The notes under the pieces are model-generated. The model did not search any database and was not told the origin of the DNA. It saw only the letters and a program-made list of their open reading frames with translations. DNA of 64,000 nt, taken from assembly GCF_015710975.1 (NCBI RefSeq), contig NZ_CP049783.1:5838001-5902000 (forward strand). Direction: 5' to 3'. Below are positions 1-64,000 of the stretch, one piece after another. This DNA is from Paenibacillus polymyxa. GTDB taxonomy: Bacteria > Bacillota > Bacilli > Paenibacillales > Paenibacillaceae. Both the position numbers and the translations under genes were made by a program. Position 1 is the first letter of the stretch. Every line of letters begins with the position of its first letter.

Positions 1-531
1 CATCCGAATACGCTGGACTCCGTCATAGCTATGTCGAATCACATCGCCCCGATCTTCGTCTGCTTCTCTTTGCATTCGTTGAACGACAGACAGGATATCA
101 CGAATTGTGAGTACACCGAGTAATCTTGTCCCTTCCTTTATCAATAAACAATCGTAAAAACGCTGATCTTCACGCATCATCGCCTGTTCTACAATTTCCG
201 CTGCCGGACTTTTCAAATCCACAATTAATGTATTCGGATCGGCAAATAGGGAAGCCGGTTTATCATAGAACAACGCCGCAGCGAACCTGCCCGTAAAATG
301 ACGATTGTATGCATCTCTCATGATAATGCCCAATGGAAGGTCATATTTATCCACGACGATGACACAGGGGATATCTTCCTGTGCTTTCATGAGTGCTAAC
401 AGTTCTTTGCAAGACATATCCGTGCCAATGATCGGAACCTCCCGGCATGGCACATAGGTAGTAATCGGCTTGAACGTTTCACGTTCAATCACGGCAGTGG
501 AACTCGGCTGGGTCTTTGGTTCCGTTATCAT
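1..531 (-). CDS. CBS-domain protein, C-terminus cut by window edge
   Basis: This is the first 177 codons of a protein that runs out of the window at base 1. The reading frame opens with an ATG at 531 preceded by an AGGGGA ribosome binding site about 10 bases upstream. Two CBS-like repeats can be read, at about residues 40-90 and 105-160. The second contains LLGVLTIRDIL, the usual end of a CBS motif. CBS pairs bind adenine nucleotides and regulate an attached domain. That domain would lie beyond the edge, so whether this is a chemotaxis-type, nucleotidyl-cyclase-type or stand-alone CBS protein cannot be seen. Confidence 0.8.
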   Translation of the reverse strand, partial: MITEPKTQPSSTAVIERETFKPITTYVPCREVPIIGTDMSCKELLALMKAQEDIPCVIVVDKYDLPLGIIMRDAYNRHFTGRFAAALFYDKPASLFADPNTLIVDLKSPAAEIVEQAMMREDQRFYDCLLIKEGTRLLGVLTIRDILSVVQRMQREADEDRGDVIRHSYDGVQRIRM

Positions 532-675
532 CGTTCTGAAGTCCCCTTTTTTTAACTACTTGGAGTGACGGGAACATCATATCGGTCATTTGTTGATTTT
601 AATGGCTAGTTTTGTCAACGAAATGTAAAATCACAAAATGGACATAAAAGTTGCTGCTACGGCCTGGAAAGAGAA

Positions 676-718
676 AAACGCTCCTCATTTATAACAAATG
701 AGAAGCGCTTCTTTTTTT
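676..718. terminator. Bidirectional terminator overlapping the end of phoP
   Basis: A 12-bp stem (679-690 with 696-707, one mismatch, 5-base loop) has a T-run after it on the plus strand (711-718) and TTTTTC after it on the minus strand. It covers the phoP stop codon and last few sense codons, so the final residues of PhoP are encoded by the terminator stem. Confidence 0.8.
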
Positions 719-1420
719 ATTTACAACCAGCTTATACCCCACTCCGCGGATCGAATCAATATGAACCGAGTCGGGATCAAGCTCCAGCTTTTTACGTAAG
801 GAGCTGACGTGTACATCCACCGTCCGTTGACCACCGATGTAGTCAAAGCCCCACACGGCATTCATTAGATCATCTCGAGTCAGGACGACACCCGGCTTGC
901 GGGACAAATAGAGAAGTACCTCAAATTCCTTGGGTCTTAAGCTGATGGATTGACCTCCAAGAATGACTTCATATTTTTCAGGGTAGATTTCCAGCTCGCC
1001 CAGTTGAATTTTGGAGCCATCCTTCTGTTCAGACAGCACTCCCTCATCCCCTCCGGATGTTCTTCGCAGCACAGCCGTTACGCGGGCCAACAGCTCAGAA
1101 ACGCCAAAGGGCTTTGTGATGTAGTCATCAGCACCCGACTTCAGTCCTTGGACAACCTCAGCCTCCCCGTTTTTAGCGGTGAGAATAATGATAGGTGTCG
1201 TCAGCCCCTGATGGCGAAGTCTGCTCAGAATGTCCAGTCCATTCATTCCCGGCAGCATCAAGTCCAGCAGGATCAAATCGTAGGATTCTCTGGACGCTCT
1301 TTCAAACCCAGCACTGCCATGATCCTCCGTGTCCACTTCGAAACCTTCTTGTATCAAATTGTAGGATAGCAATCTGGAAAGCGTTGGTTCATCCTCAATA
1401 ACCAGCAAACGTTGTCCCAT
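689..1420 (-). CDS. phoP: PhoP-type response regulator (OmpR family)
   Basis: This is a two-component response regulator of 243 residues. The receiver domain (about residues 3-118) has the acidic pair EDE, the phospho-acceptor Asp in LILLDLMLPG and the Lys in ITKPF. The C-terminal winged helix (about 145-237) has the OmpR signature LRPKEFEVLLYL and the RTVDVHVSSLRKKL recognition region. Pairing with the PhoR-like kinase just upstream, and the mdh neighbourhood as in B. subtilis, point to phosphate-starvation control. The ATG at 1420 is preferred over the upstream in-frame starts at 1432 and 1498, because AGGAG lies a workable distance before it and the receiver fold starts directly. The gene follows the kinase gene after about 128 bases, the reverse of the B. 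subtilis order. Confidence 0.88.
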   Translation of the reverse strand: MGQRLLVIEDEPTLSRLLSYNLIQEGFEVDTEDHGSAGFERASRESYDLILLDLMLPGMNGLDILSRLRHQGLTTPIIILTAKNGEAEVVQGLKSGADDYITKPFGVSELLARVTAVLRRTSGGDEGVLSEQKDGSKIQLGELEIYPEKYEVILGGQSISLRPKEFEVLLYLSRKPGVVLTRDDLMNAVWGFDYIGGQRTVDVHVSSLRKKLELDPDSVHIDSIRGVGYKLVVNKKRSASHLL

Positions 1421-1548
1421 TAATAACTTCATCTCCTGTTTACCTGTTAAAGGCGCATTAGTCAAAATCCTGAAATCTTTTCCATGCTCATGCGACACCC
1501 GTTTATTTTATCACGGCATTGTTAACACAATGTAAAAAATGTTATAGT

Positions 1549-3351
1549 TCATTCTTCCTGCTGCAATAACGGTAATTCAACGGTAAACGTCGTACCCAAA
1601 CCAAGCTCGCTTTCGACCGAAAGTGTACCATGATGCAGATCAACCAGGTGCTTGACGATAGATAATCCCAACCCCGTTCCGCCCGAGTTGCGTGAGCGAC
1701 CTTTGTCCACCCGATAAAAGCGCTCAAAGATACGTGGCAGGTCCTTTTTCGGTATCCCAATACCCGTATCACTGACTGTAAATACGACCTTTTCCGTGTC
1801 ATGGTCTCGCTGTAGCGTTATAACCTTGATTTTTACCTTGCCGCCATCAAGTGTATAGTTAATGCCATTAGACAAAAGGTTCAGGAAAATCTGCTGAAGC
1901 TTATCTTCATCTGCCTCCATAAACAATTCATCCGGGATATCCATGTGCAGTGTAATCCTTTTCTTCGCTGCTACATTGTTCAGTTTCTCCAGCAATGATT
2001 CTATGAAAGAAGAGATATGAATTGGAGAGCAATCCAGCGGAGAGCGCTTGGACTCGATTTTGGAAAGCTCCAGAATATCGCCGATCAGTCGATTCAGTCG
2101 TTCGCTTTCGTCATATATAATTTGTAAAAAGGAACGGGCTGTTTCCTCATCTTTGACCCCGCCACCAAGCAATGTCTCGGCAAAACCCTTGACTGCGGCA
2201 ATCGGTGTTTTTAGCTCATGAGAGACGTTTGCCACAAATTCGCTTCGCATATTTTCCAACCTTCGAATAGCTGTAATATCCTGCAAAAGGAACAGCATCC
2301 CCCGGTATCCCCCTTCATCCTCATACATAGGGACACCATCTAGCAAAACGAGTCGTTCTTCGGGATTGTACAAATGCACCTCACCATGTAGCCTTTCTCG
2401 GCTTTGTATACTGCCCTCAATTAGCTTTGTGAGCTCATAGTGCTTCTTCAGTTCATGATACGGCTTGTCTGTCACCCGCTTACCCGCGACACCGAGCATA
2501 CGCTCAGACTCACGGTTGACAAGCGCAATGCGTTCATTAGCATCGATCATCAGAATCCCGCCTGTCATATTACTCATGACGCTTTGCAGCAGATCCTCAT
2601 TGTCACGAATCGTTTTCATTTGGTTTTGGAGGCTGTCAGCCATACGATTAATGGCTTCACCCAGTTGTCCTACCTCATCCCGGCGCTGTACGCCGACCCT
2701 TGCGTCATAATCCAGTCCTGAAATACGGTTGGCTACCCCTGTAATATGTTCAATGGGCGAGGTGAGGCTGCGAGCAATACGATAGCTCATCAGTCCAGCA
2801 GCAATAAACAGCAACACAAGACCAATCCCGATGGCCGTCCAGCCGCGCTGCATTCCCTCTTCCACCGCTTTCAGACTCATGGACAAACGGATATATCCGT
2901 CAAAGCCCTTGTCCGATACAACAGGCTCAGCGACGTATAGCATGTTTCGTTGCAAAGTTTCACTGTAGCGTATCGTCCGTCCGATTCCCTCCGACGTAGC
3001 TTGTCGTATTTCTTCACGGGATGCATGGTTTTCCATCTTGCGTGGATCGCTTAACGAATCACCCACCACCGTCCCGTCCTTACGAATGAAGGTCACTCGC
3101 GAATCGGTCAGATGGGCAATTTCCTTCGCCTTCTCAGAATAATAGGAGACATAATCCGTACTGGATAGGGCATCAGCATTAACAAATGGGAAGGTTGCGC
3201 GAAGCAAGTCAATCTCGCGGCCCATGTTCTCCTCTAGCACCTTCATATTCGAATTTTTGAAAATTTGTCCCATAGTGATTCCAGCAGCAAGGACAGATAC
3301 GCCAATCAAAATCAGCATGATCAGGGTAAGCCTGAAACGAAACGATTTCAT
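1549..3351 (-). CDS. phoR: PhoR-type sensor histidine kinase
   Basis: This is a 600-residue membrane sensor kinase. Transmembrane segments lie at about residues 8-28 and 172-190 and frame an extracytoplasmic sensor domain. A HAMP linker (about 190-243) and a PAS domain (about 250-355) follow. The HisKA box VSHELKTPIA has its phospho-accepting His near residue 378, and the ATPase domain has an N box LLSNGINYT, DTGIGIP and GGTGLGLSIV. The size and domain order match PhoR of Bacillus. AAGGATGG lies about 10 bases before the ATG. It is the first gene of a phoR-phoP pair and is separated from the upstream dehydrogenase by a strong terminator, so it should have its own promoter. The stimulus cannot be read from sequence; phosphate limitation is inferred from family and from pst genes about 10 kb away. 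Confidence 0.87.
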   Translation of the reverse strand: MKSFRFRLTLIMLILIGVSVLAAGITMGQIFKNSNMKVLEENMGREIDLLRATFPFVNADALSSTDYVSYYSEKAKEIAHLTDSRVTFIRKDGTVVGDSLSDPRKMENHASREEIRQATSEGIGRTIRYSETLQRNMLYVAEPVVSDKGFDGYIRLSMSLKAVEEGMQRGWTAIGIGLVLLFIAAGLMSYRIARSLTSPIEHITGVANRISGLDYDARVGVQRRDEVGQLGEAINRMADSLQNQMKTIRDNEDLLQSVMSNMTGGILMIDANERIALVNRESERMLGVAGKRVTDKPYHELKKHYELTKLIEGSIQSRERLHGEVHLYNPEERLVLLDGVPMYEDEGGYRGMLFLLQDITAIRRLENMRSEFVANVSHELKTPIAAVKGFAETLLGGGVKDEETARSFLQIIYDESERLNRLIGDILELSKIESKRSPLDCSPIHISSFIESLLEKLNNVAAKKRITLHMDIPDELFMEADEDKLQQIFLNLLSNGINYTLDGGKVKIKVITLQRDHDTEKVVFTVSDTGIGIPKKDLPRIFERFYRVDKGRSRNSGGTGLGLSIVKHLVDLHHGTLSVESELGLGTTFTVELPLLQQEE

Positions 3352-3420
3352 AGAAATTTGCCCATCCTTTTATGTAAGTTAATCTCATTCTACAGGCTAC
3401 CTGCATTATGTTCCACTGTG

Positions 3421-3461
3421 AAAAGAAAAAAGGCCGGAGCAAAAGACTGCCCCAACCTTTT
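3421..3461 (-). terminator. Terminator of the short-chain dehydrogenase gene
   Basis: A 14-bp stem including G-U pairs (3448-3461 with 3428-3441) is followed on the minus strand by TTCTTTT. It lies 10 bases after the dehydrogenase stop codon. Confidence 0.8.
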
Positions 3462-3471
3462 CTTTATCCTC

Positions 3472-4341
3472 TTACCCGTTTACAACTTCACCGCCATTGA
3501 TATGAATAACCTGCCCGCTTACATAAGACGAATCGTCTGAAGCAAGGTACACATAAGCTGGCGCCAGTTCTTCCGGCTGACCCGGTCGCTTCATGGGCTG
3601 TGCTCCTCCAAATTCGCTGACCGTCTTGGCATCAAAGGTAGACGGGATTAACGGTGTCCAGATCGGCCCTGGGGCTACAGCGTTCACTCGAATACCTTGA
3701 TCCACCAAATTGAGTGATAGGGAACGAGTGAATGATGTGATTGCCCCTTTGGTGGAGGAATAATCAATGAGCGTCTTATTCCCAGCGTATGCGGTAATCG
3801 ACGTTGTGTTGACGATCGCGCTCCCTTTCTTCAAATGCGGCAATGCCGCTTGTGTCAGGAAGAACATACCGAAGATATTCGTACGGAACGTGCGCTCCAG
3901 CTGTTCCTTGGTGATATCCTCCAGCTTTTGCTGTGGATGCTGCTCGGCCGCATTGTTCACGACGATATCAAGCTTGCCCAATTCGTTCACCGTCTGTTGC
4001 ACCGCTTTTTTGGCAAATTGGTCATCTCCGATATCGCCAGGAATCAACACGCATTTGCGTCCTTCCTGTTCGACCTGACGTTTGGTTTCTTCCGCATCCT
4101 TATGCTCATTCAAGTAGACGATAGCTACATCCGCACCTTCTTTGGCATACGTGACAGCTACAGCCCGCCCAATTCCACTGTCTCCACCAGTAATCAGTGC
4201 AACTTTGCCTGTTAGCTTGCCAGCCGCTTTGTAAGTTGGTTTTTCAAATTGCGGTGCAGGCGTCATTTTGGACTCAATCCCCGGTTGCTGTTCCTGGTGC
4301 TGCGGGGGCAAGGTTTGCTGAGGTTGGTTGCTTTTAGCCAT
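3472..4341 (-). CDS. Short-chain dehydrogenase/reductase, general-stress type
   Basis: This is an NAD(P)-dependent oxidoreductase of the SDR superfamily, 289 residues. The nucleotide-binding motif TGGDSGIGR, the NNAA motif and the catalytic YSSTK (Tyr and Lys) are all present, and the C-terminus VSGQVIHINGGE is typical. A Gln/Pro-rich leader of about 40 residues before the fold is a mark of the YhdF/YhxC/YdaD (general stress protein 39) group. The substrate is unknown for this group. The frame is open to a TTG at 4359, but GAAGGGAG sits 8 bases before the ATG at 4341, so that start is chosen. The gene stands alone, with terminators on both sides. Confidence 0.85.
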   Translation of the reverse strand: MAKSNQPQQTLPPQHQEQQPGIESKMTPAPQFEKPTYKAAGKLTGKVALITGGDSGIGRAVAVTYAKEGADVAIVYLNEHKDAEETKRQVEQEGRKCVLIPGDIGDDQFAKKAVQQTVNELGKLDIVVNNAAEQHPQQKLEDITKEQLERTFRTNIFGMFFLTQAALPHLKKGSAIVNTTSITAYAGNKTLIDYSSTKGAITSFTRSLSLNLVDQGIRVNAVAPGPIWTPLIPSTFDAKTVSEFGGAQPMKRPGQPEELAPAYVYLASDDSSYVSGQVIHINGGEVVNG

Positions 4342-4465
4342 TGTACATTCTCCCTTCAAATCAGATATTTTTTAGGATGCAACATTTGCATCCACTCTAC
4401 TCCTGATTTACCACACAAACTTATCCGTTAAACGAAAAAAGAAAAATCCAGCTATGTGAGCACAC

Positions 4466-4506
4466 AAAAAAACGACCTATGCTTATTCTGCACAGACCGT
4501 TTTTTC
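4466..4506 (-). terminator. Terminator of the small membrane protein gene
   Basis: A 15-bp stem with a few G-U pairs (4490-4504 with 4468-4482) around a 7-base loop; on the minus strand the descending arm ends in a run of seven T. It lies about 50 bases after the 138-residue gene. Confidence 0.75.
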
Positions 4507-4556
4507 AACGTTAGCCGTTGTCATTTTTCAATTCCAACCGCTCATAAAATGATTCA

Positions 4557-4973
4557 TTAAATAATATGGCTGTATACCATTAAAAACGTAATTAAGATCA
4601 TGAAAACGGCCAACAGCGTACTGAACATTCGCACTTTACCAGCGTATTGAGTAATTGGCTGTTGGTTGCGAACCGCTTCCAGTGACAATCGTAATGGCTT
4701 ACCCATAGCACCTGCGATACCAGAAATAGCAAGAAACAACAACAACACGACCACGATCCATGCTACCGAATAAGACTTCCAAGCAAAAATCATATAGATG
4801 CCGCTAATAAGCACAAGGATTAGTGCAAATTGCGCCAAACGGTTCAATAGCTGCACAGCCGATATCGTTCCCTCCTGCGCACTTGGAGCCAATTTGTCGA
4901 TTTTGCCCACGACGAAGGGAAGCAATAAATAAAAGCCCATTGCCAGTGATCCAATAATGTGAATAAAAAACAT
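4557..4973 (-). CDS. Small four-helix membrane protein, unknown function
   Basis: A 138-residue protein with four strongly hydrophobic stretches at about residues 3-23, 45-67, 70-90 and 113-136, so almost all of it is in the membrane. No catalytic motif is visible. The general layout recalls small DUF2269/CopD-like membrane proteins, but I do not assign it. GGAGG lies 8 bases before the ATG. It is a single gene between two terminators, downstream of mdh on the same strand. Confidence 0.7.
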   Translation of the reverse strand: MFFIHIIGSLAMGFYLLLPFVVGKIDKLAPSAQEGTISAVQLLNRLAQFALILVLISGIYMIFAWKSYSVAWIVVVLLLFLAISGIAGAMGKPLRLSLEAVRNQQPITQYAGKVRMFSTLLAVFMILITFLMVYSHII

Positions 4974-5360
4974 TCTTTATAACCTCCAATTCTTTGTTTT
5001 CTTACAAACTGATTTTTCCATAGAACGATCATATTCCAACGAATGACTAGCATCTTTGCAATGTTTTGGGACATGCTTTTCTATGTAACTATTAATGCAT
5101 ATGAACTCTATTATACCGGGGAAGTGGGTCAAAGCAAAGGAATATGAGGGGGAAAGTTTCAACTCGGGTGGATACTTGTCCGCAATCATTCCGTTCGCTC
5201 CGCTGGTGCCAGCAAATCCAAACTGAAACTTTCAATATTAAAAGAAAAGGAAGAAAACAATAGACTATTTAAAAATAAAAGAGGTGACCGACAGCCATAA
5301 CTATGACTTGTGGACACCTCTTTAAGTAAAAAAGTATACCGTTTTAGTAGCAAATCGTAT
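4974..5360. other. Intergenic region between mdh and the membrane protein gene
   Basis: No convincing gene. The right end holds the mdh terminator (5279-5324). A perfect 10-base inverted repeat, GAAAGTTTCA at 5152-5161 and its complement at 5224-5233, brackets about 60 bases that are more GC-rich than the flanks. The promoter of the 138-residue gene should lie here but no clear -35/-10 pair stands out. Confidence 0.5.
5279..5324 (-). terminator. Terminator after mdh
   Basis: The arms AAGAGGTG and CACCTCTT close a hairpin, followed on the minus strand by TTTATTTTT. It closes the citZ-icd-mdh group. Confidence 0.75.
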
Positions 5361-6302
5361 TTATACGTTGACTATTTTAGTCACATTACGAACCGCTTCG
5401 GCAGATTGATCGAGCGCTGCTTTTTCTGCAGCTGTCAATTCCAACTCGAACACTTTTTCGATGCCGTTCCCGCCAAGAAGTGTAGGTACACCGAGGAACA
5501 GGTCCTGATAGCCATACTCTCCTTCCAGGTAAGCAATGACTGGTATAATCCGCTTTTTATCTTTTACAATCGCTTCTGTCATTTGCGCAAGCGAAGCTGC
5601 TGGAGCATAATATGCGCTGCCATTACCCAATAGGTTAACGATTTCTCCGCCACCCACTCGTGTACGTTGTACAATCGCTTCGATACGTTCCTGAGAAATC
5701 AGGTTATCGATAGGTATACCTCCTACGCTGGAATAGCGTACGAGCGGTACCATATCATCACCATGCCCTCCCATAACGAAACCGCGCACGTCTTCAACCG
5801 AAACATTCAGTTCCTGTGCAATAAAGGTACAATACCGAGCCGTATCCAACACACCTGATTGGCCAATAACCCGATTTTTCGGGAAGCCAAGCGTTTGGTA
5901 CGCCGTATAGGTCATAGCATCGACCGGATTACTCAGAATAATGACGATAGCATTGGGCGCGTACTTCTTCACATTCTCACATACGGATTTTATAATTCCT
6001 GCGTTCGTATTGACCAAATCATCACGGCTCATCCCCGGCTTGCGCGCGATCCCGGCTGTAATAATGACGATATCCGAGTTGGCTGCATCCTCATAATTAG
6101 AAGTGCCCATGATCTGGGTGTCAAATCCCTGCACTGGACCAGCTTCCAAAATATCAAGCGCTTTGCCTTTAGTCGGATTCTCTAGTTGCGGAATATCAAT
6201 GAGTACGATATCACCTAACTCCTTTTGAGCCAGCAGCAATGCGGTAGTGGCACCGGTAAAACCGGCGCCAACAATGGATATTTTTTTGCGTTGAATGGTC
6301 AA
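5361..6302 (-). CDS. mdh: Malate dehydrogenase
   Basis: This is a cytosolic NAD-dependent malate dehydrogenase of the lactate-dehydrogenase-like type, 313 residues, which oxidises malate to oxaloacetate in the TCA cycle. The dinucleotide motif VGAGFTGAT opens the protein, the substrate loop has RDDLV, and the catalytic His is in [10 protein letters not shown] ribosome binding site GGAAGGGG precedes the ATG. It starts 16 bases after icd and is followed by a terminator, so it is the last gene of the citZ-icd-mdh group, as in B. subtilis. Confidence 0.96.
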
Positions 6303-6318
6303 GTAGTATTCCCCTTCC

Positions 6319-7614
6319 TTACAGGTTACTAATAATAGTGTCCGCGAACTCGGAGCATTTCACCTGTGTAGCACCGTCCATCAGACGGGCAAAGTCATAA
6401 GTTACGATCTTTTTATTAATGGACGTCTCCAGCCCCTTGTAAATCAGGTCAGCTGCTTCTTTCCAGCCCAAATGTTCAAGCAGCATAACGCCGGACAGAA
6501 TTACGGAACCAGGGTTCACTACGTCTTTGTCTGCATATTTTGGAGCTGTACCATGCGTAGCTTCAAAGATAGCATGCCCGGTTACATAGTTAATGTTTGC
6601 ACCTGGCGCGATCCCAATTCCACCAACTTGAGCAGCCAAAGCATCGGACAGATAGTCCCCGTTCAGGTTCAGCGTAGCAATGACATCAAATTCAGAAGGA
6701 CGAGTCAGCACTTGTTGAAGTGCAATATCAGCAATCGCATCCTTAATAATGATTTTGCCTGCATCTTCAGCTGCTTTTTGAGCTGCATTTGCCGCATCCT
6801 CACCTTCTTTTTCCTTGATGACATCATACTGAGCCCAAGTAAATACTTTATCTGCAAACTCTTGCTCAGCTACTTCATAACCCCAGTTTTTGAAGGCACC
6901 TTCGGTAAATTTCATAATGTTACCTTTGTGTACGAGCGTTACACTCTTGCGCCCATGGTCAACGGCATACTGAATAGCTGCCCGTACCAGACGCTTTGAA
7001 CCTTCGGAGGAAACTGGCTTAATCCCAATTCCTGAGGTTTCAGGGAAACGGATTTTATTCACGCCCAGCTCTTGCTGAAGGAACTGAATTACCTTTTTCA
7101 CGTCTTCAGACCCTTCGGCATATTCGATCCCTGCGTAAATATCTTCTGTATTCTCACGGAAAATGACCATGTCTACCAACTCAGGACGTTTTACTGGAGA
7201 TGGGACACCGTTAAAGTAGCGAACAGGACGCAGGCATACGTATAAGTCCAGTTCTTGGCGCAATGCCACATTCAATGAACGGATACCACCGCCAATAGGT
7301 GTCGTAAGTGGACCTTTAATGGCTACAATATACTCACGGATGGCTTCCAAAGTATCGTTAGGGAGCCACTCGCCGTATGTATTGAAAGCTTTCTCACCAG
7401 CGAATACTTCATACCAGGCAATCTTTTTCGTACCGTTATATGCTTTTTCTACAGCCGCGTCCAGTACGCGCTTGGAAGCTTTCCAGATGTCGCGACCTGT
7501 GCCGTCACCCTCGATAAACGGAATTACCGGATGATTTGGAACCTGCAGTTGACCGTTATCAATTGTAATTTTTTCGCCTTCAGTTGGGAGCTCAAACTTT
7601 TCAAATTTCGCCAT
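6319..7614 (-). CDS. icd: Isocitrate dehydrogenase (NADP)
   Basis: This is an NADP-dependent isocitrate dehydrogenase of 431 residues, which decarboxylates isocitrate to 2-oxoglutarate. The substrate loop [13 protein letters not shown], the [12 protein letters not shown] segment and the NADP-type HGTAPKYAD motif (Lys-Tyr in the cofactor site) are present. The open frame extends to 7680, but GAGGAGG lies 11 bases before the ATG at 7614, and [10 protein letters not shown] is a usual family N-terminus, so the shorter form is taken. It follows citZ by about 147 bases, a gap that could hold an internal promoter, and precedes mdh by 16 bases. Confidence 0.96.
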
Positions 7615-7761
7615 AAGTTCCTTTTCCTCCTCAGATATGAATGGGTACAGGACGAAAGACATGATCTTTATCACAGACAAAAACGTATATCTCTCGCCGA
7701 CCCTTCTATTGTACCTTATTTTTTAAATTCAGGGTATACAACCTCAATCTTCCTCCAAAGG

Positions 7762-8874
7762 TTAGCGCAACTCTGGTGACACATATTTTTGATCCATCGG
7801 ACCTGTGTATTCCGCACGCGGACGAATCAAGCGGTTATTTTCATACTGCTCCAAAATGTGTGCAGTCCACCCCGATACACGGCTTACAGCAAAGATAGGA
7901 GTAAACAGGTCCCTCTTGATACCCAACTGGGTATATACGGAGGCAGAATAAAAATCCACATTCGGCTTCAAGCCTTTTTGCCCTGTTACAATACTCTCAA
8001 TTCGAACTGACATATCAAACAACGTAGTGTCGCCGTTCATTTCTCCCAGCTCGCGGGACATTTTGTGCAAATGTTTGGCACGCGGATCACCGTTTTTATA
8101 GACACGATGCCCAAAGCCCATAATTTTTTCGCGGTTATCCAGTTTGGCCTGAATATAGGAGTCCACCTGATCCAATCCGCCAATCTCCTCCAGTGTTTTA
8201 GCAACAGCCTCATTGGCCCCACCATGTAACGGTCCTTTTAAGGCCCCAATGGCAGACGTGATCCCGGAATAAATATCTGATAAAGTGGCTACCGTTACGC
8301 GCGCAGCAAAGGTCGAAGCATTCAATTCATGATCGGCATGCAGCACGAGAGCCTGATTGAACGCCTTAATAGCCGTCTCCTCCGGGTCCTTGCCAGTCAG
8401 CTGATACAAAAAGTTTTCAGCAATGGAAACACCTTTTTTAGGCGCAATTGGTTCCAAGCCTTCGCGTATACGCGCTATGGCTGCCACAATTGTGGGCAAT
8501 TGCGCCTGAAGCTTGACGGTTTTGGTCACATTGGACTCTCTTGACATATCATCCGCCTCTGGGTCATACAAAGCAAGAGACGATACAGCTGACCTCAAGG
8601 CAGCCATCGTACTCAATTCTTTCGGGTATAACTTTAATTGAGTAATAATTTCATCCGGAATAGCAGCATATTCGCTTAACTGGCTGCGAAGCTCTTGCAA
8701 TTGCTCTTGGTCAGGTAATTTTCCAAACCACAACAAATAAGCTACCTCTTCAAAATCGGCGTTAACAGCCAAATCATCAATGTTATAACCCCGGTACGTG
8801 AGAACGCCATCTACGATAGAGCTTATGGAGGAAGTGGTCGCTACGATCCCTTCCAGACCTTTAGTCGCTGTCAT
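7762..8874 (-). CDS. citZ: Citrate synthase
   Basis: This is the hexameric/dimeric short citrate synthase of Gram-positive bacteria, 370 residues, which condenses acetyl-CoA with oxaloacetate. The catalytic His residues are in HADHELNAS and GFGHRVYKNGDPR, and the Asp is in NVDFYSASVY. The ATG at 8874 has AAGGAGAG 8 bases upstream. The TTG/ATG extension to 8901 lies inside that ribosome binding site and is not used. It is the first gene of citZ-icd-mdh. In Bacillus this operon is controlled by CcpA and CcpC; a cre-like sequence is visible 45 bases upstream. Confidence 0.95.
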   Translation of the reverse strand: MTATKGLEGIVATTSSISSIVDGVLTYRGYNIDDLAVNADFEEVAYLLWFGKLPDQEQLQELRSQLSEYAAIPDEIITQLKLYPKELSTMAALRSAVSSLALYDPEADDMSRESNVTKTVKLQAQLPTIVAAIARIREGLEPIAPKKGVSIAENFLYQLTGKDPEETAIKAFNQALVLHADHELNASTFAARVTVATLSDIYSGITSAIGALKGPLHGGANEAVAKTLEEIGGLDQVDSYIQAKLDNREKIMGFGHRVYKNGDPRAKHLHKMSRELGEMNGDTTLFDMSVRIESIVTGQKGLKPNVDFYSASVYTQLGIKRDLFTPIFAVSRVSGWTAHILEQYENNRLIRPRAEYTGPMDQKYVSPELR

Positions 8875-9218
8875 CGTTACATCTCTCCTTTGTAAAAACA
8901 TTGTGAACGGACTTGCAATGTAAACATTTTCAAAAGTAAGATATGTCTTTTATTTAGCTGAGTAATGTTAACGCCATATGTCAATATTTAAACCTTCTTT
9001 CACTATACTGGATTTTGTCGTTTATGTGAACATTGAGGGCTATTCCAACACATTCAAATGTTTTATCGCATCTATAAAGAAATTTTTGAAACCCCTTACA
9101 AAATATATGCGTCCATTTGCACTTTTTTACATAGGTCTTGTCTTACCCTCCTCCCGCATAAGTATAGTAGAGCACTTCCTTTAAGGAGTGCCATCGAAAA
9201 GAAAGGAGTCGTGAGAGC
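8875..9218. other. Divergent promoter region between citZ and ytvI
   Basis: No gene is supported; the short frame at 8978-9184 has no recognisable product. The region must carry the citZ promoter (leftward) and the ytvI promoter (rightward). TTGACA is present on the minus strand near 8976-8981, but no -10 box at the right distance is convincing. A small hairpin (GCACTTCC / GGAGTGC, 9171-9191) precedes the ytvI ribosome binding site. Confidence 0.5.
8919..8932. promoter_or_regulatory. cre-like catabolite repression site before citZ
   Basis: The 14 bases TGTAAACATTTTCA differ at one central position (CA for CG) from the usual CcpA cre consensus and lie about 45 bases upstream of the citZ start. 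citZ repression by CcpA is established in B. subtilis; binding here is an inference. Confidence 0.3.
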
Positions 9219-10337
9219 TTGAGTCGGTTAATCTTGAATCGCATATTTCGTGCTCTATGGGTCGTAATCGTGATTGTAGCTCTGTTGCTGGGCATATATA
9301 TGCTGTTCCCTCTCGTTTATCCTTTCCTATTCGCCTGGCTTGTGGCCTATGCTATGAACCCATTGGTCGTTTTTTTGCGTAACAAGGCTCGTATGCCACG
9401 TTGGGCGGCTGTCACGGTCTCCTTATTTGTATATTTAGGCGGAATCGCAATCATCCTGTCTGCTGCAATCACCCGAATGGTTCGAGAAATGATTAAGCTG
9501 GCCATGACTTTTGACGGGCATATCGAGCGTTTTAAAAGCCTGTTTATTGATTGGACGCAAAGCGATTTAATCCAAAATATAATTATTGAAATCAACCATT
9601 TTATTCGGGATAATCCCGATTACCAACACACCATTAACAGCAATATTGATAAAACGACTCAAACCGTCAGTTCTGCTGTTACTACGCTAGTCGGTCAATT
9701 TTTTAATGGGGTTTTAAATTTGCTAACCTCTCTGCCTAATATGGGAGCTGTGCTAATGGTTATTGTATTAGCAGCCTTTTTTATTAGTAAGGATTGGGAT
9801 CGACATAGTCGAATACTTTCGAATACGGTTCCTGATACGATCCGCAAACCATTGTCAGATATTTGGCACGATCTGCGTAAAGCATTGTACGGCTATTTGC
9901 GTGCACAGTTTATTATCATTTCCATTACCGCATTAACGGTTATCATTGGGCTGTTCATCTTGCGTGTGGAATCGGCCTTTACCATCGGTTTGATGATCGG
10001 GCTGGTGGATTTGTTACCTTATTTAGGGGTTGGCATTGTGATGATTCCGTGGACACTGTATGCGTATATGTCAGGGAATTTGGCACTAGGGGTTGGATTG
10101 TCGATCCTCTATGCCATCCTGTTGATTGGACGGCAGATCGTGGAGCCTAAGGTGCTGGCCAGCAGCGTGGGATTGAACCCGCTTCCCACCCTCATCGGTA
10201 TGTTCATCGGGCTCAAGCTGTTTGGCGTTTTAGGACTCATTATCGGACCTGTATCACTCATCGTTCTTGATGCACTGAATCGTGCAAATGTCATTCAGGA
10301 CTTGCGCAACTACATTCTTGCTGGAAGAGTCCGCTAG
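9219..10337 (+). CDS. ytvI: YtvI-type sporulation integral membrane protein (AI-2E family)
   Basis: This is a 372-residue polytopic membrane protein of the AI-2E transporter-like family. Hydrophobic segments run from the first residues (two helices at about 10-50, one at 65-85), then after a soluble stretch with two amphipathic helices the remaining helices occupy about 155-180 and 215-345. The position beside citZ is the B. subtilis ytvI position, and ytvI genes are annotated as sporulation proteins. The start is a TTG, with AAAGGAG 10 bases before it; the nearby GTG at 9211 runs into a stop. The transported substrate, if any, is unknown. Confidence 0.88.
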   Translation: MSRLILNRIFRALWVVIVIVALLLGIYMLFPLVYPFLFAWLVAYAMNPLVVFLRNKARMPRWAAVTVSLFVYLGGIAIILSAAITRMVREMIKLAMTFDGHIERFKSLFIDWTQSDLIQNIIIEINHFIRDNPDYQHTINSNIDKTTQTVSSAVTTLVGQFFNGVLNLLTSLPNMGAVLMVIVLAAFFISKDWDRHSRILSNTVPDTIRKPLSDIWHDLRKALYGYLRAQFIIISITALTVIIGLFILRVESAFTIGLMIGLVDLLPYLGVGIVMIPWTLYAYMSGNLALGVGLSILYAILLIGRQIVEPKVLASSVGLNPLPTLIGMFIGLKLFGVLGLIIGPVSLIVLDALNRANVIQDLRNYILAGRVR

Positions 10338-10353
10338 GTTATAGAGAGGGGAC

Positions 10354-10411
10354 AACGGCAGCTCAGTCAAAACCGCCGAAACGTAATACTGCCGTTTTTC
10401 ATTTTTTTCTC
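10354..10411 (+). terminator. Terminator of ytvI inside the 3' end of fxsA
   Basis: The arms AACGGCAG (10354-10361) and CTGCCGTT (10389-10396) are followed by TTTCATTTTTTT. It lies within the last codons of the convergent fxsA gene. Confidence 0.6.
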
Positions 10412-10765
10412 CAGCCACTTTAATAAAAAACGTCGGTACAATACTCGTGTTAAAGGAAACACCAACGTAAAACCAATAATATCCGTTATAAATCCAGGGA
10501 TAAGCAGCAAGCTCCCGCCGAAAAACACACATAATCCATCCAGCATTTTACGGCCAGGCATTTGGCCACGGTTCATTTCATTTTTGGCATCGGCAATCAC
10601 CTTTCGACCTTCAAATTGCATCATGGCAGCGCCAATCAAGGTCGTCAGAATAATGAGCAGAATAGTTTTCCCCGCTCCAATCCAGTGACTTACCCATATA
10701 AACCCGTACAGCTCCGCCAAAGGAATGAGCAGCAGCAACAGCCACAGACGTTTACGCATCATCAT
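10367..10765 (-). CDS. fxsA: FxsA family membrane protein
   Basis: This is a 132-residue membrane protein with three or four hydrophobic segments (about residues 6-25, 30-48, 75-100). The FxsA pattern is plain: RLWLLLLLIPLAELYGF at the start, the GRKVIADAKNEMNRGQMPG loop and GLCVFFGGSLLLIPGFITD. FxsA of E. coli relieves phage T7 exclusion by F when overproduced; the normal role is unknown. B. subtilis has the homologue (ytzA) at the same place. The start codon overlaps the end of the thioesterase gene by 4 bases, so the two are translated together. Confidence 0.87.
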   Translation of the reverse strand: MMMRKRLWLLLLLIPLAELYGFIWVSHWIGAGKTILLIILTTLIGAAMMQFEGRKVIADAKNEMNRGQMPGRKMLDGLCVFFGGSLLLIPGFITDIIGFTLVFPLTRVLYRRFLLKWLEKKMKNGSITFRRF

Positions 10766-11280
10766 GACTTCTGTCCCTCCCCGCCTGTAAAAGCAGACCT
10801 TAACGCAGTGTACAACTCAGGCAGTGCCTGATCGAGCCGAACGGGCTTCCAGTCGGTATTCAACCACACATGTCGTGTCGATCCTGTGACCAGCAGTTCT
10901 CCCGGCAGCGTGTCAGCCTCTGTCCATACCTTTCCCACATTGTTTTGGTGCTCCTCATCCGTTACCCGTCGAACCTCATAAGTATAGTTCAGACGTAGTC
11001 TGGAGAAGTCCGTAATAGCGGTATAGATAGTAACTAAATCATCATATCGAGCAGGGCTCGCATATTTCGCATTGATTTCAATAACCGGCAGCAAAACTCC
11101 TCGATCTTCCATGCTCCGGTAGTTAAAGCCTGCCTGCCGAATCATTTCCGTACGCCCGATCTCAAACCAGTTTAAATAATTCGCATGATACACGACCCCC
11201 ATCTGGTCGCTTTCCTGATAACGGACACGTAGAGGTGCGCCATACCATCGTAGTTGCGTTTGTTTCTCCTCTTGAGTCAT
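10762..11280 (-). CDS. Acyl-CoA thioesterase, YbgC/4HBT hot-dog family
   Basis: A 172-residue single hot-dog-fold thioesterase. The family motif YQESDQMGVVYHANYLNWFE contains the catalytic Asp-type position and the HANYL loop of 4-hydroxybenzoyl-CoA thioesterase/YbgC proteins. These cleave acyl-CoA thioesters in the cytoplasm; the chain length is not predictable. The ATG at 11280 has AGGAGAG 7 bases upstream; the longer frame to 11304 is not needed. It is coupled to fxsA by a 4-base overlap. Confidence 0.87.
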   Translation of the reverse strand: MTQEEKQTQLRWYGAPLRVRYQESDQMGVVYHANYLNWFEIGRTEMIRQAGFNYRSMEDRGVLLPVIEINAKYASPARYDDLVTIYTAITDFSRLRLNYTYEVRRVTDEEHQNNVGKVWTEADTLPGELLVTGSTRHVWLNTDWKPVRLDQALPELYTALRSAFTGGEGQKS

Positions 11281-11360
11281 ACAAGCTCTCCTATCTTTGT
11301 GCATCTTTATCTCTATTTTGCCCTCTCTCCATTAAACCATATTTACCGCCTGGGAACAAA

Positions 11361-11391
11361 AAGAGGGCCGAACCATACGGCTCTCCCTCTC
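11361..11391 (-). terminator. Terminator after the pectate lyase gene
   Basis: The arms AGAGGG..GCCG and CGGCCCTCT (with a small bulge) are followed on the minus strand by TTTTTG. It lies 25 bases after the pectate lyase stop. Confidence 0.7.
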
Positions 11392-11415
11392 AAAGCATTT
11401 ACAACAATGGCTTTA

Positions 11416-12624
11416 TTATTGTGGCAACGGCTTGGACAGTTTATAATATCCACTTTCCGAAGCCAGTTTCAATAAGCTCTTCGCCTGACTTCCCGCCCAG
11501 GCGTAACCAAGTCGTCTTTCTTCACTAATTTTCATGATGTCCGTATACTTTTTGCCATCTCGGTCTGAGAAGAAATACTTATTGTCCTCCACATTGTAGA
11601 AACGATACCACATCACGCTTGAAGCATCCTTTTGGAAAAACTCCGGACCTTGACGATTGTATTTCATACCGTCGATCCGATTCGTGTCAAACCATTTCAA
11701 GGCACTCTGAGCTGCTTTTTTCACCTCAGCCGTCTGCGGTTGAGACATCAAGAATGCCGTAATGCCTACCGATTCCGTCGTTGTTTTGGAAGCAAGCTCG
11801 AAGGCTCGCGCGGGTACAGATTCATAAGTAATCGGATCATGCTGTGCTCCCCAGATCGTTGGTGTGCCATTGTTTACAATTTGAGCTTTAAGGGTGTACT
11901 GTACGCCTCTATTCAGAGCCTGCTGAAGTCTGGAGCGATATGTATTGTCAAGAATATCGCTATCAAACGGCTGTCTTTTGTTTACAATGTCATCTGCCAG
12001 TACCATCACTCTAACCATAGCATCATCGTTGTAGGTTGCGGCATCAGAATAATTACCACGTTTAGGGTATACCTGCGGCCAAGCGCCAGAGGAATATTGA
12101 GAGGTTAGTACGAAATCAACTGCTTTTTGTACACTGTTTTTAATGTCTTTGTTTTTAGTTTTTTTGTATACATCCGCTAAAAAGCGGATCTCGGTTGTCG
12201 TGGCCTCGTTATCAAACGTTCCGAGTTCAACACCATCCTTGCTCTTCCATGTAGAACGTGCTGCCTTGCCATCCCATTTGGATTTATAATTCTTTTCCAT
12301 CGCTTTGAAGAATCCACCATGCGGCAATTGCCACGATACAATATTCAAAGCAAGCGTAGTGTCCTTGGATGTATTTCCTGTAGAAAATTTACTAAAATCA
12401 CGATACTTATCCAGCAAACTACTCACATTCACACTAGCCAGTGGAACAACAGCATTTTTGTAAACGTTTGCATTATTGTATACGGCTTGGGTAACACTCG
12501 CACCTGCATCAGTCACATTCTGCTCAGCTGCTGCCCATGAAGGGCTAACAAGTCCAGTTGTTAGGGTAATAGCCATTCCAGAAAAAGCAATCCATTTGAC
12601 AGATTTTTTAACGTTAAACTTCAT
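11416..12624 (-). CDS. Secreted pectate lyase, polysaccharide lyase family 10
   Basis: A 402-residue secreted enzyme that cleaves polygalacturonate by beta-elimination. It begins with a Sec signal peptide (basic KFNVKKSVK, hydrophobic core, likely cut after SWA near residue 32). The PL10 pattern follows: GGFFKAMEKNY near residue 100, SGAWPQVYPKRGNYSDAATY with NDDAM near residue 190, IWGAQHDPITYESVPARAFE near 260 and the final SEERRLGYAWAG. It has no carbohydrate-binding module. The gene stands alone between two terminators and interrupts the conserved pyk-fxsA order, so it is probably an insertion suited to plant-associated growth. AAAGGAGAGG precedes the ATG. Confidence 0.9.
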   Translation of the reverse strand: MKFNVKKSVKWIAFSGMAITLTTGLVSPSWAAAEQNVTDAGASVTQAVYNNANVYKNAVVPLASVNVSSLLDKYRDFSKFSTGNTSKDTTLALNIVSWQLPHGGFFKAMEKNYKSKWDGKAARSTWKSKDGVELGTFDNEATTTEIRFLADVYKKTKNKDIKNSVQKAVDFVLTSQYSSGAWPQVYPKRGNYSDAATYNDDAMVRVMVLADDIVNKRQPFDSDILDNTYRSRLQQALNRGVQYTLKAQIVNNGTPTIWGAQHDPITYESVPARAFELASKTTTESVGITAFLMSQPQTAEVKKAAQSALKWFDTNRIDGMKYNRQGPEFFQKDASSVMWYRFYNVEDNKYFFSDRDGKKYTDIMKISEERRLGYAWAGSQAKSLLKLASESGYYKLSKPLPQ

Positions 12625-12750
12625 TGCAAACCTCTCCTTTAATTGGATTGTGGTATTTCAAGAACTATTAAACACATGTATTATATGAAAATATAACCAA
12701 ATAATCAATATATTTTATTATATACAAATGTAAGAGTTTACTAAACTAAT

Positions 12751-12789
12751 AAAAAAACATCTTACCAATACTAGATTAGTAAGATGTTT
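12751..12789 (-). terminator. Terminator of the pst operon
   Basis: A perfect 11-bp stem (12779-12789 with 12755-12765), followed on the minus strand by TTTTATT. It lies about 40 bases after pstB. Confidence 0.85.
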
Positions 12790-12830
12790 ATCATGTTTTA
12801 TATCTATAACAAGTCGTCAATCTGGACGGC

Positions 12831-13673
12831 TTATCCAAAGCGACCCATGATATACTCTTGAGTCAACTCGTTTTCAGGATTGGTGAATATATCGTTTGTT
12901 TTCCCATGTTCCACCAAACTTCCAACATAAAAATAGGCAGTATAATCGGAAATTCGTGCAGCCTGCTGCATATTGTGCGTCACAATAACGATGCGCAGTT
13001 CTTTTTTCAATTCGGTAATAAGCTCTTCCACCTTGCCTGTAGACACAGGGTCCAGCGCGGAAGCTGGCTCGTCAAGCAACAGAATTTTCGGTTGAACGGA
13101 AAGTGCACGTGCAATACAAAGCCGCTGCTGTTGCCCGCCAGACAGAGCAAGAGCCGAATCGTGAAGACGATCCTTGACCTCATCCCATAATGCCGCCTTA
13201 CGCAGGCTGCTTTCGACGATTTCATCGAGCTGCTTCTTTTTGCGCACTCCCCGGTATTTAGGACCGAACGCAATGTTATTATAAATCGATTTGTAAAAAG
13301 GGTTAGGCCGTTGCCACACCATGCCTATTTGCTGACGCAGCTTGATCACGTCCGTCTCAGGTGCCGTTAAATCCTGTCCGTCCATCCAAATATGTCCCGT
13401 TGTCGATGAAGACGCAATCTCATCATTCATTCGGTTAAGGGAACGCAAAAAAGTCGATTTACCACAGCCGGAAGGCCCAATCAGGGCGGTCACGGTCTGC
13501 TCTGGAAAAGCTAAGTTTACTTTTTTCACGGCCTCAAAGCTTCCGTAATAAATACTCAAATCCTCAGTACTGAACGGATGTGGCGCTTGCCCCGCAAGTT
13601 GTTCTGAACGCGTAGACTGAACGGATGTTGCTGGTGTGGCGGTTTTTGCCGTTCGTGTAATCACATGTTCCAT
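12831..13673 (-). CDS. pstB: Phosphate ABC transporter ATP-binding protein PstB
   Basis: This is the 280-residue ATPase that energises high-affinity phosphate uptake. Walker [10 protein letters not shown], the signature LSGGQQQR, Walker [13 protein letters not shown] and the switch His in IVTHNM are all intact. An N-terminal extension of about 40 residues rich in Ala, Thr and Ser precedes the ATPase core. The open frame reaches 13745, but GGAG stands just before the ATG at 13673, in the 17-base gap after pstA. It is the last gene of pstSCAB. No phoU follows; a terminator does. Confidence 0.94.
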
Positions 13674-13690
13674 TGTTCTCCATCCCCTTT

Positions 13691-14590
13691 CTAATCCATT
13701 CGTTTGGCAGCTGTCAACCGACGGTAAACGACTCTTCCGAACCATCTTGCACTCAAGTTGAAGACCAGAACGAGCAGCACCAATACCGCAGAAGCGCCTG
13801 CAGCGATATCTTTGGAGTCAGGAGCAATGCCTTCACTGTTGACCTTCCAAATATGAACAGCCAATGTTTCGGCAGGTCGCATCGGATTAATAGGCGATCT
13901 GGCATGCAATGGATTCCAATCGGTAAAATCAAGCGGCGGTGTACTCATCCCTGCTGTAAACAGCAATGCCGCGGCTTCCCCAAAAATACGGCCTGCGGCC
14001 AAGATGGTACCCGTAATCAAGCTTGGCAGCGCTGCTGGCAACAAAATGGAGGTAATGATTTTCCACTTGGACAATCCAAGCGCAAGTCCGGCTTCCTTTT
14101 GCTCCTTCGGTACAGCGCGGAAAGCCTGCTCCGTTGTGCGAACCATCAGTGGCAGATTGAATACGGCTAAAGCCAGGGCCCCTGACAAGAGGGAAAAGCC
14201 AAAATCAAACGTATTTACGATGAGTAATAGTCCAAACAATCCAATGACAATTGACGGGAACGAGGACAATACTTCGACGACAAGTCGTATGAAGTCCGTA
14301 ATTTTCCCCGGCTTTGCATATTGCGCCATGTAAATGCCGGCGCCCCAGCCAATTGGAATGGTAATAATCAAAGTTAAGATTAGCAAAAATACAGAATTAA
14401 ACAGTTGCGGACCAATGCCGCCACCTGCACGTAACGTTTGCGGAGCACTGGTTAGAAAATCAAAAGAAATATGGCTAACTCCGCGGGCCAAAATGAAGCC
14501 CAGTAATCCCACCAAAAGTGCAACAATGAACAAGGCGAAGAAACAGATTACAAATGTAGCGATCTTGTCGGTCGTTTTAGCTTTCATCAA
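13691..14590 (-). CDS. pstA: Phosphate ABC transporter permease PstA
   Basis: A 299-residue inner-membrane permease with about six transmembrane helices and the ABC-binding loop [15 protein letters not shown] near residue 205. Together with PstC it forms the phosphate channel. Its ATG overlaps the pstC stop by 4 bases, and pstB begins 17 bases downstream. Confidence 0.94.
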
Positions 14591-15519
14591 ACCCGGTTTC
14601 TCCTTTCAAGCAGCCTTACCAGCAGCACGAAAATAAATGTCATGAGCAGAAGAACAAGCGCCATACTCCAGAGTGCATTGTTATGAACGGAGCCCATCGC
14701 TGTGTTGCCCATGCTAAGAGTAATGACGCTGGTCAAGGTCGAAGCGGATTCCAGCAAGGAATGCGGTATGTGCGGAGCATTCCCGATGACCATCTGTACA
14801 GCCAACGCTTCTCCGAAGGCACGAGCCATCCCGAGAATAATTCCTGTTAAAAGAGCAGGCAGCAGCGTCGGGATAATAACACGGGCAATTGTCTGCCAGC
14901 GGGTAGCCCCCAATGCATAAGAGGATTCTCGCAGCCCCCCCGGCAGGGAAGACAACGCATCCGCCATAATACTCGTAATCGTCGGTAAAATCATAACCGA
15001 CAACACAAGGCAACCTGCGAGAATACCGATGCCTTGTCCCCCGAACACGTTTCGCAGCAATGGGACGATTACGGTCAAGCCGACAAAGCCATAGACAACC
15101 GACGGAATGCCGGATAACAATTCAATGGCAGGCTGAAGGATACGTTTACCCGATTTCGGCACGATTTCCGTCATAAACAAAGCTGCGCACAAGCTAAGCG
15201 GACTGGCAATTAAGGCCGCTAGTATGGTTACGGCAAAAGAACCCGTAATGAACGGAAGCGCGCCGAAGGACTTGGGCTCGCCATCCGGGCTCCATTTGGT
15301 TCCAAAGAAAAACTCTCGCAGACTGACTCCATTCACCGCAAATGTAGCTACACCTTTGGAGGCAACAAAATATACGATGGAGACAATGACTGCAACTAAA
15401 AAAACGACACAAACCGACGTATAGATGAGGCCGGTCCATTCTTCCCAGTAATGTCTTTCTTTCATAACTCGGGATCGTTTATTCTGTTCCATGTATGCCT
15501 TCCCTTCAATTGGTTCCAT
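14587..15519 (-). CDS. pstC: Phosphate ABC transporter permease PstC
   Basis: A 310-residue permease with six predicted helices, the first at about residues 32-52 after a charged cytoplasmic leader, and the EAA loop ARAFGEALAVQMVIG near residue 230. The ATG at 15519 has AAAGGAG 7 bases upstream; an internal ATG at 15492 with GAAGGGAAGG is a possible alternative. A hairpin in the pstS-pstC gap may reduce transcription into this gene relative to the binding protein. Confidence 0.93.
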   Translation of the reverse strand: MEPIEGKAYMEQNKRSRVMKERHYWEEWTGLIYTSVCVVFLVAVIVSIVYFVASKGVATFAVNGVSLREFFFGTKWSPDGEPKSFGALPFITGSFAVTILAALIASPLSLCAALFMTEIVPKSGKRILQPAIELLSGIPSVVYGFVGLTVIVPLLRNVFGGQGIGILAGCLVLSVMILPTITSIMADALSSLPGGLRESSYALGATRWQTIARVIIPTLLPALLTGIILGMARAFGEALAVQMVIGNAPHIPHSLLESASTLTSVITLSMGNTAMGSVHNNALWSMALVLLLMTFIFVLLVRLLERRNRV

Positions 15520-15536
15520 ACTGTGACTCCTTTAAG

Positions 15537-15575
15537 CGAAGAATAGAGGCCGGACGTTAGTCCGCCTCTTCTTCG
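15537..15575 (-). terminator. Hairpin between pstS and pstC, likely attenuator
   Basis: A 16-bp stem with two single-base bulges (15560-15575 with 15537-15555) and a 4-base loop. There is no T-run after it on the minus strand, so it more likely stabilises pstS mRNA or partly attenuates read-through than terminates fully. This would fit the excess of binding protein over permease common in ABC operons. Confidence 0.55.
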
Positions 15576-15624
15576 TGAATATACTCGCGTTAGCTGCGTT
15601 CATCCGAACAGGAGATCGCTCTCC

Positions 15625-16548
15625 TTATTTCGTGATGTTACCGTCAGCATCACGTTTCACTTGCATACCTGATACCGGGATGTATCCCAGGTCTACAACG
15701 TCTGCTTTTTGGATTTCATCAGACAGAATGTAGTCCAGGAATGCTTTTACATGTTCTTTTGGCTCACCTTTAGTGTACATATGCTCATATGCCCACACTG
15801 GATATTTACCTTGTTCTACATTTTCAACGTTAGCTTCCACACCGTCGTACTTCAAAGCAGTAACTGTGTTGTCGATGTAGGACAGAGCCAGGTAACCAAT
15901 CGCACCAGGTGTTTCAGCAATCAGCTTTTTCACAGTACCAGAGGAATCTTCCTGAATGGAGCCTGGCAGATCTTCTGTTTTTTGTCCCAGCGCGTATTTT
16001 TCAAAGGTTGCACGAGTACCGGAGCTACTTGGACGGTTCACGATCACGATTTTTTGATCTGCACCGCCAACTTCTTTCCAGTTCGTAATTTTACCTGTGA
16101 AGATTTGTACCAGTTGATCTTTTTTCAGGTCTGTTACGCCTACTTTAGGATTCGCTACCGCTGACATAGCTACAACAGCTACTTGGTGATCGACCAGCTC
16201 TTCTGCGCCGCTCTCCAGTTTTTCCTTTGCAAATACGTCAGAGTTACCGATATCCGCTTGTCCACCGGAAACTTGAGTCAAGCCAGTACCGCTACCGCCA
16301 CCCTGCACTTGTACCGCAATGCCTTTATATTTATCGACAGCCATAAATTTTTGTCCCGCTTGCTCTACCAATGGTTGAAGTGCAGTGGAGCCAACAGCCA
16401 GAATGTTACCTGTCAGTTCAGCAGCTGCTTTATTGTCTGTTCCTGCAGCAGCGTCTCCTTGTGGTGCAGCATTGTTACCTGATCCGCAAGCTGCAAGTGC
16501 AAATACCATGGTGAGAGTCATCAGAATGAACGGCCATTTTTTCAACAT
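15625..16548 (-). CDS. pstS: Phosphate-binding lipoprotein PstS
   Basis: A 307-residue extracytoplasmic phosphate-binding protein. The lipobox LAAC places the lipidated Cys at residue 21, followed by a Gly/Asn/Ala-rich tether. The phosphate-binding segments GSTALQPL, GGGSGTGLTQV and the PSSSGTRATFEKY stretch are recognisable. It is the first gene of pstSCAB and its upstream region carries TTAACA-like repeats expected of a PhoP-controlled gene. GGGGAGG precedes the ATG. Confidence 0.94.
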   Translation of the reverse strand: MLKKWPFILMTLTMVFALAACGSGNNAAPQGDAAAGTDNKAAAELTGNILAVGSTALQPLVEQAGQKFMAVDKYKGIAVQVQGGGSGTGLTQVSGGQADIGNSDVFAKEKLESGAEELVDHQVAVVAMSAVANPKVGVTDLKKDQLVQIFTGKITNWKEVGGADQKIVIVNRPSSSGTRATFEKYALGQKTEDLPGSIQEDSSGTVKKLIAETPGAIGYLALSYIDNTVTALKYDGVEANVENVEQGKYPVWAYEHMYTKGEPKEHVKAFLDYILSDEIQKADVVDLGYIPVSGMQVKRDADGNITK

Positions 16549-16612
16549 TTTTTATTGTCCTCCCCTTAGTTAAGTGACGGTTTTTTATTTATGACCATCA
16601 ACACTTTTACAT

Positions 16613-16653
16613 TGTAGGCCTGGAATGTTAGACGAACGACTAGGTTTTGTAAA
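16613..16653 (-). promoter_or_regulatory. Candidate Pho box before pstS
   Basis: Read on the minus strand, TTTACA (16653-16648), CTAACA (16631-16626) and CCTACA (16618-16613) recur at about 22 and 13 bases. This is close to the 11-base period of TTAACA repeats bound by PhoP in Bacillus, with the unmatched second position reading TAGTCG. They end about 65 bases before the pstS start. The match is by eye only. Confidence 0.4.
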
Positions 16654-16754
16654 ACAAATATAAAATATTAATAGATAAATTGTTTTTCAGTATATAATTA
16701 ATCTATAGTGTGAATTCACGCATAAATATCAAGTAAGGAGAATTGTTCGATTCC

Positions 16755-17642
16755 ATGAATATTTTAAAATTGCGCATCTTAGTGCTGATCGACAAATTCC
16801 ATAAAGCAACGGAGGTTGCCGAAACTTTGCAAATCAAACAGCCCACCGTCAGCTTTCATATGAAAAGTCTGGAAAAGGAAATGGGTGCGACCCTGTTCTC
16901 TCTCCAACAAGGCAGAATTATGCTAACTGAGGCTGGTAAAAAAATGTTGCCTTACGCAAAGCAGATTCTCTCTCTTGAGCAAGAAGCCAGACAAGCTGTA
17001 GATGAACTGACAGAACAATCACAGGGCCTCTTACATCTGGGCGCAGAGTCGATTTCAGGCATGTATCTTCTCCCAACTATCATGGCTGATTTTGCTCAAC
17101 AATATCCAGAATGTCGTATTCAGTTAGAAATTCAATCTCCGGATGTAATCAAGCAGCTACTGAAAGACGGAGAAGTTGATTTTGCTTTTCTCGACGATGG
17201 AGAATCTCTTCTGGAGAATACTGTGGCAGAACCAGTGGCTTCAGATCAGGTGGGAATTATCCGCTCTGCATCGGCAGAGACATCCAAGTCACTGGACATC
17301 AATGGGGCCGATACGCTGGATAAACACATATGGGTAAAATATAGCGGGGCATCTGTTGTAGATTCCTATTCCTCGCTAGTTAAATCCCATCTGGAAATCA
17401 ACTCTTGGGAAGCAGTAAAGCAAGTGGTTAGTGGCGGAGAAGCGCTTGCCTTCTTTCCTGCCTGCGGAGTTCGTAGCGAGGATCATACTATCCCCTCGGT
17501 GGAATGGCTTCCTTATCCCGAAACTGACAGCACAAAGAGCCATTATCAAATAAACATCGTGTATCAACAAGATACACATAAGAACATGATACAACAGGCA
17601 TTCCTTGATTTTATACGACGAGAAGGAATAAGAACTAGTTAA
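16755..17642 (+). CDS. LysR family transcriptional regulator
   Basis: A 295-residue regulator. The N-terminal winged helix (about residues 1-60) reads as a LysR domain: FHKATEVAETL, QPTVSFHMKSLEKEMGATLF and TEAGKKMLPYA. The C-terminal part is a periplasmic-binding-protein-like effector domain (about 90-290). It is divergent to pstS and shares a 200-base control region, so it may regulate pst or itself; the ligand is unknown. The frame opens at a TTG at 16743, only 2 bases from AAGGAG, so the ATG at 16755 is taken, though its spacing of 14 bases is long. Confidence 0.86.
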   Translation: MNILKLRILVLIDKFHKATEVAETLQIKQPTVSFHMKSLEKEMGATLFSLQQGRIMLTEAGKKMLPYAKQILSLEQEARQAVDELTEQSQGLLHLGAESISGMYLLPTIMADFAQQYPECRIQLEIQSPDVIKQLLKDGEVDFAFLDDGESLLENTVAEPVASDQVGIIRSASAETSKSLDINGADTLDKHIWVKYSGASVVDSYSSLVKSHLEINSWEAVKQVVSGGEALAFFPACGVRSEDHTIPSVEWLPYPETDSTKSHYQINIVYQQDTHKNMIQQAFLDFIRREGIRTS

Positions 17643-17644
17643 CA

Positions 17645-17686
17645 AAAAAAGCATTCAGGTCTTATGGACCTGAATGCTCTTTTACT
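17645..17686. terminator. Bidirectional terminator between lysR-type gene and pyk
   Basis: A 13-bp perfect stem AGCATTCAGGTCC-type around a short loop, with T-runs on both sides (TTTTA on plus, TTTTTTT on minus). It serves the two convergent genes. Confidence 0.85.
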
Positions 17687-17735
17687 TATTGTAACGAGTA
17701 AATGCCATCCCTATATTACTTTGCGGGGACTACAA

Positions 17736-19166
17736 TTACGCTTGTGCTGGTACGCAGCTAATTTTGATCAGGTTCGTGGAACCGGAATCACCAAGAGGTA
17801 CGCCCGCTGTAATCACAACCAAATCGCCCTCTTTAACGAGGCCAGATTTGCGACCACCTTCCAGCGCATTGTCAAACAGACTATCTGTTGTGTCAACGAT
17901 GGGTCTGCCTTGTACTGCGTGTACGCCCCAGATCAGAGCCAAACGGCGAACTGTTCTTTCCTGTGTTGTCACAGCGACAATCGGAGCTTCAGGACGGTAT
18001 TTAGAGATCATACGCGCCGTTGTTCCGCTTTGCGTGGACGTCAGGATTGCTTTGGCATGCAGGTCAAGTGCAGAAATAGAAACGGATTGGCTGATTGCTT
18101 CTGTAATACTAATTTCTTGAGCCGTTCTTTGTTTTTTGAACAAATCGCGGTAGTTCAGAGAAGACTCAGCTTTTTCGGCAATACGTGACATGGTCAATAC
18201 AGATTCTACCGGATATTTACCCGCAGCTGTTTCGCCGGACAGCATAATTGCATCTGTTCCGTCAAAAATAGCATTGGCTACGTCACTTGCTTCCGCACGA
18301 GTCGGACGCGGGTTACGTTGCATGGAATCCAGCATTTGTGTTGCTGTAATAACAGGCTTGCCAGCTACATTACATTTGTTAATCATCAATTTTTGCGCCA
18401 GAGGCACTTCTTCAGCAGGAATTTCCACACCGAGGTCACCACGGGCAACCATCAGACCATCCGAAGCTTCCAAAATTTCATCCAGGTTGTCAACACCTTG
18501 CTGATTTTCTATTTTGGAGATGATTTGAATGTGGCTTGCGTTGTGCTTCGCCAGCAATTCACGAATTTCCTGTACATCACTTGCTTTACGAACAAAAGAA
18601 GCCGCGATGAAATCAATGTCCTGCTCAATACCGAAAATGATATCATTCGCATCTTTCTCCGTAATACCAGGCAATGAAATAGCAACGCCTGGAACGTTAA
18701 CGCCCTTCTTGCTTTTGATCGTTCCGCCATTGACAATGCGGCATTTGATTTCAGTGCCTGATACTTCAATAACGGTGAGTCCGATCAGACCATCGTCGAT
18801 CAGAATGGTGGAGCCGGGCTCCACGTCCGAGGGAAGATCCTTGTACGTAATGGAGATACGATCTTGCGTACCGAGAATTTCTTCCGTTGTCAGCGTAATG
18901 AACTCGTCCTGAACAAGCTCAATAGGTTCAACTTCGAGCTTTCCTGTCCGGATTTCCGGCCCCTTCGTATCGAGCAAAATAGCAACATTTTTGTTAAGCT
19001 CCTTACAAGCTTGACGGATGTTTTTAATCCGGTTGCCATGCTCCTCGAAATCACCGTGAGAGAAATTCAGGCGGGCTACGTTCATACCAGCCATAATCAG
19101 TTTCTTCACATTTTCCAATGATTCACTGGAAGGACCGATGGTACATACAATCTTAGTTTTGCGCAT
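17736..19166 (-). CDS. pyk: Pyruvate kinase
   Basis: A 476-residue pyruvate kinase, which makes ATP and pyruvate from phosphoenolpyruvate at the end of glycolysis. TKGPEIRTG, the active-site [19 protein letters not shown] and the [12 protein letters not shown] stretch are present. It ends after the normal C-terminal regulatory domain and lacks the extra PEP-utiliser-like C-terminal domain of the 585-residue B. subtilis enzyme. GGAGG lies 10 bases before the ATG at 19166; the longer frame to 19220 is not needed. It lies directly after accA, where B. subtilis has pfkA first. Confidence 0.95.
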
Positions 19167-19291
19167 TTGGGTTTTTCCTCCGTTTTCAAAGGTGCTACTC
19201 TTTATATCTTTTTCCAACAATTAAATCTACTACACTTTTTCCTATTTGTATAGGAAGTTCGTCATATTTATTGTTACCCGTTTCCAGCGTA

Positions 19292-20275
19292 TTACAACAT
19301 AGGTTCAGATTCCGAAGGTTTTAAGAAAGTATATTGTCCTATTTTCCGGAATTTTTGATACCTGTCTTCTCTCAATTCATCGCAGCTCATATTCGTAAGG
19401 TCTGCCAAATGACGTTCTAATAACTCCTTGATTGCGGCAGCAGTCACTTCATAGTTACGATGTGCGCCCCCTTTCGGCTCTGGCACGATATCCTCGATAA
19501 TCTCCATGCGCAGGAGGTCATTAGCGGTGATCTTCATCGCTTCAGCTGCCTGATCTGCCTTAGAAGCATCTTTCCATAGAATCGAGGCTGCGCCGTTCGG
19601 AGAAATGGCCGAATAAATGGCGTGTTCCAGCATCAGCACACGGTTACCCACTGCAAACGCAAGCGCACCGCCGCTTCCACCCTCGCCGATGACCACACAA
19701 ATAACAGGCACCGAAAGCTTTGCCATCTCCCGCAAATTGCGGGCAATCGCTTCCGATTGACCTCTCTCCTCTGCTGTATTACCCGGATAAGCGCCCTTCG
19801 TATCAATAAATGTAATAATAGGACGCTTAAATTTTTCAGCCTGCTGCATCAGCCGCAAGCCTTTACGGAATCCTTCCGGATGAGCACTACCAAAAAAGCG
19901 TGCAATGTTATCTTTCGTATCCTTACCACGTTGCTGACCAATGACGGTCACCGGAATACCATTTAGCTTGGCAATCCCGCCCACAACCGCCAGATCGTCT
20001 CCGAACAAGCGGTCGCCATGCAATTCAATAAAATCTGTAAACACCTGCTCGATCAAATCAAGGGACGTTGGTCTTTGATGATGACGAGCCAGATGCATCT
20101 TTTGCGATGCTGTAATGTTCGTGTATATTTCTTCTTCCATCTGGAGATAACGTTCTTCCAGACGGTTAATTTCATCTGTAAAATCAATTTGCTTGTCCTG
20201 TCCGAATTGCTTAAGTTCTTCGATCTTCTGTCGCATCTCGACCAGGGGCTTTTCATAAGGCAATTCGCCAGCCAT
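19292..20275 (-). CDS. accA: Acetyl-CoA carboxylase carboxyltransferase subunit alpha
   Basis: A 327-residue alpha subunit of the carboxyltransferase that makes malonyl-CoA for fatty acid synthesis. A coiled N-terminal helix region (about 1-60) is followed by the crotonase-type fold with [32 protein letters not shown] and the [16 protein letters not shown] segment. It starts on the base after the accD stop codon and its ribosome binding site GGGGAGG is inside the accD end, so the two subunits are coupled. Confidence 0.96.
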
Positions 20276-21169
20276 TTATTCCTCCCCTTTCACACTGTGC
20301 AGATCAAGCAATTGCCCAAGGGTATCACGCAGTTCCTTGCGATGTACAACCATATCCAATTGTCCGTGCTGCAAATTAAATTCGGAAGTTTGGAAATCAT
20401 CCGGCAGCTTCTGTCTGATCGTTTGCTCAATTACAATACGACCTGCAAAACCAAATACAGCACCTGGCTCTGCAATAATAATATCTCCAAGCATAGCAAA
20501 GCTGGCGGAGACTCCACCTGTAGTCGGATCAGTGATCACAGAAATATAGAGCAATCCCTGCTCGTCCAGACGAGCGAGAGCAGCGCTTGTTTTGGCCATC
20601 TGCATCAGACTCAGAATACTTTCCTGCATACGTGCCCCACCGGATGTGGAGAAGATGATAAGCGGCAAGCGCTTGTCAATCGCCTGCTCAATGGCACGCG
20701 TAATTTTCTCTCCTACGACCGAGCCCATACTGCCTGTAAAAAAGTCAAAGCTCATCACCGCTACGACAACAGGATGCCCATGAATAAGGCCGTCGCCCGT
20801 AACGACAGCCTCGCGCAGGCCAGATTTCAGGGTCTGTTGCTCCAACTTACTTGCATATCCCGGAAAGTCCAGCGGATCAACCGAAATCATATCGGCATCA
20901 TATTCCGTAAACGTGTCTTCGTCGAGCACCATGCGAATGCGATCCATTGCATTCAAACGCATATGGTATCCGCACACCGGACACACTTTCAAATTTTTCT
21001 CCAACTCTTTGCTGTATTGAATACTTCCACACTTGCCACATTTGGTCATAAGACCTTCGGGAATTTCCCGTTTGGGACGATCCGGCATGTCCGCTTGATC
21101 GCCGCTCAGCGCCCGTTCCGAAGGGATGGTCGCGTATTTACGCTTCTTTTGGAATAAATCTTTAAACAC
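20276..21169 (-). CDS. accD: Acetyl-CoA carboxylase carboxyltransferase subunit beta
   Basis: A 297-residue beta subunit. The N-terminal zinc ribbon has CGKCG near residue 44 and CPVCG near 63, the four Cys expected. The carboxyltransferase core follows with [23 protein letters not shown] and [15 protein letters not shown]. The start is a GTG with GGAGAGG 7 bases upstream. It forms an operon with accA and probably with the 62-residue gene upstream. Confidence 0.96.
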
Positions 21170-21349
21170 AACTACACCTCTCCAGCCGTTTATTTGTCAG
21201 CCGTAACCGATACAAGGTCCTCTGCCGTCGATGCGGCACCTCTAAGCATTATGTTCATACACACGTCAACGCCTGTTAATACAACATTACCGCCGATCGT
21301 GCATCCTTTGTTCCATTCATGCTGCTGTATCACTTCCGCCGTTCCGGAC
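21170..21349. other. Gap between the 62-residue gene and accD
   Basis: 180 bases without a recognised gene, although a minus-strand frame (21190-21438) is open across it and overlaps the end of the 62-residue gene in another frame. No terminator is visible, so accD is probably cotranscribed with the upstream gene. No known riboswitch or FapR site was recognised. Confidence 0.4.
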
Positions 21350-21538
21350 TCAAGGGCGCAAAATCGAATTAAGCACTTCCTGTATTTCTTCGACTTCACC
21401 CGAAGGCACAAGTATCTCAAACTGTTGCTTGGATGCACTGATGGCCCGGGTCTGCACCATAAAACCTTCTTCAGACAGTTTGAGCTTAATCATGTCAGCC
21501 AGTCTGGCCGTCGGTGCAATATATATCACCGTCCACAT
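21350..21538 (-). CDS. Small conserved protein upstream of accD
   Basis: A 62-residue protein with an alternating strand-helix pattern (WTVIYIAPTARLADMIKLKL, then a second half with FEILVPSGEVEEIQEVL). It looks like a small signal-transducing-type ferredoxin fold similar to DUF2007 proteins. Related small proteins before accD in Paenibacillaceae are sometimes labelled glutamate decarboxylase, which the sequence gives no reason to believe. A G-rich stretch AGGGGG lies 13 bases before the ATG. Confidence 0.65.
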   Translation of the reverse strand: MWTVIYIAPTARLADMIKLKLSEEGFMVQTRAISASKQQFEILVPSGEVEEIQEVLNSILRP

Positions 21539-21617
21539 GCCTTGTTTCTACCCCCTAAGCCTCAAGTTTTGAGCCCATATAATAGACTCATGATAACATA
21601 CCTTACTTTTTTCCCGC

Positions 21618-21658
21618 AACAAAAGCCCTCCTGATCATTCAAGTTCCGTCGGAGGGCC
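21618..21658 (-). terminator. Terminator of the PgpA-like gene
   Basis: The arms GCCCTCC and GGAGGGC (21651-21657 with 21625-21631) are followed on the minus strand by TTTTGTT. It separates the PgpA-like gene from the acc genes. Confidence 0.75.
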
Positions 21659-21691
21659 TAGATAATCATTAATTCTGTTTATTCAAGCCAA

Positions 21692-22258
21692 TTAAACATC
21701 CAATGATGCAGGATAATGCTTGGCATGAAGGCTCCGATGGGCAATACGCGAAGAAGCGGCGGCAGCCAATCCGGCGACAAGATCGTCTAAAAACACATGA
21801 ATACCACTGCCTTTTTGGTTCAGCTTATCGATAATTCCAATCTTTTCTTTATCCAGATAGCCAAAACTGGTCAAGCCAATCATGCCGTACACGCTCGTAA
21901 TGCCAAGAGCCATTGTCTCGTCCACTCCATACAGCGGTTCGTCTGCCTCCATAATGGCTTGAAGTGGCTGGGGAAGAAGTTTTTTTTCGGCCAGCTCATC
22001 GAGTGCAATGCCTGTCAGCAGTGTATATTGTACCTCTCGCTTTTGCAAAACCGCTTTGACACTTTCTACACATTCTTCCATAGTCAAATGAGGATAATAT
22101 TTTAGCTGAAGCTGAAAAACAATGTCCGCAATGGACTCGATCCGAATGCCTCTGCGATTTAACAAGGTTTCTGCATATTCATAGGACATAATTTCCCTCC
22201 CGCTTTCACCATGCAGTTCTAATTCTTCCACCGTGCGGGACCTAATGGTGCAGGACAC
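21692..22258 (-). CDS. Phosphatidylglycerophosphatase A family protein (YutG-like)
   Basis: A 188-residue protein of the PgpA superfamily, closely matching the pattern of B. subtilis YutG: REVQYTLLTGIALDELAEK, DEPLYGVDETMALGITSVYG and the HVFLDDLVAGLAAAASSRIAHR end. PgpA proteins dephosphorylate phosphatidylglycerophosphate, but this soluble YutG branch has no proven substrate that I know of. The start is uncertain: a GTG at 22258 has AGGAG 9 bases upstream, while the ATG at 22189 (GGGAGGG 5 bases before it) fits the family N-terminus better and would give 165 residues. Confidence 0.8.
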   Translation of the reverse strand: MSCTIRSRTVEELELHGESGREIMSYEYAETLLNRRGIRIESIADIVFQLQLKYYPHLTMEECVESVKAVLQKREVQYTLLTGIALDELAEKKLLPQPLQAIMEADEPLYGVDETMALGITSVYGMIGLTSFGYLDKEKIGIIDKLNQKGSGIHVFLDDLVAGLAAAASSRIAHRSLHAKHYPASLDV

Positions 22259-22357
22259 GTGTTGAATCTCCTGTTCCGCCAGTTTTCCAAGTGTATGCGA
22301 AAGGGAAGGAAAATGTTCATTAAACCGTTACAATAAGGGCGGGTTGCTGTGTGTCTG

Positions 22358-25300
22358 TCATTTGACTTTCACGGTGCCTTCACCCAGCATCGACTCCATT
22401 CGATCAAAAAGCTGAGGAGAAGGCTTAATGCTGTAAGCATCACTCAACGCCAGCAGACGCTGGTTGCTCTCGTAAAAGAGTACGGTAGGCACAGCACCGG
22501 GATGCTCCTGTAGCAATGCCTTGAGGCTGACCAGCAAGCTGGCGTCCTCCTCGGCCTGGCGGGTGATTTTGACAAACACCCGCTGACGGGCGGACGCTTC
22601 CGAGCCGCGCGGGGAAGGCACCTGCTCACCGTGAGCCGCTTCGCCTCCGCGTTGTGAGGGGGCCGCTACGGGACGAGCCGCCTTCTGCTGCGGCGAAGCT
22701 GATGGAGCGGCTGCTGAAGGCAAGGGCGACATACGCGGCGCTCTCCCGGCCGGACTGCCAGCAGCTGGCACGGATGTTGCAGTTGCTGCGGACGAACGTG
22801 CGCCGGTACGCCGGCGCTGAAGAAGCCTTGCCAACGCATCTTCCGCCAGCGGGGCTGCCTCATCTGCAAGGAGCTTGAAGTGCTCGTCCTGCTGCTGCAT
22901 CTTGGCACGTAGTGCAAGCAAGGCACCCTTTTCAATCCACTGCTGGCTTCGCTTCCATACCTCAGGAAACAGCACAACCTCACAGCGCTCAATCTGATCC
23001 TCCAGCTCAATGAAGGCCATGGCCTTTCCCTGCTTGGTCGTAATCGTCTTGAGTGACACCACCATGCCTGCGGTTACAATAACTGTTTCATCTGGCACTT
23101 CGCTCAGCTCCATCAGACGATCCGCTTGGCTGCTTTCCAGCAGCGACTCAAAATCATCTAGCGGATGCCCAGACAAATACAGTCCCAGCAGTTCGCGTTC
23201 CAGCTCTAATTGCTGGCTGGTACTAAATGGAGGTACATTGGGGTATTCAATATCCCAATTAGGCATTTCCACAAAGCCAAACATATCAATTTGCAAATCG
23301 TCACGTTCCTTGCGCCATTTGGCAGCTGCATCCACCGTTTCATCCAGCATGGCAAGCAACTGTGCCCGATGGCCTGTCAATGAATCAAATGCCCCTGCCT
23401 GAATGAGCGATTCAATCACTCTCTTATTACACACCCTCAAATCAACGCGTCGACAAAAATCGAGCAAGCTGTCGAAAGGGCGTTCCTTACGAACAGCAAG
23501 AATGCTTTCCATTGCTTGTGTGCCGACATTTTTAATGGCAGCCAGTCCAAAGCGGATATCACCCTGCTGTAATGGGGTAAACAGCACCCCACTCTCATTC
23601 ACATCAGGCGGCAACACTGCGATATCCATACGACGGCATTCGACGACATATTCAGCCACTTTTCGATGACTTCCCATGACGGCCGTCAGCATGGAAGCCA
23701 TGAATTGTACTGGATAATGGGCCTTAAGATAAGCCGTCTGGAATGCTAGCACACCATAAGCAGCTGCATGGGCACGCGGAAAACCGTAGTCAGCAAAACG
23801 GACAATCATATCGTAAACCCTGCCGGCTTCCTCCTCTGTGTACCCCTGTTTAATACTGCCTTCGACAAAATGACCACGCTCCAGATCCAGCACCTCGCGT
23901 TTTTTCTTAGACACCGCGCGGCGCAGCAGATCGGCCTCTCCCAAGGAAAAGCCAGCCATGCGCGATGCAATCTGCATGATTTGTTCCTGATACACAATAA
24001 TACCGTACGTATCCTTTAAGATCGGTTCAAGATCAGGATGCGGATAAGAAACCTCAATCTGTCCGTGCTTAGCCTGTATGAAGTTGGGAATAAAACCCAT
24101 CGGGCCCGGACGATACAAAGCCAGGACAGAAATGATATCCTCGAAAACACTCGGTTTCAAATCCTTGAGTACCCGGCGTATACCGGCCGACTCCAGCTGG
24201 AACACGCCTCCTGTATCCCCTTTGCCCAGCAAGTCATAGGTATGCGGGTCATCGTCGGGAACACGGCTAAAGTCAGGTGTTTCTCCATGCTGCTCCGCAA
24301 CCCAGCGCATGCACCGTTCAATAATGGAGAGCGTACGTAGTCCAAGAAAATCCATTTTCAACAAACCGATGCGCTCCAGATTTTCCATTGAGTACTGCGT
24401 TAAAGGAACCCCTTCGCTCCCCTCTTGCAGCGGAACCGCATCGGTCAATGGAGTCCGCGAGATGACAACACCCGCCGCATGTGTCGAAGCATGGCGAGGC
24501 ATTCCTTCTACTTTGATCGCCATATCCAGCAGTTCACGTGTCTTGGGCTTCGTTTCATACAGAGCCTTCAGCTCGGGAGTGATCTCCAGCGCATGCCGGA
24601 TATTAATGCCGAGCTGCGCCGGGATCAACTTGGCCGCCTTGTCCACCTCGCCATACGGCACGTTCAATACACGTCCGACGTCACGGACTGCGGCTCTTGC
24701 CGCTAATGTCCCAAAGGTAATAATTTGCGCAACATGCTCATTTCCGTACTTCTGTACTACATAGTCGATAACCTCGTCACGGCGTTCATCGCTAAAATCA
24801 ATATCTATATCTGGCATGCTGATCCGTTCAGGGTTCAGAAACCGTTCAAAGAGCAGATTGTATTTGATCGGATCGACATTCGTGATACTAAGCACATAGG
24901 CGACCAAACTACCGGCGGAGGAACCCCGTCCCGGACCGGTTGCAATCTTATGCTTATGAGCAAAAGCAATAAAATCCCATACAATCAAGAAATAATCGCT
25001 GAAACCCATACTGTCGATCGTATTTAATTCGTAGTTTAGCCGCTGGTCCAGTCTTTCCCGCTCCTCCGGCTGCTCCCATACAGGATCGCCTCCGTAGCGA
25101 CGCTCTAGCCCTTGCATACACAGACTACGCAAATAGGACGAAGATGTCATGTCCTCTGGCAGCGGGCGATATTCAGGCAAAATCGATTGGCCGAATTCCA
25201 GCTCCAGCTCGCATTTTTCAGCAATACGCACCGTATTAGCAATGGCTTCTGCTACATGTGGAAATAAACGAGCCATGTCCTCTTGACTTTTCAGATACAA

Positions 25301-26023
25301 CTGACGTGTTGGTATACGCAAGCGCTCCTCATCGTCAACTGTCTTCCCTGTTCCGATACAAATCAGAACGTCCTGGACATCAGCATCCGGCTCGGTTAAG
25401 TAATGCACGTCATTCGTCGCCACTAGCGGAATATCCAGTTCCTTCGCCAATGCGATCAATTGAGGATTTACGCGTTTTTGCTCCGACAGACCATGATCCT
25501 GAAGCTCCAGATAAAAATCTTCGCCAAAAATGCTACGGTATCGTTCGGCCGCACGTCGTGCTTCGGCTTCCCGACCATGCAGCAAATGCTGCGGCACTTC
25601 ACCGCCCAAGCAAGCGCTCAAGCATATGATGCCTTCATGATGGGCAGCCAAAGCATCCATATCGATGCGCGGCTTATAGTGAAAACCCTCCAAATGGCCA
25701 ATGGAGCACAACTTCATCAAATTTTGATAGCCTGTTTTATTTTTGGCGAGCAAAATTAAATGATATATGGGCTGATCCTTCCGGCTGCCACGCTCCTTGC
25801 GCGAGCCTGCCGTCATATAAGCCTCACACCCGATAATCGGCTTAATGCCGTTCTCTACACATGCTCTATAAAAAGGAATGGCACCGTACATGACCCCATG
25901 ATCTGTAAGAGCCAGCGCCTTCATTCCATAAGCTGATGCCTGTTTGACCAATTCCGCGGTACGAGCCGCGCCGTCCAGCAGGCTGTACTCGCTGTGAACA
26001 TGCAAATGCACAAATGAACTCAT
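22358..26023 (-). CDS. dnaE: DNA polymerase III alpha subunit, DnaE type
   Basis: A 1221-residue replicative polymerase. The PHP domain opens the protein (VHLHVHSEYSLLDGA). The palm has GPGRGSSAGS and PDIDIDFSDERRDEV with catalytic Asp residues near 400. HASTHAAGVVIS and FPRAHAAAYGVLAFQTAYLK follow, then the helix-hairpin-helix and an OB-fold region near 985-1060. It is about 100 residues longer than B. subtilis DnaE. Much of the excess is a low-complexity Ala/Pro/Ser/Arg-rich linker at about residues 1069-1145, encoded by an unusually GC-rich stretch, placed between the OB fold and the C-terminal part. It is divergent to ytrH as in B. subtilis. Confidence 0.95.
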   Translation of the reverse strand: MSSFVHLHVHSEYSLLDGAARTAELVKQASAYGMKALALTDHGVMYGAIPFYRACVENGIKPIIGCEAYMTAGSRKERGSRKDQPIYHLILLAKNKTGYQNLMKLCSIGHLEGFHYKPRIDMDALAAHHEGIICLSACLGGEVPQHLLHGREAEARRAAERYRSIFGEDFYLELQDHGLSEQKRVNPQLIALAKELDIPLVATNDVHYLTEPDADVQDVLICIGTGKTVDDEERLRIPTRQLYLKSQEDMARLFPHVAEAIANTVRIAEKCELELEFGQSILPEYRPLPEDMTSSSYLRSLCMQGLERRYGGDPVWEQPEERERLDQRLNYELNTIDSMGFSDYFLIVWDFIAFAHKHKIATGPGRGSSAGSLVAYVLSITNVDPIKYNLLFERFLNPERISMPDIDIDFSDERRDEVIDYVVQKYGNEHVAQIITFGTLAARAAVRDVGRVLNVPYGEVDKAAKLIPAQLGINIRHALEITPELKALYETKPKTRELLDMAIKVEGMPRHASTHAAGVVISRTPLTDAVPLQEGSEGVPLTQYSMENLERIGLLKMDFLGLRTLSIIERCMRWVAEQHGETPDFSRVPDDDPHTYDLLGKGDTGGVFQLESAGIRRVLKDLKPSVFEDIISVLALYRPGPMGFIPNFIQAKHGQIEVSYPHPDLEPILKDTYGIIVYQEQIMQIASRMAGFSLGEADLLRRAVSKKKREVLDLERGHFVEGSIKQGYTEEEAGRVYDMIVRFADYGFPRAHAAAYGVLAFQTAYLKAHYPVQFMASMLTAVMGSHRKVAEYVVECRRMDIAVLPPDVNESGVLFTPLQQGDIRFGLAAIKNVGTQAMESILAVRKERPFDSLLDFCRRVDLRVCNKRVIESLIQAGAFDSLTGHRAQLLAMLDETVDAAAKWRKERDDLQIDMFGFVEMPNWDIEYPNVPPFSTSQQLELERELLGLYLSGHPLDDFESLLESSQADRLMELSEVPDETVIVTAGMVVSLKTITTKQGKAMAFIELEDQIERCEVVLFPEVWKRSQQWIEKGALLALRAKMQQQDEHFKLLADEAAPLAEDALARLLQRRRTGARSSAATATSVPAAGSPAGRAPRMSPLPSAAAPSASPQQKAARPVAAPSQRGGEAAHGEQVPSPRGSEASARQRVFVKITRQAEEDASLLVSLKALLQEHPGAVPTVLFYESNQRLLALSDAYSIKPSPQLFDRMESMLGEGTVKVK

Positions 26024-26068
26024 GCGCTTCTCTTCCCTTCACCGCTTGATTTTCTTCAAACTATTTTA

Positions 26069-26098
26069 TCATATCCACGTTAGTAGCGCCCATAGAAT
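26069..26098 (+). promoter_or_regulatory. Candidate sigma-E promoter of ytrHI
   Basis: TCATATC at 26069-26075 and CATAGAAT at 26091-26098 with a 15-base spacer match the sigma-E pattern (K-M-ATATT, 14-15 bases, CATACAMT) at all but two positions. ytrHI is under sigma-E in B. subtilis. It lies about 60 bases before the ytrH start. Confidence 0.5.
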
Positions 26099-26160
26099 AA
26101 AAGTACAGACCCGGGCGGACAAGCGCGGTCCTGATTCGTATACCCAAGGAGGAAAAGAGC

Positions 26161-26490
26161 ATGAGCACTTTTATATCCAAAGCGATTCTCGACTTCTTCA
26201 TTGCCTTCGGCATCGTGCTCGGAGGAGCCATGCTCGGCGGAATGGGAGCTGTAGTATCGCTTCAGCCGCCTACCCAGACGATGCTGGAGGTTGCAGGAAG
26301 GATTAAAATATGGGCGCTTGCCGCCGCTGTGGGAGGAACGATGGACCCGATCCGGGTCATTGAGAGCAATATGTTGGATGGTAATTTGTCACCTGCCATT
26401 AAGCAGATATTGTATTTGATTTTCGCCTTTTTAGGCGCTCATATGGGTGCAGAGCTGGTCAAGTGGGTATGCGGCAACGGACGGCCGTGA
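26161..26490 (+). CDS. ytrH: Sporulation membrane protein YtrH
   Basis: A 109-residue membrane protein with two to three helices (about residues 8-38, 47-60, 78-103) and Gly-rich helix faces. The pattern and its place beside dnaE with ytrI are those of YtrH, a mother-cell sporulation protein of B. subtilis. AAGGAGG lies 8 bases before the ATG. It is the first gene of ytrH-ytrI. Confidence 0.87.
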   Translation: MSTFISKAILDFFIAFGIVLGGAMLGGMGAVVSLQPPTQTMLEVAGRIKIWALAAAVGGTMDPIRVIESNMLDGNLSPAIKQILYLIFAFLGAHMGAELVKWVCGNGRP

Positions 26491-26502
26491 GGTGAAACGA
26501 CT

Positions 26503-27000
26503 ATGAGAGTCCCCCCCTTTGAGCGCCTGCGCCCTTTTATGCAATTATCCTCCGTTTTTGTACTCGGTATGATTACGGGAGGATTGATCTACAATGCCAT
26601 CTGGCATGCGAGTTTCAATCAGCTGTGGATGAACAACCAGGACCTTCAATTCCAGCTCCAGCAAGCTGAAGAGGACAACAAAACATTACGTAAATACAGC
26701 AAGCGCCAAACCGTCATCAAAGAAATCAAGCTGATTGCGGAGGAAGCCACGGCTGAAAAAATTGACTCTATTAATCTGAAAGAGCTCCTTCGCCGCGTCA
26801 GTCGTGACCTGGAGGTGCTGCGCGGCAGAGATATGTTCGAGATTGACTCTGACAGCAAGCTGGTACGTATGTTGCTGCACCAAAAAAAATACACCGTTCG
26901 TGACAAGGAGTATACAATCCAGGTCAAAACGATGCTTGTAATGGAAGGTGTGCTGCAAATCTGGCTGGAGGCCAAAGAAAGACTGCCTCAAAGCCACTAA
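26503..27000 (+). CDS. ytrI: Sporulation protein YtrI
   Basis: A 165-residue protein with an N-terminal membrane anchor (about residues 14-34), a coiled-coil stretch (about 42-70, LQFQLQQAEEDNKTLRKY) and a small C-terminal domain. This layout and the 12-base distance from ytrH identify YtrI, needed for efficient sporulation in B. subtilis. GAGGTGAAACGACT precedes the ATG. Confidence 0.85.
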   Translation: MRVPPFERLRPFMQLSSVFVLGMITGGLIYNAIWHASFNQLWMNNQDLQFQLQQAEEDNKTLRKYSKRQTVIKEIKLIAEEATAEKIDSINLKELLRRVSRDLEVLRGRDMFEIDSDSKLVRMLLHQKKYTVRDKEYTIQVKTMLVMEGVLQIWLEAKERLPQSH

Positions 27001-27044
27001 GTCGATCTATTTAACTCCATCTTCTGTTCCAATCCAAAGGTGGA

Positions 27045-28379
27045 TTAACCATGTTCAATGGATTGAAGCGTCATCACTGCCTTGCACACCAAATGATTTT
27101 CCCGAGAAATCGCAATTTCTAGCTTGCAGGTGCGGCGACTCATCTCAAGCAGTAAAGGACGAAGAACGACAGCATCCTCAATCTGTACTGGTCGAATAAA
27201 ATAAGTTGTCAAATTATCCAGCACATAATCCTTGCCGCTCATATCTCTAGCTGCCCGGTAGCCCGCTTGTGTCATCACGTTGACCAGTACGCCTTCCGAG
27301 ATCGTCCCTAAATTGGTAGCCATCTGTGGAATGATAAAGCCGCGAAAAAATAATGATCCGTCCTCATTACGCTCCTCAGCAAAACCGTTCCAGATCAGCT
27401 GGTCGAACGTCTCGCCAAGTTGTGGCTGCTTTTGGGCGTTACGCAGCGCCTCCAGCACCTCACGCCGTGTAACGGACCCGAGCAGCTTACGGTTGCGGTC
27501 CACGACCGGCAAGTAATCTACACCTTCCCATGCCATCATTTGAGCAGCAGAAGCCAGCGAGGTCTGGTAAGTGACCGTAATTGGGTTACGGATCATACAT
27601 TTATCCATCGTATGCTCAGGTTGAAGTCCTTCCACATCTTTACGGCTGACGATACCAATTAAACGATTCCATTCATCCACTATGGCAAAATGATGATATC
27701 CCGTGGTCGCTGATAGCTCTTCAAATTCGATCAGCGTGCTGTTGATTTTCAAGGTCAGCGTCTTCGGTTTGCTGGCCGCAATGTCTTCAATCAACATAAT
27801 TTTCTTTTTGATCAAGCGGTCAAATATCGCTCTATTAATCATAGAAGCCACGGTAAATGTATCATGACGCGAGGAAATAATCGGCAAGCTGATCTGGTCT
27901 GCAAGCTGCTTAACCTCCCGACTCGTACCGAACCCCCCTGTAATCAGCACACCTGCTCCTTGCTCTAATGCAAGCGAATGCGCATCCTCTCGGTTACCTA
28001 CGATCAGCAAACTGCCTGCGTCAATATAACGAGCCATGGCTTCCTCACGCATCGCCCCGATCACATACTTGTGCAGCGGCTTCTCGAGCCCCTCGCTTCC
28101 GCCCAGCACATGTCCCTCTACAATATTCACAACATCCGCAAAGGTCAGCTGCTCAGACAAGCCGCGTGGACGCTTCTCCACTCGTACTGTTCCGATCCGT
28201 TCCTTGGTAATGACAATTCCCAAATTCTCTGCTTCTTTCACAGCCCGATAAGCCGTGCCTTCGCTAACGCTCATTTCTTTAGCCAACCTGCGTACAGAAA
28301 TTTTGGAGCCTATTTTTAACTGCTCGATATGACGCAATAGCTGCTCATGCTTCGTAACTGTTTCATCTAGCCCGTCCAA
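27045..28379 (-). CDS. ytoI: YtoI-type protein: HTH, DRTGG, CBS pair and hot-dog domains
   Basis: A modular 444-residue protein. The N-terminal helix-turn-helix (about residues 5-60, KISVRRLAKEMSVSEGTAYRAV) is followed by a DRTGG-type domain (about 75-180), two CBS repeats (about 190-305; the second ends LGSVTRREVLEAL) and a C-terminal hot-dog thioesterase-like domain (about 320-440). This order is that of B. subtilis YtoI. The CBS pair should sense an adenine nucleotide; the target genes or substrate are unknown. The frame opens at a TTG at 28403, but GGGGGTG stands 7 bases before the TTG at 28379, which is chosen. Confidence 0.87.
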   Translation of the reverse strand: MDGLDETVTKHEQLLRHIEQLKIGSKISVRRLAKEMSVSEGTAYRAVKEAENLGIVITKERIGTVRVEKRPRGLSEQLTFADVVNIVEGHVLGGSEGLEKPLHKYVIGAMREEAMARYIDAGSLLIVGNREDAHSLALEQGAGVLITGGFGTSREVKQLADQISLPIISSRHDTFTVASMINRAIFDRLIKKKIMLIEDIAASKPKTLTLKINSTLIEFEELSATTGYHHFAIVDEWNRLIGIVSRKDVEGLQPEHTMDKCMIRNPITVTYQTSLASAAQMMAWEGVDYLPVVDRNRKLLGSVTRREVLEALRNAQKQPQLGETFDQLIWNGFAEERNEDGSLFFRGFIIPQMATNLGTISEGVLVNVMTQAGYRAARDMSGKDYVLDNLTTYFIRPVQIEDAVVLRPLLLEMSRRTCKLEIAISRENHLVCKAVMTLQSIEHG

Positions 28380-28486
28380 CTCTGTTACACCCCCAACGTT
28401 CAATCTGTATCATTCTGTATCTATTATACCACAAACCCCCTTTGTTTTAGACCCTTGTTATTAGGATATCTTTGCTTTGAAAATAA

Positions 28487-28521
28487 CAAAAAAGCGGTCC
28501 CTTGTTACAAGAGACCGCTTC
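28487..28521 (-). terminator. Terminator after ytpI
   Basis: A 12-bp stem AAGCGGTCTCTT / AAGGGACCGCTT (one G-U pair) with a T-run on the minus strand, 18 bases after ytpI. Confidence 0.85.
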
Positions 28522-28537
28522 GTACTAGGAGAAACAC

Positions 28538-28822
28538 TTACAGCATTTTACCTTTGTCAGCTTTGTTATCCCATTTCATCTGCCACTGCTGCATTTTGGC
28601 CCGTCGCACACGCTCCAGCGTTTTACGCTTTTCCTCATCTACACCCAGCAAAAAATGCAGGTTCGCTCCGATGACAAGCAACGCAAAAAGTACCCATACC
28701 ATCCCAAAGCCGTTGACCCAATTCAAACCACCTGCCAACGAGATGCGTGGTAATGCGACCAATACCATAGCCAATGCAATCAGTGTGTACAAACCGTGTT
28801 TCCATTTTTTAAATGAACCCAA
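28538..28822 (-). CDS. ytpI: YtpI-like membrane protein
   Basis: A 94-residue protein with two hydrophobic segments (about residues 10-30 and 37-60) and a basic, Gln-rich cytoplasmic tail. The position next to ytoI and the length suit the YtpI family of B. subtilis; no function is known for it. A GGGAAGGG-like site precedes the ATG. The nrnA gene, which sits near ytpI in B. subtilis, is not here. Confidence 0.7.
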   Translation of the reverse strand: MGSFKKWKHGLYTLIALAMVLVALPRISLAGGLNWVNGFGMVWVLFALLVIGANLHFLLGVDEEKRKTLERVRRAKMQQWQMKWDNKADKGKML

Positions 28823-28894
28823 TCGTATCCCTTCCTCTCCCTGTGACTCTATGTATCTAGTCTATGAGAGGACAGGAAGGAATATGAGACAAAC

Positions 28895-29239
28895 TTACAG
28901 AGACGAACCGTACAAATGTTGAAGACTGTCCGCAATAATCTTATTTACGTCCTCAATAATCACGCTCAAGCGACGTTCAGCGTCGAACAGACGACGGATG
29001 TTGAGGTTCAAGCTGAGTACCTCGAACATTTTTTCCATTTTTTCCATCTCTTCCTGTGCTGGCATATCGCCGCTCATCATCCGCTGTTGCACTTCCATTT
29101 GGCGTTCACGGAAATCGTCGAGCATTTTCTTGGCTTCTGGATCCGTTTCAATCAGCTTCATCGCTGACGTAATTTCCTCTACCTCTTTGCTTTCTTTCAA
29201 TGCTTTTGCTAAATCATGGGCTTTGTCATAGATATTCAT
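28895..29239 (-). CDS. yheA: YheA/YmcA/YlbF family protein
   Basis: A 114-residue all-helical protein. It reads like YheA (UPF0342): DLAKALKESKE, DPEAKKMLDDFRERQMEVQQRMMSGD and the DVNKIIADSLQHLYG end. YlbF and YmcA relatives are partners of RNase Y complexes and biofilm control in B. subtilis, but YheA itself has no settled role. In B. subtilis yheA lies near yheC and yheD, and here it is divergent to a yheC/yheD-type operon, which supports the name. Confidence 0.83.
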   Translation of the reverse strand: MNIYDKAHDLAKALKESKEVEEITSAMKLIETDPEAKKMLDDFRERQMEVQQRMMSGDMPAQEEMEKMEKMFEVLSLNLNIRRLFDAERRLSVIIEDVNKIIADSLQHLYGSSL

Positions 29240-29296
29240 GATTGTTCATTCCTCCATTACAAGTTTTGTGTCAACATTTCACATTGTCCGTCAATC

Positions 29297-29324
29297 ACCA
29301 AGGTATATATGTCCTCATATGATG
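29297..29324 (+). promoter_or_regulatory. Candidate sigma-K promoter of the ATP-grasp operon
   Basis: ACC at 29297-29299 and CATATGATG from 29316 are separated by 16 bases, close to the sigma-K pattern (AC, 16 bases, CATANNNTA) except for the last base. It would start transcription about 70 bases before the first ATP-grasp gene. Late mother-cell expression is expected for coat proteins. Confidence 0.35.
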
Positions 29325-29401
29325 AATCAGTGCTATTACAGCCCATTCACGTTTCCCGTTACTTTCAAGACATCAAGTTGCTGCCCGGAAGGAGATCCAC
29401 G

Positions 29402-30781
29402 ATGTCCATCAAAAAAACAACGATTCAAATCATCGGATCGGGCATCTTGCAGGATGACGTACTCATGGTCGGCGAGTCCCTGCTTCGCAAATGGAAAATA
29501 TCCGCAGGCCACCCCGTTCAGCTCGCCTTCGGTTCGTTCCGCCAAGAGGTTACCGTCATATCGGTACCCCGATACAGCGGTCTACGCGTGGGAAGCGTAC
29601 TGGCCCGAAAAATGGGGCTTCATGCCAGTCATGACAGTTGTAATCTGCGAGTAACCTACAGCCGAGGCCGCCGGACACTTCGAGTGGGCCCACTTATTAG
29701 CGTGCTGGTTAGTCGGGACTATCCCGAACAACCCGACAAGCCTTTCGGGTCGATCACCCTGTTCTGCCGTGAACTAGTCGGGGAATGCCGCAGACAAGGA
29801 GCATATGTGTATTTCTTCACCCCGGAGCATATCGGAAGTCAGCCCGGGCGAGTTCAGGGATGGGTGTATGACGGAGGCTGGAAAAAGACGGTCATGCCTG
29901 CCGGCGATGTCGTCAATAACCGGCTTACCTCCCGTAAACTCGAGAACAGAACTAGCGTACAGCATTTCATGAAAGAAGTAAAATCGCAGTACGGCACGGC
30001 CTTTTTTAATGAAAAGTTTTTGGATAAGAATGAAGTGTTTGATGCACTCAAATCGAATTCTTCCCTACGCAAGTATTTACCCGAGTCCCACTTGCTGCAA
30101 ACCTTTGCCGTTTTCAAAAAAATGTGCACCCAGTATCCCTCTGTTTTTCTCAAACCCGTGCGCGGAAGCCTTGGTAAAGGCATTATGCGCATTAACAAGC
30201 AAACCGATGGTACCTTTTCTGTGCTATCCACAACAGCGGGCACACCCCGAAAGCAAACGTACGCCAACGTCGATAAACTGTACAAAAGCTTAGCGGGAAA
30301 AATGAAATCGACACGCTTTCAGCTGCAACAGGGCCTTACCTTGATTGATCACGGTAAACGTCCGGTCGATTTTCGCGCGCTTGTACAAAAAAATGCGTCT
30401 GGAACCTGGACCGTAACATCCATTGTCGCTCGGATCGCCGGAGGCAGCCACTTTGTATCCAATCTGGCAAGAGGCGGTACGCTCAGTACAGTCAAGGAAG
30501 CACTGGCCAAAACCACGCTGCCCGCAACTGTTAAATCGAATGGTCTTACCTCTCTCAAAACAGCAGCACTGGATATCGCAAGCGGAGTAGAAAAGGCAAT
30601 TCCCGCCCATTTCGCGGAATTTGGTATTGATTTGGCGATTGACAGCACGGGGCGTATCTGGTTGCTGGAGGTCAATTCCAAACCATCAAAAAATGACAAT
30701 ACGCCGTTAAATGATCAGAAAACCCGCCCGTCCGTAAAAAAAATGATTGAATACTGCTGTTATTCAGCCGGATTCAAATGA
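29402..30781 (+). CDS. YheC/YheD family ATP-grasp protein 1, coat-associated type
   Basis: A 459-residue member of the endospore-coat-associated YheC/YheD family. An N-terminal domain of about 110 residues (beta-rich, ending LRVGPLISVLV) is followed by the pre-ATP-grasp and ATP-grasp domains. The nucleotide loop FLKPVRGSLGKGIMRI is near residue 250, VDFRALVQKN follows, and the metal-binding end is DLAIDSTGRIWLLEVNSKP (Glu and Asn as ligands). The long N-terminal domain makes it YheD-like. ATP-grasp enzymes join a carboxylate to an amine with ATP; no substrate is known for this family. The ATG at 29402 is chosen because GGAAGGAG lies 7 bases before it; the frame is open back to 29216. It is the first gene of the operon. 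Confidence 0.87.
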   Translation: MSIKKTTIQIIGSGILQDDVLMVGESLLRKWKISAGHPVQLAFGSFRQEVTVISVPRYSGLRVGSVLARKMGLHASHDSCNLRVTYSRGRRTLRVGPLISVLVSRDYPEQPDKPFGSITLFCRELVGECRRQGAYVYFFTPEHIGSQPGRVQGWVYDGGWKKTVMPAGDVVNNRLTSRKLENRTSVQHFMKEVKSQYGTAFFNEKFLDKNEVFDALKSNSSLRKYLPESHLLQTFAVFKKMCTQYPSVFLKPVRGSLGKGIMRINKQTDGTFSVLSTTAGTPRKQTYANVDKLYKSLAGKMKSTRFQLQQGLTLIDHGKRPVDFRALVQKNASGTWTVTSIVARIAGGSHFVSNLARGGTLSTVKEALAKTTLPATVKSNGLTSLKTAALDIASGVEKAIPAHFAEFGIDLAIDSTGRIWLLEVNSKPSKNDNTPLNDQKTRPSVKKMIEYCCYSAGFK

Positions 30782-30824
30782 ATCCATCTCTTCCAGAGTC
30801 CGGCTGCCAAAGGAGCTGTTGTCG

Positions 30825-31979
30825 GTGTCTCTTGTTATGCCAGGCATGCTGGGCGTGCTTGTTAGCCGAAAGCAGGACGCTACTCCCCCTATTACCGAAG
30901 CCGATTTCTGTCGCAGGCTAAGCTTGTTGGGCAAGCGCTCTGGTATTAGCGTAATGGCGTTTACCGCCGAAGGAGTTTCACCTGAAGATCATTCCATACG
31001 GGGTTATGTTTATCGTGCTGGAGTATGGACATTTGGCCGCTTTCCCTTGCCGGATATTGTTTATAACCGCTGTCTCCATATCCATGAGAGCCAGAATGTC
31101 AAGCGCACACTGGGAGACATAGCGGAGCAAAAGTCGCGCAAGCTTATCTACTGGTCGCGTAACTTACCTGGCAAATGGCAGGTGTATCGCGCTCTGCATA
31201 CGGTAGATAAAGTACGGCCCTTTGTACCGCCTACGGCCCCATACCGGGATACGACCCAGCTTGTGGAGTGGCTGCAACGCCATTCGGAGCTATTTATGAA
31301 ACCACAGTCCGGAACACATGGCAAGGGCACGCTGTATCTCCGGCTGGCGGAAGGAGGTCAGGGACTGTACGTACAAGGCAGGAACTCCCAAAACCGCCCG
31401 TTCCGTCGCTTGTTTACTGAATTGGATGCAGGATTGTCATGGATTGACGGTATTGCACACAAACGCGCCTATATCGTGCAGCCTTATTTGAAATTAACAA
31501 GCCAAAGCAATCATCCCTTTGATGTTCGCGCACTCATGCAAAAGGACGGCAACGGCTGTTGGCGCCTGACGGGCTTTGCCGTGAGGGAAGGCAGAAAAGG
31601 AACTCTAACTTCCAATCTACACGGTGGGGGCGAAGCCCATCCGGCAGAGCCTTACCTTCGTGAACAATTTGGTGTGGACAGCACACGTCTCATCATCGGA
31701 CAGATGATAGAGCTGTCCTTGACCATTGCCGGGGCGTTGGAGGAACGCTATGGCCGCCTTGGCGAGTTGGGAATTGATTATGGTATTGACCGGAGCGGGA
31801 ATATCTGGCTGTTGGAGGTTAATTCCCGCCCTGGCCGGGCCTCCTTTTTTCAGACTCGTCAGCCAGAGTGCGCTTTTCGGTCGGTCAACCGCCCGCTCGA
31901 ATATGCTCGATATTTAATGACCCATTCCAAAGCGACAGGGCCAAAGGGCGCGGGCGCCTCCCTTGAACATACGGTATAG
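30825..31979 (+). CDS. YheC/YheD family ATP-grasp protein 2, GTG start
   Basis: A 384-residue ATP-grasp protein without the extra N-terminal domain (YheC-like layout). It begins MPGMLGVLVSRK after four residues, has the VYNRCLH segment near residue 80, the loop FMKPQSGTHGKGTLYL near 160, FDVRALMQKDG near 235 and the metal end LGIDYGIDRSGNIWLLEVNSRPG near 320. The ATG at 30837 has no site in range, whereas the GTG at 30825 has AAAGGAG exactly 9 bases upstream, so GTG is the start. It follows gene 1 by 43 bases. Confidence 0.85.
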   Translation: MSLVMPGMLGVLVSRKQDATPPITEADFCRRLSLLGKRSGISVMAFTAEGVSPEDHSIRGYVYRAGVWTFGRFPLPDIVYNRCLHIHESQNVKRTLGDIAEQKSRKLIYWSRNLPGKWQVYRALHTVDKVRPFVPPTAPYRDTTQLVEWLQRHSELFMKPQSGTHGKGTLYLRLAEGGQGLYVQGRNSQNRPFRRLFTELDAGLSWIDGIAHKRAYIVQPYLKLTSQSNHPFDVRALMQKDGNGCWRLTGFAVREGRKGTLTSNLHGGGEAHPAEPYLREQFGVDSTRLIIGQMIELSLTIAGALEERYGRLGELGIDYGIDRSGNIWLLEVNSRPGRASFFQTRQPECAFRSVNRPLEYARYLMTHSKATGPKGAGASLEHTV

Positions 31980-31991
31980 GAGGATAAACAG

Positions 31992-33362
31992 ATGAGTTTA
32001 ACGCATTGCAATGTGCATTTCTCACAGCAGCCCGACAAGGTGGCGTATATATCCACTGCCTTGTTGAAAAGCCTTAAGTTATCTGGAGCCAAGTCCATTC
32101 GTCTGCGACTTGGCAAGGATCAGATTCCCGCAACAGTAAAACCCATTCAGAAGGCGGGACGTCATCTATACTTGACCTCCGGCTTGCGCAACGCAATCCG
32201 TGTTCCCAAAAGCGGGTCTATTTATTTGCGGAATCTGGACGGAGATGTTCAGCTTGGACCGTTGATTGGAGTATTGTCTGATGCTACTAACTCCACCACC
32301 CGCCCTTTCGGATCACGCACAGGCTTTATTAAGCAACTTTTGAAGGAAGGCAGCAAAAAATCTTATATTTTTGCCTTCACCCCACGGGATATCAACTGGC
32401 AAAATGATACGATTAACGGCTATTTTCTGTCATCCAGCGGGGAGTTTACACGTAAACTCGTACCTCTGCCGGACGTAATTTATAATCGTTTGCCGAGCCG
32501 CCGCTCAGATTTTTCCCCAGCGATTAATCAACTACGCGAACGCTTTTCCCGCAAACGAATTCCTTTCTTTAACTGGAGCTTTTTCAATAAATCCGATATC
32601 TATCATCTGCTGGAAAATAATCCAGAGGTTAACCGTTATGTCCCTGAATCCTATATGAATCCCAGCTCTGAACGTATCCGAGGTATGCTGGAGCGGCATC
32701 AATTTGCTTATTATAAGCCAAGTAGCGGCAGTCTGGGCAAAGGAATCTATCGTCTGTCCTATGTCCCCAAACAAGGATACTATGTGAGGTATCGGAAGAA
32801 AAATAGCAATGTACTGCTGCGGTTTACCACTTTTAACTCCATGCTGCGGATGCTTCACTCCAATAAGGGACAGACGCTAAAAGGCTACGTCATTCAGCAG
32901 GGCATTCAACTAATCGAAATTGATAATTGCCCGATTGATTTCCGGTTTCATATGCACAAAGACGGCAATAACCAATGGGTCGTCGTTGGCATTGGAGCCA
33001 AAAAAGCCGGACGTGGCAGTGTCACGACTCATATCAAAAACGGCGGTTCCCTGATGACACCCGAGCAAGCGCTCGGTCGGGTATTCGGAGACCGAGCGGG
33101 TGAAGTGCTTCAACGTGCCAAGAATGTAGCAGTTACGCTAGCAGAAGCCATTGAATATCACCACCAGCATCTACTGGGTGAAATCGGATTCGACCTGGGC
33201 ATTGATCAGGATGAAAAGGTATGGATGTTTGAAGCCAATTCTAAGCCAGGTCGATCCATTTTTCAGCATCCATCGTTGCGTGCGGAGGGTAAAGCATCCG
33301 TGGAGCATATTTTGGACCACTGTCTTTACCTCAGTAAATTCCGCAGAAAAGAGGAACTATGA
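31992..33362 (+). CDS. YheC/YheD family ATP-grasp protein 3
   Basis: A 456-residue YheD-like member with the extra N-terminal domain (about residues 1-95, ending QLGPLIGVLSD). The nucleotide loop YYKPSSGSLGKGIYRL is near residue 242, IDFRFHMHKDG near 315, and the metal end is IGFDLGIDQDEKVWMFEANSKPG. The ligands Glu and Asn are kept. TAGGAGG lies 7 bases before the ATG, 12 bases after gene 2. Its stop overlaps the start of gene 4 by 4 bases. Confidence 0.88.
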   Translation: MSLTHCNVHFSQQPDKVAYISTALLKSLKLSGAKSIRLRLGKDQIPATVKPIQKAGRHLYLTSGLRNAIRVPKSGSIYLRNLDGDVQLGPLIGVLSDATNSTTRPFGSRTGFIKQLLKEGSKKSYIFAFTPRDINWQNDTINGYFLSSSGEFTRKLVPLPDVIYNRLPSRRSDFSPAINQLRERFSRKRIPFFNWSFFNKSDIYHLLENNPEVNRYVPESYMNPSSERIRGMLERHQFAYYKPSSGSLGKGIYRLSYVPKQGYYVRYRKKNSNVLLRFTTFNSMLRMLHSNKGQTLKGYVIQQGIQLIEIDNCPIDFRFHMHKDGNNQWVVVGIGAKKAGRGSVTTHIKNGGSLMTPEQALGRVFGDRAGEVLQRAKNVAVTLAEAIEYHHQHLLGEIGFDLGIDQDEKVWMFEANSKPGRSIFQHPSLRAEGKASVEHILDHCLYLSKFRRKEEL

Positions 33363-34465
33363 ATACCCGGGCGGAGCAAAAACCAGTTGTTGCTGTATTG
33401 ACAGTGCACGACGATGAACAATTTTTCAAGGGAAATCAGCGAAACTTCAGGGATATTCTAGAAACGGGAACGCGCATGGGGTATCAGGTGTACATTGTTA
33501 CTGTCAGGGACTTGAAGCTGGCAGATGAAACAGTGAAGGGCTACATCTACAACAAAAACTCACAGATATGGGAGGAACAAGATTTCCCATCTCCACAGGT
33601 CATTTATAATCGTATCCCCAACCGTAATTATGAACTTAAAACTTCTGTGCGCGCAAAGCTGGATGAAATTTCACATGCCTCAGGTGTTGAGCTGTACAAT
33701 CCGGGCTTTTTTAACAAATGGGAACTGTTCAAATGGCTCCGTACCTCGGAATCCACTCGTCAGCTTGTTCCAATTACCAAACGGTTGAGCAACCTGTCTT
33801 CCTTAGGAAAAATGCTGTCTGCATATCCATACCTGTATCTCAAACCGGAAAACGGTAAAGCCGGAAAGGGAATTATGATTCTCAGATTCAACCCTGAGCA
33901 TCTGATGGCATACAGGTTGACCATTCAACATGACAAAAAAAGCATAACCTACCGATCTGTATCCTTGTCTCGGTTATGGGGACGTATTCGCCGAGAAACA
34001 GGCAACTCGCCTTATATCATTCAGCAGGGTATCGATCTGGCAACCTATCAGAAAAAGCCCTTCGATTTGCGGCTTCTGGTGCAAAAAAATGCCCGTGGCG
34101 CATGGAGCATTACCGGAGTAGGCGCCAGACTAGCGGGTAAGGGAAGTATTACAACACATGTTCCGCGTGGGGGAAGTGTGGAGGATCCGTTCAAGCTGCT
34201 ATCCTCAATCTTTGGACCTGAGGACAGCACAGATTTGCTGGATAAGGTTAAAAGTACGGCCATTCAGATTGCACGTCAAATTGAACGCGCATCCGGTCTT
34301 TCTCACGGTGAAATGTCTATGGATTTGGGCGTAGACACACTCGGGACCCTCTGGTTTTTTGAAGCCAATGCTAAACCGATGAAATTCGACGAGCCCGAAA
34401 TCCGTCAAAAATCACTTAGACGTATATTTCAATACAGCTCCTTTTTGGCCGAACGAATGAAATAA
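33359..34465 (+). CDS. YheC/YheD family ATP-grasp protein 4
   Basis: A 368-residue short-form (YheC-like) member. VVAVLTVHDDE opens it, VIYNRIPNRNYEL follows near residue 80, the nucleotide loop LKPENGKAGKGIMIL is near 160, FDLRLLVQKN near 235 and the metal end MDLGVDTLGTLWFFEANAKP near 330. Its ATG overlaps the stop of gene 3 by 4 bases and its ribosome binding site GAGGAAC is inside gene 3, so the two are translationally coupled. Confidence 0.87.
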   Translation: MNTRAEQKPVVAVLTVHDDEQFFKGNQRNFRDILETGTRMGYQVYIVTVRDLKLADETVKGYIYNKNSQIWEEQDFPSPQVIYNRIPNRNYELKTSVRAKLDEISHASGVELYNPGFFNKWELFKWLRTSESTRQLVPITKRLSNLSSLGKMLSAYPYLYLKPENGKAGKGIMILRFNPEHLMAYRLTIQHDKKSITYRSVSLSRLWGRIRRETGNSPYIIQQGIDLATYQKKPFDLRLLVQKNARGAWSITGVGARLAGKGSITTHVPRGGSVEDPFKLLSSIFGPEDSTDLLDKVKSTAIQIARQIERASGLSHGEMSMDLGVDTLGTLWFFEANAKPMKFDEPEIRQKSLRRIFQYSSFLAERMK

Positions 34466-34483
34466 TCTCAAGGAAGTGGAATC

Positions 34484-34999
34484 ATGCCGCAAATTAGCGA
34501 TGTTCAACATTTGCCTGCCCGGAGTTGGGTACTAAGACGACGACAGTTGCTGTTTCTGGCTCGCAGTTCGGGCGGCATGCGCATTACTCGCAATGCTCTG
34601 CGGCAGTTGGCTGTTTTAACGCCGGAGCAATTGAACACCCCTGGCTCCTCCCTCCTGTGCGCATATGTGCGCACGGAGAAGGGGCTACGGATTGCGGGAT
34701 TTTCCCTCGCTCTGAATTATGGGAAGGATGCTTGCATCGTGATTGTTCGTCCGCTTTACCGGGGCCGCAGACTGGGCGCTAGACTGCTGTCCGCCCAGCT
34801 CCAACAGCTGCGCCGTCTGACGTGCAGCGTAGCCACCGACAATATGGCCAGTCTCAAAACCTGTTTCGGCGCTGGACTTATTGCGCATGAAATGACGACT
34901 GGACCGACGGGAAAGCCCACGCTGATATTTTGTGGGGAGTTGTCCGAAGATGAGCAGACGGCAGAGGAAGGTGGAATGCTGTGCCAAAACCTGTCCTAG
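34484..34999 (+). CDS. GNAT-type acetyltransferase within the ATP-grasp operon
   Basis: A 171-residue protein with the core of a GNAT N-acetyltransferase: a strand ending in CIVIVRPLYRGRRLGARLL (residues about 83-103), which is the acetyl-CoA binding motif A with R-x-x-R-x-L-G/A spacing, and a later strand-helix SVATDNMASLKTCFGAGL as motif B. The substrate amine is unknown. It starts 18 bases after ATP-grasp gene 4 with AAGGAAGTGG upstream, and its last 19 bases overlap gene 5, so it belongs to the same operon and is likely to act on the same pathway. Confidence 0.78.
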   Translation: MPQISDVQHLPARSWVLRRRQLLFLARSSGGMRITRNALRQLAVLTPEQLNTPGSSLLCAYVRTEKGLRIAGFSLALNYGKDACIVIVRPLYRGRRLGARLLSAQLQQLRRLTCSVATDNMASLKTCFGAGLIAHEMTTGPTGKPTLIFCGELSEDEQTAEEGGMLCQNLS

Positions 35000-36159
35000 G
35001 CATCATGACTTTGTATTTGAACAGTAAGAAGCAACTGGAGGAACGTGACATATATGAACGCATGATCGCAGAAGGCAAAAGGCTGGGGCTGGATATGTAT
35101 GTATTCACTCCTGCGGATGTCCATAAGGATCGCAGACTGCTCCTTGCCCAAATTTATGATCCACATAGCGGTAAATGGACTCGAAAATGGCGGGAATTTC
35201 CGGATATGATTTTCGACCGCTGCCGAGTGCAGCGCAGTGAGCGGTATCGTCAATTAAAGAAATTCCGATTGCAGTATACAGACCTTGTTTATTTAAACCG
35301 ACCGCTGAGCAATAAATGGGCCATTCATCAGCAGCTTGCGAGAAAGGCTGCCTTTCGCCCCCATCTGCCTGCAACAGAGCCGTTCGATGGATTTCATAGT
35401 GTAAAGCGAATGCTCAAACAGAATTCACTAGTATACCTCAAGCCAATTAACGGCACAGGAGGCCGCGGCATTTTACGCATTGAGCCTGTTAACAAGCAGA
35501 GTGGCCTGTATCTGATTGAGGGACGCAATCGCAAGCGCCATATTATTCCCCAGCAACGGGTACGTCTGGATCGTCTGGAGCCGCGTCTGAGCAGCTGGAA
35601 CATGGATAACTATATTGTTCAGGAAGGCATTCCTGTGCAGTTGCCGAATGGCAGGGTCCATGATTACCGTATGCTGGTACAGAAAAATAGCCAGGGAGTA
35701 TGGGAGCTAACGGGATGTGCCGGGCGCATCGGGGCACATCGGAGTGTCACTTCCAACCTGCATGGCGGAGGCAAGGCAGTACCGATGAAGCAATTGCTGA
35801 CGCAATGGATTCGTGATGAAGGCCACAGAGAGAAAATCATCAAGCAAGGGGAAAAGCTCGGACTGGACATTGCTGCATATCTGGAAGAAAGCTATGGGGC
35901 ATTATGTGAGCTTGCGCTCGATTTGGCAATTAATAAGGACGGTCATATCTACGTGCTTGAGGTCAACCCGAAGCCGGCTCGCGAGGTATTTTCACGCATT
36001 GGCGAAAAAGAAACCTATCGTCGTGCCATCACCAAACCTATGGAATATGCCCTATGGGTCTACCACACTCAGATTAATCCGAAGCCGCAGACGGAACAAA
36101 AAGCAGAAGAACAAACAGAAGATAAGACAGAAAGTAAAGCAAAGGAAGGCTCCGCCTAA
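34981..36159 (+). CDS. YheC/YheD family ATP-grasp protein 5, charged tail
   Basis: A 392-residue short-form member. It starts with a GTG with GGAAGGTGG 6 bases upstream. The nucleotide loop LKPINGTGGRGILRI has Arg where the other four have Lys. YRMLVQKNSQG and the end DLAINKDGHIYVLEVNPKPA follow; one acidic ligand position reads Asn (AIN rather than GID), while the EVN pair is kept. The last 35 residues are a Lys/Glu/Gln/Thr-rich tail absent from the others, and the stop codon lies in the loop of the operon terminator. Confidence 0.86.
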   Translation: MPKPVLGIMTLYLNSKKQLEERDIYERMIAEGKRLGLDMYVFTPADVHKDRRLLLAQIYDPHSGKWTRKWREFPDMIFDRCRVQRSERYRQLKKFRLQYTDLVYLNRPLSNKWAIHQQLARKAAFRPHLPATEPFDGFHSVKRMLKQNSLVYLKPINGTGGRGILRIEPVNKQSGLYLIEGRNRKRHIIPQQRVRLDRLEPRLSSWNMDNYIVQEGIPVQLPNGRVHDYRMLVQKNSQGVWELTGCAGRIGAHRSVTSNLHGGGKAVPMKQLLTQWIRDEGHREKIIKQGEKLGLDIAAYLEESYGALCELALDLAINKDGHIYVLEVNPKPAREVFSRIGEKETYRRAITKPMEYALWVYHTQINPKPQTEQKAEEQTEDKTESKAKEGSA

Positions 36160-36184
36160 GTGGCTGCCTTCCTTTGTTTTGTTA
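36139..36184 (+). terminator. Terminator of the ATP-grasp operon
   Basis: A perfect 10-bp stem AAAGGAAGGC (36141-36150) with GCCTTCCTTT (36166-36175), then GTTTTGTT. The stop codon of gene 5 is in the loop. Confidence 0.8.
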
Positions 36185-36261
36185 TCTGCTTAACATCGTT
36201 TGCATGTATTATTTATATGGTACGCCACAGCGATTTATAACACTTATCTGCGTTTTCACCG

Positions 36262-36963
36262 TTACTCTGCGTTTTTATAAAGCGTAAGCAACTGCGTAAA
36301 GTCTGTAATAATCGCATCGGACCCTTCCAACTCATCATTCACACCAAATCCAGCATAAGCACAGCCGATCACTGTCTGTCCGTTCTTTTTGCCAGCTTCC
36401 ACATCTGAGGAACGATCTCCTACCATCCATACATTCGAAATATCGTGCTTGCTCAACAGAATTTCTAGCAAATTCACTTTGGAAAGCGTACTGTATTCCC
36501 CAGCGCTGTACAGTCCTTCAAAAATAGGAACCATTTCATACGCTGCAGCGATCCCCTTTACATAATCCTCCAGCCCGTTACTGGCTACGAATAATCGGAC
36601 ACCTTGCTCATGAAGTGCCTGAAGTGTTTCTTTTACATGTGGATACAGAGCATGACTTCCATTCTTCAATCCCTCCAGCTCCAGCTGAAGCAACAACTCG
36701 TCCGCTCTTCTGTGAGCCGCTTCACTGGCTTCTGGCATCACTCTTCTCCAGATTTCATCCAGCAGCATACCCAAACTATTCAAAATAAGCTCCTCGGGAG
36801 GAGTCTCTCCTTCATAAAGCCCTTCGGCGCGCAGCGTATCAAACAGCTTGTGGTACGCAGGAAGCAGCAGCGTCTCCGTCTGGAAAAGTGTACCATCCAT
36901 ATCAAATACCATAGCCTCAGGTTTCTTCAACACAGGTGCATTGTTCATGTAGTTATCAGTCAT
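36262..36963 (-). CDS. HAD-superfamily phosphatase, Cof/PGP type
   Basis: A 233-residue HAD hydrolase. Motif I FDMDGTLFQTE holds the nucleophile Asp and acid/base Asp, motif II is FVASNG, the Lys is in TLSKVNLLE and motif IV is GDRSSDVEAGKKNG. A helical cap sits between motifs I and II (about residues 25-90), as in phosphoglycolate phosphatase-like members. The substrate is unknown; a sugar phosphate would suit the neighbouring glycosyltransferases. The frame extends to 37035 but the ATG at 36963 follows AGGAAAGGA directly, so it is preferred; the ATG at 36948 is an alternative. Confidence 0.83.
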   Translation of the reverse strand: MTDNYMNNAPVLKKPEAMVFDMDGTLFQTETLLLPAYHKLFDTLRAEGLYEGETPPEELILNSLGMLLDEIWRRVMPEASEAAHRRADELLLQLELEGLKNGSHALYPHVKETLQALHEQGVRLFVASNGLEDYVKGIAAAYEMVPIFEGLYSAGEYSTLSKVNLLEILLSKHDISNVWMVGDRSSDVEAGKKNGQTVIGCAYAGFGVNDELEGSDAIITDFTQLLTLYKNAE

Positions 36964-37046
36964 TCCTTTCCTATGTAAGTTTACACTCCAACCCCTCTCA
37001 TGATAAGCAATAAGAGAGGTCTGTGTAAACCTCATTGCGCATACCG

Positions 37047-37709
37047 TTAACTCTTATATTTTTTTAGAATAGTCCTAAAACAATGTAAACCGCCCCACAT
37101 ATCTGTGTGTAGAGCCCCCCGTGGAAGCTTAAGATCCACACCACTCCAATATGAAAACCCCGCTTCTTCTATCCATTGTTCCATCGTTGAAAGATCCACT
37201 GTAGGATAATCAAATGTCAACAGAAGCATGCCGTCATCCCGTAAAGTTCGGTGAAATTCACGCAAGGCTGCCAAAGATTCATCGGGGGTTAAGTGCTCCA
37301 ACACTGATATACATACAATTTTGTCAAAACTGGAATCTTCATAGGGCAATGCGGTCAGATTGGCATGTGCGGAGTGGAGCCGAACCGGTAAAATCTCCTG
37401 AATGCGCTCAGCAGCCTCCTCCCCAATATCCCGCCGCACCTCAGCCAAGATGGCATCTACAGAAACGATGCGTATATCCAAATCGCAGGCATAAACCTGA
37501 GCGCAACGGCGGGCAAGCTCGAATTTGAACGGGTGCGGTATTCCACAAGCCGCGTCCAATACTGTATCTTGCCCGGACATAAATTGGAGACACCACTCAT
37601 ACTCATAGGGACGACTCCACCAGCTTTGAGGGAGTCTGTAAATCATATTGGACGAATTGGGATCAGAATATACAAAAAAGCGAGACAGATACGGGTCAGC
37701 CATATTCAT
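37047..37709 (-). CDS. Class I SAM-dependent methyltransferase
   Basis: A 220-residue methyltransferase of the Rossmann type. Motif I is VLDAACGIPHPFKFE (Gly-rich loop), the acidic end of strand two is YACDLD, and post-motif FDKIVCISVLEHL is typical of the methyltransferase-11 group. The acceptor is not predictable. AAAGGAGG lies 8 bases before the ATG. It follows the glycosyltransferase-methyltransferase fusion by 24 bases on the same strand, so the two are probably one transcript, with the HAD gene after it. Confidence 0.84.
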   Translation of the reverse strand: MNMADPYLSRFFVYSDPNSSNMIYRLPQSWWSRPYEYEWCLQFMSGQDTVLDAACGIPHPFKFELARRCAQVYACDLDIRIVSVDAILAEVRRDIGEEAAERIQEILPVRLHSAHANLTALPYEDSSFDKIVCISVLEHLTPDESLAALREFHRTLRDDGMLLLTFDYPTVDLSTMEQWIEEAGFSYWSGVDLKLPRGALHTDMWGGLHCFRTILKKYKS

Positions 37710-37733
37710 GAATGTAGCCTCCTTTGGAGATGT

Positions 37734-40577
37734 TTAGATTACTCTTGCTACACAGCATAATTCATGACCCCGTTTCTCACCTTGAAGCTTAGCCAACAAT
37801 CCCATTTGCTCTGTAAAGGCAAGCTCACCGTACAAAGGATGTGCTTGCAGCAAGGCATCCAAACCAGCAGGAAGCTGGCGGGTGAACAAAGCCACCGGGC
37901 GCAAGCCGGACTTTTCCAGCAAGAGCGTCAGTGTATGATCCGAATAATGGTACAAATGATCTTCCTCCGTAAATAAAGGTGAGTGAACGCCATAAGCCTC
38001 GTTGGTAAACGAATTTTTATTGGGCACCGTAATATATAACGTTCCGTCAGGTTGAAGTTGTTCACACAAATCCGTCAAAAATGCGACCGGGTCCGCGATA
38101 TGCTCCAGCACATGCCAGCATGCGATGGCTTCGTATTGGTGCTCCAGAGGTAAGTCCGCTTCTTCCTCTAAACTTTCAGTCTCAATCGCTTCCTGATCTT
38201 TATAATCTTGGTTAATTTCTAGAGATTGTTGAATTTGAGCATCTAGCTCTGTTTCACCGTTCCAATAACCTGGTAATAATTCCACCTCATATTTGCATTT
38301 GGCATAGGCACGCGATTCACTGGACGGCTCAATGCCCACTGCATTCCAGCCAGCTTGAAGGGCAGCATGGATAAATTCTCCAGTCCCTGAACCAATCTCA
38401 AGCAGCTTTCCTTTTTTGGGACTGAACATATCGAGCAGCATAAGTCCAAAAAGCGCATGATCCCCATAGGTAGACGCCGCTGCACTATCCCGCATAGCAA
38501 CCCAATTGGCATTATAAATCTCTGCTATCATTTTCTCAGACTGAATATGATCCACATCCTTACGAAAAACCAATCCACAGAAGCCGCATCCCATCAAGGT
38601 AAAGTGTTCATAATTGTGAAATACTATCGTGTCGGCTGAGCCACACAATTTGCATTTTACGCTCTGTTCTGCTCCTCTCCCCTTCTCCTTACCATAAGAA
38701 ATAACCTTGGCTTCACCTTTAATTTGGAGATCGGGTTTGTTCATGACCTGCACACTGGCCACCTTGGCGACATCCAAGTCGTTCGCCTGCTGCGCAGGTT
38801 CATATTCTGGTGTAGGTTCTTTTTCTGTGTTTTTGTTGTCCTGATCGACCCAGAGTGTAAGTCGTGGATTCGGGTCCAAAATGGATTCATATTGCTCTTT
38901 CCATCCATAACGAGCACTTGGGTCAAGCAGCTGGTACCGCTCAAATTTAGCCATGCGAATAGCAGGTGTATACCAACCCCAATGTTGAATACGGTAGTTG
39001 CTGATCTCTGTGGGAAGGTCAAGTACATTTTCGGGTAATCTCCCACAGTGCAAGGACTGCTCCTTCCATTTATAAGGGAACCCCTCTTTATAGCGAATTA
39101 AAAAAGGACGGTAATACCGATGAGCCTGCCAATACTCATCATCACGGTAATGCGTCGAAGACCACATATCAAACAACCTGAAACAAATCGTATCCGCTTT
39201 CGTTCCCGCTAACAAAGAATGTACCCCTTGGGCAAAGCGGGATTCGAACATTTCGTCAGCATCCATGCTTAATATCCATTCGGGAGAAGAAGCCAATGTC
39301 TCTCTCCACTGCTGCTTTCGAAGTTCGACTTCATTGATAAAAGAGGGTGTTTCATTGCGGATCAGACGCAGAGGGATTCCTTGTAAGATTTCCCGGCACA
39401 ACGCTCCGCTATCGTCATGACTACCATCATCAATAATGACTGCTTCATCAATGTATTCCCGGTGACTCAGCAGCACGTCTGTAAGCTTGCGATCTGCCTC
39501 ATTGCATACCGTCATGGTCAGCGTCAATTTAGGATTAGAGACAGGCGGTGTATAAAGCTCACTTTGTCGTGGACCAGTGAACGCCGGGGGTACAACAAAC
39601 GAATCTGCCGTGTACTTGGCAAAGACAGCAGTTTCGCGGAGATCATCGGGTATAACTGGAGGTTCGTTGAATTTAGGGGTTCTTGACGATGCTGGACGAT
39701 TGAAGGCTGGAGAGCTTGGAGAAATATCGGAGTGTTCCGCATGTGTTACATGCTCTGGGCGGTTCGATGTAAAGTACTTTAGAGTGAATAATAGCTGTTC
39801 TGCCTTCATTCGATCGGCTTCCCGATATAGATGCATTGCCGGATAGTGTGTGTCTACAAAAAGTGGAAATCCAAATGCAGCCGCTCGAATACAAAAATGT
39901 CGATCTTCTCCCCAATAAGAAACGTTTTTGATTTTACCAAAATGAATCCCTGCTTCCAGCGCCCGTCTGCGGATTAAGGTACACGCCCCTAGACCACCCA
40001 CCTCATACAAACCTGGAACATGCAACTGGTGTATAAAATGCAACTCACGTTGCGCTCGCTCCTCTGCGGACAACACTTCGCCATCTTCACGATGGAACAA
40101 GTTATATTCATCACTAACCCACACTTGAGGCAATAGCGGTCCTTCCGGTTGCCAGCGTGTCCAGAAAATCTCTGATACAATATCCTTCTCCGTCTCCACC
40201 AGCCTGCACAAGGTACGGGAATGGAGAACCAGGTCTGAATCGACCAGAAACAACGCGTCATAATTGTGCTGAAGTGCATAATCAATAAGACGATTTTTAA
40301 AGCCAGCCACTTTCCAGACAAGAGCAGGCGGCCAATAATGAGTGTGCTCATCACTTCGGTTCTCCACTTGCTGCGAGCCTGTTAACAAGGGTAAAACCCG
40401 TCCCGGAAGTCGATTGGAAAAGTCAACTAGCCACTGGCTTGAAATCGGATTGTCATTATCATCGACAAACAAATAATCCGGTAGTACGTCAGGTGCCTCC
40501 AGACGCTCCAATGCTTGAAGGAACAAAGACAAAATTTCCGGCTTCTGGTGCACCGGGCTGCCGATTAGTATACGCAT
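37734..40577 (-). CDS. Trimodular protein: two glycosyltransferase domains and a methyltransferase
   Basis: A 947-residue cytoplasmic protein with several enzyme modules. Residues 1-270 are a GT-A-type glycosyltransferase-like domain (MRILIGSPVHQK, DALFLVDSDLVL with a DxD, WGEDRHFCIRA). Residues about 348-590 are a second GT2-like domain (LTMTVCNEADRKL, VIIDDGSHDDSG, ILSMDADEMF). A low-complexity linker leads to a zinc ribbon (CKLCG near 640, CGFCG near 662) and a SAM methyltransferase (LLEIGSGTGEF near 730, ACWHVLEHIADP near 820). A charged Glu-rich insertion lies at about 775-805 inside the methyltransferase. GGAGG lies 9 bases before the ATG. I infer a role in building and methylating a surface glycan, since coat genes lie on both sides. 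The exact product is unknown. Confidence 0.85.
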   Translation of the reverse strand: MRILIGSPVHQKPEILSLFLQALERLEAPDVLPDYLFVDDNDNPISSQWLVDFSNRLPGRVLPLLTGSQQVENRSDEHTHYWPPALVWKVAGFKNRLIDYALQHNYDALFLVDSDLVLHSRTLCRLVETEKDIVSEIFWTRWQPEGPLLPQVWVSDEYNLFHREDGEVLSAEERAQRELHFIHQLHVPGLYEVGGLGACTLIRRRALEAGIHFGKIKNVSYWGEDRHFCIRAAAFGFPLFVDTHYPAMHLYREADRMKAEQLLFTLKYFTSNRPEHVTHAEHSDISPSSPAFNRPASSRTPKFNEPPVIPDDLRETAVFAKYTADSFVVPPAFTGPRQSELYTPPVSNPKLTLTMTVCNEADRKLTDVLLSHREYIDEAVIIDDGSHDDSGALCREILQGIPLRLIRNETPSFINEVELRKQQWRETLASSPEWILSMDADEMFESRFAQGVHSLLAGTKADTICFRLFDMWSSTHYRDDEYWQAHRYYRPFLIRYKEGFPYKWKEQSLHCGRLPENVLDLPTEISNYRIQHWGWYTPAIRMAKFERYQLLDPSARYGWKEQYESILDPNPRLTLWVDQDNKNTEKEPTPEYEPAQQANDLDVAKVASVQVMNKPDLQIKGEAKVISYGKEKGRGAEQSVKCKLCGSADTIVFHNYEHFTLMGCGFCGLVFRKDVDHIQSEKMIAEIYNANWVAMRDSAAASTYGDHALFGLMLLDMFSPKKGKLLEIGSGTGEFIHAALQAGWNAVGIEPSSESRAYAKCKYEVELLPGYWNGETELDAQIQQSLEINQDYKDQEAIETESLEEEADLPLEHQYEAIACWHVLEHIADPVAFLTDLCEQLQPDGTLYITVPNKNSFTNEAYGVHSPLFTEEDHLYHYSDHTLTLLLEKSGLRPVALFTRQLPAGLDALLQAHPLYGELAFTEQMGLLAKLQGEKRGHELCCVARVI

Positions 40578-40609
40578 GTGTCAACGCCTCCATCAGGCGG
40601 AAGCCTCAT
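40565..40609 (-). CDS. Possible 14-residue leader ORF overlapping the trimodular gene
   Basis: An ATG at 40609 sits 7 bases after GGAGGGGG and opens 14 codons (MRLPPDGGVDTCVY) before a stop at 40565-40567. The stop lies just inside the trimodular gene, in another frame. The arrangement would suit translational coupling. It is too short to test by sequence alone. Confidence 0.25.
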   Translation of the reverse strand: MRLPPDGGVDTCVY

Positions 40610-40971
40610 AACCATTCCCCCTCCATGTCCTAACGCATACCATAATTGCGACCAAGCGATATGGGAGTGAGCGTGGTATGAATGGACTTACACCTGGAAA
40701 TATCAATGAAAACGACATCAATACAAAATACAATCTCCCCACTCAACGATAAAACCCATCCTGTCGCACATCCTAACCCGGAACGTCACCCACATCTTCA
40801 ATCCATACCCTTCCCCCAAACATCCAGCTTTGATTTTCTAATTTATTAGAGCAGAACTGAATTTATGATCATCATATCCCCTTTACATGTTCAAGCCGAA
40901 TTACTACATAATGAGCAAGCTATCCTAATAAAATGGAAATTATACCAAGTTTTTTGGGAGGGACAGAGAGC
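40610..40971. other. Divergent control region between the two glycosyltransferase genes
   Basis: About 360 bases with no gene apart from the overlapping leader ORF. It must hold promoters for both the leftward trimodular gene and the rightward glycosyltransferase. CATAATGAG near 40904-40912 on the plus strand resembles a mother-cell sigma -10 box, but no -35 at the right distance is convincing. No terminator or repeat was seen. Confidence 0.45.
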
Positions 40972-42045
40972 ATGGTGACTGTCAGCTTATGTATGATTGT
41001 CAAAAACGAAGAAGAAGCCCTTCATACCTGTCTGAAATCAGTCCATGACCTGGTGGATGAAATCATTATCGTTGATACTGGATCTACCGATAGAACCCAA
41101 GAGGTCGCTGCATCATTCAACGCTCGGATATACAACTTTGAGTGGTGCGATGATTTCTCCGCTGCCCGTAATTATGCGTTTGATCAGGCCACGCAAGAAT
41201 ATCAATTTTGGCTGGATGCCGATGACATACTGGAAGAAAAAGATCGACTATCCTTTCTCAACTGGAAAAAACAAGCCACCCTCTCTTATGACAGCATTAC
41301 AATGGATTATGTGCTATCCGTAGATGAACAAGGACAGCCGTTGTATAAGCTCAAAAGAAACCGAATTGTACGGCGTGATCGCAGATTCAGATGGACCGGA
41401 TTTGTTCACGAGTTCCTGAATGTAACAGGCAGCATCTTTCACAGTAATATGGCGGTGACTCATAACAAAACACGAGCTTATACTGCTCGTAATTTGCACA
41501 TATATCTCAAGCATCGGGAGCAGGGCACCGTATTTTCTGAACGAGATCACTACTACTTCGCCAATGAATTATATGATAACGGACGCACACTAGAAGCCAT
41601 TCAGCAGTACGAACATTATCTAGGGCTAAATCAAGGATGGATAGAAGATCGGATTGCTGCTTGCTTTAAGCTTGCGGATTGCTACGGTCGTCAAGCACAA
41701 AAACAGGAGCAACGGATGGTACTGCTCCGCACACTTACCCTCGATGTACCACGCGCCCAATTCTGCTGTGCTTTCGGCAATTTGTTCATTGAAGATGAGC
41801 AGTATGCTCAAGCCATTTATTGGTTTCGTCAGGCGACGCTGATTGAGCCCCCGCAAAATGTGATGGCCTTAACCAATTCGTCGTACTATACCTGGTTTCC
41901 ACACTTGCAATTATGTCTCTGTTATGACCGAATCGGTGACATCGAAAAAGCAAAATCGCATCATCGCATAGCCCAGTTGCACCATCCTACTCATCCAAGT
42001 GTTTTATATAACGAGCAGTATTTTGCACAGCTAGACCAAAAATAA
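40972..42045 (+). CDS. Family 2 glycosyltransferase with helical repeat tail
   Basis: A 357-residue protein. The N-terminal GT2 domain (residues 1-210) has SLCMIVKNEEEAL, IIIVDTGSTDRT, FSAARNYAF and the metal-binding FWLDADD. The C-terminal 140 residues form TPR-like helical pairs (FANELYDNGRTLEAIQQYEHYL and the FCCAFGNLFIEDEQYAQAIYWF pair). This layout is common in proteins that glycosylate other proteins or spore surface structures. GGGAGGG lies 9 bases before the ATG at 40972; the longer frame to 40933 is not used. It is divergent from the trimodular gene. Confidence 0.86.
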   Translation: MVTVSLCMIVKNEEEALHTCLKSVHDLVDEIIIVDTGSTDRTQEVAASFNARIYNFEWCDDFSAARNYAFDQATQEYQFWLDADDILEEKDRLSFLNWKKQATLSYDSITMDYVLSVDEQGQPLYKLKRNRIVRRDRRFRWTGFVHEFLNVTGSIFHSNMAVTHNKTRAYTARNLHIYLKHREQGTVFSERDHYYFANELYDNGRTLEAIQQYEHYLGLNQGWIEDRIAACFKLADCYGRQAQKQEQRMVLLRTLTLDVPRAQFCCAFGNLFIEDEQYAQAIYWFRQATLIEPPQNVMALTNSSYYTWFPHLQLCLCYDRIGDIEKAKSHHRIAQLHHPTHPSVLYNEQYFAQLDQK

Positions 42046-42065
42046 TATTCTGTTGAGCGCCATTG

Positions 42066-42100
42066 AAAAAGTCGATTTCTTTTGTAGAAAATCGACTTTA
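42066..42100 (+). terminator. Terminator after the repeat-tail glycosyltransferase
   Basis: A perfect 11-bp stem AAAGTCGATTT (42068-42078) with AAATCGACTTT (42088-42098), 20 bases after the stop. Confidence 0.65.
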
Positions 42101-42142
42101 TTAGCTACAATCTGCTTTGTTTACAAGTTACTAGTTTTATAG

Positions 42143-42189
42143 ATAGGAAAGGCCACCTGCACGTGATGCTTGCAGATGGCCTTTCCTAT
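42143..42189 (-). terminator. Long hairpin after the cotJ operon
   Basis: A 19-bp stem with one mismatch (42171-42189 with 42143-42161), 9-base loop, 19 bases after cotJC. No T-run follows on the minus strand, so it may act as an mRNA-stabilising end as much as a terminator. Confidence 0.6.
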
Positions 42190-42207
42190 TCGTCATACAA
42201 GACTCCT

Positions 42208-42777
42208 TCAGAACACCTTTTTCCGGTCTCTTTCTCCCTTCAAAATTTCTACTGACTCACGGAAACGCAACGAATGAATCACCTCACGTTCACGCAGAAA
42301 CTTCAAACTATCCTGCAAATCCACATCGTCTGTCAAATCAATCAGCCACTGATATGTAGCTCGCGCCTTTTCCTCTGCCGCAATATCCTCATACAGATCA
42401 GCAATCGGGTCACCTTTAGCTTGGATATAGGCCGCTGTAAAAGGCACTCCGGAAGCGTTTTGGTAAAATAACGCATGGTCGTGTGCCGCATAATATTCGC
42501 CTAGACCGGCTGCCTCCATTTGCTCCACACTCGCATCCTTGGTTAGCTTGTAAATCATAGTCGCAATCATCTCGAGGTGCGCAAATTCCTCAGTGCCGAT
42601 GTCATTGAGTACACCGATCACTTTATCGGGAATCGTATACCGCTGATTCAGATAGCGCAATGCCGCTGCCAGCTCGCCATCCGCTCCGCCATACTGCTCC
42701 ATCAGCAGTTTAGCCATATGAGGATCACATTTGCTGACACGTACGGGATATTGCAGTTTTTTCTCATATACCCACAT
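42208..42777 (-). CDS. cotJC: Spore coat protein CotJC, manganese catalase family
   Basis: A 189-residue ferritin-like protein. The start MWVYEKKLQYPVRV is the CotJC signature. Metal-ligand helices are GELAAALRYLNQ, TEEFAHLEMIA (Glu and His), AEEKARATYQWL and EREVIHSLRF (Glu and His). CotJC is incorporated into the inner spore coat and belongs to the non-haem manganese catalases; enzyme activity is not shown here. It is the last gene of cotJA-cotJB-cotJC, 40 bases after cotJB. Confidence 0.93.
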   Translation of the reverse strand: MWVYEKKLQYPVRVSKCDPHMAKLLMEQYGGADGELAAALRYLNQRYTIPDKVIGVLNDIGTEEFAHLEMIATMIYKLTKDASVEQMEAAGLGEYYAAHDHALFYQNASGVPFTAAYIQAKGDPIADLYEDIAAEEKARATYQWLIDLTDDVDLQDSLKFLREREVIHSLRFRESVEILKGERDRKKVF

Positions 42778-42817
42778 TTATGTTCCTCCTTTATACAAAA
42801 GGTTGACGATTCCCTAC

Positions 42818-43300
42818 CTATACCTGCCACGGCCAAGGTGATTGGCTCCACTCCCAAGGATACTTGGAATAGGCACGACCAAAATTCTGTAAGGGTCCAT
42901 ATAGGAGTTGATACTCGTTAGCAATCGCCGTTCTTTCCTGTGTCAGCTTGTTGAACTGTTCGATGGCCTGCAAATCATCCGGGTGTGTATCCAGATACAA
43001 ATTCAGTTCCACCAGCACAAAATCCACCGCTTGGAGCTTCTCCAATAGCGCATAAAACTGGGCATCACCCGGCTTGGTTTGAGGCGCATAGGCTTGGGGC
43101 GTATAACCTTGGATCGGTTCTCTGGGTTGACTATAGTCCTGGGCTTGATTTTGATACTGGTTCTGATATTGATATTGGTTCTGGTATTGATATGAATTTG
43201 AATAAGGGCTTTGAGACTGATTCGGCTGTTGATGTCCACCCTCAGGCTGATTTGGCTGTTGGAATTGATTTGGGGACTGACCCTGATTTGGATTCTCCAT
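42818..43300 (-). CDS. cotJB: Spore coat protein CotJB with Gln/Asn/Tyr-rich leader
   Basis: A 160-residue protein. The conserved CotJB domain is the C-terminal 85 residues (FYALLEKLQAVDFVLVELNLYLDTHPDD, then YGPLQNFGR and PWEWSQSPWPWQV). Before it lies a 75-residue leader almost made of Gln, Asn, Pro, Ser and Tyr, with a tandem YQYQNQ repeat; ordinary CotJB proteins are near 90 residues. The ATG at 43300 has GGGGGAGGCG upstream and lies one base after the cotJA stop, so cotJA and cotJB are coupled. Confidence 0.88.
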   Translation of the reverse strand: MENPNQGQSPNQFQQPNQPEGGHQQPNQSQSPYSNSYQYQNQYQYQNQYQNQAQDYSQPREPIQGYTPQAYAPQTKPGDAQFYALLEKLQAVDFVLVELNLYLDTHPDDLQAIEQFNKLTQERTAIANEYQLLYGPLQNFGRAYSKYPWEWSQSPWPWQV

Positions 43301-43301
43301 T

Positions 43302-43526
43302 TTATTCGCCTCCCCCCTGGTTTCTCCTAGGCTCATAAGGACTGTAAAGCAATGGCCATAGCGTTCCTTTCGTCAGTGCTTCCTCTGGACTGAATTGTGG
43401 CAGACCAGGGGGCTGAAATTGTATAAACAAGTTTGGCGGGAGCACATAAGTCTTGCACAGAACGGGCGGACACGGATCGAACGGGCCGACAAACGGGGCA
43501 TACTGACCTTGCTGTGGAAATTTCAC
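43302..43526 (-). CDS. cotJA: Spore coat-associated protein CotJA
   Basis: A 74-residue protein with the CotJA pattern: PFVGPFDPCPP, TYVLPPNLFIQFQPPGLPQFSPEEAL and KGTLWPLLYSPYE. It starts with GTG, with AAGGAGG 9 bases upstream. CotJA is needed to place CotJC in the B. subtilis coat. An overlapping frame (43333-43554) has no such pattern. Confidence 0.9.
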   Translation of the reverse strand: MKFPQQGQYAPFVGPFDPCPPVLCKTYVLPPNLFIQFQPPGLPQFSPEEALTKGTLWPLLYSPYEPRRNQGGGE

Positions 43527-43718
43527 GGGCCGGGACCTCCTTTAATTGATCCATCTGCTTTACTATTCAACATATGCCGCATCGCCCAAGTCTCGAACAA
43601 AAAAATAACGGATACAAATTTTTGTTCAAAGAAATAAACTATCGAACTGCTGCTCAAGCTGATTATGGCATCCTCCCCGCTATCTATATTTCGATTGAAT
43701 TGCAGTAGTAACTAACTC

Positions 43719-43766
43719 AAAAAGAGCCTTTAAAACCACGATAACGTGGATTTAAAGGCTCTTTCT
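43719..43766 (-). terminator. Terminator after the CNNM/CorC-type gene
   Basis: Arms AAAGAGCCTTTAAA and TTTAAAGGCTCTTT form a 14-bp stem with an inner CCACG/CGTGG pairing; TTTTTGAG follows on the minus strand. It lies 53 bases after the gene. Confidence 0.85.
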
Positions 43767-43819
43767 TTCAGCACTCTATATAACTACATATCTGAACTAA
43801 TCATGGCTATCTCTGTGGA

Positions 43820-45178
43820 TTAGGATTCCTCATCGTTAGAAAGCTCATCTTCAATGACAGGCTCAGTTTTACGGTGAATTTTCACTCTCATAATGCGAAG
43901 CCTTGTTGCTTCCTCCACTTCAAAGGTCAGATTATAAAACTCTATTTTCTTCCCTTTCACCGGACTGCCTTCCAATTCCTTGAACAGCCAGCCTCCGATG
44001 GAATCCACTTCGTCGTCTTCAATGTTCACTCCAGTTAAATCATTCACATCCTCAATGAGCATACGACCGTCCACAGAGATAAAGTCTTCCTTCATTTCCA
44101 CGCTTGGACGTTCATCCTCAAACTCATCATAGAGATCCCCGACGATTTCCTCCAGAATTTCCTCCGCTGTCAGCAGACCGGCGGTTCCACCGTATTCATC
44201 CACCACGAGAGTCATTTGGGAATGCTTTTTCTGCATAAGGCGTAGCACATGACTTACTTCCATGGACTCAGGCACGTTCAGAATAGGACGCACCACCGAG
44301 GCCAGATCCAGTTGCTCACCCTGCTCGGCTAACAGAAGATCTGTAATATGGACAAAACCGATAATCTGATCTTTATCCTCGACTGCTACCGGGTAACGGG
44401 AATGCTTGGTCTCACTGATAATCTTCAAATTTTCCTTAAACGACAAATTCGTGTACAAGCAATCCATATCAGTACGCGGCAACATGATTTCACGAGCAAG
44501 CAAGTCGGAAAAATCAAAGATATTATCCATCAGCTTGATTTCATCCTTATCGATTACACCACTCTTGGCGCTCTGATTCATCAATATACGGATCTCTTCC
44601 TCAGAATGTGCCGCTTCGGCTTCACTCGCCGGCTGAATGCCGAATGCCCGTAACAACATGTTTGCGGCAGCATTTAACACCCAGATTACAGGTAGAAAAA
44701 CCTTATAAAAAAGCAGCAAGGGCGCCGATAAAAACAACGCCACACCTTCAGTCTTTTGAATCGCCAAAGACTTGGGAGCCAGTTCGCCCAATACAATATG
44801 CAAAAAAGTAATGACGCAAAATCCGACGACAACGGATACCGTTGTAATCAGTGTACCGTCAGTTACACCGAGTTTGTGCATGAGTGGCTCTATCAGGTAG
44901 CCGGATATTGCTGGCTCACCAATCCAGCCTAGCCCCAATGAGGCCAGCGTAATGCCCAATTGGGTGGCAGACAGATAAGCATCCAACTTTTGGTTCACCT
45001 TCAGCGCATAGCCTGCCAGGCGATGACCCTCACTTTGGAGCTGCGTCAATCGGGATTGGCGCATTTTGACCAGCGAAAACTCTGCGGCCACAAAAACACC
45101 GTTTAGAAAGACAAGCAGCAGTACCAAGAAGAGATTCACCCCTAGCAATCCCCAATGAAACTCGGTATGACCATCCAA
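43820..45178 (-). CDS. CNNM/HlyC-CorC family membrane protein
   Basis: A 452-residue protein with a CNNM transmembrane domain (about residues 1-200, helices near 12-35, 70-92, 105-130, 145-170), two CBS repeats (about 225-345; REIMLPRTDMDCL opens the first and MTLVVDEYGGTAGLLT ends the second) and a C-terminal CorC/HlyC FAD-PP-type domain (about 360-440). Members are linked to magnesium or cobalt efflux; the old name haemolysin is not supported by function. A GGGGAG site precedes the ATG. It stands alone. Confidence 0.88.
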   Translation of the reverse strand: MDGHTEFHWGLLGVNLFLVLLLVFLNGVFVAAEFSLVKMRQSRLTQLQSEGHRLAGYALKVNQKLDAYLSATQLGITLASLGLGWIGEPAISGYLIEPLMHKLGVTDGTLITTVSVVVGFCVITFLHIVLGELAPKSLAIQKTEGVALFLSAPLLLFYKVFLPVIWVLNAAANMLLRAFGIQPASEAEAAHSEEEIRILMNQSAKSGVIDKDEIKLMDNIFDFSDLLAREIMLPRTDMDCLYTNLSFKENLKIISETKHSRYPVAVEDKDQIIGFVHITDLLLAEQGEQLDLASVVRPILNVPESMEVSHVLRLMQKKHSQMTLVVDEYGGTAGLLTAEEILEEIVGDLYDEFEDERPSVEMKEDFISVDGRMLIEDVNDLTGVNIEDDEVDSIGGWLFKELEGSPVKGKKIEFYNLTFEVEEATRLRIMRVKIHRKTEPVIEDELSNDEES

Positions 45179-45284
45179 TACGAACTCCCCATTTCTTTAG
45201 TTAGCATTTTGCACCATTCGACTTGTAAGTTATTCAATTCAGTATTTATGATTGAAAACTGTAATTGTAATCATGTAAAAATGC

Positions 45285-46415
45285 TTATAATTGCAAAGCT
45301 TTTCTTGATTTAAAGTCTACACCCTTGTAATACATATCTGCTACGAGTAGATTCGGTCCGCAACACGCAGCCGCATCACAATGACAGTTCACGGTCTGAT
45401 TTAGCGGATGCTCATTCAGCCATTCACCGAAAATATTATCTAGACTGTTTTCCTGAATGTTTCCGAAAGCTGGAATGTCTGCAAAATCCGTCACATATAC
45501 GCTACCCGTGAACATATTCACATTTACACGGTTTCTTCCGTCTGGATCATTACGTACCGTAATATTCGGTTCTTGTCGCAAACGGCGAAGCAATTTACGG
45601 TCTTCCTCATGCTCTGAACAAGCAAAGAACGGTAGGGTACCAAATAACATCCACATGTCCTGATTTCGTACATCCAGCAGTTTATCAATCGAGTTTCGCA
45701 TATCGTCAAGGGACAGTACAGGCAAGGCAGAAGCAAAATTCGACGCGTACATCGGGTGAACCTCATGCCGGCGGCATCCCATTTCGTTGATCAACTGATG
45801 AATGCCTCCTAGCTTCGTGTGTGTCCGATAATTAATCATGGACTCAGCTGAAATGAACATTCCCATTTCGCTCAATTTGCGTGCATTCTCTATCATTTTT
45901 TCATACAGGCGCACAGCACCCGCGCGTGGAGTCGGACGTCCGGTATTTGCAAATCCCACTTCATAAAAATCGTCAGCATTTAAATAATTAAACGATATAT
46001 GCATGACATCCAGATACGGAAGCATCTTCTCATATCTTCGGATATCCAATGTCAAGTTGGAGTTGATTTGCGAACGAATACCGCGCTCTTTAGCATACTT
46101 CAACAGCGGAACGATCACATCGTCCACTGTTTTATCAAGCAAAGCAGGTTCTCCGCCTGTAATACTTATTGTCTCCAGATGCTCAACTTCATCCAGGCGC
46201 TTCAGCATCAGATCTAAAGGAAGGAAAGGGGCCTCCTTCATAACCAGCATGTCACCGACAGCGCAATGCTCACAGCGCATATTACATAAATGTGTTACGG
46301 TCATTTCCACACTTGTAAGCAAATGACGACCATGCGTACGCAGTGATACAATCGGGTCCCACGGATCATACGTTGGCGATATTTGGGGTAGCGTGTTATC
46401 TTGTAGAACTGTCAT
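45285..46415 (-). CDS. yfkAB: Radical SAM protein YfkAB
   Basis: A 376-residue radical SAM enzyme. The iron-sulfur motif is CNMRCEHC (CxxxCxxC) near residues 43-50, with SITGGEPALLD as the SAM-binding motif. The C-terminal part has the extra CHCDAAACCGPN motif (CxCxxxxC) that defines the YfkAB family and may bind a second cluster. The reaction is unknown. The gene stands alone, 97 bases from the HD-GYP gene. Confidence 0.87.
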   Translation of the reverse strand: MTVLQDNTLPQISPTYDPWDPIVSLRTHGRHLLTSVEMTVTHLCNMRCEHCAVGDMLVMKEAPFLPLDLMLKRLDEVEHLETISITGGEPALLDKTVDDVIVPLLKYAKERGIRSQINSNLTLDIRRYEKMLPYLDVMHISFNYLNADDFYEVGFANTGRPTPRAGAVRLYEKMIENARKLSEMGMFISAESMINYRTHTKLGGIHQLINEMGCRRHEVHPMYASNFASALPVLSLDDMRNSIDKLLDVRNQDMWMLFGTLPFFACSEHEEDRKLLRRLRQEPNITVRNDPDGRNRVNVNMFTGSVYVTDFADIPAFGNIQENSLDNIFGEWLNEHPLNQTVNCHCDAAACCGPNLLVADMYYKGVDFKSRKALQL

Positions 46416-46512
46416 TATGTTTTCACCTTATTTCTGTTATTAACCTCAAAAGACGTATAATTATCATATCATGATGTGTAAAGTGTCTGCATGCTTTCTT
46501 CCACATCCTCTG

Positions 46513-47673
46513 CTAATCTACGTGAACTCCTCCGAAAGGACCGGTAGCTGCACCCAATGTGTTTGTAATCATAACCGAAAGGGATACGGACAAATCCACA
46601 TCATAAGGCGCCTTCAGTTCCTGTCCATCCTGGTCTCTTACAATACGAATGACAGGCCTTTGCGGGATTTTGGGGTGTATACGCACTACGACTCCCTCTT
46701 CCCCTGTGTTGAGCACCACAGAGAGCCCCAGAGGATAAATAGCTACACAGTCACGAAAGGCTTCCAGCATCCGCTGCTCATACAGCGTTCCTGCCCCGGC
46801 GTATAGCACCTCCATCGCTTCATAAGGCAGCAAAGCCTGCTTGTATATTCGACTTGCCGTCATCGCGTCATACGAGTCCGCCAGACCGATCCATTTCGCA
46901 TATTCGTGGATTTGGTCCTTTTTCCAACCATGTGGGTATCCACTGCCGTCAATACGCTCATGATGCTGTAATGCACAATGAGCTGATAGCAAGGGAATCC
47001 CGGGTTCGTCTTTAAGTAGCTTATAGCCGATCACTGTATGTGTTTTCATATGCTCATATTCCTCGTCCGTCAATTTACCCGGCTTATAGAGCACTTGAGG
47101 TGAAATCTTCATTTTACCGATATCATGCAGTAATGAACCTATCCCTAGCTCCATGAGCTGGTTATTATCGTAGCCATTGGATATCCCCAGGACTAGTGAA
47201 TACAAGCATACATTCAAAGAATGATGATACAAATCCTGATCCGCAGCTCCAATATCCATCAACATTATGATGGCATCCTGGCGGCCTCCAATATCGTCCA
47301 GAATGGATTCCATTACCTTATAAAAAGACTTGCCAAAATATTTGTGCTTATGATCTACGGAGTAGGATGACAAACCCTGAAACTGCTTTTTGATTTCCTG
47401 TAGCGCCGCCGCCCTTGTCTGTTCATGGATCATCTCGGGTATGACGATATCTTCTGTCACTGCATCCTCAATGTATACATATCCAATTCCGACTTGGCCT
47501 AGACGTTCAATCAATCGCGAAGTAAGCTCAACACCTTCCGAGAGCAGCACCATTCCATTTTCATTGTATATTTTTTTGCCCAGCTTCATGCCGGCTCTCA
47601 ATAATGTAACAGGTACCAGTCGCAGCTTAATCCTCTCCCGATTGTTTTGATACCTGAAGCCACCTAGCTGCAA
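46513..47673 (-). CDS. HD-GYP domain protein, probable c-di-GMP phosphodiesterase 1
   Basis: A protein of up to 386 residues. The HD-GYP domain (about 140-320) has YHHSLNV, LLHDIGKM (the HD pair), HHERIDGSGYPHG (GYP loop) and LADSYDAMTA. A small domain (about 17-75, LVPVTLLRAGMKLGK) precedes it, and a short beta-rich tail (about 325-380) follows. HD-GYP enzymes cleave cyclic di-GMP in the cytoplasm. The start is doubtful: a TTG at 47673 lies 47 bases inside the upstream nucleotidase gene, whereas the family N-terminus begins at a CTG at 47625 with GGAGAGG 6 bases before it. Either way it is coupled to the nucleotidase gene. Confidence 0.88.
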   Translation of the reverse strand: MQLGGFRYQNNRERIKLRLVPVTLLRAGMKLGKKIYNENGMVLLSEGVELTSRLIERLGQVGIGYVYIEDAVTEDIVIPEMIHEQTRAAALQEIKKQFQGLSSYSVDHKHKYFGKSFYKVMESILDDIGGRQDAIIMLMDIGAADQDLYHHSLNVCLYSLVLGISNGYDNNQLMELGIGSLLHDIGKMKISPQVLYKPGKLTDEEYEHMKTHTVIGYKLLKDEPGIPLLSAHCALQHHERIDGSGYPHGWKKDQIHEYAKWIGLADSYDAMTASRIYKQALLPYEAMEVLYAGAGTLYEQRMLEAFRDCVAIYPLGLSVVLNTGEEGVVVRIHPKIPQRPVIRIVRDQDGQELKAPYDVDLSVSLSVMITNTLGAATGPFGGVHVD

Positions 47674-49081
47674 AACATTCTTCCATCGCGCCCGGACGCT
47701 TCAACTCCATTTCAATCAAATCCCGTAAAAATTCTGGAAGCATAAATTGGAGATCTGTTCCGTTCGCAAGCACCTTATAGCCTGCTTTGAAAGTGAACAT
47801 ATCCAACGTGCCCACTCTGTATTCCTCATCTTCTTCCAAGGGTTGACCCGCTACATGAATGTCCGTCACTTTTTCATAAGGAGCACGGTCCGGATCATAC
47901 TGAATGGTCAACCCTTCCACACACATGGTGCCAAGTACTTTGCCTCTAAAGCCAAAGCCGGTCATGGGCTTGTCTGTAAATTCAGGCAGCAGGGACTGCT
48001 CCAGTGTCAACCGAATGTCTCTTCCCCGCAACTTCATAACACAGGGATTAATCGGCGATGGGCATAAGGAATGTAGTATTCCTTTGCTAATATCTCCTTG
48101 AGGCAACGGACCAAGCAGTTGACCTGCATTGACGAGGGCAATTTCGGTTCCTGTAAAATGGGATACCGATTGTGCCAGCAAATTCCCGAAAGGGGACTCC
48201 TCATTATAGGCGATCTCCAATTCCCGATCCGTTACTGCCACCGTGCTCTCCATGGCGCGTTCTGCTTGTCTGCGATGCAACACAATGGCCGATGCCACTT
48301 TTTCGTCCAGCAGCGTCTGATTCACAGGAACTACGCCGCCTGAGGTAACTCGAAACGGTTCAAGACTATGGTTACGGGTTAGTGTCACTTCACCGAGCAA
48401 CGTTCCGAACTTCCCGGCCCCACATAGAACGGTGTTCCCAATCTGAAGCGGTTCCTCCAGCACATGGTGGGTGTGACCACCAAGAATAACGTCAATCTCA
48501 GGAAACTGGGACGCTAATGTCTCATCAGAGGGTAAACCCAGATGAGACATCACGACCACCACATCCACCTGCTTTCTGAGTGCCGCTATCTGCTTCCCCA
48601 GCACCTCAAACGGATCAAGCACATCCCAGCCCAACAATTGATAAAACTCTGTAAAAGGAGCCGTCACACCTAGTAAACCGATCTTGATTCCTGCTTTGTT
48701 CAAAATAACGGATTCCTTCATCCACGAAGGATTCCTCCCCGTAGCACGCTCTGTCAGATTGCCACATACAACTGGACAATGAATGCCTGCATATGCCTGT
48801 TCAATCATATCCGAGGTAAAAGTCAGTCCCTCATTATTACCGATCGTAATTGCATCGTATCCTGTCAGATTAATCACATCCACATTTGCCCCACCGAGCG
48901 TTCCTTCCGTTTCGGGGGCCATCCGATCCATGTGGTCTCCTATGTCCAGCACAAGAAGCGCATCCCCTGATGCAGCTCTTCGTTCATTGATCATCGCGGC
49001 TATCGAAGGCATACTGCCAAAATGACTATGGATATCATTGGTATGCAAAATGGTCAACGTTTGCCGAGTCGTCATCTCCAT
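47627..49081 (-). CDS. yunD: YunD-like 5'-nucleotidase/metallophosphoesterase
   Basis: A 484-residue protein with the UshA-type layout: a metallophosphatase domain (residues about 8-230) with LHTNDIHSHF, DIGDHMDR, the GNNE motif and GGHTHH, and a C-terminal 5'-nucleotidase domain (about 270-450) with NAGQLLGPLP. Asn replaces the usual His in GNHE, as I recall for YunD relatives. There is no signal peptide, so it should act in the cytoplasm. AGGAGGG precedes the ATG. It overlaps the HD-GYP gene at its end. Confidence 0.86.
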   Translation of the reverse strand: MEMTTRQTLTILHTNDIHSHFGSMPSIAAMINERRAASGDALLVLDIGDHMDRMAPETEGTLGGANVDVINLTGYDAITIGNNEGLTFTSDMIEQAYAGIHCPVVCGNLTERATGRNPSWMKESVILNKAGIKIGLLGVTAPFTEFYQLLGWDVLDPFEVLGKQIAALRKQVDVVVVMSHLGLPSDETLASQFPEIDVILGGHTHHVLEEPLQIGNTVLCGAGKFGTLLGEVTLTRNHSLEPFRVTSGGVVPVNQTLLDEKVASAIVLHRRQAERAMESTVAVTDRELEIAYNEESPFGNLLAQSVSHFTGTEIALVNAGQLLGPLPQGDISKGILHSLCPSPINPCVMKLRGRDIRLTLEQSLLPEFTDKPMTGFGFRGKVLGTMCVEGLTIQYDPDRAPYEKVTDIHVAGQPLEEDEEYRVGTLDMFTFKAGYKVLANGTDLQFMLPEFLRDLIEMELKRPGAMEECFAARWLQVSKQSGED

Positions 49082-49354
49082 AACCGCCCTCCTCTATATT
49101 TTATATATCGACTTTGGAGCTTCTAATGTTTAAGCATACCATGTTATTTAGCAATATGGTACATATGAGGTGGACATAGATAGTGAAAATCATTGACATT
49201 ACCTTCTATATGTAACTCAGAGGTGACGGGTCCTTGGGACCTATTTTACAGCTTGGAATAATAGTAAATTAGTCGTTGTCATCCCATATAATTCTTGATA
49301 TATTAAGTTTGTTTCGTATTTTCGACAAATTTACGACAATAAGGAGGTTAGCGC
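49082..49354. other. Control region between yunD and the second HD-GYP gene
   Basis: No gene. A GGTCC/GGACC hairpin (49227-49240, 3-base loop) lies about 115 bases before the second HD-GYP gene in what would be its leader. It does not match the c-di-GMP riboswitch pattern I know. No clear promoter pair was found. Confidence 0.35.
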
Positions 49355-50419
49355 ATGAGAGTTCACGTTACCGATGCCAAGCCGGGCGATCGCCTCAAAT
49401 CCGATACATACAATGGGCATGGTGTGCCTGTCATGATACAGGGCACCGAGCTTCAGCATGACGATATTTCCAAGCTCATTATGCACGGTGTCGATTATAT
49501 TGACATTGATGCTGGTTCTGCGAGCATTCCGGCTGGCTTTGCCCCCGATGTTCCAGCTTCCCCCGAGTCCCTCAAACGCGCCGTTCCCCTCATAGAGCAG
49601 ACGATCAGCGGCTTTGAAAGCATGTTCCTCGAAGCTTCCTCAACTGGAAAATTTGATGAATATCGAGTTGATGAGCTGTTCGGTCCTCTCGTTTCAGAAC
49701 TGGCTCGTCAAAAAGATGTCGTATCTCTGCTGTTAATTATGGAACGGGGAGATCACTATACTTATAATCATTCTCTCCAAGTAGGTATACTGTCATATTA
49801 CATTGCCACTTGGCTAGGATATACAGAGGAAGAGGCATATGCCGCTGGTAAAGCTGGATATTTACACGATATAGGCAAGTCCATGATACCGGATGAGATT
49901 TTGAACAAACCGGGTAAACTGACACCTGAAGAATTTCATGAGATGAAAAAGCATTCTCTGTATGGCTATGATATTATTCGCAATTCAACCAGCGATGAGA
50001 TTTCAGCAATCGTCGCCTTGCAGCATCACGAGCGCGAAGACGGAAGTGGGTACCCCCATGGACTGTTCAAGGAAGAAATTCATCCTTTTGCCAGCATAAC
50101 AGCTGTTGCCGACGTATACAGCGCGATGATTTCCAATCGTGTGTATCAGACGAAGCAGGAGTTGCTCACTGTATTACGCGAGCTGCACAGTATGAGTTTT
50201 GGACATCTAAATCCAGAAACTACCCAAGTGTTTATCAGACATATGCTACCGAATTTTATTAATAAGCAAGTTCTATTGACTACAGGCCAGACAGGAACCA
50301 TTATTCTGAACAATCCTGTGGATTACTTCAGACCGTTAGTAAGAATTAACGACGATGAATATATAGATTTATCCAGGGAACGCCATGTATCCATTGATGA
50401 GATTTATCTGGAATCCTGA
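49355..50419 (+). CDS. HD-GYP domain protein, probable c-di-GMP phosphodiesterase 2
   Basis: A 354-residue protein. An N-terminal small domain (residues 1-60, MRVHVTDAKPGDRL) is followed by a helical linker and the HD-GYP domain (about 125-300): YNHSLQV, YLHDIGKS, HHEREDGSGYPHG and VADVYSAM. A short beta-rich tail closes it. The expected activity is cyclic di-GMP hydrolysis. AAGGAGG lies 7 bases before the ATG. It is divergent to the yunD/HD-GYP pair, so two paralogues flank yunD. Confidence 0.9.
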   Translation: MRVHVTDAKPGDRLKSDTYNGHGVPVMIQGTELQHDDISKLIMHGVDYIDIDAGSASIPAGFAPDVPASPESLKRAVPLIEQTISGFESMFLEASSTGKFDEYRVDELFGPLVSELARQKDVVSLLLIMERGDHYTYNHSLQVGILSYYIATWLGYTEEEAYAAGKAGYLHDIGKSMIPDEILNKPGKLTPEEFHEMKKHSLYGYDIIRNSTSDEISAIVALQHHEREDGSGYPHGLFKEEIHPFASITAVADVYSAMISNRVYQTKQELLTVLRELHSMSFGHLNPETTQVFIRHMLPNFINKQVLLTTGQTGTIILNNPVDYFRPLVRINDDEYIDLSRERHVSIDEIYLES

Positions 50420-50487
50420 TCTGCCACTGCCACCCGGCGTTACTTTGTTTGTATGGAATGATTGTTCGAAGCACAGGTTACACGAAT

Positions 50488-50543
50488 GAAAAGAGACTGT
50501 CCTTAATCCGTAGGTTTTTCCTACAAGGGACAGCCTCTTTTTG
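50488..50543. terminator. Bidirectional terminator between HD-GYP gene and catalase 1
   Basis: A 15-bp stem with two small mismatches (50490-50504 with 50525-50539) and T-runs on both strands, between two convergent genes. Confidence 0.8.
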
Positions 50544-50590
50544 TATTACGGATATAAGCCTAATTACTATCTGTATTTATATATTTAATC

Positions 50591-51451
50591 CTAGGAGTTA
50601 AGATCTTGTAGACCTGGGCTATGTTCATTAGGCAATTCAGGCATATACGGAAGAGGAAAGCCTTCTGGAGGGTCAATGACATTCAAATCCCCACCGTTTC
50701 TGCTTGGAGTTTGCCCATTGAATATTTCTCCAATACGGGTAGAATCCAATCGAAAATTAAACTGTGCATTGTGAAAGCCCATTTCAACATACTTCCGGCA
50801 TTCTGGATACTTGTTAATATCGTAGTTTGGAACCGGGAACAATTTTCCCCAATCCACTCCAAGTGTCTCTAATGCTTTGGCAAATGCATTTTGATGAGCA
50901 TTATCCCGTACAATCAAAAAAGCCAATGTTTCCCGGAATGTTTTGTTCGAGCTCATTTCGTAAATTCGAGATTTTTGCAGAACCCCTGTAGATTCGAGTA
51001 CGAGATTATCAAGCAAATCACTAATCAGATTGCCGTGGGAATAGACATAACTGCCTAACCAAGGATTACCACTTGCATCAACGGGTAAGGAACTTTGAGC
51101 TCCCATAATAAAATGATGAGGATTGGCATATTTTATCGCTTCATCCAAAGGAGCATGATCAACTCCAGCATCGCCGGCTTGGTCTTCACCTGAGCCAGTC
51201 AGAAGTTGATTTATAGTATGTTGGACCAGTTCAACATGACTAAGCTCCTCTAGAAAAACTCCTCGAATCAAATCCCTATATTGAACAGCATTACCACGAA
51301 AATTATTACTTTGAAAGAAAAACTGCATCATGGTACGCATTTCTCCAAATCGACCACCCAATACCTCCTGAATCACTTTTGCAGCAGTTGGGTCGGGTTT
51401 ATCAGGTACTATTATGTTAATTAAATCTTCTTTATAAAAATACAATACCAA
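50591..51451 (-). CDS. Manganese catalase 1
   Basis: A 286-residue non-haem catalase. The ferritin-like bundle keeps the expected ligands: Glu in GRFGEMRTMMQFFF (near residue 37), Glu and His in LEELSHVELVQ (near 68-72), Glu in NLVLESTGV and His in VRDNAHQNAF (near 184). It decomposes hydrogen peroxide with a dimanganese site. A Pro/Asn-rich tail of about 50 residues follows the bundle. AAGGGGGTT precedes the ATG. It is divergent from catalase 2 across 221 bases. Confidence 0.9.
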   Translation of the reverse strand: MVLYFYKEDLINIIVPDKPDPTAAKVIQEVLGGRFGEMRTMMQFFFQSNNFRGNAVQYRDLIRGVFLEELSHVELVQHTINQLLTGSGEDQAGDAGVDHAPLDEAIKYANPHHFIMGAQSSLPVDASGNPWLGSYVYSHGNLISDLLDNLVLESTGVLQKSRIYEMSSNKTFRETLAFLIVRDNAHQNAFAKALETLGVDWGKLFPVPNYDINKYPECRKYVEMGFHNAQFNFRLDSTRIGEIFNGQTPSRNGGDLNVIDPPEGFPLPYMPELPNEHSPGLQDLNS

Positions 51452-51672
51452 AACCCCCTTAGAGTTTTATTTTGAAGTGAAACATATGCTACCCTTTTTT
51501 ATCATTTTTATACAAGTCAAAGAACCAGAAAAGTTATTTTCATGAAGGATTCTATCATTCTAGCAGTATTAGGGGATTTTATGGTTAGGCAGATCCTCGT
51601 TTTGTTGCGCATTAAATGGGTTAATATAGCATGGATTCACTAAACTGCTTTTAACCTATAGGAGGACTAATT
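51452..51672. other. Divergent control region of the two catalase genes
   Basis: No gene. It must contain both catalase promoters. The left half is AT-rich. No PerR-type inverted repeat was recognised. Confidence 0.35.
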
Positions 51673-52512
51673 ATGTTTAGACATCAAAAAGAGTTGCAGT
51701 TCGAAGTGAAAGTAGAGCGACCTGACCCTCTATTTGCCCGACAGGTACAAGAAGTTTTGGGAGGCCAATTTGGAGAAATGACCGTGATGATGCAATATTT
51801 GTTTCAGGGGTTTAACTGTCGCGGTGATGAAAAATATAAAGATATGTTAATGGATATTGGAACAGAAGAAATAGGACATGTGGAGATGCTGTGTGCTTTA
51901 ATTAGTCAATTACTTGATGGGGCTAAACCAGAAGATCAGGAGCAAGCTGCCAAAGACCCTGTTACAGCTGCCATTATGGGAGGAATTAACCCGCAGCACC
52001 TGCTGGTCAGCGGTCTTGGCGGATTGCCTACTAATTCCAATGGAGTTCCATGGAACGGTTCTTACATTGTGGCTAGTGGCAATCTTTTGGCAGATATGCG
52101 GTCCAACCTGCATGCAGAGAGCCAAGGTCGATTGCAGGTAGCCAGACTATATCATATGACGCAAGACGAAAGCGTTAGGGCTACATTACGGAAAATGCTA
52201 GCACGCGACCGCTATCATCAATATCAATGGATGGCGGCAATTCAAGAATTAGAAGAAAAAAATGGTGTTGTGGTACCGGCTTCCTTCCCTCCTGAAGCAG
52301 AGCAAGAATCTCAGCCTGAAGCATATGAGTTTTGGAACTTGTCAGAAGGCGAAGAATCTAGTGAAGGTCTGTGGGCAACAGGAAGTGCGCCGGATGGAAC
52401 CGGGAGCTATGTATACATCTCTAACCCCATTGCCAAAGGACAGATCTATAATGCCAAAATACCAGCAACCGAGTTGCATCATGACTTAGACCATAAAACT
52501 TCAGATAAATAA
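51673..52512 (+). CDS. Manganese catalase 2 (YdbD-like)
   Basis: A 279-residue manganese catalase. Ligand segments are QFGEMTVMMQYLF, TEEIGHVEMLC, NLHAESQGRLQ and ARDRYHQYQWM. It has a C-terminal extension of about 70 residues, acidic and Gly/Ser-rich, resembling YdbD of B. subtilis. TAGGAGG lies 8 bases before the ATG. It is clearly different from catalase 1 and not a recent duplicate. Confidence 0.9.
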   Translation: MFRHQKELQFEVKVERPDPLFARQVQEVLGGQFGEMTVMMQYLFQGFNCRGDEKYKDMLMDIGTEEIGHVEMLCALISQLLDGAKPEDQEQAAKDPVTAAIMGGINPQHLLVSGLGGLPTNSNGVPWNGSYIVASGNLLADMRSNLHAESQGRLQVARLYHMTQDESVRATLRKMLARDRYHQYQWMAAIQELEEKNGVVVPASFPPEAEQESQPEAYEFWNLSEGEESSEGLWATGSAPDGTGSYVYISNPIAKGQIYNAKIPATELHHDLDHKTSDK

Positions 52513-52515
52513 ATA

Positions 52516-52563
52516 TGTAGAAGCGAGCTGTCCCAACTTTTGGGGCGGCTTTGGCTTTTTGTC
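52516..52563 (+). terminator. Terminator after catalase 2
   Basis: An interrupted stem AGC..GCTG.CCC with GGG.CGGC..GGCT and a following CTTTTTG, 5 bases after the stop codon. Confidence 0.55.
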
Positions 52564-52629
52564 GACCTATTAAGGATCTGTAAACCCACTTCAAACGTAA
52601 ACACGTATTTACACGTAACCAAAAAAAAT

Positions 52630-52697
52630 AGAAGAAGACGAACTTAAAAAGTTCGCCTCCTATACTAGCAAGAGATCCGAGTCGGTACACAATCGGC
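52630..52697. repeat. Duplicated terminator module, copy 1 (after ymaF)
   Basis: 28 bases (52630-52657) are identical to 53211-53238 and include a GAACTT/AAGTTC hairpin followed on the minus strand by TCTTCTTCTATTTTTTTT, so it is a terminator for ymaF. CGAGTCGG at 52679 recurs in copy 2 at exactly the same distance (49 bases). Confidence 0.75.
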
Positions 52698-52723
52698 CTC
52701 TGCTTCAGTCAAACCATCGTTCA

Positions 52724-53086
52724 TTAAACAAGAGGTTCCTCAATCAATGTTGCGAAATTAAACTGGTGTACATGACCATCATTTAATGTAGTTTGGCCCG
52801 TAACGAAATGTACGTGTTTTCCATTTCCGACTGGAATAGCTGGTCCTGTTCTAATCCTTCTCAGATTATGAAAATGGTTCACAAAATCAGTTTTCGTAAG
52901 ATCAATTTCGTGGACATGACTTCTTCCAACTCGAATCGCTTGCCCAGTAACACCTGCAAAGCGGTGGTTATGTCGGTCTGCGCCTGCTTCAGCCAGTTTG
53001 GTACTACCTTCAAATTCATGTACATGCCTCTGTGTCTGTTTAGCTGAGATTGTTTTCTTCTTGACTACAAGTTTATTCTTCTGCAT
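52724..53086 (-). CDS. YmaF family protein with His-x-His repeats
   Basis: A 120-residue soluble protein with six His-rich repeats at about 15-20 residue spacing: RHVHEF, RHNHRF, SHVHEI, NHFHNL, KHVHFV and GHVHQF. This is the YmaF family pattern. Metal binding is likely from the repeats, but the function is unknown. No ribosome binding site stronger than GGAGGCAGG about 8 bases before the ATG is present. It lies between sufB and catalase 2 with a terminator on each side. Confidence 0.8.
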   Translation of the reverse strand: MQKNKLVVKKKTISAKQTQRHVHEFEGSTKLAEAGADRHNHRFAGVTGQAIRVGRSHVHEIDLTKTDFVNHFHNLRRIRTGPAIPVGNGKHVHFVTGQTTLNDGHVHQFNFATLIEEPLV

Positions 53087-53210
53087 CCGTTGCCTGCCTC
53101 CTTATGTTTTGCAGTTTTTACAATATCCTATTAAGCAAACATAGTTACGTGCTAGGCGATTATCTGCAGTCCTAACAATAAATTTTTGGTTTCACATGGC
53201 ATTAGAAAAA

Positions 53211-53285
53211 AGAAGAAGACGAACTTAAAAAGTTCGCCTTCTACATTTAAAAGGAAATTCGAGTCGGCACAAAATCGGCACGACT
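53211..53285. repeat. Duplicated terminator module, copy 2 (after sufB)
   Basis: The 28-base core (53211-53238) is identical to copy 1, with the same hairpin and a TTCTTTTTTC tail on the minus strand. It serves as the suf operon terminator. A second inverted repeat, CGAGTCG / CGACTCG (53260-53266 with 53280-53286), is complete only in this copy. Confidence 0.75.
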
Positions 53286-53342
53286 CGGATTAAACAGCTT
53301 TAATTACCTCAAGTACCTTGTCTCACCAAGGGTTACCGCGTT

Positions 53343-54740
53343 TTAACCGATACTACCTTCCATTTCGAACTTGATCAAGCGGTTCATTTCTACCGCATAT
53401 TCCATCGGTAGTTCTTTGGTGAACGGCTCAATGAAGCCCATAACGATCATTTGTGTTGCCTCAGCTTCGGTCAGACCACGGCTCATCAGATAGAAGAGTT
53501 GATCTTCCGATACTTTGGACACCGTTGCTTCGTGCTCAAGTGTAATATCGTCATTCATGATCTCATTATAAGGAATAGTATCTGAAGTTGACTGATTATC
53601 CAAAATCAACGTATCACACTTAATATTCGATTTTGCACCTTGAGCCTGACGACCAAAGGAAGCTAATCCGCGATACGTTACTTTACCACCGTGCTTACTG
53701 ATCGATTTGGATACAATGGTGGATGTAGTATCTGGTGCCAAGTGGATCATTTTCGCACCTGCATCCTGATGCTGGCCTTTGCCTGCAACAGCGATGGACA
53801 AGACCATCCCTTTCGCTCCACGACCTTTCAGTACAACGGCAGGATACTTCATTGTCAGCTTGGAACCGATGTTGCCATCAACCCATTCCATCGTTGCATT
53901 TTCTTCAGCAACCGCACGTTTAGTTACCAGGTTGTAAATGTTTGGTGCCCAGTTCTGAATCGTTGTGTAACGAACGCGTGCGTTTTTCTTACAAATAATT
54001 TCAACCACAGCACTATGCAGCGAGTTCGTGCTGTAAATTGGAGCTGTACAGCCTTCTACATAATGCACAAAGCTGTCTTCGTCAGCAATAATGAGCGTAC
54101 GCTCAAATTGACCCATGTTTTCCGAGTTGATACGGAAGTAAGCCTGCAATGGAACTTCACATTTCACACCTTTAGGCACGTAGATAAAGCTACCGCCTGA
54201 CCATACCGCACTGTTCAGGGCCGCAAACTTATTGTCCGCAGGAGGTACGACTGTGGCAAAATACTCTTTCAGAATCTCAGGATGCTCACGCAACGCTGTA
54301 TCGGTATCCATGAAAATGACACCCTGCTCTTCCAGGTCCTTTTGCATGCTGTGGTAGACAACCTCGGATTCATACTGCGCAGATACACCAGCCAAAAACT
54401 TTTGCTCCGCTTCAGGAATCCCCAGTTTATCAAAGGTTTCCTTAATTTCTGTAGGAACCTCTTCCCACGTTTTCCCTTGCTTCTCGGAAGGTCTTACATA
54501 GTACTGGATATCATCGAAATCCAGTTCATCCATGTCTCCGCCCCATTTTGGCATTGGCATTTTTTCAAATTGCTTCAATGCTTTCAGACGGAACTCCAAC
54601 ATCCAATCCGGTTCACCCTTAATTTTGGAGATTTCCTTTACAATTTCCGGAGTGAGACCCTTACCTGTTTGGAAAATGGACTTGTGCTCGTCACGAAAGC
54701 CATACTTATACTCTTCCATTTCCGGTGCTTTCTTGGCCAT
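53343..54740 (-). CDS. sufB: Fe-S cluster scaffold protein SufB
   Basis: A 465-residue scaffold subunit of the SUF system, which assembles iron-sulfur clusters with SufC and SufD. The right-handed beta-helix core is visible from about residue 150 to 400 ([34 protein letters not shown], and [12 protein letters not shown] with the conserved Lys-Gly). The ATG at 54740 has GAGGAGG 10 bases upstream; the TTG 9 bases earlier is not used. It is the last gene of sufCDSUB. Confidence 0.95.
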
Positions 54741-54770
54741 GTTTCTCAAACCTCCTCTGTTCTATTTAAA

Positions 54771-57707
<2,937 letters not shown>

Positions 57708-57730
57708 CAGTTTTCCTCCTCGCTTCCGGC

Positions 57731-58513
57731 TTACGCCTCTTGTCCTACAGTTTCATCAACGATACCCAGCTCTTCCTTGATCCAGTCGTAACCGTCCGCT
57801 TCCAGACGCTCAGCAAGCTCAGGACCACCGGATTTAACGATACGTCCTTGCATCATTACGTGTACATAATCTGGTTTGATGTAGTTCAACAGACGTTGGT
57901 AGTGAGTAATCACAAGGAAGCCACGGTCTTCAGAACGCATAGCATTTACACCGTTAGCTACGATTCTCAAAGCATCGATATCCAGACCGGAGTCAATTTC
58001 GTCCAGAACGACAATTTTGGGATCAAGCATCATCATTTGCAGAATTTCATTCCGTTTTTTCTCACCACCGGAAAAACCTTCGTTCAGGTAACGGTGAGCA
58101 AACTCAGGATTCATTTCAAGCTCTTTCATTTTGCCTTCCATTTGGCGGATAAACTTAATCAGGGAAATCTCTTGTCCTTCTTCACGGCGCGCGTTGATTG
58201 CACTACGCAAAAAGTCGGAGTTTGTTACTCCTGCAATTTCACTTGGATACTGCATCGCCAGGAACAATCCTGCACGTGCACGCTCATCCACTTCCATATC
58301 CAGTACGTCTTCTCCATCCAAAGTTACTTTGCCATCTGTGACTTCATATTTAGGATGACCCATCAAAGCAGATGCGAGTGTACTTTTACCCGTTCCGTTA
58401 GGACCCATGATAGCGTGGATTTCTCCACCCTTCATTTCGAGGTTAATCCCCTTCAAAATTTCTTTACCTTCAATGGTCGCTTTGAGACCTTCAATCTTAA
58501 AGTTTGTAGCCAT
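57731..58513 (-). CDS. sufC: SUF complex ATPase SufC
   Basis: A 260-residue ABC-type ATPase: Walker [10 protein letters not shown], the signature [11 protein letters not shown], Walker [14 protein letters not shown] and the switch His in [10 protein letters not shown]. It is the first gene of the operon. The ATG at 58513 has GGAGGG 10 bases upstream; the longer frame to 58531 is not used. Confidence 0.95.
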
Positions 58514-58619
58514 ATTCGCAATACCCTCCAAAAAATGTAGTGTGGTGTCGAAATCAGAAAGATATTTAAACAGGGGAGCCCCCTGATTTCAAGCAAATGT
58601 AATAATTAAAAATTTATTT

Positions 58620-58654
58620 ATAATCATTCTAAACTGATTCTCAATGATTCTCAA
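58620..58654 (-). promoter_or_regulatory. Candidate Fur-type operator before sufC
   Basis: TGATTCTCAA occurs twice in tandem (58635-58644 and 58645-58654), with a nearby ATCATT. On the minus strand this gives TGAGAATCATTGAGAATCA, a partial match to Fur boxes (TGATAATNATTATCA type). It lies about 120-140 bases before sufC. Iron control of suf is common; control by Fur here is an inference. Confidence 0.3.
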
Positions 58655-58827
58655 GTTATTTTATAATAAATATCTTTAAGGGTGCAACCAACAGACGCAC
58701 GTTATCCACCTTTCTTCATAAAATGTTCATCCTACCAATCACACAAATGGCAAAATACATCCTTCGAATGATTACATAGTTATAGTGTAGTACAAAAACC
58801 ATGGGATACATAATCTCTTTTTTAGCC

Positions 58828-58868
58828 ATAAAAACGCTACTGACAGCTTGACGTCAGTAGCGTTTTAC
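58828..58868 (-). terminator. Terminator after dps
   Basis: A perfect 14-bp stem (GTCAGTAGCGTTTT with AAAACGCTACTGAC) about 40 bases after dps, with T-runs on both strands. Confidence 0.85.
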
Positions 58869-58905
58869 ATGTAAAGGGGTTATTTTAGTACGAAAGCCTG
58901 ATGAG

Positions 58906-59379
58906 TTAGCCCAAATAAGAGCGAAGCATCCACATGTGTTTCTCCAAATCTGCTTTGTAGCCGATCAACAAATCTGCAGTAGGCTGGTCGGAATTACTTT
59001 CCGCCAATTCGATACCTTCCTGAAACTCCTCACATACCGTCGCAAAATCCTCAATCAGGGTTTGCACCATTTTTGGAGCATCTTCATTACCGGTAGCCTC
59101 TTGAATTGAGGACAACTCCAGGTATTCCTTCAATGTTGCGGAAGGAGAACCTTTCAAGGCAAGCAAGCGCTCGGCAATCTCATCCATTTTCAATGTCACT
59201 TCATTGTATAATTCTTCGAATTTAACATGGAGTGTATAAAAGCTGGAGCCTTTCACGTTCCAGTGATAGTTATGAATTTTTACATATAACACATTGAGGT
59301 TAGCGACTTGACGGTTTAAAAGTTCCTCCACCGATTTGGTTTGCGTATTTTTCGAGTTACTTGTTGTTTTAGCCATCAT
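58906..59379 (-). CDS. dps: Dps family DNA-binding/ferritin-like protein
   Basis: A 157-residue Dps protein. The ferroxidase-site helix NYHWNVKGSSFYTLHVKFEE has the inter-subunit His and acidic residues, and DEIAERLLALKG follows. Dps dodecamers store iron and protect DNA against peroxide. The start has AAGGAAGGG upstream; a second ATG one codon later is equally possible. A sigma-B-like promoter lies about 120-150 bases upstream. Confidence 0.92.
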   Translation of the reverse strand: MMAKTTSNSKNTQTKSVEELLNRQVANLNVLYVKIHNYHWNVKGSSFYTLHVKFEELYNEVTLKMDEIAERLLALKGSPSATLKEYLELSSIQEATGNEDAPKMVQTLIEDFATVCEEFQEGIELAESNSDQPTADLLIGYKADLEKHMWMLRSYLG

Positions 59380-59685
59380 AAATCCCTTCCTTTTTCATCA
59401 AATTGACTTTCAGAAGCGTTTACGTATTCATCACCGTCCCTGCTGACGGTAAGACGCCAGCGGGCATTTGAATATCACCTGCCGGACGTCTGTTTCATAT
59501 TTACCCTTTCTATACAGAGACGAAACAAAAAGAAGAAGCCCACCTCTTCCAATCCATCATAAAAAAAATGTACAAAAATTCAGTGATTTTCGTTATACTT
59601 TCTCTATCCTATCAAAATACTTGGTTTAATATTGTGATGTTTTTTCTTACCATTTACATGTGCGCAATTTACGGAGGTGACCTCA
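59380..59685. other. Divergent region between dps and mtnK with two hairpins
   Basis: About 300 bases with no gene. It holds the sigma-B-like dps promoter and, in the dps leader, two hairpins: ACCGTC/GACGGT (59435-59452) and a GACG.CCGGC / GCTGG.CGTC stem (59452-59492). Nothing resembling a SAM-I (S-box) riboswitch is seen before mtnK, although the B. subtilis mtnKA operon has one. Confidence 0.5.
59501..59526 (-). promoter_or_regulatory. Candidate sigma-B promoter of dps
   Basis: On the minus strand GTTTCG (59526-59521), a 14-base spacer and GGGTAA (59506-59501) match the sigma-B consensus GTTT..-GGGTAT closely. dps of B. subtilis is a sigma-B gene. Whether this organism has sigma-B cannot be seen here. 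Confidence 0.45.
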
Positions 59686-60918
59686 TTGTCCAAATATCAT
59701 CCCTTAACGACCGAAGAAGCAATCGAATTCGTGAAGAACATTCCCGGATTTTTTAGCCAGGAAGCTCATCTGGAATGCCGAGAAATCGGCGATGGCAACT
59801 TAAATCTGGTTTTTCATATTACAGATTCCAAATCTAACAAGAGTATCATTGCCAAGCAGGCACTTCCCTATGTAAAAATTGTGGGTGAATCCTGGCCGTT
59901 GTCGCTGGATCGCGCCCGTATTGAACGCGAGGCACTTCAGCAGGAGCACCGGCTTTGCCCCGAATTGGTTCCTGCGGTACTAGGCTATGACGATGAGCTT
60001 GCGTTAACCGTGATGGAGGATCTTAGCTCACACACAATCATGCGTAAGGGACTAATTGAAGGCAACACATACCCTCTTTTTGCTAATCATATTGGCGAAT
60101 TTCTGGCACGCACGCTCTTTTTCACCTCAGATTTGGGCATGAATCAGCAGGCTAAAAAAGAGCTGGTTAAACGCTTTATTAACCCTGAACTCTGCAAAAT
60201 AACTGAGGATCTGATTTTGGATGAACCCTACCGATTTTCAGATAATAACAACTATGGTATGTACATTGAAGACGAAGCAGAGGCACTCCGTACAGATCAG
60301 TTGCTTCATCTGGAAGTAGCTTTGCTGCGAGAAAAGTTTATGACACGAACAGAAGCACTGCTACACGGCGACCTTCATACAGGCAGTATTTTTGTAACAG
60401 CCGAATCGACTAAAGTCATTGATCCTGAATTTGCCTATTACGGCCCCATGGGGTTTGATATCGGAGCGGTCATCGCCAATCTGCTGTTGAACTACGCAGC
60501 ACAGCCCGGATGGACTTCTAGCGAGACGGCGCTAAAGGAACGACGTGACTGGCTCCTGGAGACTGTCATTCAAGTATGGGAGCAGTTTGAGAGCAGGTTT
60601 CGTACACTGTGGAACGAACACGTCACCGATCATTTGGCACGTACACCCGGATATCAGGACTTATACCTCCAGAAAGTACTGCAAGATACGATTGGCTTTG
60701 CAGGGTGCAAAGTGATCCGCCGGATCATCAGCCTGTCGCATGTGGCGGATATCGATACCATTGCCGATCCTGATATCAAGGAAGCTGCGGAACGTCTCGC
60801 GTTATCGATCGGAAAAGCCTTGGTTCTGCGCAATCGCGAGCTTCATTCGATCCGGGAACTAGAAGACATTGTTCGGACAGCAACAGCGACCCAAACTAAA
60901 GGAGCATCACGCATATGA
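59686..60918 (+). CDS. mtnK: 5-methylthioribose kinase MtnK
   Basis: A 410-residue kinase of the methionine salvage pathway that phosphorylates methylthioribose. The fold is APH-like: [11 protein letters not shown] near residue 40, the catalytic [10 protein letters not shown] near 230 and the metal [17 protein letters not shown] near 250. The frame is open from a GTG at 59677, but a TTG at 59686 lies 8 bases after GGAGG and is preferred. It overlaps mtnA by 4 bases. Confidence 0.93.
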
Positions 60919-62024
60919 GTGAAAATAAAGAATCTCTCCCCGCATCCTCCCTTGAAGCAACTGTGTCTGGACAGGCTCTAACTTCACTGGTGTGGAAGGG
61001 GAACCACTTGTCCATGCTGGATCAGCGTCTACTGCCCGAAAAGATAGTCATGCTGGATTTATTCACGACCGAGGAAGTGTGGGAAGGCATCCATGCCATG
61101 AAGGTACGGGGTGCCCCCGCCATCGGGATGGCCGCAGCCTATGGTGTTGTACTGGGTGCTACCTCCTATTGCGGCAATGACGCTGCTGGGTGGCTGGAGC
61201 ATGTACACGCGGTGTGCGGACATTTGGCTACCTCACGGCCGACTGCCGTAAATCTGTTCTGGGCTCTGGACCGCATGAAGAAGCGAGCCGGCGAACTCGT
61301 CACAGAGGCTGAGGTGGGCCAGATCGAAGACTGGAATGCAGGGCTGGAGCGTGAAGCTATAGCCATTCAGGCAGAGGATGAAGAAGTTTGCCGCCTAATC
61401 GGCATCCATGCTTTACCTCTGTTCGAGGATGGGATGGGCGTACTCACTCATTGCAACGCAGGCGGCTTGGCAACAGCGAAATACGGAACAGCGCTCGCGC
61501 CTATGTATTTGGCTCAGGAAAACGGAATCCACCTGAAAGTATTTGCTGACGAAACCCGCCCCGTATTGCAGGGTGCGCGTCTGACCGCCTTTGAGCTTCA
61601 GCAGGCAGGCATAGATGTCACCCTGCTCTGTGACAATATGGCAGGCATGGTGATGTCTAAAGGATGGGTGCAAGCTGTCATTGTCGGCACAGACAGAGTC
61701 GCCGCTAATGGGGATGTGGCCAACAAAATCGGCACCTATAGCCTGGCAGTGTTGGCGAAAGCGCATGGTATAGCCTTTTACGTTGCTTCGCCGTTATCAA
61801 CCATTGATTTGCAGACCGCAACAGGCGCAGATATTCCGATTGAGGAGCGTTCTGCAGGAGAAGTTACCGAGAGCTTTGGTAAAAGAACTGCCCCAGAAGG
61901 CATCAAAGTTTACAATCCGGCTTTCGACGTTACACCTCATGAATACATTACCGCCATCATTACCGAAAAAGGAATTGTCCAAGCCCCTTTTAGCGAGAAT
62001 CTCGCCGCTTTGTTTGCAGATTAA
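60915..62024 (+). CDS. mtnA: S-methyl-5-thioribose-1-phosphate isomerase MtnA
   Basis: A 369-residue isomerase acting after MtnK in methionine salvage. [13 protein letters not shown] is near residue 58; the active-site Cys is in [10 protein letters not shown] near 175, and the catalytic Asp is in [19 protein letters not shown] near 260. The eIF2B-like fold and length are usual. It is translationally coupled to mtnK; a terminator follows 70 bases later. Confidence 0.94.
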
Positions 62025-62093
62025 TCATTTTTGCAGGTCATACACTTCGTATATAATTCAAATGGTTCTACTCGTTAAAATGAAACTTTTCAC

Positions 62094-62135
62094 AGAAAAA
62101 ACCGGAGCCGTAGCGCCCGGTTTTTTAATTTTTTT
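62094..62135. terminator. Terminator after mtnA
   Basis: A stem AAAAACCGG / CCGGTTTTT with an 11-base loop and TTAATTTTTTT following on the plus strand; the minus strand also has a TTTTTT arm, so it may serve the convergent yunC-like gene too. Confidence 0.8.
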
Positions 62136-62165
62136 GCTTTTATCCAACAACTATTACTAGGCTTT

Positions 62166-62468
62166 CTACACCAATTTTAATAGTGCTTCATAGCCTGGCA
62201 TCCCTGGCTTAATTCCAAGTTGCTTGGCTTCCGTTGTCACAGACTCCATTGGTGCTTCTAACAGTTCCTTTAATGTTTTTACCCCCACAGCTCGTGCGGC
62301 AAGAATTTTCCGATCCGCCAACCGTTCATTGAGCAATCCGACATCCAGCGCACCACACATGATGTAACCACGGGAGTTGGAGATCGTCAACAGCGTTGTT
62401 TTAGGCAGTTTGACCTCGACTCCGGTAAATGTATGCTCACCCACTTGAATGGGTTCCATGTGTATCAT
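62166..62468 (-). CDS. yunC: YunC-like DUF1805 protein
   Basis: A 100-residue protein. The pattern VKLPKTTLLTISNSRGYIMCGALDVGLLNERL and AVGVKTLKELLEAPMESV matches YunC of B. subtilis, whose function is unknown. The frame is open to 62573, but the ATG at 62468 is preceded by GAGGAGGTG at 12 bases and starts where YunC starts. An ATG at 62459 is a near alternative. Confidence 0.83.
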   Translation of the reverse strand: MIHMEPIQVGEHTFTGVEVKLPKTTLLTISNSRGYIMCGALDVGLLNERLADRKILAARAVGVKTLKELLEAPMESVTTEAKQLGIKPGMPGYEALLKLV

Positions 62469-62664
62469 GGTTATTACATGCACCTCCTCTTTGTTCATCC
62501 GGGATATTTTATGCGGCATTTGCAGGTGGGTGTGGACACCCGTGGATACATTCAAAATTTTAGGACGGATCATGTATGTACAGCAAAACAGGCGATATTA
62601 AAAAGACTAGACGAATCGTTCCATCTAGTCTCTATGATCATCGTTAATGTTCTGGAGTTATGCT

Positions 62665-63213
62665 TTATTCAAGCTTCTTTAAATACTGTGGTGGCACCAA
62701 ATCGGCAAGCCAAACACCATGGTTGGCTTTATAAAACTTCACTTGATTAGCCAATGCCTTTGCCGTGTCTACTTCGAGGATCACGAGTTCCCCGCGTCTT
62801 TTACCTGCTAAAATCGCAAACTCAAGAGCTTCAGACAGATGTACATACGTTCTGCCCATTGGCTTAATTCCTTCAGTAAAAATGTTATGAATTACCTTTG
62901 TGTTTGTACCGTGATAGAGAACTGCTGGTGGAGTAGCTTCCTCATAAGTTAATCTGCCTGCACTGTGCCCATAATTAGCTCTTATGTACCCATTAACCAT
63001 CTCATATCTTTGTTTTGGACAATGGCTTACTACTTGCTCGATATCCGACTCACTGACCTCAGACCATCTATTCTCTGATCTTATTCCTTGAATCAGATCT
63101 TGAATGTCACAATAACCCTCATGGTCCAGCTCAAGACCATACTGTTCTGGTGTATGCCTAAGAATCTTACTCATAAATTTACTGAGGCTCTCTTCTTGTT
63201 TTGGCGTTAACAT
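62665..63213 (-). CDS. kptA: RNA 2'-phosphotransferase KptA/Tpt1
   Basis: A 182-residue protein of the Tpt1/KptA family, which removes a splice-junction 2'-phosphate from RNA with NAD. LSKFMSKILRH opens it, IRANYGHS (near residue 78) and LYHGT (near 99) are the active-site motifs, and TYVHLSEA follows. Bacteria have no tRNA splicing of the yeast kind, so the natural substrate is unclear. The ribosome binding site is AGAAGGAG about 8 bases before the ATG. It stands in a region of lower GC than the left part of the window. Confidence 0.88.
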   Translation of the reverse strand: MLTPKQEESLSKFMSKILRHTPEQYGLELDHEGYCDIQDLIQGIRSENRWSEVSESDIEQVVSHCPKQRYEMVNGYIRANYGHSAGRLTYEEATPPAVLYHGTNTKVIHNIFTEGIKPMGRTYVHLSEALEFAILAGKRRGELVILEVDTAKALANQVKFYKANHGVWLADLVPPQYLKKLE

Positions 63214-63245
63214 AATGTACTCCTTCTAATAAAATGTTTTTCTAT

Positions 63246-63446
63246 TTATAGTAACCAATCTGATGATTCATAGCGTCTTGTGAAGTAAAGCACCAATGCC
63301 CCGATAAGGAAGATTGTAGCTCCAATAAAAAAACTTCTTAGACTATTTATGCTAAAAGCCATCGCTATTATTGCAACTCCTAATCCACAAGGAAAATACC
63401 CGAAAATACCTCTTACCAAAGCCATAATAAAGAATTTCCGATTCAT
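63246..63446 (-). CDS. Small two-helix membrane protein, unknown
   Basis: A 66-residue protein with two hydrophobic stretches (about residues 5-30 and 37-56) and a charged end (RRYESSDW). No family was recognised. A good site AAAGGAGGGGG precedes the ATG by 9 bases, which supports that it is translated. It lies 32 bases upstream of kptA on the same strand. Confidence 0.6.
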   Translation of the reverse strand: MNRKFFIMALVRGIFGYFPCGLGVAIIAMAFSINSLRSFFIGATIFLIGALVLYFTRRYESSDWLL

Positions 63447-63554
63447 AAATCCCCCTCCTTTCTAATATGTAATTTATTATATTAAAATAGTTAGATTCTC
63501 ACATGAATTTTCCCCATACCAGTCTTCATCAAAGTAATATTCGCTTATTTTATT

Positions 63555-63839
63555 TTACAAAAATCGTACTACTTGTGTTCCCTTTTTTATATCTTCAATG
63601 TTTTCTGAATCCTTTACACTAATTCCAATTAGCGGATGGTTAGCAATGGAGAAAGAAATGCTAATATCCAATACGTCCAGTTCGCTTTTCGTTCCATCTA
63701 TCTTATCTACTTGTATTTTTGAACCTATCAAACCTTTCAAATTGGTATGATCCTGCTTATCTAAACCAAAATTCGTTCCAATTAAAATGATTCCTTTATT
63801 GGGTGTTTTAATAATATCGTCTAACTTCATAATCCCCAA
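63555..63839 (-). CDS. Hypothetical protein, 94 residues
   Basis: A soluble protein with a beta-rich pattern (KGIILIGTNFG, IGSKIQVDKIDG, LDVLDISISFSI, LIGISVKDS). I do not recognise it. A TTG at 63839 has GGAGAGG 7 bases upstream; an ATG at 63830 is the alternative start. It sits in AT-rich DNA and may be in an operon with the frame upstream at the window edge. Confidence 0.55.
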   Translation of the reverse strand: MGIMKLDDIIKTPNKGIILIGTNFGLDKQDHTNLKGLIGSKIQVDKIDGTKSELDVLDISISFSIANHPLIGISVKDSENIEDIKKGTQVVRFL

Positions 63840-63856
63840 TAGAGAACCTCTCCATT

Positions 63857-63946
63857 CTAGCGTTCATGTATGAACACTATATCTTTAACTTCCCTAATTT
63901 TGATACCTACGTTTTTTAATCTAGTAATTCCATCTCTTAATAGCAC
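63857..63946 (-). other. Short open frame at the right edge, possible gene end
   Basis: 29 sense codons (LLRDGITRLKNVGIKIREVK and more) run to a stop 8 bases before the ribosome binding site of the 94-residue gene. The composition looks protein-like. A stop codon lies just upstream in the same frame, so it is either a tiny gene or the shifted end of one that enters from the right. It cannot be resolved in this window. Confidence 0.25.
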
Positions 63947-64000
63947 TCAGGTTAAGGATGATGAATTTAACGTTATAACTAGGAACTTTACACTTGACGA

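Follow-up and report, generated by a model that had tools for sequence, protein, structure and literature searches.

What do five different ATP-grasp ligases, encoded side by side in one operon of Paenibacillus polymyxa, make for the cell? The YheC/YheD family to which they belong is already known, as is its role in the spore coat, and Iyer et al. 2009, writing on amidoligases, are said to have suggested that YheC/D act in spores and capsules; to our knowledge, the reaction of these proteins is an open question. The operon, analysed here within a 64,000-nucleotide stretch of genomic DNA (the window, to which positions refer unless otherwise stated), is an old and conserved sporulation operon of amide-ligase-type enzymes, and is neither an artefact nor a local oddity. 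We consider it reasonably likely that it specifies an ATP-dependent COOH-NH2 (amide) ligase set of the sporulating mother cell that modifies the spore coat, possibly by acting on CotE.

The genes lie on the plus strand in the order A1 (29402..30781; a YheC/YheD-type ATP-grasp ligase of 459 aa with an N-terminal domain), A2 (30825..31979; the YheC ortholog group, 384 aa), A3 (31992..33362; the YheD ortholog group, 456 aa), A4 (33359..34465; a YheC/YheD-type ligase of 368 aa), an accessory GNAT-like acetyltransferase (34484..34999; 171 aa) and A5 (34981..36159; a YheC/YheD-type ligase of 392 aa from the sister group of A2). The length of A2 is counted from a GTG start that has AAGGAG at 30810-30815, while its open frame extends back to 30747 in the list of open reading frames and in the sequence. 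Successive intergenic gaps measure 43, 12, -4, 18 and -19 bases, so that the open reading frames confirm what a sequence-only reading of this DNA had described, namely five YheC/YheD ATP-grasp genes and one GNAT-like gene tightly spaced on one strand. The terminator which that reading placed at the end was also recovered, as a hairpin at 36135..36190 on the plus strand that overlaps the end of A5, has a T-rich 3' side and reaches a folding energy of -28.5 kcal/mol (z -6.37), a stability matched by none of 200 shuffles. A simple terminator scan did not list this hairpin on the plus strand, probably on account of its loop limit of 8, and neither Rfam at the gathering threshold nor a tRNA scan gave a match anywhere in the window.

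Several neighbours and relatives of these genes are worth recording. On the same strand, 2.4 kb upstream (26161-27000), are genes for the sporulation membrane protein YtrH and a YtrI-like protein, the former above its Pfam cut-off and the latter below its NCBIfam cut-off. Close to the operon, positions 37737-40577 encode a 947-aa protein with family-2 glycosyltransferase and methyltransferase domains, a relative of which adjoins the operon only in the window's closest relatives (L030-L034) among 40 mapped loci. The genome as a whole holds 10 PF14398 loci, five of which make up this operon. Among the others are a copy with two in-frame TAA stops at genome positions 3012390-3013088 (L009), probably a decayed paralogue, and a lone YheC/YheD-type paralogue near 3050179-3051402 (L007/L204) that adjoins a GT4 glycosyltransferase gene.

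All five ligases match the Pfam family ATPgrasp_YheCD (PF14398) at 257-281 bits against a curated cut-off of 26.8, with E-values of 2.5e-79, 2.7e-76 (scanned from 30747), 1.5e-83, 6.2e-77 and 8.2e-77 for A1 to A5. A1 additionally exceeds the Pfam cut-offs of TTL (27.2 bits against 20.1) and ATPgrasp_ST. The nucleotide loops read KPVRGSLGKG, KPQSGTHGKG, KPSSGSLGKG, KPENGKAGKG and KPINGTGGRG, and the metal pairs EVN, EVN, EAN, EAN and EVN, in A1 to A5 respectively. Pairwise identity among the five is 22-30%, and they are therefore not recent copies of one another, in agreement with the earlier view that they differ strongly. In a set of 373 grouped proteins, conservation within each group reaches 99-100% at the ATP-binding lysine, the D-x-R pair, the GG, the aspartate and the E-x-N pair, as expected if none of the five is dead, and 20 columns are common to all five groups at 85% or above, including K242, D316, R318, D401, E414 and N416 (A3 numbering). 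The residues preceding the GG are fixed between groups, being TTH in A3 and A4, VSN in A1 and TSN in A2 and A5. Ratios of dN/dS against four relatives fall between 0.04 and 0.19, with the highest values for A2, the fastest evolving of the five ligases, and the GNAT-like gene. Judged by sequence, the five ligases are catalytically intact and under purifying selection. Neither near-identical copies nor a loss of catalytic residues, either of which the sequence-only reading had said would undo its ligase idea, is seen.

We then asked how old this set is, using loci fetched from the same genus (20), family (20), order (20, of which one of 10 bases was dropped) and class (20). A tree of 378 proteins resolves five clades, with support of 0.997, 0.928, 1.0, 0.915 and 0.986 for A1 to A5. 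A1 to A4 each have members from genus to class; the A5 clade has three class members and, with midpoint rooting, joins A2 with a support of 0.999. When genes were assigned by HMM, A1-A2-A3-A4 appeared as a string in 19/20 genus, 19/20 family, 18/19 order and 18/20 class loci, counting one locus with two genes in short frames (L107); the five exceptions are either cut by contig ends (L048, L081), fragmented (L056) or reduced (L108, L109). A5 is present in 20, 20, 18 and 3 loci of the same samples. These comparisons show five old ortholog groups in a fixed order, A1-A2-A3-A4-(GNAT)-A5, across the taxonomic order, with A1 to A4 reaching other Bacilli. Beyond the class, A4 is the commonest group, with a protein in its clade in 16 of 20 phylum-level loci. 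When the four loci L215-L218 were added to the tree, their A2, A3 and A4 proteins joined their own clades and their A1 proteins fell outside the A1 clade, so the orthology of A1 beyond class Bacilli is called from HMM margins alone.

The YheC and YheD proteins of Bacillus subtilis correspond to A2 and A3, which group with the B. subtilis-group ligases both in the tree (through L109) and by HMMs. We scanned titled genomes with a YheD alignment headed by L109 and kept the best 80 of at least 435 relatives, a sample that is biased towards relatives of the query. Within these best 80 Bacillus-type loci, 68 hold A1-A2-A3-A4, two hold A1-A3-A4 (Peribacillus frigoritolerans and a Bacillus sp.) and ten hold only A2-A3, the last belonging to B. 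velezensis, B. siamensis, B. halotolerans, B. pumilus, B. altitudinis, B. safensis and relatives. Loci of the B. subtilis group thus differ from the P. polymyxa operon in having no A1, A4, A5 or GNAT-like gene, which bears out the earlier statement that the B. subtilis cluster has fewer such genes. Going by gene content, the B. subtilis and B. pumilus groups appear to keep YheC-YheD alone as a reduced case, B. subtilis itself being absent from the loci and its yheC-yheD being matched to A2-A3 through sister species.

The GNAT-like gene is the least constant member of the operon. Its product scores 19.7 bits and 19.3 bits against two Pfam acetyltransferase models with cut-offs of 27 and 20.7, respectively; its close relatives are named 'GNAT family N-acetyltransferase' by NCBI, the nearest named ones being from Paenibacillus. 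An R-x-x-x-x-G/A motif, which we take to be the acetyl-CoA loop, is present in almost every one of 43 aligned sequences, including that of the window. By HMM, a relative is found in 43 of 79 fetched loci (genus 9, family 16, order 4, class 14) and is absent from 11/20 genus loci and from all of the best 80 of at least 435 Bacillus-type relatives; a single-sequence search recovered one in 19 of 75 genus genomes. By Pfam score the GNAT label is a weak one, and the gene is dispensable. Since it is so patchy, acetylation, which had been put forward as one step of the pathway, is unsupported as a general step.

The link to sporulation that the sequence-only reading had named for the family is supported by two patterns, namely co-occurrence with the coat ATPase SpoIVA and a conserved promoter of mother-cell type. 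In class Bacilli, strong PF14398 matches (E <=1e-60) occur in 102 of 115 genomes with SpoIVA and in none of 36 without. At any strength, the same 151 genomes comprise 105 with both, 5 with PF14398 only (best E 9.5e-53 or weaker), 10 with SpoIVA only and 31 with neither. In the family (118 genomes), the 10 genomes without SpoIVA all belong to one genus, and PF14398 is absent from five of these and weak in five. The phylum sample gives 35/128 with SpoIVA against 0/21 without for strong matches, and 49/128 against 7/21 for matches of any strength, so the link holds for strong matches only.

Upstream of A1, at 29295..29323 on the plus strand, lies a putative mother-cell-type promoter, TCACCAA-N14-CATATGAT, one of two exact matches in its own genome. 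The general pattern KCACMWH-N13-15-CATANNHT precedes the first gene in 103 of 157 loci, against an expectation of 0.32 from Markov-simulated sequence and of about 1.2 from its density in whole loci, these counts being post hoc because the pattern was drawn after the upstream sequences had been seen, and the loci being related to each other. The matches sit 46-297 bases before the start, mostly 60-140, and are found in 20/20 genus, 14/20 family, 16/18 order, 9/20 class and 44/79 titled loci; the pattern is missing from 54 of the 157, including all 11 A2-A3-only loci, in which the scan covered the sequence ahead of A2. Its -10 element fits the sigma-E and sigma-K consensus alike. The promoter thus appears to be conserved and of sigma-E/sigma-K type, its letters not separating the two. 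The classical sigma-E consensus upstream of A1 did no better than simulated sequence in most loci, and a SpoIIID-like TTGTC box upstream of the -35, seen in 6/20 genus loci and then in 0/14, 0/16, 1/9 and 1/43 promoter-bearing loci, is not conserved. Genome-wide, 19 promoter-type sites (<=1 mismatch) were found against 10 for the pattern read backwards, and many of them are therefore chance. Five of the 19 precede an open frame with a ribosome-site match, encoding A1, YabG, a SleB/CwlJ-type hydrolase (below its NCBIfam cut-off and above that of Pfam Hydrolase_2), a GT4 glycosyltransferase and a 106-aa protein. The glycosyltransferase gene is the one beside the lone paralogue mentioned above, and the 106-aa protein (L193:1563-1880), which has no Pfam or NCBIfam family, is a candidate spore protein. 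Published work assigns both yheC and yheD to the sigma-E regulon and describes their upregulation by SpoIIID (PMC517825); YheD has been placed in the coat's base layer (PMC7911427, PMC3533761).

The fold of A3, the one ligase modelled, has close relatives in terms of mechanism. Its structure model (pLDDT 92.9) most resembles those of RimK, LysX/ArgX, glutathione synthetase and tubulin ligases, and its ATP-grasp fold matches RimK, the alpha-L-glutamate ligase of ribosomal protein S6, over most of its length, yet the two share 15% identity. A double-psi beta-barrel at the N terminus of A3 (31992..32276, plus strand) falls outside the match. This p97-N-like barrel is seen in the model of A3 and, by alignment, in A1, which identifies the two proteins said earlier to carry an extra N-terminal domain. 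The operon ligases nevertheless differ from RimK in being linked to sporulation and in their scores against the RimK family model (TIGR00768, cut-off 143.4 bits), to which A1 and A5 reach 22.3 and 24.6 bits, while A2, A3 and A4 are unlisted at E 0.1. Similarly, the model is close to LysX/ArgX of the LysW carrier system and to the TTL/TTLL tubulin ligases, but no LysW-like carrier was seen in the operon. A phmmer search with A4 against PDB sequences (E up to 1) gave no match.

Candidate partners emerged from 20 deep loci of other classes in the phylum sample, chosen where PF14398 genes cluster. Sixteen of these contain, by our own HMM, an amidoligase of the phage phiEco32-like COOH-NH2 ligase type 2 family (PF14395; six checked against Pfam, all six confirmed), a Pfam family other than PF14398 with a glutamine-synthetase-like fold. 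A CotE-like gene is found in 11 of the 20, on the same strand and separated from a ligase gene by about 29-170 bases; Pfam was used to check the one in L213 (E 1.9e-26) together with the CotE of the P. polymyxa genome (E 2.6e-80), and BLAST to both was used for the rest. Both partners come together in L215-L218, in the order CotE-A1-PF14395-A2-A3-A4-GNAT. The sharing of clusters with CotE and with other amide-forming ligase families strengthens the ligase reading. In the P. polymyxa genome, the single PF14395 gene lies outside this operon, between cotE and a MutS-like gene (named from sequence). Of the 151 genomes from class Bacilli, 94 carry PF14395, all of them with SpoIVA and PF14398, and 21 genomes with SpoIVA lack it; none was found in 14 control genomes including B. 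subtilis. The last 30 residues of CotE contain 15 acidic residues in P. polymyxa, 14-19 in L215-L219 and L223, and 3-11 in other CotE copies, and acidic tails are the substrates of RimK and tubulin ligases.

Further features of these deep loci are noted for completeness. A CotS-like protein, below the CotS cut-off, comes next after the L215-L218 cluster in the three tested; YutH, to which the five had been meant to be compared, is presumably a CotS-family protein rather than an ATP-grasp enzyme. A Bacillota metagenome-assembled genome encodes a protein identical to the L217 amidoligase, and relatives among the matches listed are named from Syntrophomonas, Peptococcaceae and Alicyclobacillaceae. 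The largest array seen here, with 11 PF14398 genes and a Mur ligase among them, lies in L209 (contig stretch 95000-114500), where no CotE was found. Open frames of 931-946 aa in G411, G449 and G481 have two adjacent PF14398 matches each and are probably fused double ligases, as perhaps is an 855-aa frame with one match in G414.

How might such a set work? The five different enzymes probably forge peptide-like (amide) bonds. The mother cell would make them during sporulation, each converting a carboxylate to an acyl phosphate that is then joined to an amine, and the five may differ in their acceptors or donors. More tentatively, the acceptor could be a coat protein that A1 and A3 bind by their double-psi barrel. 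CotE is the best candidate, because cotE adjoins the ligases in deep lineages and because its acidic tail resembles the substrates of RimK and tubulin ligases; the PF14395 amidoligase may act in the same pathway, with the GNAT enzyme as an optional trimming or capping step. A bolder version, which we think unlikely in its full form, is that the ligases extend the acidic C-terminal tail of CotE, or of a similar coat morphogen, by one amino acid after another, as a counterpart, in bacterial development, of tubulin polyglutamylation. In this version a single ancestral operon (cotE-A1-PF14395-A2-A3-A4-GNAT) would have combined CotE with five amide ligases from two families, and would afterwards have been broken up in Paenibacillus and largely lost in the B. 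subtilis lineage. The evidence for CotE is thin, since it comes down to a tail that could be acidic for other reasons. Of the ligase line proposed from the sequence alone, the distinct and intact ligase-type enzymes and their sporulation link stand, while acetylation as a general step and a stepwise order go unsupported, the latter in view of lineages that live with two, three, four or five of the enzymes.

The same enzymes could instead release a free small molecule or peptide, such as a spore metabolite, a germination factor or a capsule-like polymer. We regard this as rather doubtful, given that the operon includes no carrier or transport gene, that cotE adjoins the ligases in 11 of the 20 deep loci and that YheD, as described in PMC7911427, forms a shell round the spore. 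That same account, in which YheD makes rings and then the shell and associates strongly with itself, lends some weight to the idea that the five, or some of them, are structural components of the coat whose ATP-grasp fold binds ATP to polymerise, as in SpoIVA, with no product. Scaffolding alone would nonetheless not account for the full catalytic residue set that all five groups keep across the class, and another amide ligase family clusters with them, making this reading improbable. A ribosomally made peptide substrate, suggested by the graspetide ligases PsnB and MdnB among the structural neighbours and by the pairing of ATP-grasp ligases with GNAT in graspetide (microviridin) clusters too, is very improbable, since those clusters carry a precursor peptide gene beside the ligase and the operon, with no gap above 43 bases, has no room for one, the GNAT-like gene being, moreover, missing from the best 80 Bacillus-type loci.

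In the open-licence literature, a search outside which Iyer et al. 2009 fell, we found no mention of the five ortholog groups in their fixed order, of the promoter or of a linkage to CotE and PF14395, and no description of the operon, which is no proof of absence. B. subtilis is a poor place to study the YheC/YheD reaction, because its lineage has kept two of the four ligases common in most of its sampled relatives. With the missing ligase set, the ortholog groups, the promoter, a fold with close mechanistic relatives and a shortlist of partners (CotE and the PF14395 ligase) in hand, the reaction question is now open to enzyme assay or to mass spectrometry of the coat, and the chemical finishing of the spore coat, which is almost unstudied, has become testable.
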